Assembly: GCA_021811385.1 (NCBI GenBank)
Contig: JAJZPC010000026.1
Coordinates: forward strand, 1-32,141
Source: Deltaproteobacteria bacterium
Lineage (GTDB): Bacteria > Desulfobacterota > Desulfobulbia > Desulfobulbales > Desulfurivibrionaceae
DNA: 32,141 nucleotides
Direction of reading: 5' to 3'
Of the stretch, positions 1 through 32,141 are shown one piece after another. Below the pieces are notes generated by a model that did not search any database, had not been told where the DNA came from, and saw nothing but the letters and a program-made list of their open reading frames with translations. Made by a program: the position numbers and the translations under genes. Each line of letters begins with the position of its first letter. Within the stretch, counting starts at the first letter, position 1.

Positions 1-555
1 AGGGAACCGCTGGGCAAGCCGGATGAAAAAGGACCAGTCCTCGCCCAGCTCCCCAGCTCCGAAACCGCCCACTTCGGCAAAGGCCTCGGTTTCCACGGCC
101 AGTGCCGAGGGGACCAGAAAGCACCAGCGGGCCAATCCGGCAAGGCATTGCCCTTCGATGGCCATGCCCGGCTCGGGGATACAAAACTCCCCGCCTCCGA
201 GCTGATCGCTGTTCCTGGTCACCCCATAGGCCACCGGATAACCGCGGGCCATGGTCCGCACCAGGCTTGCTACGTGGCCCTCCAGCCAGACATCGTCCGA
301 ATCCAGAAACATGACCACTTCGCCGCAGGCCGCAGCAACCCCGACGTTTCTCGCCAGTCCCGGCCCAAGACCGGAACGCCTTAGCAGCCGCACCCCAGGA
401 AAACGGGCAGCCACCAGGGTAGCGGTGTGGTCCGTCGAGCCATCGTCCACGACAATGATCTCGCTCACCGGGGTATCCTGCCCGACCACGCTGGCAATGG
501 CCCGGCAGGTCATCTCCGGCCGGTTTCTGGTGGGGATTACGCAACTGATCCGCAT
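1..555 (-). CDS. Glycosyltransferase family 2 (C-terminal part beyond window)
   Basis: The minus strand is open from ATG at 555 to the left edge (185 codons, no stop), so only the N-terminal part is present. It begins MRISCVIPTRNRPEMTCRAI and continues with EIIVVDDGSTDHT and later VVMFLDSDDVWLEGH. These are the nucleotide-sugar-binding strand, the DDGS turn and the DxD-type metal/UDP-binding motif (here DSDD) of GT-A fold family 2 enzymes. Such enzymes transfer a sugar from a nucleotide donor on the cytoplasmic side of the membrane; donor and acceptor cannot be read here. GAGGAA lies 12 nt upstream of the ATG, slightly far. An in-frame ATG at 636 would add 27 residues, but the family usually starts directly at the first beta strand, so 555 is preferred. 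Confidence 0.88.
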   Translation of the reverse strand, partial: MRISCVIPTRNRPEMTCRAIASVVGQDTPVSEIIVVDDGSTDHTATLVAARFPGVRLLRRSGLGPGLARNVGVAAACGEVVMFLDSDDVWLEGHVASLVRTMARGYPVAYGVTRNSDQLGGGEFCIPEPGMAIEGQCLAGLARWCFLVPSALAVETEAFAEVGGFGAGELGEDWSFFIRLAQRFP

Positions 556-914
556 AGCCGGTGGTGATTCCTCATGGATTTCCTGATGGTTGCGCTCTGC
601 GCCAGACAGAAAGACACCTTGTCCAGTTTTCAGCATAACACATAAAAAAGAGCTGCTCCAAGACTGAAGGGACAAGGCTAAAAAATAGGGTACATTTGGA
701 GAATCATTGCTGCCATGGGCCGGGATACAGGCAGGGTCTCGACCGATTTTCTCCTTGCCTTTCCATGCCCTGCCACATAGAATCACGAAATATTGAAACC
801 AACGAAAGAATGAAGAGTATCCCGAATTTCTTTTAACAGCAATCGGGGCAATCCTGACTGCGGGAAGCTCGGTTGCGCTACGCGGTCAAGTTACCCAAGC
901 CGTCAGGGGCAACC
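556..914. other. Intergenic region, divergent upstream regions
   Basis: This gap of about 360 nt lies between the divergent glycosyltransferase and SnoaL-like genes. No convincing protein or RNA gene was found. On the minus strand a weak sigma-70-like pair (TTGGAG ... TATGCT) lies upstream of the glycosyltransferase, and an open in-frame extension of that gene reaches ATG 636. No strong terminator or operator was seen. Confidence 0.5.
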
Positions 915-1289
915 ATGATCGATCACGCATTCGCTGACCACTTCGCAACGGACTGGATAGATTCCTGGAACACGCATGATCTTGCTCGGGTTCTGTCGCA
1001 TTACACCGACGATTTTGAAATGTCGTCACCTGTGGTCATCAAGGTGGCAGGTGAACCGTCAGGAACATTGCAGGGCAAGGAAGCCGTGGGCTCCTATTGG
1101 GCCAAGGCTCTTCAGCTGGTTCCCAATCTTCATTTCGAGTTGGTTGCCACGCTTGTCGGCGTAAACAGCATCACCCTCTACTACAACGGTGTCAGTGGCC
1201 CGGCTGCGGAGGTATTTCATTTCAATCAAGATGGTAAAGTTACGAGGGCATATGCGCATTACCGTCATTCCGGCGAAGGCCGGAGGTAA
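915..1289 (+). CDS. SnoaL-like / NTF2-fold polyketide-cyclase-type protein
   Basis: A 124-residue protein starting MIDHAFADHFATDWIDSWNT. The ATG at 915 is preceded by AGGGG at a 5-nt distance and suits the family better than the upstream in-frame ATG at 873. The pattern W-x-S-W-N-T-H-D, then HYTDDFEMSSPVV, GKEAVGSYW, and a final beta strand VFHFNQDGKVTRAYAHY is that of the small alpha+beta-barrel SnoaL/NTF2-like fold. Members bind a small hydrophobic ligand, but many have no known reaction, so no substrate is assigned. The last eight residues (RHSGEGRR) and the TAA stop are encoded by the left arm of a dispersed palindromic repeat, which suggests the original C-terminus was altered by repeat insertion. 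It is transcribed alone, convergent with the next gene. Confidence 0.75.
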   Translation: MIDHAFADHFATDWIDSWNTHDLARVLSHYTDDFEMSSPVVIKVAGEPSGTLQGKEAVGSYWAKALQLVPNLHFELVATLVGVNSITLYYNGVSGPAAEVFHFNQDGKVTRAYAHYRHSGEGRR

Positions 1290-1360
1290 GCGAGCGAAGC
1301 GAGACTCCGATCCAAGGAAGTTTGCTTTTTCTGGACCCCGGCTTTCGCCGGGGTGACGAC
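1262..1360. repeat. Dispersed palindromic repeat (REP/MITE-like)
   Basis: The left end has GTCATTCCGGCGAAGGCCGG and the right end CCCCGGCTTTCGCCGGGGTG followed by ACGAC. The ends are imperfect inverted copies of each other, and each is itself a short hairpin. The core contains AGCGAGCGAAGCGAG. The minus strand reads as HPGESRGP ... PPAFAGMT, a nonsense peptide signature familiar from a repeat family found in many proteobacterial genomes (recalled knowledge, not checked). The left arm overlaps the 3' end of the SnoaL-like gene and supplies its stop codon. Confidence 0.8.
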
Positions 1361-1400
1361 ACAAACACGAAAAACATTTCCGGAACCGTCAAACTCTATT

Positions 1401-1424
1401 GCCCCCCCGCAAAGCCGGGGGGGC
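1401..1424. terminator. GC-only stem-loop between convergent genes
   Basis: G followed by seven C (1401-1408) pairs with seven G followed by C (1417-1424) around an 8-nt loop. It lies 28 nt beyond the stop of the minus-strand AhpD-like gene and downstream of the SnoaL-like gene, so it could end transcription from both sides. No U-rich tract follows on either strand, so this is a probable rather than a typical intrinsic terminator. Confidence 0.45.
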
Positions 1425-1452
1425 TGCTCTTCAGTCAGCTGCCTTGCTGCTA

Positions 1453-1992
1453 TCAACCAACCATGCAGTTTTGATCCATCTGAAAAACCTGCATCATGAT
1501 GGCGTGATCGATCATGCTGACCCCGTGGGCCAGGGCGTCTACCATGTCCCGGTCCTCCCAGCCCATCGCCTTGAGCCCTTGGACCTCCTCCGCGGACACG
1601 GAGCCGGGGGCTTTGACCGCCTTGACGACAAAGGCCAACATGGCGCTTTCGTTCTCTTCGAGCAGTGACTGGGACGGGTCAGCCTCCATTTTGCGGATAT
1701 CAGCCTCCTCGACCCCCTGCTTTTTCAAGATATGTCTGTTGAGATCCAGACAGAAACCGTAGCCAAGATTATGGGCCACCAGGTAACGGATGTGCGCCAG
1801 CAAGGCAAAGCTCAATGTCGGATGCTTCGCGAAATACTCGACTCTCCGGAGCTGCAGTTCAAAGAGGGCCGGGCTGGCGCTCATCATCTCCAAGGGCCTG
1901 GGGATGATGCCAATTCTTTTCATATACAGGTCATAGCCTTCCTTAATAATGCCTTCCGCGTTTTCGGGTGAAACCGTGCTGATCAGCGCCAT
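1453..1992 (-). CDS. AhpD-like / carboxymuconolactone decarboxylase family protein
   Basis: A 179-residue all-helical protein. The ATG at 1992 has a strong Shine-Dalgarno site (AAAGGAG, 7 nt spacing). The central segment LSFALLAHIRYLVAHNLGYG, followed by FCLDLNRHILKKQGVEEADI, corresponds to the AhpD/CMD core. In AhpD-like peroxidases that core carries a CxxC pair and a His for thiol-dependent peroxide reduction. Here only the second Cys (about residue 81) is present and the first position (about 78) is Tyr, so the normal dithiol chemistry is not possible; the His at about 87 may be retained. It is divergent from a LysR regulator, which is the obvious candidate for its control. The fold is likely, but the activity is unknown. 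Confidence 0.72.
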   Translation of the reverse strand: MALISTVSPENAEGIIKEGYDLYMKRIGIIPRPLEMMSASPALFELQLRRVEYFAKHPTLSFALLAHIRYLVAHNLGYGFCLDLNRHILKKQGVEEADIRKMEADPSQSLLEENESAMLAFVVKAVKAPGSVSAEEVQGLKAMGWEDRDMVDALAHGVSMIDHAIMMQVFQMDQNCMVG

Positions 1993-2145
1993 GTGGGTCT
2001 CCTTTCAGTATGTGCCGAGGGAAATGGGCTGCCCGTGCTGGTCACCGGCAGTCCGCGTTGTTTCTGCTTGGAAAATACGGCGGCCGATTGTACAAGTAAA
2101 ATGAATTTAAATAATCATATCGATAAGGATTGGTAATCCACCTGC
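1993..2145. promoter_or_regulatory. Divergent promoter region of the AhpD-like and LysR genes
   Basis: A 153-nt region between divergent genes, AT-rich only near the LysR start. An ATGA...TCAT imperfect dyad (ATGAATTTAAATAATCAT, 2101-2118) has the size and AT content of a LysR-type site and overlaps where the regulator's own promoter should be. No clear -35/-10 pair was recognised. The operator reading is inference from position. Confidence 0.3.
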
Positions 2146-3063
2146 ATGAACCACCTGGAAGTCAAGCATCTCCGAATGATCTGCACCATTGCGGAAACCG
2201 GCAATATGACCAAGGCGGCGGCAAGGCTGTGCATTTCCCAATCCGCGCTCAGCCAACAGCTCAAGGATATTGAAGGCAAGCTCAAGGTAGACCTGTTTTT
2301 CCGGACCCGGAAAGTCATGCTCCTCACCCCCATCGGCAAAAAACTTCTGGAGTCGGCGCAACAGGTCATCCTGACGCTCGAGGATGCGGAGCTTGAGATC
2401 GCCAAGATCGTCTCCGGCGAGCAGGGAGAACTCAAGGTCGGCATCCAATGCATCTTCTGCTATAAATGGCTGCCCGGCGTCATACGATTCTTCCAAAAGA
2501 AATTTCCCAACATCGAGTTCGAGATCGGCACCTCCACTGACCTGGCCACTGATCTGGAAAGCAAGAAATTTGACTTCATCATCACCGCGGCAACCGTGCC
2601 GGATGAGCAATACACCTATGTGCCGTTATTTGCAGACCAGCTGGTCTGCATCATGCCCGCCGATCATCCCTTGCGCGCCCGCGCCTGTGTACAGTACGAG
2701 GATTTCGGCAGGTTCAACCTGATATCGCATAGCGAAAAGGGAGCCAGCCGGTTTTACCAGCTTGCCCTCAAACCAAAGGGGCTGGAGCCCAAACGGTTCA
2801 TGACGGTCGGCCAACCCCACGCCATTGTCGAAATGGTGGCGTCGGGGTTCGGTCTCGGGGTTTTTCCGCGATGGGCGCTGAACAGCTCCCTTGAAACAAC
2901 CGGCATTACGGCCCGCCCCATCACCAAAGGCGGACTGCCGGTGACCTGGTATGCAACATTTTTAAAAAACAGCCAAATCCCGGTATTCCAGCAGGAATTT
3001 ATCAACATTATCAGCAAGATGAACATGGAAGACTGGGCAGCCCCACTACCGGAAAGGACGTGA
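2146..3063 (+). CDS. LysR family transcriptional regulator (MetR-like)
   Basis: A 305-residue LysR-type regulator. An N-terminal winged helix-turn-helix (about residues 3-62, with MTKAAARLCISQSALSQQLK as recognition region) is followed by a periplasmic-binding-protein-like effector domain (about 90-290). The start MNHLEVKHLRMICTIAETGN and the segment LKVGIQCIFCYKWLPGV resemble the arrangement in MetR-type LysR proteins, but the ligand cannot be named from this. The Shine-Dalgarno site is weak. It is transcribed away from the AhpD-like gene, the classic layout for a LysR regulator and its target. Eleven bases after its stop an unused ATG precedes the molybdopterin gene, so the two plus-strand genes may be cotranscribed. 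Confidence 0.9.
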   Translation: MNHLEVKHLRMICTIAETGNMTKAAARLCISQSALSQQLKDIEGKLKVDLFFRTRKVMLLTPIGKKLLESAQQVILTLEDAELEIAKIVSGEQGELKVGIQCIFCYKWLPGVIRFFQKKFPNIEFEIGTSTDLATDLESKKFDFIITAATVPDEQYTYVPLFADQLVCIMPADHPLRARACVQYEDFGRFNLISHSEKGASRFYQLALKPKGLEPKRFMTVGQPHAIVEMVASGFGLGVFPRWALNSSLETTGITARPITKGGLPVTWYATFLKNSQIPVFQQEFINIISKMNMEDWAAPLPERT

Positions 3064-3138
3064 GGCCTTGACTTCCGCCTTACGGAAATGGCAACTGATC
3101 GCTGTTCCACTTACATTCCTCTATTCCGAGCTTGTATC

Positions 3139-4815
3139 ATGACGAACTTTTTTTGCAGTAAAGACTGTCCTGATCTCTGCGGAGTGCGCGTTGAATCCGC
3201 TGGCGGCCGCCACTCCTTTCACGGTCTGCCGGAAAAATGGAGCGATCCCGGATTTGTCTGTGCGAAATTCAGGATCTTTGCCGAAAGGGAGATCAACAAC
3301 GGCCTGAAATCCTGGCAGCTTGTGGATGGCGCCAAAAGGCCCCTGTTGTCGGATGCGGAGGCCATCGAGGCGCTGGCGGCTTTTCTGGCCCCATTTCGGG
3401 ACAAAAAGATTCTGTATCTGCGGGGTTCAGGCAGCCTGGCCTATAATATGGCCTGCTGGGATCTACTGTTCGCGGGTTTCAACAACTGCTGGGGCGTCTC
3501 CGGCGGCCCCTGCGACGACACCGGTTGCGATGCCGACGGGGCGGATTTCGGGGCGCTGATCAATCCGGAGATCACCAATCTGGAACAGGCCGACACCATC
3601 ATCCTCTACGGGAAAAATGCCCGTTCCACCAGCCAGCACCTCTACGCCTATCTGAAAACGCTCAAAAAACAGGGCAAGAAGATCATCTACCTTGACCCGG
3701 TAAAGACAAAAACCGCCGGGCTTGCGGACCGGTACATCATGATCAATCCGGCCTGCGACGGTCTGCTGGCCTGCGCCCTGCTTACCGGATTGGGACATGA
3801 GAACGGACACGACATCGGACCCTTGCTGGCAAGGGCCGGGGTGAGCCAGGATGATTTCGAATATCTGCTTGCCTGTCTGCAAAACGGGAGAACAGCGCAC
3901 ATCAAGGGCGTCAGCATCCAGCGGCATGGCAACGGCATGAATGCCTACCGCTGGATCAACCGGCTGGCGGTCAAAACCGGCAGCATGGACCTGCTCTATT
4001 TCGGGCATCCCTCCAAACGGCGCTGGGAAAAGCCCGACGCCGTCTTTGCGGGCAGAATTGCGGTGGAGAGGCTTGCCGAGGCCCTGGCCAAGGGCGAATT
4101 TGACCTCTATGTCAATGTGGCCGCCAACCCGGCCATGACCTATCCGGACAGCAACAGGTGGCAGGAAGGGCTTTCCCGCACCCCTACCCTGGTAATCGAC
4201 ACCAACCATTGCCGGACTGCCGAACAGGCTGATTTTTTTCTGAAGGTGGGCGGGATGTTCGCCCAGAGTGATTTCATGGGCAGCTATTTTTTCAGCCATG
4301 AGTATGCCAGGGACAGCCTGACCTCCGAGCTGAGCGATGTGGCCGCCGCCCGGATGCTGGCCGACAGGCTTGGCCTCGATCTCCGGCTCAAGGAGCAGGC
4401 GCGGGTCGGACGGATTGCCGATGTGCCGCAACGGGAGTACCGGACCGGGGCGCTGCCGCTGGTGATGCCGGAAACGAGCGACCGATTTCAGCTCCTCACC
4501 GCTTCCCATCATGGCTACATCAACTCTCAGATCCTGGCCGGCATGGAGCAGGGGTTGCAGGTCATCCATGTCAACACCGTCGATGCGGCCAGGCTGGGCA
4601 TCAGCACCGGGGACGATGTCCGGGTTTCCGGGCCCGCCGGGGCGTTTATTGCCGCGGCTCTGGTTACCGACGGCATTGCGCCCAACACGGTCATGTGCTG
4701 GAAGAATATCCCCATGAAAGAGGGGGTGAGCAACTGCGCCATCCCCGCCCAGGTGACGGATTCCGGTTCCGGTCTTGCCTATTACACGGTTTTTGTCGAT
4801 CTGCACAAGGTGTGA
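3139..4815 (+). CDS. Molybdopterin-dependent oxidoreductase (DMSO reductase superfamily, short type)
   Basis: A 558-residue protein starting MTNFFCSKDCPDLCGVRV. Cys 6, 10, 14 and a fourth in GFVCAKF (about 41) form the N-terminal [4Fe-4S] site. The middle holds the pterin-binding Rossmann segments (ILYLRGSGSLAYNM, DTIILYGKNARST, KKIIYLDPVKT). The C-terminal beta-barrel holds the dinucleotide-binding region (about 440-558, LTASHHGYINSQ ... VNTVDAARLGI ... GDDVRVSGPAG). The likely metal-ligand region is VSGGPCDDTGCD. There is no Tat or Sec signal, so it is cytoplasmic. At about 560 residues it is short for the superfamily, and no iron-sulfur or membrane partner subunit lies nearby; its substrate is unknown. 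The start at 3139 was chosen because the cluster begins there; ATG 3088 would add 17 residues lacking family character. Confidence 0.85.
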   Translation: MTNFFCSKDCPDLCGVRVESAGGRHSFHGLPEKWSDPGFVCAKFRIFAEREINNGLKSWQLVDGAKRPLLSDAEAIEALAAFLAPFRDKKILYLRGSGSLAYNMACWDLLFAGFNNCWGVSGGPCDDTGCDADGADFGALINPEITNLEQADTIILYGKNARSTSQHLYAYLKTLKKQGKKIIYLDPVKTKTAGLADRYIMINPACDGLLACALLTGLGHENGHDIGPLLARAGVSQDDFEYLLACLQNGRTAHIKGVSIQRHGNGMNAYRWINRLAVKTGSMDLLYFGHPSKRRWEKPDAVFAGRIAVERLAEALAKGEFDLYVNVAANPAMTYPDSNRWQEGLSRTPTLVIDTNHCRTAEQADFFLKVGGMFAQSDFMGSYFFSHEYARDSLTSELSDVAAARMLADRLGLDLRLKEQARVGRIADVPQREYRTGALPLVMPETSDRFQLLTASHHGYINSQILAGMEQGLQVIHVNTVDAARLGISTGDDVRVSGPAGAFIAAALVTDGIAPNTVMCWKNIPMKEGVSNCAIPAQVTDSGSGLAYYTVFVDLHKV

Positions 4816-5042
4816 CAGGGGAGAAATGGCGGCGTTCCTCCGCCATCCATTATTTTCTCCATGAGTCGAACGAACCCCGGCAGGTTCGCGCACCCCAGGA
4901 TCCGCTTGCCCAGATCCTCGCGGTCAAGGGCGAACATGGCGACGTACTCTTCAAACGAACGTCCCCACGGCACGATGCGGTCAAGACTGAACGACATCCC
5001 GGCGCCCTGCCCGCCGTCGGCCGGTTTCATCGCCGCGCCCAT
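4782..5042 (-). pseudogene. Truncated SAM-dependent methyltransferase-like remnant
   Basis: An 86-codon frame whose ATG (5042) overlaps the stop of the metallo-hydrolase gene as TGATG. From the internal Met at 4997 it reads MSFSLDRIVPWGRSFEEYVA, then MFALDREDLGKRILGCA. From memory this is the conserved start of a family of SAM-dependent methyltransferase-like proteins, which continue with a Gly-rich SAM-binding motif just after the Cys. Here similarity stops at about 4887 and the frame continues with unrelated residues (NLPGFVRLMEKIMDGGG...) into the antisense of the molybdopterin gene's 3' end. The SAM-binding and catalytic parts are therefore missing. It could still be translated by coupling to the upstream gene. 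It reads as a deletion relic, though a genuine short peptide cannot be excluded. Confidence 0.6.
4820..4860 (+). terminator. Possible stem-loop after the molybdopterin gene
   Basis: Two nested stems, GGAGAAA/TTTCTCC outside and TGGCGG/CCGCCA inside, start 4 nt after the stop codon at 4815. The 3' side is TTTTCTCC, which is only weakly U-rich. It also lies inside the antisense remnant reading frame. Position suggests a terminator; the sequence alone is not decisive. Confidence 0.35.
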
Positions 5043-5959
5043 CACTTCTTGAGGTATTTCCCCTGCAAATTCGCACCGATAAGCCAGACGCCCTCGGCCC
5101 GCTTGGGCAGGGTCTTCACCAACTCGGCCGTCAGCGCCTGGACGTCGGCGCCCTGGGCGGCCAGCTCCTTTGCTTGCCGGTCGAACTGCAGGAGGTATTG
5201 CTTCATGTCCGCCAGATCCTTCTTGCCGGACAGGGGGCCGTGCCCCGGGATGATCGCCTCGACCTCCATGGCCTGGAGGTCGTCCAGCTCGCCGCACCAC
5301 TCCTCGATATTCCCCTCGGCCAGATACGGATGGTAATCCGTGAACAGGATATCGCCGGCAAAGAGGACTTTCTTGTCCGGCAGATAGACCAAGGTGTCGC
5401 CATCGGTGTGGGAGGGGCGGGCGTGGCGGAGTTCGACGAGCTGGCCGCCGAGGTCGATGGTCATGCGGTCGCCATAGCTCAGCACCGGATAGGCGATGGA
5501 GGTGCCCTTCATGTCCGCGGGAGTCAGGCCGTACTGGCCGATATTCTTGAGGGTGGACTCGGCGCTTCCGGCCATGGCCTGCCTGTCGTTCTCCTGGGCG
5601 ATTACCACCGCACCCAGCTTGACGAACTCGGCATTGCCGAAGGCGTGATCGAGATGATAGTGGGTGTTGATCACGTACCTGATAGGCTTTTTGGAGACGG
5701 CCCGGATGGCCTTGATGAACCGCTTGGCCTCCTTGGCGGAGATCAGCGTATCGACGACCGCAATGCCGTCGCGGCCGACGATGATGCCGGCGTTGGCCCC
5801 GAAGCTGTTGTCCTTGGAACTCTGCTTGGTGTCCACAAAGGCGTAGACATTCTCGGCGATCCGCGTCAGCTTGTCCGCGGCCAGGGCCGGGCTGCCGAGC
5901 AGAGACCACATTAGACAGAACAAAACGATCTTGCTTGGAAGGGTGAGACGTTTATGCAT
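5042..5959 (-). CDS. Exported metallo-beta-lactamase-fold hydrolase
   Basis: A 305-residue protein. The ATG at 5959 follows AAAGAGG (6-7 nt spacing) and starts a Sec signal peptide (MHKRLT..., hydrophobic core at about 10-23, cleavage after SPALA-A near 27). The mature part has the full binuclear zinc set: His100, His102, Asp104 and His105 in NTHYHLDHAFGN, His184 in PSHTDGDT, Asp203 in FAGDILF and His240 in IPGHGPLSG. This is the layout of periplasmic MBL-fold hydrolases of the glyoxalase II / SoxH / quinoprotein-relay type rather than a confirmed beta-lactamase; the substrate is unknown. Upstream codons open to 6250 are not used, since they lack a ribosome site and would bury the signal peptide. 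Its stop overlaps the methyltransferase remnant. Confidence 0.88.
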   Translation of the reverse strand: MHKRLTLPSKIVLFCLMWSLLGSPALAADKLTRIAENVYAFVDTKQSSKDNSFGANAGIIVGRDGIAVVDTLISAKEAKRFIKAIRAVSKKPIRYVINTHYHLDHAFGNAEFVKLGAVVIAQENDRQAMAGSAESTLKNIGQYGLTPADMKGTSIAYPVLSYGDRMTIDLGGQLVELRHARPSHTDGDTLVYLPDKKVLFAGDILFTDYHPYLAEGNIEEWCGELDDLQAMEVEAIIPGHGPLSGKKDLADMKQYLLQFDRQAKELAAQGADVQALTAELVKTLPKRAEGVWLIGANLQGKYLKK

Positions 5960-6378
5960 CGGTATCCTCTTTCGTATGGGGGAAATTTGATTGGCCGCGC
6001 CTCCCGTGCCGGGGCACGCATTTGCTCCGCCTTGGGCAACTCCGCCGCTTGTGGCCGGCAAAAGGACGCCTTCACAACCAGCAGGCGCGGTTCGGAATAA
6101 TTGTAAACCAATAGCCAAGCTCTTTATAGGAAAAAATATCTTTCCGAAAACAAGAAATGACCGGACCATGATTCCTTGGAATCCCCAGGCGGTGCCCCCT
6201 TCCGAAACAGGGGATTCGACGGGCCGGCTCCCGGCAAAACAACTTGACACGGAACCGCCTTAGGCGTACGGATTTAACGTACAATGAGGCGGGGCAGCAA
6301 CGAGAATACCTCCGCCACGAAAGCACGCCCCAGACAGACAGCGCCCCCAAATTTCATCCATGACAAGGAACCAGAGCC
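5960..6378. other. Intergenic region between divergent hydrolase and aminotransferase genes
   Basis: A 419-nt gap without a supportable gene. It holds a small stem-loop CGTGCC-GG-GGCACG (6005-6018), an inverted repeat GAATCCCC/GGGGATTC (6179-6186 and 6210-6217), and on the minus strand a TATAAA hexamer (6128-6123) that could serve as the -10 of the hydrolase promoter, although no good -35 is spaced correctly. The aminotransferase promoter candidate is listed separately. Confidence 0.5.
6244..6285 (+). promoter_or_regulatory. Candidate promoter and inverted-repeat operator of the aminotransferase gene
   Basis: A consensus TTGACA (6244-6249) is followed 17 nt later by TACGGA, a poor -10. Overlapping that position is an inverted repeat GTACG-N7-CGTAC (6266-6282), so a repressor bound there would cover the polymerase site. 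The -35 is clear; the -10 and the operator role are inference. Confidence 0.35.
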
Positions 6379-7527
6379 ATGGCAATTCTCCAATCGCAAC
6401 GCCACCTGTTCGATATCCCGGAAGATGTCGCCTATTTCAACTGCGCCTACAACTCCCCGCAACTGAATGCTTCCCGCGACCGCTTGCGGCTTGGCGCCGA
6501 CTCCAAAAGCCATCCGTGGGAACGAATGCCGGACGATTTTTTCCGCGATGCGGAAACGATTCGCGGGTTGGCCTCCGCCATCTTCGGCGGGGACGCGGAT
6601 GGGTACGCGATTGTGCCTGCGGCAAGTTACGGCCTGAGCACCGCGGCCAGGGCAATCGAGCCGCGCCTCCGGCCGGGGGACGGCATTCTCGTCATGGAAG
6701 AGGAGTTCCCGAGCAACTATCTGCCGTGGCAACGGGCGGCGCGGGAATCGGGCGCCGAAATCGTGGTTGTGCCGACCCCGGCGCATGGGGACTGGACGCG
6801 GGCGATCCTCGAAAGGCTGAACAAGGCCGTTCGCGTGGTCGCGGTTTCGAGTTGCCACTGGACCAACGGGGCGTATCTTGATCTCGAGGGTATCGGCAAG
6901 GCATGTCGCGGGATTGACTCCCTGTTCGCCATCGATGCCACGCAATCCCTGGCCGCCATGCCGTTGTCCATTGACGCGGTGCAGCCTGACTTTCTTGTTG
7001 CGGCCGGGTACAAGTGGCTCCTTTGCCCGTACGGCTTCAGCCTGGCGTATGTCTCGCCAAGGTGGCGCGATGCCCGCCCTCTGGAGGAGACCTGGATGGC
7101 GCGGGACAATGCCGAGGACTTCACCTCCCTGGTCAAGTACTCAAACACCTATCTGCCTGGAGCACGCCGGTTTGACGTCGGGGAAAAATGCACGGCCACC
7201 ATCCTCCCGGGGGCCGTGGCCGCACTGGAACAGATCAGGCAATGGGGAGTGCCTGCGATTGCGGAATCCCTAGCGGCGATCAATGCCCGGATCGCAGGGC
7301 ATTTAGAACAACTGGGATTCCGGTTGCCCTCCCCATCGCAACGGTGCCCGCACATGCTTGGCGCCCGGTTGCCGGACGGGTTCACGGGCAATCTGGTCGC
7401 CGAGCTGAAAATGAAGAACATCTTCATCAGTCAACGGGGAAATGCCCTGCGGTTCGCCCCCCATCTGCACGTTACCGACCGCGACATCGACAGGCTCCTT
7501 GAATCGCTGGATCGGATAGTTCAATGA
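6379..7527 (+). CDS. Class V aminotransferase (PLP-dependent, cysteine desulfurase-like fold)
   Basis: A 382-residue cytoplasmic protein with AAGGAA 9 nt before its ATG. The fold-type I pattern of class V enzymes is clear: cofactor Asp186 and Gln189 in AIDATQSLAA, and the Schiff-base Lys212 in VAAGYKWLLCPYG. The N-terminal YFNCAYNSPQ and the C-terminal IFISQRGNALRFAPHLHVTD also fit. It lacks the Cys-containing flexible loop needed to call it a sulfur-mobilising IscS/NifS enzyme, so it is better placed with the isopenicillin-N-epimerase/selenocysteine-lyase-like branch; the substrate is unknown. The stop TGA overlaps the next ATG (ATGA), so the aminotransferase and the DUF2784 membrane protein are translated from one message. 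Confidence 0.87.
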   Translation: MAILQSQRHLFDIPEDVAYFNCAYNSPQLNASRDRLRLGADSKSHPWERMPDDFFRDAETIRGLASAIFGGDADGYAIVPAASYGLSTAARAIEPRLRPGDGILVMEEEFPSNYLPWQRAARESGAEIVVVPTPAHGDWTRAILERLNKAVRVVAVSSCHWTNGAYLDLEGIGKACRGIDSLFAIDATQSLAAMPLSIDAVQPDFLVAAGYKWLLCPYGFSLAYVSPRWRDARPLEETWMARDNAEDFTSLVKYSNTYLPGARRFDVGEKCTATILPGAVAALEQIRQWGVPAIAESLAAINARIAGHLEQLGFRLPSPSQRCPHMLGARLPDGFTGNLVAELKMKNIFISQRGNALRFAPHLHVTDRDIDRLLESLDRIVQ

Positions 7528-7898
7528 TCTACCGCCTAGCCGCCGACTCCATCCTTCTGCTTCATCTCGCCTTCACGCTTTTCACCGTGCTGGGGGGCTT
7601 GCTGGTGCTGCGCCGCCCCTCCCTGCTCTGGGTGCACCTTATCGCCGTGCTCTGGGGGGTGGTGATCGAGTGGGCGGACTGGATCTGCCCGCTTACGCCA
7701 CTGGAAAACTTTTTGCGGGAACAGGGCGGCGAGGCGGGTTATGCGGGAGGATTCATCGAGCATTACGTTGCCCTTGTTCTCTATCCCGAGGATCTCACCA
7801 TTGAGCTGCGTTACCTGCTTGGCCTGGGCCTTGTCGCGGTGAACCTGGTGATCTATGGGTATATTTTTCTGGTACGCCGTCGAAAACTCTTGCCGTAA
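7524..7898 (+). CDS. DUF2784 family membrane protein
   Basis: A 124-residue integral membrane protein beginning MIYRLAADSILLLHLAFTLFT. About three to four hydrophobic segments are visible (near residues 5-28, 35-50, 78-90 and 96-116), and it ends with a positive tail RRRKLLP. The motifs LWVHLIAVLWGVVIEWADWI, CPLTPLE, GFIEHY and LYP are characteristic of DUF2784, small inner-membrane proteins of unknown function. It overlaps the aminotransferase stop by 4 nt. Family assignment is strong from these motifs; no activity can be proposed. Confidence 0.87.
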   Translation: MIYRLAADSILLLHLAFTLFTVLGGLLVLRRPSLLWVHLIAVLWGVVIEWADWICPLTPLENFLREQGGEAGYAGGFIEHYVALVLYPEDLTIELRYLLGLGLVAVNLVIYGYIFLVRRRKLLP

Positions 7899-7949
7899 GA
7901 CACTGCTCCTCATCCCATGCCCCGTCCAGACAAATGCACTAAACACGCC

Positions 7950-8055
7950 GTGACTGCCCGGCAGCACCGCAGATGCGCGAAAGAGGCCTGCGAAGTGTGC
8001 TAGTGCACACGAGCAGGCCGATGACAAAGCAGATGCGGTGCTGCCGGACAGTCAC
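7950..8055. repeat. 106-bp nested palindrome (cruciform-capable)
   Basis: The outer arms GTGACTGCCCGGCAGCACCG (7950-7969) and the inverted copy ending GGACAGTCAC (8055) pair over about 22 bp with one mismatch. An inner hairpin, GGCCTGC...GTGTGC-TAGT-GCACAC...GCAGGCC (about 7985-8019), sits in the centre. It lies between the stops of two convergent genes, immediately beside a separate intrinsic terminator. It is too long for a simple terminator. A non-autonomous mobile repeat, REP/BIME unit or RNA element is possible. Confidence 0.8.
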
Positions 8056-8093
8056 AAAAAAGCCCCCTTCCCAGGGAGAACAGGAAGGGGGCT
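8055..8093 (-). terminator. Intrinsic terminator of the octahaem cytochrome gene
   Basis: Read on the minus strand, AGCCCCCTTCC pairs with GGAAGGGGGCT (11 bp, 11-nt loop) and is followed by six T. It starts 28 nt after the cytochrome stop codon. All parts of a Rho-independent terminator are present. Confidence 0.9.
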
Positions 8094-8120
8094 TATGGGA
8101 GGGTGCGGAAACCAGGGAGG

Positions 8121-9563
8121 TTACTTCTTCATCCTGGCAGCGCCTTTTGTTTTCATGGGATCGCCCTTGTAGCCCAAGGCCTTCCAGTCAAGACGGCCGT
8201 TGGCCGTGTGGCAGTCGTTGCACTTCAAGGCCTCGCCGGCCGGGGCAACCATGTGGTTGATCCGCCAGTACATGACGGTGGGGGCAAAATCATAGCTGCC
8301 GCTATACGCCAGACCCGAGGCCTCGCTGCCTGCCTTGGCCGCCTTGTCCCAGTCAAAATTCTTCCAGTAGGCGTCCTTGTCTTCCTTGTTGGTCGGCCAG
8401 ACCTTGGGGGTCAGGAAGTACTTGTTTTCCTTGTCGTAGAGCTGCTTTCCGGTATGCACCTTGAAGGGATAGATCTTGGCGGTTTTGTCCTTGATGCTGC
8501 CCGTGGGCGCGTTCAACTCGGTAACCTTGGCCGGATCGATCTTCTCGCCGCGCAGATAGACAGTGGCCTTGCCGTTGTACCATTTGTAGGCGGGGACCAC
8601 GTCTTTCGCCCAGGTAAAGTGGCCTTTTATCTTTGCATACCCCTCGCGCTTCTCCGTGCCGAACACCTGCTCCTCCACCTTGATATCCTGACCGGCGGTG
8701 GACCAGTCCCAATTCATCTTGGTGGGCATGGACTTGGCAAAGGTGGGGATATGGCAGGTTTGACAAGCCACGGTGGCGACATGCGTGTTCAGCTTGCCGT
8801 TCTTATGGGGCTTGGCATCATGGCACTGGGTGCATTCCAAATGATTCCTGCCGCCAGGCGTAACGATCATGGCATTCCCTTTGATGTTATGCTTCTGGGT
8901 GGTGTGGCATTCGGTGCATTGGAAGTTCAGGCTGTCGGAGCCCATGTGCACGTCAATGGCCTTGGTGGGATTTGCCATGGAGGAATCGATGTCGCCGTGC
9001 TTGACGTTGTTGCCGCCGCCGCCGAAACCATGGCAGGCCACGCAGTTTTTCTTGGCAGGCTTGCCGACGCTTTGGGCCACAGCCACCAGATCAACGGGCT
9101 TGGCGTCAAATTCCGGATTGCCGGTAAAACCGAAAGGCATGCCCGCGGCAGGCGGGGCCTTCTTGTAGGTTCCCGTGCCGTCGTGGCAGACCAGGCAGTC
9201 CACCTTGTTTTTGTCGTTGAAATCAAACGTGGCATCCTTCCAGCCGTAGCTGATATGACAGCTGGTGCAACGCGGCCAGTTGGAATCAAGCGAGATGCAG
9301 AAGTTGTTGATGGCGTTCTTCTTACCGAGCATGACCTTGCCTTTCTTGCCGGAGATCTCCTGCTCGCCGGCCCAGGTCCAGTGGGTGGTTTTCATGATGT
9401 CCGTTGCCGCGTCCGCATGGCACTCCAGACATTTCTTGGTCACGTCCATGGGCGTGGCAAAAGGACCGGTGATCGCCTTGTGCGCCTCACCGGCATGGGC
9501 CGATCCGCCTGCCACAACAGCCGACGCAACCAGCATTGCCGAGAATACACGGGATTTCCTCAT
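8121..9563 (-). CDS. Octahaem c-type cytochrome, tetrathionate reductase (Otr) family
   Basis: A 480-residue exported protein. The Sec signal peptide (residues 1-24, cut at SAHA-GEA) fits periplasmic haem attachment. Eight CxxCH haem sites are seen, with Cys at about 45, 99, 123, 174, 216, 244, 267 and 448. The spacing, with seven sites in the first 271 residues and the last far downstream after a haem-free stretch, is that of the octahaem tetrathionate reductase family. Characterised members reduce tetrathionate and also nitrite or hydroxylamine in vitro; the natural substrate here is not shown. AAGGAGG lies 11 nt before the ATG. It is a single-gene unit, with a sigma-54-type promoter about 115 nt upstream and an intrinsic terminator behind it. 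No quinol dehydrogenase partner is adjacent. Confidence 0.9.
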   Translation of the reverse strand: MRKSRVFSAMLVASAVVAGGSAHAGEAHKAITGPFATPMDVTKKCLECHADAATDIMKTTHWTWAGEQEISGKKGKVMLGKKNAINNFCISLDSNWPRCTSCHISYGWKDATFDFNDKNKVDCLVCHDGTGTYKKAPPAAGMPFGFTGNPEFDAKPVDLVAVAQSVGKPAKKNCVACHGFGGGGNNVKHGDIDSSMANPTKAIDVHMGSDSLNFQCTECHTTQKHNIKGNAMIVTPGGRNHLECTQCHDAKPHKNGKLNTHVATVACQTCHIPTFAKSMPTKMNWDWSTAGQDIKVEEQVFGTEKREGYAKIKGHFTWAKDVVPAYKWYNGKATVYLRGEKIDPAKVTELNAPTGSIKDKTAKIYPFKVHTGKQLYDKENKYFLTPKVWPTNKEDKDAYWKNFDWDKAAKAGSEASGLAYSGSYDFAPTVMYWRINHMVAPAGEALKCNDCHTANGRLDWKALGYKGDPMKTKGAARMKK

Positions 9564-9886
9564 AGCCTCATTCTCCTCCTTAAAAAATGAACCGTTACCC
9601 TTCCCCTCTTTTCCGGCCTCGAAACGAAGGCGGAAAAATCATGCGCAGCACACAACCGACTTCGGGGATATGAATAGCAAGTTAAATGCCAGCGCAGGAC
9701 GAAACAGGCAACAGGATGATTTACCGGAACAAATTCAGCATGGCGGGGTACAACTCGAAAGAAAGGGGGAGCAATTTTTTTTGACGAAACATAAAGAGTG
9801 GTGGACAACGTGCCAGAACCACAAGAAAAAGCCGAAACAAACAGCGCAAGCGTGCAAAATTACTTGCGTCCGTTACAGCCGGACCT
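9564..9886. other. Intergenic region upstream of the cytochrome gene
   Basis: A 323-nt gap. The only clear element is the sigma-54-type promoter. Just after the PP-loop gene stop, a small stem GTCCG-N7-CGGAC (9868-9884) may act as a weak terminator on the minus strand. An ACCAC/GTGGT inverted repeat (9798-9822) lies about 110-130 nt upstream of the sigma-54 site, where an enhancer-binding activator could act, but it is short. An open frame at 9560-9808 has no protein-like features. Confidence 0.5.
9676..9692 (-). promoter_or_regulatory. Sigma-54 (RpoN) type -24/-12 promoter for the octahaem cytochrome
   Basis: On the minus strand the sequence TGGCATTTAACTTGCT has the GG and GC dinucleotides exactly 10 nt apart, matching the sigma-54 pattern TGGCAC-N5-TTGCW except for one base in the -24 box. 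Transcription would start near 9665, leaving an untranslated leader of about 100 nt. If used, expression needs a bacterial enhancer-binding protein, which is not encoded in this window. Confidence 0.68.
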
Positions 9887-10636
9887 CTATGCGCTCCGGT
9901 TGCCGGGCGGAAAACAAAGCGCCGCCTCCCGGACCCGTCCGGCCAAGCGGTGTTCAATATACTCGCCGACCAAGGGCAGCATGTCATCCAGGTACTGGCC
10001 GATCTCTTTCTCCGTAGCGGTGGTCAGGGTCTGGCAGAACAAACACTTCCTTTCCCCCCCGCCCGTGGAGGGCAGGCCGAAATCCTCCAGCACATGCCGG
10101 GTGACCATCTGGTCATCAAAATCCTCGTACACCGGGAAGGTGGTGCTGATCCCGAACCGGGCCGACAGCTCCTTGATCTTTTCCATGAAGACCGGGGTCT
10201 GCTCGGGGTAATGTCCCTGTTTTTTGGTATACCCGGCCACGAAATGGGGGACGAAATGTTCATGGCAATAGATGATGGCCCGGGCATGCATGCCAAGTTT
10301 GCAGGCCACGCAGACGAGATTTTTCCCGTTGTAGCGGGGCATGATTTCCTCATACCGGTCAAGCCACAACCCCTGAAAAAGCCTGCCCATGTCAAGCTCC
10401 ACCATCTCCGCCGCCGGAATTTTCCCGGGATCGGAGGCGTTGGCCAGCAAGATTTTTTGCGCGGCCAGGAAACGGTTTCTGGGAAAATCGGCAAAACGGC
10501 CCATGCCGTTGAGCATGTGGAGCAGATGGATGCGCACCGGCCTGGCCAGGCCGGGATGATGGCCGGCGCTGGCCAGGGCATAGAGCGCGAGGGAGTCGGT
10601 CCCCCCGGAATACAAGATCGCCAGTTCCTGCTGCAT
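9887..10636 (-). CDS. PP-loop ATP-pyrophosphatase (adenine nucleotide alpha-hydrolase-like)
   Basis: A 249-residue cytoplasmic protein. The N-terminal SGGTDS (residues 10-15) is the PP-loop that binds ATP and adenylates a substrate, as in QueC, TtcA, ThiI and PAPS reductase-type proteins. Cys pairs in LVCVACKLGMHA and RKCLFCQT could bind zinc or an iron-sulfur cluster, as in TtcA- and QueC-like enzymes. The overall sequence is not one I can assign to a known pathway enzyme. The ATG at 10636 follows GGGGGAG and begins 2 nt after the stop of the RibD-C gene, so the two are translated from one message; longer upstream frames overlap that gene and are not used. A role in modifying a nucleobase-type substrate is inference from the partner. 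Confidence 0.8.
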   Translation of the reverse strand: MQQELAILYSGGTDSLALYALASAGHHPGLARPVRIHLLHMLNGMGRFADFPRNRFLAAQKILLANASDPGKIPAAEMVELDMGRLFQGLWLDRYEEIMPRYNGKNLVCVACKLGMHARAIIYCHEHFVPHFVAGYTKKQGHYPEQTPVFMEKIKELSARFGISTTFPVYEDFDDQMVTRHVLEDFGLPSTGGGERKCLFCQTLTTATEKEIGQYLDDMLPLVGEYIEHRLAGRVREAALCFPPGNRSA

Positions 10637-10638
10637 GG

Positions 10639-11283
10639 TCACTCCCCCTTCTGTACCCGGTATTTCAAGAACACCTCCCCGGTTGCCTCTGCCTCGCAGG
10701 AAACCAGGGTCAACGGCAAAAACGGCTCCCCCAGCGGACCATCTCCGCCGCACACGGCGGCCGCCCCCTGATCCCCGGAAATTTTCGGAGTCAGGGTGAG
10801 GAGAATCTCGTCAACCACCCCTTGCCTGAGGCAGGCATAGTTCAATCCGCCTCCGCCTTCGACCAGCAGAGACCCTGCGCCACGTTGTGCCAGATGGGCA
10901 AGAGCCGCAACCAGGGAAAGCCCCCCGGTGGACGCAGGCGGCAGGGGCACGATCTGGGCCAGCGCGCCAAGCCGGTGCCGCAATCCCGCAGCAGTTGCCT
11001 CGCCGGTAAAGATAAGGGGCGGTGGTCCGTGCTGAAATATTTTCTTTCCGGCCACCGGGATATCGCCGGACTGGGTGATGAACGCCCTGATCCGGTTGGG
11101 CAAAAGACTCCCCTCCGGCCCGCGCATCTCCGGATCACCCTGGCGCAGGGTTTCCGCGCCCAGCAGGCTGGCATCGGTTGCGGCCCGCATCGTTTCGAGC
11201 AGCCCACGATCAAGCGGGCTGCCGGTAAGACCGGGGCCGATGCGGCCGCAGATGGTGCCGGCTGCGATGATGGTTACTTGCAC
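10639..11283 (-). CDS. RibD C-terminal (pyrimidine reductase / DHFR-fold) domain protein
   Basis: A 214-residue stand-alone reductase domain starting with GTG at 11283 behind AGAGGGG. The pattern MRAATDASLLGAETLRQGDP, then NRIRAFITQSGDIP, and LLVEGGGGLNYACLRQGVVDEILLTLTPKI is that of the NADPH-dependent RibD C-terminal domain, which reduces the ribosylamino-pyrimidine in riboflavin synthesis and related compounds in other pathways. The N-terminal strand is divergent (TIIAAGTICGRIG replaces the usual S-x-D-G-x-I-A), so the reductase may use another substrate. No deaminase domain and no other rib gene is present. Two nucleotides separate it from the PP-loop gene, which implies a joint function. 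Confidence 0.82.
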   Translation of the reverse strand: MQVTIIAAGTICGRIGPGLTGSPLDRGLLETMRAATDASLLGAETLRQGDPEMRGPEGSLLPNRIRAFITQSGDIPVAGKKIFQHGPPPLIFTGEATAAGLRHRLGALAQIVPLPPASTGGLSLVAALAHLAQRGAGSLLVEGGGGLNYACLRQGVVDEILLTLTPKISGDQGAAAVCGGDGPLGEPFLPLTLVSCEAEATGEVFLKYRVQKGE

Positions 11284-11651
11284 GTCGCCCCTCTCTAAAA
11301 ATCCCGTAAGGTTTTATTGAAATCGCAACAAGCCGCGATTACAACAGTTATTCCTTTGTACCCATTTGAGTTTATGCTACGGACCTGTGTTGTCGTTCCC
11401 TTTTGGCAAGCCCTACAGGTTTTGGTTGACAAGATGGGCCTTTTTTCCCATAGAGTCAAGCATGACGGCCTGGCAAAAAGCCGTCAACATCCCGACACAA
11501 GTGCTTCGACAGGCTCAACACGAACGGTGGGTTTCAATACGACTAGAGAGTTTCCGTTCGCCCTGAGCCTGTCGAAGGGCCTTTTTTTTCATGAGTGCAT
11601 CAAGCGCACCCAAAAAACAACATCCATTTGCTACCGAACAAGAGAATATCC
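11284..11651. other. Intergenic region with small hairpins and one dispersed repeat
   Basis: A 368-nt gap between divergent genes. Seen are a hairpin AATCGC-N8-GCGATT (11321-11340) just upstream of the RibD-C gene, a hairpin TGACGGC-N10-GCCGTCA (11463-11486), a TTGACA hexamer (from about 11427) with only a poor -10 (CATAGA) 17 nt later on the plus strand, and the dispersed repeat listed separately. No gene was recognised; open frames across it carry the FALSLSKG repeat signature. Confidence 0.5.
11503..11588 (+). repeat. Dispersed inverted repeat doubling as a terminator-like stem-loop
   Basis: The left arm CTTCGACAGGCTCA...CGAACGG (about 11504-11527) and the right arm CCGTTCG...TGAGCCTGTCGAAG (about 11554-11577) pair over about 21 bp with a 3-nt mismatch. 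On the plus strand a run of eight T follows (11582-11589). The translated signature FALSLSKG is familiar from a repeat spread across many unrelated bacterial genomes (recalled knowledge). With its T-run it has the form of an intrinsic terminator, sitting 60 nt before the ParB-like gene. Confidence 0.75.
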
Positions 11652-12602
11652 ATGCCGCCCACCTTCCGTTCAAGCCTCGTCAACCTGCGCCACATCAATT
11701 TCCAGGATTTCAGCAACAGCCTGACGCCGGAAGAAGCACGGGAGCCAAGCCCTGCGCTGCTGGAATCCGTTGCCAGGAGCGGGATTCTCCATCCCCCCAT
11801 CCTCAGGGAACAGGGGCGAACCACCATGGAGATCGTCACGGGGCGCAAGCGGTTACTGGCTGCCCAGCAGACCCTGCACTCCATCTCCACCGTCTGCCTG
11901 GTTCTGCCCGCGGATACTCTGCCTGCGGAGGCTCTGGCCATCAACCTGGAAGACACCATGCTCCGGGGCGACATCACCGTGGTCGAACAGGCGATCTTTT
12001 TTCAGAAGATCCTCGTCCATCTGGATGAGAACGAGGCAGCCAGGAGGTTTCTCCCCGCCCTGGGGCTGGAACCGCACCGCCATCATCTGCACAACCTGAT
12101 GCAACTGATGGGGCTTGAAGAGCACCTGCTCACCGCGCTCCACGAAGGCCGACTGCACGAGGGGGTGGCCAGGGAATTGCTGGCCCTGAACTTCATCGAC
12201 CGCCTCTCCCTGTACGAGACCATGGAAATCCTCAGCCTCAGCGTCAGCAACCAGAAAAAAATCACCGCCGCCTGCCGGGAACTGGCGGCCAGACACAACA
12301 CCTCGGTCATGGCCCTGCTCGGCCAACCCGAGGTGCGGGAGATCCTCGATCCCCATGAGACGAACATCCCGCAAAAAACAGCCCGGCTCATGCAGTGGCT
12401 CACCGAACAACGTTTCCCGAACCTCACCGAGGCGGAACACGAGTTCCGTTCCTTTACCGCCGCACTCAAGCTGCCCGGCGGAGTGACCCTCGGCCACTCG
12501 CCGTCCTTTGAGCAGGATCAGCTGCACCTCTCCATTCCCTTCGGCAACCGGGACGAGCTGCGCACAGCCTGGCCGCGCATCGCCGACGCACTGAAGGGAT
12601 AA
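11652..12602 (+). CDS. ParB/Srx-fold nuclease-domain protein (solitary)
   Basis: A 316-residue protein starting MPPTFRSSLVNLRHINFQDF. An N-terminal ParB-like domain (about residues 10-110) shows LLESVARSGILHPPILREQG, then MEIVTGRKRLLAAQ, corresponding to the G-x-x-x-P and GxRR-type boxes that bind CTP in ParB. It is followed by INLEDTMLRGDITVVEQA, the ExxR-like helix region. The rest is helical and lacks a ParB C-terminal dimer domain I can recognise. There is no parA next to it, so it is unlikely to be the chromosomal partition protein; a regulatory or DNA-binding role is possible but unproven. The ATG at 11652 is favoured over 11595, which would start just after the repeat. It ends 6 nt from the convergent response regulator. 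Confidence 0.75.
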   Translation: MPPTFRSSLVNLRHINFQDFSNSLTPEEAREPSPALLESVARSGILHPPILREQGRTTMEIVTGRKRLLAAQQTLHSISTVCLVLPADTLPAEALAINLEDTMLRGDITVVEQAIFFQKILVHLDENEAARRFLPALGLEPHRHHLHNLMQLMGLEEHLLTALHEGRLHEGVARELLALNFIDRLSLYETMEILSLSVSNQKKITAACRELAARHNTSVMALLGQPEVREILDPHETNIPQKTARLMQWLTEQRFPNLTEAEHEFRSFTAALKLPGGVTLGHSPSFEQDQLHLSIPFGNRDELRTAWPRIADALKG

Positions 12603-12608
12603 GAGGCG

Positions 12609-14165
12609 TTACCCGGCCAGCGTGCGCCTGATCTCCAGGATCGTGTCGATATTTTCAAAAAAGAGATCCACCAGGACCGGGTCGAAATGCGCGCCCCGTT
12701 CCGCGCGGATAAGTGCGAGGATGTCCTCCATCTCCCAGGCTTGCCGGTAGGAACGGTCATTGCCCAGGGCATCGAACACATCGGCAAGGGCGGTGATTCT
12801 CGCGCTGATATGGATATCCTCGCCCTTCAAACCCTTGGGATAGCCACTGCCGTCAAACTTTTCATGGTGCTGCAGGGCGATGACAATGGCGGTCTTGATA
12901 ACATCCCGGTCGGAAAGGCCCAGCATCTCCTGGGCACGAATGGTATGGGTCTTCATGACCTCGAATTCCGCGGCGGAGAGCGGCCCGGTCTTATTGAGGA
13001 TGGCGTCGGGGATGGCGACCTTACCCACGTCATGCATGGAAGAGGCAAGACGGATCACCTCCACCTCCCGCTGGCTCAAGCCATGTTTCTCCGCGAGCAG
13101 CCGGCTGTATTCCGCCACCCGCCGGACATGGTTGCCCGTTTCAAAGGAACGCATCTCGGCCAGCTCGCCCAGGGTGTAGATGATCTCCTTCTGGGTTCCC
13201 TCGATCTCCTGATTCAAGAGCACGTTTTCGTAGGCCACCTGCACGTTGCCGCAAAAGACCTCGATCATCCTCCGGTCAAGCTCGCTGAGCTCGCGCCAGC
13301 CCTCAAGATAGATAACCGCCTCTTCCCCGCGCTCACTGCGAAAATAGCCGACATACCGGTTGTCCTGGCAGATGGATTGCTTGAGCAATGTTGCCCGCTG
13401 GACATCATCAAGAACCTTGGCCGGCAAATCGCCTCGAACCTCGGCGTCGAGATACGGCTCATAGGCCCCGGTGGCGGCCAGCACCTTGAAGCTGCCCTGC
13501 ACGTTGGATACCGCGATACCCGATGTCTGGCAATAGATGGCGTTCTCGCTGAGATGGAGGATGGAAACCAGCTGGCTCAAGACCCCGCTGGCCAGGTTGG
13601 TGATGGAACGAAGACGGCAGATATAGGTGGCCGCGTCGATGATCTTTTCCAGCCCCTTACGGTTGGCCTCGATGGTGAGGATATCCCGGTAGGACCGCAG
13701 GGAAGCCACCATGGTGGTGAAAAGCTTCTGGGCGGTGAGCTCGGTTTTTTCCTTGTAATCGTTGATGTCGTACTCGACGATGACCTTCTCCGCGGGCGCC
13801 TGGCCGGGCTGACCGGTACGCAGGATGATCCGGACAAAGGAGTTTTTCAACTCCTCCCGGATATGGCGGATCACTTCCAGCCCCGCGTCATTTTTCTCCA
13901 TGACCACGTCAAGAAAAATGATGGCGGTGTCGGGATGCTCGGCTATGAGATCCCTGGCCTCCTTGCCGGAATAGGCATGCAGAAAGAGCAGCCCTTTGTT
14001 CTCGTAGGAAAAATCGGAAAGAACCAGCTTGGTGACGGCATGCACCTCTTCCTCGTCGTCGACCACCAGCACCTTCCAGACGCCGTTGCTTCCTCCCCCT
14101 TGCCGGGAAACCCCATCCCCCTCCGGCTCATCCGCAAAAAAAACCGCCTCATGTGATTCCACCAT
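12609..14165 (-). CDS. Response regulator with DUF3369 and HD-GYP domains (c-di-GMP phosphodiesterase)
   Basis: A 518-residue protein in three parts. A receiver domain (about 30-145) has acidic pair Asp36-Asp37 and phospho-acceptor Asp86 in IIFLDVVMEKND. A DUF3369 sensory/linker region (about 160-320) follows. The HD-GYP domain (about 325-515) has His-Asp at 378-379 (SSMHDVGKVAIPD) and HHEKFDGSGYPKGLKG (433-448). These are the metal and substrate residues of active HD-GYP enzymes, which cleave c-di-GMP, so the domain is probably catalytic. The ATG at 14165 lies 17 nt inside the upstream histidine kinase gene. That overlap makes the kinase its likely phosphodonor, linking membrane sensing to c-di-GMP level and hence motility or biofilm. 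Confidence 0.92.
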   Translation of the reverse strand: MVESHEAVFFADEPEGDGVSRQGGGSNGVWKVLVVDDEEEVHAVTKLVLSDFSYENKGLLFLHAYSGKEARDLIAEHPDTAIIFLDVVMEKNDAGLEVIRHIREELKNSFVRIILRTGQPGQAPAEKVIVEYDINDYKEKTELTAQKLFTTMVASLRSYRDILTIEANRKGLEKIIDAATYICRLRSITNLASGVLSQLVSILHLSENAIYCQTSGIAVSNVQGSFKVLAATGAYEPYLDAEVRGDLPAKVLDDVQRATLLKQSICQDNRYVGYFRSERGEEAVIYLEGWRELSELDRRMIEVFCGNVQVAYENVLLNQEIEGTQKEIIYTLGELAEMRSFETGNHVRRVAEYSRLLAEKHGLSQREVEVIRLASSMHDVGKVAIPDAILNKTGPLSAAEFEVMKTHTIRAQEMLGLSDRDVIKTAIVIALQHHEKFDGSGYPKGLKGEDIHISARITALADVFDALGNDRSYRQAWEMEDILALIRAERGAHFDPVLVDLFFENIDTILEIRRTLAG

Positions 14166-16113
14166 GCGATACCCCCCCAGGTATGACGGCAGGAAAAAGG
14201 AGAACAAAGGATGTTCCCTTTCCCGGCTTGCTTTCACAGGTAATCGTCCCCAGCAATTTCTGGGTTACAAGATTATATACGATATGCAGCCCTAAACCGC
14301 TCCCCCCTTTTTCTCGATTTGTCGTAAAAAACGGGTCAAAGGCATGGCTGACCTGATCCGCGGTCATCCCCTTGCCGTCATCGGCATACCGGAACAGGAC
14401 ATTGCCGCCCTGCAGCCCGATATCAAAGAGCAGGGCGCCTGCCTCATCCTCGTTGTAGGCATGGATCAGCGAGTTGGTGATAAAATTGGTGACGATCTGG
14501 GAAAATGCCCCGGGGTAGCTGTTCAGCACCAAATCCTCGGGGCAGGAGATCTCCAACCGATGGCCGGTGTTCTTCAAAACCGGCCTGAGACTCAGGCAGA
14601 CCTCGGCCAGATACTCCTTGACCCGAAAGGTTCTGCGCCCCTCCCCGGATTGATCCACCGCCACCTGCTTGAAGCTGCGGATCAGCTCCGCCGCCCGATT
14701 GAGGTTGGAAAGAATCAGCTTGGCGGCATCCTGGCTGAGCGCAAGGTACCGGTCAAGATCGCCGCGCTTCATGCGCCCTTCCTCGTAAAGCGTCGCGATC
14801 TCCCTGGTCTCGTTTTCCAGATGCGAGGCCGCCGTTACGCCTACGCCGACCGGGGTGTTGATCTCATGGGCAACCCCGGCCACCAGATCCCCCAGGGCTG
14901 CCATCTTCCCGGATTGCACCAGCTGGGCCTGGGTCTGCTCCAGCTGCCCCAGGGTTTCCCGCAATTCCAGGTTGGCGGCATCCAACCGGGCGGTGCGCTC
15001 CATGACCCGCCGCTCGAGGGTCTCGGTCAGGGCAAGCAGGTCGTGTTCGGCCTGCTTGCGCACCGTGATGTCTTCAAACACCACCACCGTACCCACGACC
15101 GTATCGCCTTCCACAAGGGGGGTGCCGACAAATTCCACCGGAAAAACAGCGCCGTCCTTTCTCGCGAAGTAGCTTTCGCCTCCCCTCTTTTCCCTCCCCT
15201 CGGCATAGGCCGCGCACACCGGGCAATCCTCCCGGCCATACGGTTCGCCATCCCAGCGCACATGATGGGGAAAATCATGCAGATGGCTGCCGATCAATTC
15301 CTCCTCGTCGTACCCGAGGATCTGCAAGCCGGCCAAGTTGACAAAGGTGATGCACCCCCCGGTATCCACGCCGTAGATCCCCTCGCCGGCGGAGTTCAGG
15401 ATCAGCTCGTACTCCCGATGCAGCCGGGCAAACTGCTCCTCTGCAGCGTGCCGCTCGGCAACCTCCTTTTGCAACAGAAGATTGGCGTCCTCCAGATCGA
15501 CGGTCCGCTCCCGGACCCGCTCCTCGAGCCGGTGATGGGCCGAGGCCAGTTTCTGCTCCGTTTCCAGACGCAGGCCGATCTCCCTTTCCAGCGGGGCAAG
15601 GGCGATGCGCCGCAGGGTGAACCACAGGGCAATTCCCGCGATGGCGGTGAGGAAAAACGAGGCGAGCCCCAACTGCCAATGGAGCTTGCGCAGGAGCGCA
15701 TCCACCTCGCCGGAGGAGGCCACCATCTGCAGGGTCAAGAGCTGCTTGCCTTGAAAAAGCACCTTCTCTTCGACCAGAAAATCCCGTGCTTCCCCTTGCC
15801 TCGGACGGCGGAAGGCGAACAGATCGCGGCCATCCGGGCCAACCGCGGCCAACCGCACCACCTCGGGATGTTCCTCGCCCCAGCGCAGAACGAAACCGTT
15901 TATCCAGTCGTAGTCATATTGAAGGGAAGGCTCGACAAAATTGGCCGACATCAATTGCAGATCGCGGCGGGCCTGATTTTCCGCCCGGGAAAACAAAAAA
16001 TTCCGCTGGTGGCGGGCAATGATGGTGTCGCCCAGCGCCATGAAAAAAAACAAGACGGCCATGAACGCCATGACCGCCTTGTTGTATCTTCTTTGCTGCC
16101 GGCCTGATTGCAT
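14149..16113 (-). CDS. Membrane PAS-domain sensor histidine kinase
   Basis: A 654-residue kinase. Two membrane segments (about 14-32 and 147-168) flank a periplasmic sensor loop of about 115 residues. A coiled coil (about 185-235) follows, then a PAS domain (about 232-350) with a Cys pair (DCPVC) in its loop, and a second coiled coil. The phospho-acceptor is His416 in GDLVAGVAHEINTPVGVGVT. The ATPase has its N box NFITNSLIHAY, DDGKGM, the F box DPFFTTN, and GSGLGLHIVYNL. It overlaps the HD-GYP regulator by 17 nt and starts 19 nt after nrdJ, so all three may share a transcript. The VAHEINTPVG H box is typical of kinases paired with DUF3369 regulators. Confidence 0.93.
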   Translation of the reverse strand: MQSGRQQRRYNKAVMAFMAVLFFFMALGDTIIARHQRNFLFSRAENQARRDLQLMSANFVEPSLQYDYDWINGFVLRWGEEHPEVVRLAAVGPDGRDLFAFRRPRQGEARDFLVEEKVLFQGKQLLTLQMVASSGEVDALLRKLHWQLGLASFFLTAIAGIALWFTLRRIALAPLEREIGLRLETEQKLASAHHRLEERVRERTVDLEDANLLLQKEVAERHAAEEQFARLHREYELILNSAGEGIYGVDTGGCITFVNLAGLQILGYDEEELIGSHLHDFPHHVRWDGEPYGREDCPVCAAYAEGREKRGGESYFARKDGAVFPVEFVGTPLVEGDTVVGTVVVFEDITVRKQAEHDLLALTETLERRVMERTARLDAANLELRETLGQLEQTQAQLVQSGKMAALGDLVAGVAHEINTPVGVGVTAASHLENETREIATLYEEGRMKRGDLDRYLALSQDAAKLILSNLNRAAELIRSFKQVAVDQSGEGRRTFRVKEYLAEVCLSLRPVLKNTGHRLEISCPEDLVLNSYPGAFSQIVTNFITNSLIHAYNEDEAGALLFDIGLQGGNVLFRYADDGKGMTADQVSHAFDPFFTTNREKGGSGLGLHIVYNLVTQKLLGTITCESKPGKGTSFVLLFPAVIPGGVSHGGIT

Positions 16114-16132
16114 GCCAACGTCCTTCCGTCGT

Positions 16133-18316
16133 TCAGCAGGAGGAGTAGCCGCAGCTCACGCATTGGTTGCATCCGCCGCTTCGCCGCAGGCTGATCTTGC
16201 CGCAGGCCGGGCAGGAGGCATAGGAGGAAGGCTCGGCGTACGGCTCCGGATCCTGCTCCACCTCGCCCTCTCCGCTCTTGTCAAGAACCTTGGCCAAGGC
16301 TGCGGGAATGGAATAGACCCTGCCCAGCGAGGCGCTGATCCAGGCGCCGTCCGAGGAGATATCCTCCAGGGTCCGGGCGATCTTGCCCACCAGCCGGTAA
16401 TCGTGCTGGAGCGCCACGGAAATGACCCGGCCCAGGGCCTCGCTCATTCCGTGCAGGGTGGAGCCGGACTTGGTGGTGTTGAGGAACACCTCGCGCACAT
16501 GCCCCTGCCCGCCCTTGTTGGCCGTGATGTACAGCGGAGCCGGCCCCCGGAACTTATAGGTGCTGCCGCTGCGCACGTCCATGTCGCAGAATTCGCAGGT
16601 TTCCTCAACCTTGCCGCCATGATCGCTCAGCACCCCTTCCATGGAGGAATCCCGGAACATGGTGATGCCCTTGAGATTGCTTTTCCGGGCGTACTGGAGG
16701 ATCTTCTTGATGTCTGCCACCGTGGTGTCGGCGGGCAGATTGATGGTCTTGGAAACCGCGGTATGATTGAAGGCCTGGCACGCCTCAAGAATCCGGATCT
16801 GCTGATACGGCTCGATCTTGTGCGCGGTCTGCTCGGCAACCCACTCGATCTTCTCCTCCTCGTACTGGTAAAACTCCAGGGGCACGAGGATGAATTCCTT
16901 CCAGGAATCGTCCACATCCTTGACCTTGCGGCGCTGGATCATGGAGAAATAGGGCTCCACCCCGGTGCAGGCCACCCGCATCAACTGGGAGATGGAGCCG
17001 GTGGGGGCCTGGGAGGTGGTCACCGAGTTGTACAACCCGCCGAGCTTGCGCAGGGTGGTGAAGATCTCGCTGGTCCGCTTGCGCCACCGGGGTTTGTCGG
17101 GCATGTCCGACTCGATGAAGGCCAGGGCCTCGCTGTCGATCTTGTCGACATAGGTCATGTTCCATTCCTGGGGGGTGAGCTTTTTCTGCTTGCCCTCCTT
17201 CTTGATGAACTCGGCGTAGTCAAGGCTGCCCTGCATGGAGCCCAGCATCAAGACCAGCTGGGTCGCCTTGGCAAAGAGCGGGGCCTCGTGCTCATCGGCA
17301 TAGGAGACGCCGAAATGGTTCATGGCATGGTGCAGGCCGGTAAAGCCGATGCCGATGGGCCGAAACTTGAGGGTGTTGGCCTTGATCCTCTCGATGGGCG
17401 GGAATCCGCCCAGGTCGAGGATCTCGTTGCCGGCAATGGCCGCAAGCCTGGCCGCCTCGAACACCCCGTCGAAAAACTTGCCCCTGTCCTCGTCGAGGCA
17501 CTTGGGCAGGCAAACGGTGAGCAGGTTGCAGGCCGTGTCCTTGGTGGAAAGGTATTCCCCGCAAGGGTTGGAATAGACCGGATTGTGCTTGGCCAGCACC
17601 GGAGTGTTGGCCAGGCTTTTCTGGGTAAAGAGCAGGCCGGGATCGCCGGATTTCCAGATGTACTCGGCCACCAGATTGGTGAGTTCCTCATCGTCCCAGA
17701 ACTTCTCGTCGGTCACGTTGAGCGAGATGTTGCAGCCGGTGTACCGGCCGGGGTTATCCCCCTTGAAGGTGATGAACTCCTTGACGTCCTTGATATCCCA
17801 GTCCGCCTGGATCATCAGGGCGCCCCTCCGCTTGCCGCCCTGGCTGATGCGCTCCGAAAGATGGGAGAAGCCCTTGGCAAAGGAAACCGGGCCGGAGGCG
17901 AGCCCCTGGCCGTTATCGACAATGGTGCCCTTGGGCCGGATGTTGGTCACGTCGATGCCGCCGCCGCCGGCATGCTGGAAGATGCTGACCAGATCGCGCT
18001 CCATGTCGAAGATCGCATCGGTGGAATCTGCCACATCGCCCAAAGGATAACAGGAATAATAGCCGGCCCGCCGGGTATGGGGGTTGCCGCCGTTCATCAG
18101 GAAGGGAGTGGCCGTAATGATGGTGCCGTGGATCAGGGCCTTGGCGACCGCGGGATGCTTGAACTGCTTGCTGACGCGCAATAGCACCTGGGTCATGTCT
18201 TTTTCCATGGGCACCCCGGTTTTATTGTTGCGGATAGCATACCTGGCCTGCACAAGATACTCTTCAAAACGCTCCCATTCCTTCAGCGCTTCATCAAAAC
18301 TGATCGGTAAATCCAT
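16133..18316 (-). CDS. nrdJ: Adenosylcobalamin-dependent (class II) ribonucleotide reductase
   Basis: A 727-residue cytoplasmic enzyme that reduces ribonucleotides to deoxyribonucleotides using a coenzyme B12 radical. It shows the redox Cys in AGYYSCYPL (about 89) and the active site SNPCGEYL (Asn250, Cys252, Glu254) with the second redox Cys 11 residues on (TACNLL, about 263). It also has the substrate loop HAGGGGIDVTNIRP, PTGSISQL, and a C-terminal Cys-rich tail (CPACG ... CNQCVSCGYSSC) that re-reduces the active site and probably binds zinc. No ATP-cone is present at the N-terminus, so activity may lack that allosteric switch. GAGGGG lies 8 nt before the ATG. Two NrdR-box-like sites lie 44-90 nt upstream. 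Confidence 0.93.
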   Translation of the reverse strand: MDLPISFDEALKEWERFEEYLVQARYAIRNNKTGVPMEKDMTQVLLRVSKQFKHPAVAKALIHGTIITATPFLMNGGNPHTRRAGYYSCYPLGDVADSTDAIFDMERDLVSIFQHAGGGGIDVTNIRPKGTIVDNGQGLASGPVSFAKGFSHLSERISQGGKRRGALMIQADWDIKDVKEFITFKGDNPGRYTGCNISLNVTDEKFWDDEELTNLVAEYIWKSGDPGLLFTQKSLANTPVLAKHNPVYSNPCGEYLSTKDTACNLLTVCLPKCLDEDRGKFFDGVFEAARLAAIAGNEILDLGGFPPIERIKANTLKFRPIGIGFTGLHHAMNHFGVSYADEHEAPLFAKATQLVLMLGSMQGSLDYAEFIKKEGKQKKLTPQEWNMTYVDKIDSEALAFIESDMPDKPRWRKRTSEIFTTLRKLGGLYNSVTTSQAPTGSISQLMRVACTGVEPYFSMIQRRKVKDVDDSWKEFILVPLEFYQYEEEKIEWVAEQTAHKIEPYQQIRILEACQAFNHTAVSKTINLPADTTVADIKKILQYARKSNLKGITMFRDSSMEGVLSDHGGKVEETCEFCDMDVRSGSTYKFRGPAPLYITANKGGQGHVREVFLNTTKSGSTLHGMSEALGRVISVALQHDYRLVGKIARTLEDISSDGAWISASLGRVYSIPAALAKVLDKSGEGEVEQDPEPYAEPSSYASCPACGKISLRRSGGCNQCVSCGYSSC

Positions 18317-18592
18317 CGGGCACCCCTCGGGTAAATGTCATGATTGTAACGGAAATAAAACACGATATGGCGCACCAGACACATACGCCACCACAATATA
18401 TGGTACAGCATACCCAAAGAGAGGCTCGGAAGGAAGTACTTTTTGAGATAAAAAAACAGGGGAAAAAGAAAGAGGAGTATCTTTATGTTGGGGATAGATT
18501 CCCCTGCGGCAGGGTCATCCATTCCCGGTGCGGGTCAGGCGAGGCGCGAGGTGGACGCGGCATAACACCACCGACAAAAAACAACTTGCCTG
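18317..18592. other. nrdJ leader region
   Basis: A 276-nt gap between the second histidine kinase and nrdJ. Besides the NrdR-like boxes it holds a short hairpin CCCTG-CCG-CAGGG (about 18501-18513) and T-rich runs on the minus strand. No B12-box or other cobalamin-riboswitch core was recognised, and no clear -35/-10 pair. It contains no supportable gene. Confidence 0.5.
18360..18406 (-). promoter_or_regulatory. Tandem NrdR boxes upstream of nrdJ
   Basis: On the minus strand two sites, GTACCATATATTGTGG (18406-18391) and GTGCGCCATATCGTGT (18375-18360), match the NrdR-box consensus (acaCwAtATaTwGtgt) at about 12 and 9 of 16 positions. They are separated by 15 nt, so their centres are 31 bp apart, the three-helical-turn spacing typical of NrdR operators. 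NrdR represses ribonucleotide reductase genes when ATP/dATP is high. The paired spacing is the main support; no nrdR gene is in the window. Confidence 0.7.
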
Positions 18593-20647
18593 CTAGTGCT
18601 TGCGCTGGGAAAGGGGGAGCTGAATGATGAAAATAGAGCCTTCGCCGGGCCTGCTTTTGGCGGTGATCCTCCCGCCGTGCCGGGCGACTATTTTTTCGCA
18701 GGTGGCCAGGCCGATTCCTGTCCCTTCATATTCATGCCGGCCGTGCAACCGGACAAAGGGCTGAAAAATCCGCTCCGCATTCTTCTCTTCAAAACCGATG
18801 CCATTGTCCTGCACCGTGACTTCATAGATCTTCCCCGGCAGCATCCTCCCCTTCACCTCGACAACGGGAGGGAGGTCTTTCTGCCGGTATTTCAAGGCAT
18901 TGGCGATGAGATTCTGGAAAAGCTGGCGGAGCTGGATTCTGTCTCCCTCAATGGTGGCAAGGGCGCCCACGCCGACAGTTCCCTCGACCTGCCTGATCCT
19001 CTCTTCAAAATCAGCCATCATTTCCCGCAAAAGACCATCCAGGTCAACCACTTCGAACGCATGGTCACAGCTGCGCACCTTGGACAGATGCAGGATATCA
19101 TCCACCAGCTCCTGCAGTTGCCTGCCGGCCTTGAGGATCCGCCCGAGAAATTCGCCCGCCTTGTCCTCGAACCTCTCCGGCCATTTGGCCAGCAACCGTT
19201 CGGCAAAGGCGACGATCAGCAGGAGCGGCTCCTTCATATCATGGGAGGCCACATGGGCGAACTGTTCCAGCTCGGCGTTGGAACGACTGAGGCTTGCCGC
19301 CAGCCGCTCCAGCTCCTGCTGCGCCTGCTGGCGCTCGGCCACCTCCAGCAGCAAGCGCCGGTTCACCGCCTCGGCCTCCTGGGTTCTCTCGTCCACCATC
19401 TCCTCCAGCCAGACGCGGTACTCCTTGAGCTCATCTTCCATCTTGCGCAGCTTGGTGACATCGGAGAAAACCCCGGTGGCATAGAGACCCGCAGCCTGGG
19501 CCCGATCATGCACCCAGAGCCATTTTCCTTTTTTGTGACGCAACCGGTAATGGAGATTAAAATCCCGGCCCTTGCTAAAAAGCAGTTCATACCGCTTCCG
19601 GACCTCGTCGACATCCTCGGGATGAACGCGGGCAAACCGGCGCTCCCCGAGCAGCTCCTCCGGCTCATATCCACAGATCTTTTTCACCTTGGGGCTGACA
19701 TAAACCAGCACCCCTTCCGCATCCGCCCGCCAGGCGACGTCAGGGATATTCTCAACCAGGGTCCGAAACTGCTCCTCGCTTGCCTGCAGGGCCAGCTCAA
19801 CCCGCCTCTGCTCGGTGACATCCTGCAACACCACGATACCGCCGGAATCCTCCCCGTTCACAAACCCCAGGGAGGTGCCGCTCATCAACACCGTCCTGGT
19901 TTCCCCGGCAACCGGGATGGCGATCTCGATGCTGGAGAAGGATCCTTGTTCGGACAGCGCCTTTTCCAGCAGACAGGCCTCACAGACCTGCTGCCCCAAA
20001 ACCACGGAACAGGATTTACCGATCAGCGTCTCGCCGCGCACCTTGAAAAAATCCTCAAAGGCGTCATTGACGTCCACCAGACACCGCTCCCGATCCACGA
20101 TGAATGCCGGTTCGGCCATCCGCGAAAATACCGCGGCATAACGTCTTTTTTCGTTCAGTATGAACTGCCGCGCCTTGCGAAGCCTGTGCTGGACAGAGCC
20201 CCCCTCTTCCTTGACCCACTGACCGACGGCAGCGGCTTCCACCCGGTCAAAAAAAACGGCGCATCCGGCCCGGACATGTTCGCTGTTCGCCCGAGGCAAA
20301 CAGCCGAAAAAGGCTTGACGGGCGCATTTAAAAAGGGAGAAGAAAATGGTGAACGGCAGACCAAACGGCCTGAAGGTGCGCACGGCCTCAAGGCCGGCCG
20401 CGGCGGGGAGGTCGCGAACGCGACCGGCCGGCTGGGGTGGGGTTGCTGTTTCCACTGCCGGATATGCGGCAAGAAAACCGACAAGATCTTCGGCAAGACA
20501 GACAAGATAGAGTTCCCAAGACTTTTCCTGCTGGCCAAGATGCCGGGCACAACCGGATTCCTCGGCCAACGCGGCAAAGGCCGCATACACGCCCTGCGCA
20601 TCACAGCGTAAAGAAAAAAGCCTCTCCCCCCCCGGGTCATTAGCCAT
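18593..20647 (-). CDS. Soluble double-PAS sensor histidine kinase
   Basis: A 684-residue kinase without convincing membrane segments. An N-terminal region of about 165 residues with several Cys, possibly a redox or ligand sensor, is not recognised. It is followed by PAS domains at about 170-280 (containing CEAC) and 292-405 and a coiled coil (about 400-460). The H box EQFAHVASHDMKEPLLLIV has phospho-acceptor His469. The ATPase follows (NLIANALKYRQ, QDNGIGFEEKN, GTGIGLATCEKI). The FAHVASHDMKEPL form belongs to the phytochrome/PAS kinase class. Its ATG at 20647 overlaps the der stop by 8 nt, so it is the last gene of the envelope operon by position. There is no partner regulator beside it, and the signal is unknown. 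Confidence 0.9.
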   Translation of the reverse strand: MANDPGGERLFSLRCDAQGVYAAFAALAEESGCARHLGQQEKSWELYLVCLAEDLVGFLAAYPAVETATPPQPAGRVRDLPAAAGLEAVRTFRPFGLPFTIFFSLFKCARQAFFGCLPRANSEHVRAGCAVFFDRVEAAAVGQWVKEEGGSVQHRLRKARQFILNEKRRYAAVFSRMAEPAFIVDRERCLVDVNDAFEDFFKVRGETLIGKSCSVVLGQQVCEACLLEKALSEQGSFSSIEIAIPVAGETRTVLMSGTSLGFVNGEDSGGIVVLQDVTEQRRVELALQASEEQFRTLVENIPDVAWRADAEGVLVYVSPKVKKICGYEPEELLGERRFARVHPEDVDEVRKRYELLFSKGRDFNLHYRLRHKKGKWLWVHDRAQAAGLYATGVFSDVTKLRKMEDELKEYRVWLEEMVDERTQEAEAVNRRLLLEVAERQQAQQELERLAASLSRSNAELEQFAHVASHDMKEPLLLIVAFAERLLAKWPERFEDKAGEFLGRILKAGRQLQELVDDILHLSKVRSCDHAFEVVDLDGLLREMMADFEERIRQVEGTVGVGALATIEGDRIQLRQLFQNLIANALKYRQKDLPPVVEVKGRMLPGKIYEVTVQDNGIGFEEKNAERIFQPFVRLHGRHEYEGTGIGLATCEKIVARHGGRITAKSRPGEGSIFIIQLPLSQRKH

Positions 20648-21980
20648 ATTCTTTTCGTTGCCGTTCCTTGAGAATGATCTTGATGGGGATGGCGTCGAGC
20701 TTGAGCCCGGCCCTAAACTGGTTCAGCAGGTACCTGAGGTAGGAAAAATGCACCCCTTTCGGATAATTGGTAAAAACGATAAAGGTGGGCGGCTTGGTGG
20801 AGATCTGGGTCGTGTAGTAAAATTTCAGGCGGCGGCCCTTGTGCATGGGCGGGTTATGGCCCTCCAGCGCATCCTGCAAGATCCGGTTGAGCTGGCCGGT
20901 GGAAAAGGAGCCGCAGTACTGCTTGTAGATCTTCGCCACCGTAGGCAGCAACTGCTTCACCCCGGCGCCGGTAAGGGCGGAAAGTTTAAGCACCGGGGCA
21001 TACTCGACAAAACTCGTGGCCCGGGCGATCTCTTCCATCAGCTGCTTCTGCCGCTTTCCATCCCCGTGGAGCAGATCCCATTTGTTCACCACAATCAGAC
21101 AGGCGCGGCCCCGCTCAAAGGCATAGCCCAGCACCTTGGTGTCCTGCTCGGTGATCCCCTCGCCCGCGTCGATGAGGATCAGCACCACGTCGCAGCGCTC
21201 CAGGGCGCCCAGGGCCTGGAGCACGCTGAACTTCTCCAGTTTTTCCTGCACCTTGCCCTTGCGCCTGATCCCCGCCGTATCGATGAGCAGATACGGCTGC
21301 TTGCCCACCGTGATCAGGGTGTCCACCGAATCCCTGGTGGTGCCGGGGATATCCGAGACCACCATGCGCTCTTCGCCCACCAACCGGTTGACCAGGGAAG
21401 ACTTGCCCACATTGGGCCGCCCCAGGCAGGCCAGGCTGATGGTCTCAGGCGGGATGTCTTGGGATTCAGGAAAAATCGGCAGGGTGCCGAGCAGGGCCTC
21501 AAAAAACGGCTTGACCCCGTAACCATGGGCTGCGGAAACAGGCCAGAGCTTGTCCACCCCCAGTTCGTAAAATTGAGGGAGCAATTTTTGCTCAAGCTCC
21601 GGGCTGTCCACCTTGTTGACCAGGAAATGCACCGGTTTATCCGTGCGCCGCAGATAATCAGCCACCTCGTAATCTTCCGGCAGCACACCCTCCTTGCCGT
21701 CCAGCAGGAAGAGGATCACGTCCGCCTCCCGCATGGCCTGCATGGTCTGCTCGCGGATCAAGCCCGCCATCATCTCCCGCCCGTCACCCTCGATGCCTCC
21801 GGTGTCAACGAGGATAAAAGTCCGCTCCTCAATGGTCACCTGCTCATAATGACGGTCGCGGGTTACACCGGGGGTGGGGTCAACAATGGCCTTCCGGCTC
21901 TTGGCGAATCTGTTGAACAGGCTGGATTTGCCGACATTGGGCCGGCCGACCAGGGCAACTATGGGATATCGGGTCTGCAT
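20640..21980 (-). CDS. der: Ribosome-assembly GTPase Der (EngA)
   Basis: A 446-residue protein with two tandem GTPase domains, the hallmark of Der. The first (about 5-165) has GRPNVGKSSLFNRF, DTGGIEGDG and NKVD. The second (about 180-355) has GRPNVGKSSLVNRLV, DTAGIRRKGKVQ and NKWD. A C-terminal KH-like domain (about 360-446, FSTGQLNRILQDALEGHNPP ... YFTNYPKGVHF-like) contacts rRNA. It acts in assembly of the 50S ribosomal subunit and is essential in most bacteria. The length fits the family. The gene is 55 nt downstream of the AmgK-like kinase and overlaps the following histidine kinase. The Shine-Dalgarno site is weak. Confidence 0.97.
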   Translation of the reverse strand: MQTRYPIVALVGRPNVGKSSLFNRFAKSRKAIVDPTPGVTRDRHYEQVTIEERTFILVDTGGIEGDGREMMAGLIREQTMQAMREADVILFLLDGKEGVLPEDYEVADYLRRTDKPVHFLVNKVDSPELEQKLLPQFYELGVDKLWPVSAAHGYGVKPFFEALLGTLPIFPESQDIPPETISLACLGRPNVGKSSLVNRLVGEERMVVSDIPGTTRDSVDTLITVGKQPYLLIDTAGIRRKGKVQEKLEKFSVLQALGALERCDVVLILIDAGEGITEQDTKVLGYAFERGRACLIVVNKWDLLHGDGKRQKQLMEEIARATSFVEYAPVLKLSALTGAGVKQLLPTVAKIYKQYCGSFSTGQLNRILQDALEGHNPPMHKGRRLKFYYTTQISTKPPTFIVFTNYPKGVHFSYLRYLLNQFRAGLKLDAIPIKIILKERQRKEYG

Positions 21981-22035
21981 GGGTGTTCCAGGATTCCGTC
22001 TTAATTGTAGAAGTCGTTACGAAAGAGTTCCGTTG

Positions 22036-23079
22036 TTATTCTTGCACAACGGCTTCCAGAAAATTTCTCGCCTGCTCCACCACCGCGCGCAAACAGGGAA
22101 AATCCCGCCCCTGCGGCGCAGCCAGGTGTGCATGCACCGTGGCGGCGGCGGGCTTGATGAACTGTCGGAAAAACTGTTTTCCCCTGTTTTTCGAGAGAAA
22201 GGCAAAAGCTCCCAGAACCTGCAGGTTACGCTGCAGGGCCATGTAGTAATATCCCTCAATGAATCGTCCCCGGTCAAGGGGAATGTGAGCGGCGAGCGCA
22301 TCCAGGTAAAAGCCGAGAAGGATCTGTTGCCGGGCTGAAGACAAACCGGCATAGGGATCGATGAGCAGGGAGGCGGGATCATACCCCAACGAGCCCAGTC
22401 TGGCACCCTGAAAATCGATAATTCTGACTTTCCCTTCGCATATCATGAGGTTGCGCGACTGAAAATCCCGATGCAGGATGAAATCGGCAGGTTCCTGCAT
22501 GGCCCGCTCCGCCAAAAAGACAAACTCCTGCTCAAGCTTTCGGGGCAAATCGTTCATCCCCAAAAAATCCTCGCACAGGGCCTTCCGGAAATAGCCGGAC
22601 TCCCTGGCCAGCATGAGGTCGCGATCATAGCGGGGGGTGTCCCAGCACCAATCCGGCTTAAAACCATCCCGCGTCTCGGTCTGCAAATGGGCCAGGGCGG
22701 CCAAGGCCTGCCGGTAACAGGTGTCAACCTCCGGCGATTCCACGCCATATTGGAGCACCAAATCATGGAGCTTGGTGTCACCCAGATCCTCAAAAAGGAT
22801 GAGCCCACAATCCTCTGCAAAGCCATAGACTCGCGGCACCGCCGCCCCATGCCTGAAAAAATGCCGCCCGATGGCCGAGGCGGCCCGCGCTTCGGCCATG
22901 CCCTGGGGCTGACTGGTGCCGGGCAAGACTGCCAGCAGGGAAAGATCGCCCACGGCAAAACGGTAAAACCTCCGGTCGGAGCCATCCCCGGCCATCCTCT
23001 CCGCCGCCGCAACCTCCGGGGAAAACCCCTGGACGGCCAACAGCCTGCCCAAGGAGTGCCTTTGCTGATCCGTAAACAC
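22036..23079 (-). CDS. Aminoglycoside phosphotransferase-fold sugar kinase (AmgK-like)
   Basis: A 347-residue kinase with GTG start at 23079, 1 nt after the stop of the MurU-like gene and preceded by a G-run and AAGG. The kinase motifs are Gly-Asp-Gly-Ser-Asp-Arg-Arg-Phe near the N-terminus (MAGDGSDRRFYRF), LILFEDLGD, the catalytic HRDFQSRNLM and the metal-binding IIDFQGARLG. In Pseudomonas, AmgK phosphorylates the anomeric position of N-acetylmuramic acid or GlcNAc, and MurU then makes UDP-MurNAc, a peptidoglycan recycling route. The strict pairing with a MurU-like gene supports this role, but the sugar is not proved by sequence. No change in the catalytic residues was seen. Confidence 0.85.
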   Translation of the reverse strand: MFTDQQRHSLGRLLAVQGFSPEVAAAERMAGDGSDRRFYRFAVGDLSLLAVLPGTSQPQGMAEARAASAIGRHFFRHGAAVPRVYGFAEDCGLILFEDLGDTKLHDLVLQYGVESPEVDTCYRQALAALAHLQTETRDGFKPDWCWDTPRYDRDLMLARESGYFRKALCEDFLGMNDLPRKLEQEFVFLAERAMQEPADFILHRDFQSRNLMICEGKVRIIDFQGARLGSLGYDPASLLIDPYAGLSSARQQILLGFYLDALAAHIPLDRGRFIEGYYYMALQRNLQVLGAFAFLSKNRGKQFFRQFIKPAAATVHAHLAAPQGRDFPCLRAVVEQARNFLEAVVQE

Positions 23080-23080
23080 C

Positions 23081-23980
23081 TTAATCCCCCCCCGTGATGA
23101 TACTGTCCGCCACCACGGAACCCGGGGCGACCCTGGCGCCATCCCAAACCACCACCCGCGTCAGGCTGGCCCCCTCGCCGATGCTTGCTCCATTCCCGAT
23201 GGCGACCCAATCCTGAAGCGAGACCCCACCCCCGAGCACAACATCTTTCCCAAGATAGAAAGGGCTGGTCCCACGATCGGAGGAAAAACCCGGCATCCTT
23301 CCCCGCAGCAAAATATCCTCGTGGAGCTTCAGATAATCCGCCGGGGTGCCCATATCGGTCCAGAAATGGCCGGAAACGACCATGGCCTGGATAGTACCCC
23401 CGCGCTTGAGCAAGTCGGCATAGCAATCGATGATGTTATAGAAAACGCCTTCGGGAATCAGGGAGAGAACAGCCGGGTTGATGACCTGCACCCCGGTGAA
23501 GGCGAGAAGACGCTCGCCTTCACCGGCCGGACCGGCAAAGCCGACGATCCTGCCCTGGCCGTTGACCCGCACATTGTTGAACCGCGGACAGTCGTGCAGC
23601 ACCATGGTCACATCCGCGCCGGAGGCGCAATGGGCCCCATGGACGGCAGGCAGATCAAGATCATGGACAATGTCGCCATTGACCGAAAGAAAAGGAGCCT
23701 CGCCAAAATGGCCTTTCGCCAGACGCAGGCCGCCTCCGGTCCCCAGCTCCAGATCTTCCAGCTGAACCTGAACATCCCCCTGCCCCTGAAGCATGGTCCG
23801 GATCTGCTCCCGAAGATGATGGGCATTGACCACGATCCCCTCGGCCCCGCTCCGGCGGAGCTGGGTCAGGGTATGGTCCAGAAGGGGAGCGCCAAGCACG
23901 GGGAAAAGCGGCTTGGGACGCTTCAGGGTATAGGGGCGCAGGCGGGTTCCGAACCCCGCGGCCAGAACCATGGCTTTCAT
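23081..23980 (-). CDS. Sugar-1-phosphate nucleotidyltransferase (MurU-like)
   Basis: A 299-residue cytoplasmic enzyme. The N-terminal MKAMVLAAGFGTRLRPYTLK (continuing RPKPLFPV) is the nucleotide-binding signature of the NTP-transferase family. The metal Asp is in FLSVNGDIVHD, and SGHFWTDMGTPADYLKLHED closes the sugar site. The last 60 or so residues (VVLGGGVSLQDWVAIGNGAS ... RVAPGSVVADSII) form hexapeptide-type left-handed helix turns, longer than the Pseudomonas MurU C-terminus and closer to NDP-hexose pyrophosphorylases. Coupled to the AmgK-like kinase, it most likely activates MurNAc- or GlcNAc-1-phosphate with UTP. Alternatives are GDP-mannose or ADP-heptose-type activation. It lies 48 nt after lpxI in the same operon. 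Confidence 0.85.
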   Translation of the reverse strand: MKAMVLAAGFGTRLRPYTLKRPKPLFPVLGAPLLDHTLTQLRRSGAEGIVVNAHHLREQIRTMLQGQGDVQVQLEDLELGTGGGLRLAKGHFGEAPFLSVNGDIVHDLDLPAVHGAHCASGADVTMVLHDCPRFNNVRVNGQGRIVGFAGPAGEGERLLAFTGVQVINPAVLSLIPEGVFYNIIDCYADLLKRGGTIQAMVVSGHFWTDMGTPADYLKLHEDILLRGRMPGFSSDRGTSPFYLGKDVVLGGGVSLQDWVAIGNGASIGEGASLTRVVVWDGARVAPGSVVADSIITGGD

Positions 23981-24028
23981 GAGATGCGTATTCCTGATGG
24001 CAAAGTATCGGTAAACAAAACAGAAGAA

Positions 24029-24865
24029 TTACAACGAAAGGGTTCCGTCCGCCAGCTCCTCCACCCCGACCACGACAATCCCGGCCCGGTTGGCGGCCAC
24101 AATTACGGCCTCCCGGTCAAAGAGCAGGGACTGGCCGGCCTCCACCGCCAGGACAGCGCCCTTGACCGAGGCCATGGTCTCGATGGTTTTTCCGCCGATG
24201 GCCGGCAGGTCGAAACGAAAATCCTGCTTCGGCTTTTTCACCTTGACGACCACCACCTTCTCTTTCCCCAGGGAACCGCCCCTGGTGATGGCGGCATCCG
24301 TTCCCTCAATGGCCTCGACAGCCAACACGGTGCGATCCCGGACCACCACGCACTGCCCGATATCAAGGGCGCCGATGGCCCTGGCGGTCTGCCAGCCGAA
24401 GCGGATATCCTCCATCTGTTCGGCAGAAGGCTTTTTCTTGGTGAGAATCCCTTTGGGAAAAAGCAGATCCTTGAGATAGAGGGTGGACTCCAGAACATGG
24501 ATGCCTTCTTGCTCCAGAACCTCGGCCACCGCCCGCAGGATCGCATCGTCCTGCCGGATGTCTATCTTGTTCCACAGGGTCAGCCCCTTGAGGTCCGGCC
24601 AGACATCCTTGAAAATCTTGGTTTTGGTGATGGCGCCCAGAAAAACGGTTTCCGTAACGTTATGTTCCCGGAAAAAACCTATGATCCTCCCCAACTGGCC
24701 GAGCTTTACCCAGCAGAACCTGTCGGCGACACCTTCAAGCTCTGGCCAGGACTCTCCCTGGTGCGCAACGATCACCACCTCGCGCCCCGCCTTCTTGGCG
24801 GCCTCGGCAAAGAGCTTGGGGAACTGACCGCCGCCGGCAATGATGCCGATGCTATTCTTCGTCAT
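24029..24865 (-). CDS. lpxI: UDP-2,3-diacylglucosamine pyrophosphatase LpxI
   Basis: A 278-residue protein (the ATG at 24865 fits the conserved start MTKNSIGIIAGGGQFPKLFA; ATG 24886 would add 7 residues). It contains FLGAITKTKIF, DDAILRAVAEVLEQEGI, AIEGTDAAITRGG and KPKQDFRFDLPAIGGKTIETM, all characteristic of LpxI (formerly DUF1009). LpxI hydrolyses UDP-2,3-diacylglucosamine to lipid X by attack on the alpha-phosphate and replaces LpxH in many non-gamma-proteobacteria. Its start overlaps the lpxA stop by 14 nt, so the two are translationally coupled. lpxB, the usual next step, is not in this window. Confidence 0.95.
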   Translation of the reverse strand: MTKNSIGIIAGGGQFPKLFAEAAKKAGREVVIVAHQGESWPELEGVADRFCWVKLGQLGRIIGFFREHNVTETVFLGAITKTKIFKDVWPDLKGLTLWNKIDIRQDDAILRAVAEVLEQEGIHVLESTLYLKDLLFPKGILTKKKPSAEQMEDIRFGWQTARAIGALDIGQCVVVRDRTVLAVEAIEGTDAAITRGGSLGKEKVVVVKVKKPKQDFRFDLPAIGGKTIETMASVKGAVLAVEAGQSLLFDREAVIVAANRAGIVVVGVEELADGTLSL

Positions 24866-25655
24866 CACCGGCCATGCGGACAACACTGCGTTTGGAGGTG
24901 GTAAAGAAATTCACCAGCTTGGCAACCGGCTCGCAACCGGGGATCTCCTCCAGGGTCTTGGCAAGGGCATCCTGCAGCAGTAATTCCGGGCTGCGGAAAA
25001 TGATCTTGTATGCCTGCCCCAGTTTCTTGATCTCATCCGCGGTAAAACCAGACCTTCGCAGGCCAATCCGGTTGATCCCGGTCACCCGCATCTGATTGCG
25101 GATCCCGGCCATGATCACATAGGGGGGCACATCCTTGCTGAGCCCGGACATGCCGCCGATATAGGCGTACTCGCCGATCCGGACAAACTGGTGCACGGCG
25201 GTGAGTCCGCCGATGATCACCCGGTCCGCGACCTCGACATGCCCGCCCAGGGTGGCGGCGTTGGCCATGATGACATGGTCCCCGACCACGCAGTCATGGG
25301 CGATGTGGGTGTAGGCCATCAGCAGGTTGCCGCTGCCCACCGTGGTCACCCCATGGCCGCCAGGGGTTCCGCGGTGAATGGAAACGTACTCCCGGATCTG
25401 ATTATCATCGCCGATGACCAGCCGGGTGGGCTCGTTGTTGTACTTCAAGTCCTGGGGCGGCCCGCCGATATTGGTAAAGGAGCCGATGGTGTTGCGGGCG
25501 CCGATGGTGGTAAGGCCGGTGACCACGGCATGGGGACAGATCACGCAATCGGGACCGATCTCCACCCCCTTCTCGATAACGGCATAGGGGCCGACGGTTG
25601 TGGAGGCATGCACCTTCGCCTCGGGATCAATAACTGCGGTAGGATGTATGTTCAT
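24852..25655 (-). CDS. lpxA: UDP-N-acetylglucosamine acyltransferase LpxA
   Basis: A 267-residue enzyme for the first step of lipid A synthesis, moving a 3-hydroxyacyl chain from ACP to UDP-GlcNAc. Hexapeptide repeats fill residues 1-185 (left-handed beta-helix), with the catalytic His120 in MAYTHIAHDCVVGDH and a C-terminal helical domain. Counting from the catalytic His, Gly168 (in YIGGMSG) aligns with Gly173 of E. coli LpxA, the residue that permits long (C14) acyl chains, so long hydroxyacyl groups are predicted. It lies 67 nt after fabZ and overlaps lpxI. Confidence 0.97.
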   Translation of the reverse strand: MNIHPTAVIDPEAKVHASTTVGPYAVIEKGVEIGPDCVICPHAVVTGLTTIGARNTIGSFTNIGGPPQDLKYNNEPTRLVIGDDNQIREYVSIHRGTPGGHGVTTVGSGNLLMAYTHIAHDCVVGDHVIMANAATLGGHVEVADRVIIGGLTAVHQFVRIGEYAYIGGMSGLSKDVPPYVIMAGIRNQMRVTGINRIGLRRSGFTADEIKKLGQAYKIIFRSPELLLQDALAKTLEEIPGCEPVAKLVNFFTTSKRSVVRMAGDDEE

Positions 25656-25722
25656 TGCGCCTTCGCTTGAATTTGGTTAGTCGGGGCAGAAAAAACGGGA
25701 ATGGAGGCTTTAAGCGGATAAT

Positions 25723-26169
25723 TCAGGCAAAAGTGGCCATGAGCTCCGCTTCGGCCGCGAGCTTGCCGTCGACAAAGGCCTTGCCGTCCATCTTCCAGAA
25801 TCTGGCCTTGCGCTTGCTCACCGAAAGTTCGTAGTGGAGCTGATCTCCGGGCACAACCTTCTGCCGAAATTTCACGCCGTCAAGGCCGGCAAAGTAGACG
25901 AGTTTGCCGGCAACCGCCTCGGGATCGGTGACATAGGCAAGGATCGCGCCGACCTGGGCCATGCCTTCAAGAATCAAGACCCCCGGCATAACCGGCTGCC
26001 CGGGGAAATGACCCTGAAAAAAGTTCTCGTTCATGGTCACGTTCTTGTACCCCCGGATGGACTCGCCGAGATGCATCTCAACAATGCGGTCCACCATGAG
26101 AAAGGGATACCGATGCGGTAAAATCTTCAGAATTTCCAGGATGTCAAGCTGTTGCAGATCAGAATTCAT
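25723..26169 (-). CDS. fabZ: 3-hydroxyacyl-ACP dehydratase FabZ
   Basis: A 148-residue hot-dog-fold enzyme that dehydrates 3-hydroxyacyl-ACP in fatty acid elongation. Motifs seen are LPHRYPFLMVDRI, then GHFPGQPVMPGVLILEGMAQ with catalytic His54 and Glu68. FabZ and LpxA/LpxD compete for the same 3-hydroxyacyl-ACP, which explains the conserved placement between lpxD and lpxA. A strong Shine-Dalgarno site (GAGGAGAGG) precedes the ATG at 26169. The length is normal for the family. Confidence 0.97.
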   Translation of the reverse strand: MNSDLQQLDILEILKILPHRYPFLMVDRIVEMHLGESIRGYKNVTMNENFFQGHFPGQPVMPGVLILEGMAQVGAILAYVTDPEAVAGKLVYFAGLDGVKFRQKVVPGDQLHYELSVSKRKARFWKMDGKAFVDGKLAAEAELMATFA

Positions 26170-26243
26170 GCCACCTCTCCTCTCTTTTTACTGAGCCGAA
26201 CCGGCAGCGGCCATCTTTGCTGTCCGGCAACCAGTCCGCAGGT

Positions 26244-27317
26244 TCACTCGTTGTTTCCGGAACTGTCATCCCCGCCCGGCGTTATTGCCCGGGACAGCTC
26301 GGCAACCTTGCGTCGCAGCTCCCGAAACTCCCGCACCATCTCCGGGAGTTTTGCATAGGCTCCGCTCGCGCGCAACCAGGTTTTATGGGAAATCGCCGGA
26401 ATCCCTGCCACAATGGCGCCGGGTTCCAGACTGTTATGCACCCCTGATTTGGCCGCAATCATTACTCTGTCGCCGAGATGAATGTGCCCGGCAAGGCCGA
26501 CCTGCCCACCCAAAACCACATTCCTGCCGGTGGTAGTACTGCCGGCCATGCCCACCTGGGCGACAAGCATGGCGTCCTCCCCGATCATCACATTATGACC
26601 AAGCTGCACGAGGTTATCAATCTTTGCCCCCCGCTTGACCCAGGTCTTGCCGAAGGTGGCCCTGTCAATACAGGTATTGGCGCCGATTTCCACATCGTCA
26701 TCGATCTGGACCACACCGACCTGGGGCCGCTTGACATGGTGGCCGTTTTGATCGGTGGCGTAGCCAAAGCCGTCACTGCCGATCACGGTACCGCTATGGA
26801 TAATAACCCTGTTGCCGATACAGCAGCCGCGGCCAATCGTCACGTTGGCATAGAGCACCACATCGTCGCCGATAACGGCGTCGTCATACACGACCACTCC
26901 CGGATGCAGCGTTACCCGCTGCCCCAATCGGACCCGGTTGCCGAGATAGACCAAGGGGCTGATGGCAACCTCGGCGGGGATATGACAATCCTGGCCGACG
27001 ACCGCCCGCGCATCAATGCCGGTGGCGACAAACGGCTCCTCGACAAACAGGGCATGAATACGGGCCACGGCCAGATAGGGATTCCTGACCCGGATCGCAG
27101 GCACGCTGATTTCGGTAACCGCAGCCGGAACAATGATTGCGGAAGCCTTGCATTGGTCAAGGCGAGCCTCGCGTTTCAGGTCGGCAACAAAGGTTATCTC
27201 GCCCATTACGGCGCTGTCAAAATCGGCAACCCCGCCGATGAGCACCTCGGGATCACCAACCAACTCCCCCTCAACCAAGGCTGCCAGTTCCGCAAGACGT
27301 TTCTTTTCGCAAGCCAT
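26244..27317 (-). CDS. lpxD: UDP-3-O-(3-hydroxyacyl)glucosamine N-acyltransferase LpxD
   Basis: A 357-residue enzyme for the third step of lipid A synthesis, N-acylating UDP-3-O-acyl-glucosamine. An N-terminal uridine-binding domain (about 1-95, MACEKKRLAELAALVEGELV ... ITFVADLK) is followed by hexapeptide repeats forming a beta-helix (about 105-315). The family signature is GSDGFGYATDQNGHHVKRPQ with the catalytic His in LVQLGHNVMIGED. The C-terminal helix (about 320-345) is present. The ATG at 27317 follows GAGGGAG at 8 nt; the frame upstream to 27383 lacks family character. It is the first gene of the lpxD-fabZ-lpxA-lpxI run. Confidence 0.96.
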   Translation of the reverse strand: MACEKKRLAELAALVEGELVGDPEVLIGGVADFDSAVMGEITFVADLKREARLDQCKASAIIVPAAVTEISVPAIRVRNPYLAVARIHALFVEEPFVATGIDARAVVGQDCHIPAEVAISPLVYLGNRVRLGQRVTLHPGVVVYDDAVIGDDVVLYANVTIGRGCCIGNRVIIHSGTVIGSDGFGYATDQNGHHVKRPQVGVVQIDDDVEIGANTCIDRATFGKTWVKRGAKIDNLVQLGHNVMIGEDAMLVAQVGMAGSTTTGRNVVLGGQVGLAGHIHLGDRVMIAAKSGVHNSLEPGAIVAGIPAISHKTWLRASGAYAKLPEMVREFRELRRKVAELSRAITPGGDDSSGNNE

Positions 27318-27383
27318 ATCCGCTCCCTCTCTCTGCCGTCCGGATGCCAAACACCATCCCGAAGCACAAGAAAAAAAGTTCAC

Positions 27384-27433
27384 TGTTGTTCACAACAACT
27401 GCGACATTACATTACCATGGTCGACAGCGGCAA
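27384..27433 (-). promoter_or_regulatory. Candidate promoter and operator of the lpxD operon
   Basis: On the minus strand TTGCCG (27433-27428) and TGTAAT (27411-27406) are 16 nt apart, a fair sigma-70-type pair with a good -10. A palindrome TGTTGT-TC-ACAACA (27384-27397) would lie directly at the start of the transcript, a repressor position. The promoter is plausible; the operator function is inference. Confidence 0.4.
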
Positions 27434-27509
27434 AGTGGCGCAAGGAACCGGAACGCAATGGTTACGCGGCAATGATTGCTTTGTCGCCGTTCACTCCGCC
27501 ACGGCTCCT

Positions 27510-27561
27510 AAAAAAAAAGACGGGCTGCCTCCTTGCTGCCAAGGAAAACTCAACCCGTCTT
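27510..27561 (-). terminator. Intrinsic terminator of the IHF/HU gene
   Basis: On the minus strand AAGACGGG (27561-27554) pairs with its inverted copy (27524-27517), with an inner stem CCTTG-GCAG-CAAGG type hairpin between them, followed by a run of nine T. It starts 47 nt after the ihf stop and separates that gene from the lpxD operon. All parts of a Rho-independent terminator are present. Confidence 0.88.
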
Positions 27562-27607
27562 ACAAAACGTGTCAGCGTCGAAAATGCGCCCCCCTTTACG
27601 AAGGCCG

Positions 27608-27892
27608 CTATTCTCCGTTAATCCTGGAACGCAGAAGCCCGGACGGCTTAAAGGTTACGACCTTGCGGGCATCCAGAATCAATTCATCACCGGTCTGAGG
27701 GTTTCTCCCGCGCCGGGCATTCTTCTTTTTCACGTTGAACTTGCCAAAACCACTGATCAACAGATCCTCACCGGTATTCAGGCATTTCTTGGCAATACGC
27801 AGAAAAGCCTCTACGGCCTCGGCAGCCTGTGCCTTGGTGAAGTTGTGATTTTGATATACCTTTTGGACAAGATCCGCTTTTGTCAGGGTCAT
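27608..27892 (-). CDS. Integration host factor alpha-type / HU family DNA-bending protein
   Basis: A 94-residue protein, MTLTKADLVQKVYQNHNFTK onward, with the family core ISGFGKFNVKKKNARRGRNPQTGDEL and VVTFKPSGLLRSRING. The beta-arm RRGRNPQTG with its Pro inserts into the minor groove and bends DNA. The start, length and N-x-x-T-G-D-E-L pattern fit IhfA best, though separating IhfA from HU by eye is uncertain. AAAGGAGG lies 8 nt before the ATG. It has its own promoter overlapping the eno stop and its own terminator. IHF-type proteins often assist sigma-54 promoters such as the one at 9676, a possible but unproven link. Confidence 0.9.
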   Translation of the reverse strand: MTLTKADLVQKVYQNHNFTKAQAAEAVEAFLRIAKKCLNTGEDLLISGFGKFNVKKKNARRGRNPQTGDELILDARKVVTFKPSGLLRSRINGE

Positions 27893-27917
27893 GGGGCACC
27901 CTCCTTTATAGACTCAC

Positions 27918-29253
<1,336 letters not shown>

Positions 29254-29284
29254 TTAAAAAACCAACACAGGATTACCCTGAAGA

Positions 29285-30496
29285 TCAACCGCCTACTGCC
29301 CCGGCCATGCTGAAGATGGGCAGGTACATGGCAATGACCAGGCCCCCGATCATGCCGCCCAAAAAGCACATCATTAAAGGTTCAATCGCCGCAGTCAGAT
29401 TTTCCACAGCCTGATCCACCTCTTCGTCATAAAAATCCGCAATCTTGGTCAGCATGACATCAAGGGCGCCGGTGGCTTCACCGACATTGATCATCTGCAC
29501 CACCATGCCGGGGAAGACCCCTGTTTCCTCCAGGGGCTCGGCAATGGCCCGCCCTTCGCTGATGCTGTCCGTCACCCTGAAAACCGCCATCTCAATAATC
29601 TTGTTCCCGGCGGTCCGGGCCACGACATTGAGGGACTCCAGAATCGGCACCCCGCTTTGCAGCATGGTGCCGAGGGTACGGGTGAACTTGGCCACCGCCA
29701 CCCTGCGCAACAGAGTGCCGACAATGGGCATGTTCAGCATCATCCGGTCCATCTCGATACGGCCCTTCTCGGTCTTATATATCTTTTTTACCACAAATAC
29801 CGCGGCAAAGATCGCCCCGATGATGATATGAAAATTCCCCTTGGCAAACTCGCTCATATTAACAACCATCTGGGTCGGTGCGGGCAAAGCCTTTCCAAAA
29901 TCCGCGAACATCTTCTGGAAAACCGGCACGACAAAAACAAGCATCACCGCCATGACCACAAAGGAGATACAGATACAGATAATGGGATAGGTCATGGCGC
30001 CTTTCACCTTCTTTTTGAGCGCCATGTTCTTTTCCATGAAGGATGCAAGCCGGTTCAGGATGGTGTCCAGAATACCGCCAACCTCGCCTGCCTCCACCAT
30101 ATTGCAGTACAGCGTATCAAAGCAGGTGGGGTGTTTTTTCATGGCATCGGCAAAGGTGGTGCCGGTCTCGACATCGTTTCGTATTGCCCGCAGCACCTTT
30201 TTGAAGCTTGGGTTTTCCATCTGCTCCCCAAGAATCTCCAGACTCTGCACCAACGGCAGACCCGCATCGATCATGGTGGACAACTGGCGGGTAAAGATAA
30301 CCACATCCTTGCCGGTGATCTTTGGCTTGAAAAAATCTATATTTTCAAACATGTCCTTGGGGGCTTCTTTCAGCATGGACACCGTTATCCGCATCTTTTT
30401 CAGATGCGCCTGCGCCATGGCCTCGCTGGGCATCTCTATCTTGCCCTTGCGCTTTTCCCCATAGGAGTTGACACCCTTCCAGATATAAAACGGCAT
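29285..30496 (-). CDS. pilC: Type IV pilus inner-membrane platform protein PilC (GspF family)
   Basis: A 403-residue member of the GspF/PilC family, the inner-membrane platform that couples the pilus ATPases to pilin assembly. Two related cytoplasmic domains are seen: FTRQLSTMIDAGLPLVQSLE at about 69-190, and FTRTLGTMLQSGVPILESLN at about 270-390. Three membrane segments lie near 170-192, 220-240 and 373-395. The motif GEATGALDVMLTKIADFYDEEVD is typical. The ATG at 30496 follows GAGGGGAAG. No other pil gene is adjacent in this window; a GspF role in type II secretion is the alternative, but the start MPFYIWKGVNSYGEKRKGKI favours PilC. Confidence 0.92.
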   Translation of the reverse strand: MPFYIWKGVNSYGEKRKGKIEMPSEAMAQAHLKKMRITVSMLKEAPKDMFENIDFFKPKITGKDVVIFTRQLSTMIDAGLPLVQSLEILGEQMENPSFKKVLRAIRNDVETGTTFADAMKKHPTCFDTLYCNMVEAGEVGGILDTILNRLASFMEKNMALKKKVKGAMTYPIICICISFVVMAVMLVFVVPVFQKMFADFGKALPAPTQMVVNMSEFAKGNFHIIIGAIFAAVFVVKKIYKTEKGRIEMDRMMLNMPIVGTLLRRVAVAKFTRTLGTMLQSGVPILESLNVVARTAGNKIIEMAVFRVTDSISEGRAIAEPLEETGVFPGMVVQMINVGEATGALDVMLTKIADFYDEEVDQAVENLTAAIEPLMMCFLGGMIGGLVIAMYLPIFSMAGAVGG

Positions 30497-30538
30497 ATCT
30501 CTTCCCCTCTCTTTCTGAGATTAAACCAGCATTTCTAT

Positions 30539-30567
30539 CTTATATCGCAAGATTTTTCCAAAAACAA
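30539..30567 (-). promoter_or_regulatory. Candidate sigma-70 promoter of pilC
   Basis: On the minus strand TTGTTT (30567-30562) and TATAAG (30544-30539) are spaced by exactly 17 nt. Transcription would start near 30532, giving a leader of about 36 nt with the GAGGGGAAG ribosome site. Confidence 0.5.
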
Positions 30568-30594
30568 TAGATAGATAGCGTTTATTTACTTCTA

Positions 30595-30618
30595 AAAATA
30601 TCGCGATCGCGATATTTT
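30595..30618. promoter_or_regulatory. 24-bp perfect palindrome, candidate operator
   Basis: The half-site AAAATATCGCGA is followed directly by its exact inverted copy. It lies about 28 bp upstream of the pilC -35 and about 52 bp upstream of the PxxKW -35 hexamer, so one dimeric (or paired-dimer) regulator could control both. A related half-site ATATCGC occurs at 30542-30548 over the pilC -10. The regulator is unknown. Confidence 0.6.
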
Positions 30619-30669
30619 CTCGCCAAAAGAGAACCTCTCCGGACAGTACGTCACCGCTTCTTTTTTCTA

Positions 30670-30698
30670 TTGACACAGCAGGCGGGATAATTTAAATA
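30670..30698 (+). promoter_or_regulatory. Candidate sigma-70 promoter of the PxxKW gene
   Basis: TTGACA (30670-30675) is followed after 17 nt by TAAATA (30693-30698) in an AT-rich stretch. The -35 is consensus and the -10 is moderate. The predicted leader is about 110 nt. Confidence 0.45.
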
Positions 30699-30815
30699 AG
30701 CTGATTCTTTACCGAGATGTTGCGCCTGGTTGCGACGACTTACCGGCTACCCAACAAGCAGCACCCAGCAGGGATGGACACGACTCCAGGCATGGGTTTC
30801 ATACGGAGGATGACA

Positions 30816-31082
30816 ATGGCAAAAGCGGCTCCCAAGGATATGGCCAGCAAATATACCACCGGCCAGTTTCAGCAGATTATCGACAAATGCGAAGGTTGCG
30901 AGCGCATGGTTGAGATCGAGACAGCGAAATATTGCTCCACCTACGCCATGCCCGAAGCCAAGTGGCGTCTGGGGCTTTGCAACTTTGCAACCCACGTGAA
31001 GCCGGAGATCAGCGTGTCTACAATCAAGGTCAACCCCTTGAAGGCTTCAAAACGTGCCGCCACCAAGGGCAAGAAAAAATAA
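30816..31082 (+). CDS. PxxKW family cysteine-rich protein
   Basis: An 88-residue small protein. The ATG at 30816 follows a strong GGAGG site at 6 nt; upstream in-frame ATGs (30717, 30810) are less well placed. The core IDKCEGCERMVEIETAKYCS is followed by TYAMPEAKWRLGLCNFATHV, giving a CxxC pair, two further Cys and the P-x-x-K-W motif that names the family. The Cys set could bind one zinc ion or iron-sulfur cluster. The tail is Lys/Arg-rich (KASKRAATKGKKK), compatible with nucleic-acid or ribosome contact. From memory the family is found chiefly in sulfate-reducing and related Desulfobacterota; its function is unknown. It is a single-gene unit with its own promoter and terminator. Confidence 0.85.
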   Translation: MAKAAPKDMASKYTTGQFQQIIDKCEGCERMVEIETAKYCSTYAMPEAKWRLGLCNFATHVKPEISVSTIKVNPLKASKRAATKGKKK

Positions 31083-31100
31083 TTCCCTCCCACTGAACGC

Positions 31101-31136
31101 AAAAAGCCCTTCCGTCTTCGGAAGGGCTTTTTTTTT
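31101..31136 (+). terminator. Strong intrinsic terminator, probably bidirectional
   Basis: The 10-bp stem AGCCCTTCCG/CGGAAGGGCT with a TCTT loop is followed by nine T on the plus strand and preceded by five A. On the minus strand it therefore also ends with T residues and can terminate the convergent 174-residue gene. Confidence 0.93.
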
Positions 31137-31154
31137 GAACCAAACACCGAGCAG

Positions 31155-31679
31155 TTACAATATCGCCTTGGGATACAGGGCGCTCAACAACTTCTCGTCC
31201 TCCTTGATCTCCTTGAATCTCTCATAAGCTTCCTGAAAATGGGCAGGCCTCACCTCGCTCCCAGCCACCAGCGCGGCGGCCTGGGCGAGAAGATCCTCCG
31301 AGCAGTCATACACCGCCTGAAAAACCTTATCGATCACCACTTGCGGACTCTTCTCGTAGGGAGGCGGCGCCTTGGTGATGGCAATAACCGCCTGCGACAC
31401 CGTGGGGTCGGCAACACACCGGAAGAGGTCGGGGGCATCATAGATATCCGCGGCGTTCAAGAGTTGCTCAATGGCTCTCCCATTCAATGAATGCAGTAAC
31501 CCGCGAACCCGCGCAAGATTTCCTTCCCCGTCCGGCGCCATGAACAATTTGATATATGGCGTGATTTCATGGGGAGTCAGAGTGCCCTTCCTAAAGGCGG
31601 AATCAAGCCAGCGCAGCTGCATTTCCGGACTTCGGGCCACAAATGGCAGATATTTCTCATACCATTTCCGTTTTTCCAT
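31155..31679 (-). CDS. Uncharacterised 174-residue helical protein
   Basis: The protein starts MEKRKWYEKYLPFVARSPEM. The start at 31679 is preceded by GGGGAAG at 9 nt. It is rich in charged and Ala/Leu helices, has only two Cys, no signal peptide, no membrane segment and no motif I recognise. The codon pattern (G/C-rich third positions) and the tidy position between a terminator and a start site argue that it is a real cytoplasmic protein. It is transcribed alone, convergent with the PxxKW gene and sharing the bidirectional terminator. No function is proposed. Confidence 0.7.
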   Translation of the reverse strand: MEKRKWYEKYLPFVARSPEMQLRWLDSAFRKGTLTPHEITPYIKLFMAPDGEGNLARVRGLLHSLNGRAIEQLLNAADIYDAPDLFRCVADPTVSQAVIAITKAPPPYEKSPQVVIDKVFQAVYDCSEDLLAQAAALVAGSEVRPAHFQEAYERFKEIKEDEKLLSALYPKAIL

Positions 31680-32005
31680 TCTCAGCTTCCCCTGCTTTTA
31701 TGATCATGCTTCTCCGTCTTCCACATCCCGGGAGAGAACCTGGATTCTCGTCAACGTACCCATAAATATCCGTGGTTGCACCTCCCCTTCCTTACCCTCA
31801 CCAGCTATCTCCGGCAAGTTATTTCACTTTAACCGCATATTTTCATTGTCTCTCAACCAGCGCCACAAAACCGATCCCATCCTCGCCGAATGGCGACATC
31901 TTTCTATTCCTGCCATTCTGCTCCGGGACAAATACCTTGCCCCACGTTGAGCCCGAAACGACACGCCTGCTGTTAACCAATATTTTTTCGACAACCGCAC
32001 AAATA
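31680..32005. other. Non-coding region before the right-edge gene
   Basis: About 330 nt of lower GC with no supportable gene on either strand; the open frames present have low-complexity, non-protein-like composition. It must hold the promoter of the 174-residue gene (minus) and possibly the left end of a mobile element whose coding part starts at 32077. No target-site duplication or terminal repeat could be fixed because the other end lies outside the window. Confidence 0.45.
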
Positions 32006-32080
32006 CCATGCTGGCCATCTGATAATGTCGTAGCTTTGAAGGAGCACTTCAACCTACCAGATCAGAGGAGGCCAGCATGG
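32006..32080 (+). ncRNA. Nested long stem-loop enclosing the ribosome site of the right-edge gene
   Basis: Four stems nest in order: CCATGCTGGCC/GGCCAGCATGG (11 bp, 32006-32016 with 32070-32080), TCTGAT/ATCAGA, GTAG/CTAC and TTGAAG/CTTCAA closing a 5-nt loop (32042-32046). That is about 27 bp in 75 nt, with an asymmetric internal loop around 32024-32029. The outer stem takes in GGAGG and the ATG, so a transcript from outside would hide the start. It is either a translation-control hairpin of a transposase or part of a structured guide-like RNA. Confidence 0.6.
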
Positions 32081-32141
32081 CAAAATCAAGTGTATCAACT
32101 CTTCGGCAATTTGTAAGCGGTTTTGAATCACAATCCTTCTG
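32077..32141 (+). CDS. N-terminus of a probable IS110-family transposase (partial)
   Basis: Only 21 codons are present: MAKSSVSTLRQFVSGFESQS, then F and an incomplete codon beginning TG. The ATG has a strong ribosome site (GGAGG, 6 nt), here buried in the stem-loop. IS110-type DEDD transposases often open with a short helix followed by a stretch like F-W-V-G-I-D-V-H-K. The visible F-E-S-x-S-F followed by TG (Trp if TGG) matches that lead-in. The catalytic residues lie beyond the edge, so the assignment depends on a resemblance over about 20 residues. Confidence 0.45.
   Translation, partial: MAKSSVSTLRQFVSGFESQSF

What the first reader, a model, noticed from the sequence alone, without database searches (positions are those of the whole stretch)
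32006..32141. Structured RNA around the start of a possible IS110-type transposase
Seen: about 27 bp of nested stems in 75 nt, including an 11-bp perfect outer stem that covers the ribosome site and ATG, with an asymmetric internal loop. Known: IS110-group elements encode a guide (bridge) RNA in the non-coding left end upstream of the recombinase, and other insertion sequences hide their start codon in read-through transcripts. Inference: this may be the 3' part of a bridge-type RNA, a start-occluding hairpin, or both.
Basis: partly seen in the sequence, partly recalled or inferred. Interest (0 to 1): 0.72.

Follow-up and report, generated by a model that had tools for sequence, protein, structure and literature searches.

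The report
IS-end hairpin clamping transposase start codon
The right edge of this contig holds the left tip of an IS110/IS1111-family jumping gene whose end repeat folds onto and hides its own transposase start codon, probably so that stray transcripts from neighbouring genes cannot switch the element on; the same fold, with matched sequence changes, recurs in relatives from other bacterial groups.

Summary
The hairpin is real: 32006-32080, 29 pairs, -38.9 kcal/mol, z -6.9. The downstream gene is an IS110-family transposase. A second copy in the same genome reads on into GIDVHK, and the full-length relative carries PF01548 and PF02371.

The element starts at about 31999-32001. Its first inverted repeat, CCATGCTGGCC, pairs perfectly with the start region GGCCAGCATGG. 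The same architecture, AAATACCATG...CATGG, occurs in four further lineages, including an alphaproteobacterial plasmid. Four of 11 outer pairs change on both sides and none on one side only.

The left end is only about 76 nt and the long non-coding region lies downstream of the gene in the relatives. This is IS1111-like architecture, where the guide RNA is expected at the right end. The bridge-RNA reading is therefore not supported; the start-occlusion reading is.

Occlusion of an IS110-family transposase start by 5'-UTR structure has been shown experimentally for ISPpu9. What is new is that the terminal inverted repeat itself is the clamp. Two solo hairpins in other genomes look like remnants. 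The right end of this IS was not found, and no expression was tested. Verdict: a new variant of a known kind.

The parts
31999..32005 (+). Left terminal extension ACAAATA of the insertion sequence; the element begins at about 31999-32001
   Evidence: Independent copies share sequence from A[C/T]AAATACC onward and differ upstream
32006..32016 (+). 5' arm CCATGCTGGCC, the left sub-terminal inverted repeat (IRL/STIR)
   Evidence: Position 7 nt from the end as in IS1111 elements (PMC11187229); inverted match to the start arm and to the outer arm of the solo copies
32018..32067 (+). Inner stem-loops of the hairpin (TCTGAT... TTGAAG/CTTCAA ... ATCAGA), 18 pairs
   Evidence: Fold; nearly the same in G023 and the two solo copies
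32064..32071 (+). Shine-Dalgarno stretch AGAGGAGG
   Evidence: Sequence shows it directly; spacing 5-6 nt to the ATG
32070..32080 (+). 3' arm GGCCAGCATGG, holds the transposase start codon
   Evidence: Perfect 11-bp pairing with 32006-32016; covaries with it in relatives
32077..32141 (+). Start of the IS110-family transposase gene (MAKSSVSTLRQFVSGFESQSF...), cut by the contig end
   Evidence: Second copy continues to WLGIDVHKQSYSF; 53% identical over 49 residues to a full-length IS110 transposase

Best explanation
This is the left end of an IS110-family insertion sequence of IS1111-like build. Its left sub-terminal inverted repeat (CCATGCTGGCC) is an exact inverted copy of the transposase start region (GGCCAGCATGG). 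Any transcript entering from the chromosome carries both arms, folds the 29-pair hairpin, and buries the ATG and part of the Shine-Dalgarno sequence, so the transposase is hardly translated. A transcript that starts inside the left repeat, as one from the promoter known to form at the joined ends of the excised circle in ISEc11 might, lacks part of the 5' arm and leaves the start more open. Shown here: the element, its left end, the fold, its conservation with compensatory change, and the computed effect of shortening the transcript. Inferred: repression of translation, and escape of circle-derived transcripts.
For: Fold and shuffles; second copy with GIDVHK; PF01548, PF02371 and a GL-P----SG motif in the relative P0001. 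The same layout, AAATACCATG...CATGG, occurs in G371, G588, G398, G023 and a Tritonibacter plasmid. Pattern search of 395 genomes: 8 hits, 0 in the reversed control; each hit whose downstream sequence was read leads into a transposase reading frame. Pair counts: 94.9% of cells paired against 19-37% when slid, 10 two-sided changes, covariation score above all 500 shuffles. Opening energy of the start region falls from about 25 to about 10 kcal/mol when the 5' end moves from the flank to 10-14 nt inside the left repeat. Precedent: weakening the start-burying 5'-UTR of ISPpu9 raised expression 26-fold (PMC8450116); ISEc11 circles form a promoter at the junction (PMC11187229).
Against: No expression data. 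The conserved pairs vary only as Watson-Crick pairs, never G-U, which would also fit a DNA-level inverted repeat. Accessibility of the ATG itself rises clearly for shortened transcripts only in some members and positions (0.95 in the window at 4 nt into the repeat, but 0.2-0.4 at 8-14 nt), and in Tritonibacter the opening cost falls little. No sigma-70-like promoter was seen in the integrated left end, and the right end of this IS is missing, so its circle junction cannot be read. Most other IS110 transposases tested have no such clamp.
Confidence: 0.7

Rival explanations
1. The inverted repeat at the start codon works as DNA: a third copy of the sub-terminal repeat, bound by the recombinase-guide complex, which would repress the gene directly or act as a decoy end. 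The RNA hairpin would be a by-product.
For: All ten changed cells are Watson-Crick on both sides with no G-U intermediates. The solo copy in G010 ends 2-3 nt after GGCCAGCATGG, where an IS1111 right end would stop, so the start arm resembles the right repeat.
Against: Beyond the repeat, the inner stems also fold well (18 further pairs) and each distant relative has its own inner hairpin, which a pure DNA repeat does not need. Few independent lineages, so absence of G-U is weak evidence.
Confidence: 0.18
2. The structure is the 3' part of a bridge or seek RNA encoded in the left end.
For: IS110-group elements carry the bridge RNA in the left end (PMC11208160); the fold has an asymmetric internal loop.
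Against: Left end only about 76 nt, with the guide expected in the right end for short-left, long-right elements; long conserved non-coding region after the gene in relatives; near-identical left ends sit next to unlike left flanks; no Rfam match.
Confidence: 0.04
3. The hairpin is an independent palindromic repeat (REP-like) that was the target, and the transposon inserted into it.
For: Two genomes hold the hairpin alone as a perfect 17-18-bp palindrome without a transposase.
Against: Only one solo copy in each of those genomes and none found in G000 or G023. The hairpin is always the first feature of the element, covaries with the start codon, and recurs in unrelated genomes with intact transposases.
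Confidence: 0.05

Closest known systems
ISPpu9 (IS110 family, Pseudomonas putida KT2440), PMC8450116
   Same: IS110-family transposase whose mRNA 5' region folds over the ribosome site and lowers translation, shown with reporter fusions.
   Different: ISPpu9 has a 244-nt 5'-UTR, an antisense RNA that opens it, and sits in REP sequences. Here the left end is about 76 nt and the terminal inverted repeat itself is the anti-start arm; an antisense RNA was not looked for.
IS1111 group (ISEc11, IS4321, ISKpn4), PMC11187229 and PMC11208160
   Same: DEDD transposase with GL-P----SG motif in the relative, short left end, long non-coding region after the gene, inverted repeat about 7 nt from the left end.
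   Different: IS4321 has no start-codon clamp. In this group the repeat is described as an end feature; pairing of it with the start codon is not mentioned in the passages read.
Read-through protection of IS10, IS50 and IS200 transposase genes (own knowledge)
   Same: A hairpin in transcripts entering from outside hides the transposase start.
   Different: Unrelated transposases; in this case the arm belongs to the sub-terminal repeat of an element of an RNA-guided family.

Membership tests
IS110 family (IS110 plus IS1111) | N-terminal DEDD domain PF01548 | tested here: met
   Own second copy gives GIDVHK at the right place; relative P0001 hits PF01548 at 4e-10. The window's own protein is cut at 21 codons.
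IS110 family (IS110 plus IS1111) | C-terminal PF02371 domain with the catalytic Ser | tested here: met
   Met in the full-length relative P0001 (PF02371, 7.6e-24; GLAPVVRQSG); not testable in the window's own cut copy.
IS1111 group | Sub-terminal inverted repeats of 7-17 bp near both ends | tested here: inconclusive
   Left repeat clear. Right end of this IS not found. Tritonibacter has a candidate right repeat with 8 of 10 matches; the G010 solo copy ends as an IS1111 right end would.
IS1111 group | Longer non-coding region, with the guide RNA, downstream of the gene | tested here: met
   Position of the longer region only: about 130 nt or more after the gene in L066 and L070 against 70-78 nt before it, with a shared motif GGTACTTGG...CGAATARGAAA. 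That it makes a guide RNA was not tested. Not testable for the window copy.
Bridge RNA encoded in the left end (IS110 group, IS621-like) | Long left end with an RNA whose loops match target and donor | tested here: not met
   Left end is about 76 nt; left flanks of independent copies show almost no common sequence; no Rfam match. Loop matching to the right flank could not be tested.
Start-occluding 5' structure (ISPpu9-like control) | Weakening the structure raises translation | not testable with these tools
   Needs reporter fusions; only fold, covariation and opening energies computed.

The most novel reading that the evidence does not exclude
In this subgroup of RNA-guided IS elements the sub-terminal inverted repeat has a second job: it is the anti-start arm of a state sensor. 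While the element is integrated, read-through mRNA always contains the full repeat and is silent; only RNA started at the circle junction, inside the repeat, is translated, so transposase is made from the excised form.
Probability: 0.3. Interest if true: 0.55.

Novelty: new variant of a known kind. Interest (0 to 1): 0.42.

Why it matters
IS110 and IS1111 recombinases are being developed as RNA-guided DNA-writing tools, yet how their expression is kept low and tied to the excised circle is poorly known. A terminal repeat that also clamps the start codon links element ends, excision and translation in a 76-nt module. It gives a clean, small test case and a warning that constructs carrying the natural left end may silence their own recombinase.

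Tried and rejected
Bridge RNA in the left end: rejected on length, architecture and unlike flanks. REP-like target: rejected because solo copies are single. GGCCAGCATGG as a genome-wide repeat: about 30 copies per genome, but the sites outside the known element that were read look like ordinary coding sequence. Right end of this IS: not found by conserved motif, by the repeat itself, or in viral contigs and plasmids. Empty site for the Tritonibacter element: the left boundary agrees with Leisingera plasmids, but the right flank is not shared. Clamp as a general IS110 feature: rejected. Of the other plasmid IS110 starts tested, only one lineage (L118/L126) shows a 13-15-bp clamp clearly beyond chance, L071 a borderline 9-bp one, and IS4321 none. 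Viral pattern hits L051-L058 lead mainly into one family of similar proteins with no hairpin of this kind, and are unrelated.

Full report
Observation. The last 136 bases of the window hold a strong hairpin, 32006-32080, 29 pairs and -38.9 kcal/mol, far below shuffled sequence (z -6.88, 0 of 200). Its outer 11-bp stem pairs CCATGCTGGCC (32006-32016) with GGCCAGCATGG (32070-32080), which includes the ATG at 32077-32079. The window is the whole contig C47, which ends inside the gene.

What follows it. A second copy in the same genome, 98% identical, runs on for 82 bases and encodes ...FWLGIDVHKQSYSFALRRADQRCFTWKGP, the DEDD signature of IS110 transposases. That copy has a TAA at codon 7 and is cut by its own contig end. 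A relative in another genome of the phylum, G371, 53% identical over the 49 residues available, is full length (360 aa), with PF01548 and PF02371 and the motif GLAPVVRQSG.

Where the element starts. Eight copies in a related MAG (SKS1.bin83, G023), the two copies here and others share sequence from A[C/T]AAATACC onward and differ before it. The element thus begins at about 31999-32001. The left repeat starts about 7 nt in, as described for IS1111 elements (PMC11187229). The left end is about 76 nt.

Conservation. The layout AAATACCATG...CATGG recurs in G371 (three variants), G588, G398 and a Tritonibacter plasmid whose transposase is 44% identical to the G371 protein. Each has its own repeat sequence (GCTGGCC, GTTGG, GTCGGT, GTTGGTA, GCTGGA), matched at the start codon. 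A pattern for this layout gave 8 places in 395 genomes and none for the reversed pattern; each place whose downstream sequence was read leads into a transposase reading frame. On a nine-sequence alignment 94.9% of cells are paired (19-37% when the partner is slid), 4 of 11 pairs change on both sides, none on one side only, and the covariation score is above all 500 shuffles. There are only about five independent lineages, so the shuffle count should not be read as a probability.

Is it general? No. Of the other plasmid IS110 starts tested, one lineage (L118/L126) has a 13-15-bp clamp of its own, while ISSso6, IS4321 and others do not exceed chance for stems covering the ATG. ISSso6 does have a 9-bp upstream match to its Shine-Dalgarno region that stops at the AT of the ATG. 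IS110 transposases of the phylum found by PF01548 mostly lack a clamp as well (the script recognised the gene in only some of those loci).

Mechanism. With the whole left end present, opening the start region costs 25 kcal/mol in the window copy and 12-26 in relatives. Moving the 5' end of the RNA 10-14 nt into the left repeat lowers this to about 10 in the window and 2-15 in relatives. ISEc11, an IS1111 element, forms a promoter at the joined ends of its circle (PMC11187229), and IS110 circles likewise rebuild a promoter across the RE-LE junction (PMC11208160). I therefore propose, as inference, that read-through mRNA is silent and circle-derived mRNA is less so. ISPpu9 shows directly that such a 5' fold represses an IS110-family transposase: weakening it raised the reporter 26-fold (PMC8450116).

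Not a bridge RNA. In the two relatives where the end of the gene could be read, the long non-coding region lies downstream, at least about 130 nt, with a shared motif GGTACTTGG...CGAATARGAAA that also occurs, with one extra A, in G588. Bridge or seek RNAs of elements with this build lie in the right end (PMC11208160; PMC11187229). Near-identical left ends sit beside unlike left flanks.

Solo hairpins. Two genomes hold the hairpin without a transposase: G010:C17 (L018:1096-1184) and a Desulfuromonadales MAG (L044, from 395). In both the palindrome is extended outward and stays perfect, with ATA/TAT in one and ATG/CAT in the other. Each genome has one copy. In G010 the right flank, compared with sister genomes, starts 2-3 nt after GGCCAGCATGG, where an IS1111 right end would stop. 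The simplest reading is a deletion between the start arm and an identical right repeat, leaving both ends. This predicts the unseen right end of the present IS; it is not shown.

Limits. The right end of this IS was not recovered in any assembly. Function is inferred from fold, conservation and precedent. Lack of G-U pairs leaves room for a DNA-level role of the repeat.

Noticed in passing
L018:1096-1184 and L044 from 395: Solo copies of the hairpin with perfect 17-18-bp palindromic arms and no transposase; in G010 it sits where sister genomes have an intrinsic terminator.
   Followed up: partly
L003:1746-1766 (G000:C96): The second copy of the IS in this genome has a TAA at codon 7 of the transposase, so it is either dead or a consensus error at a repeat edge.
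   Followed up: no
L066 ~1870-1920, L070 ~2605-2665, L069 (minus) ~490-430: Conserved motif GGTACTTGG...CGAATARGAAA with a variable stretch between, downstream of the transposase; a candidate guide-RNA region of this IS subgroup, without an Rfam match in L066 and L069.
   Followed up: partly
L118:890-1000 and L126:887-995: A second IS110 lineage (Sulfitobacter, Thioclava) with a 13-15-bp stem over the start codon (CCGCATGTCTTTT / GGAAGACATGCGG), apparently independent.
   Followed up: partly
G000:C37:4907-5320 (L155): A different IS110 transposase (GVDVAK) in the same genome, without the N-terminal stretch of the present one.
   Followed up: no
window 31096-31135: Strong intrinsic-terminator-like sequence AAAAAGCCCTTCCGTCTTCGGAAGGGCTTTTTTTTT after the DUF6811 gene (30717-31082).
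   Followed up: no
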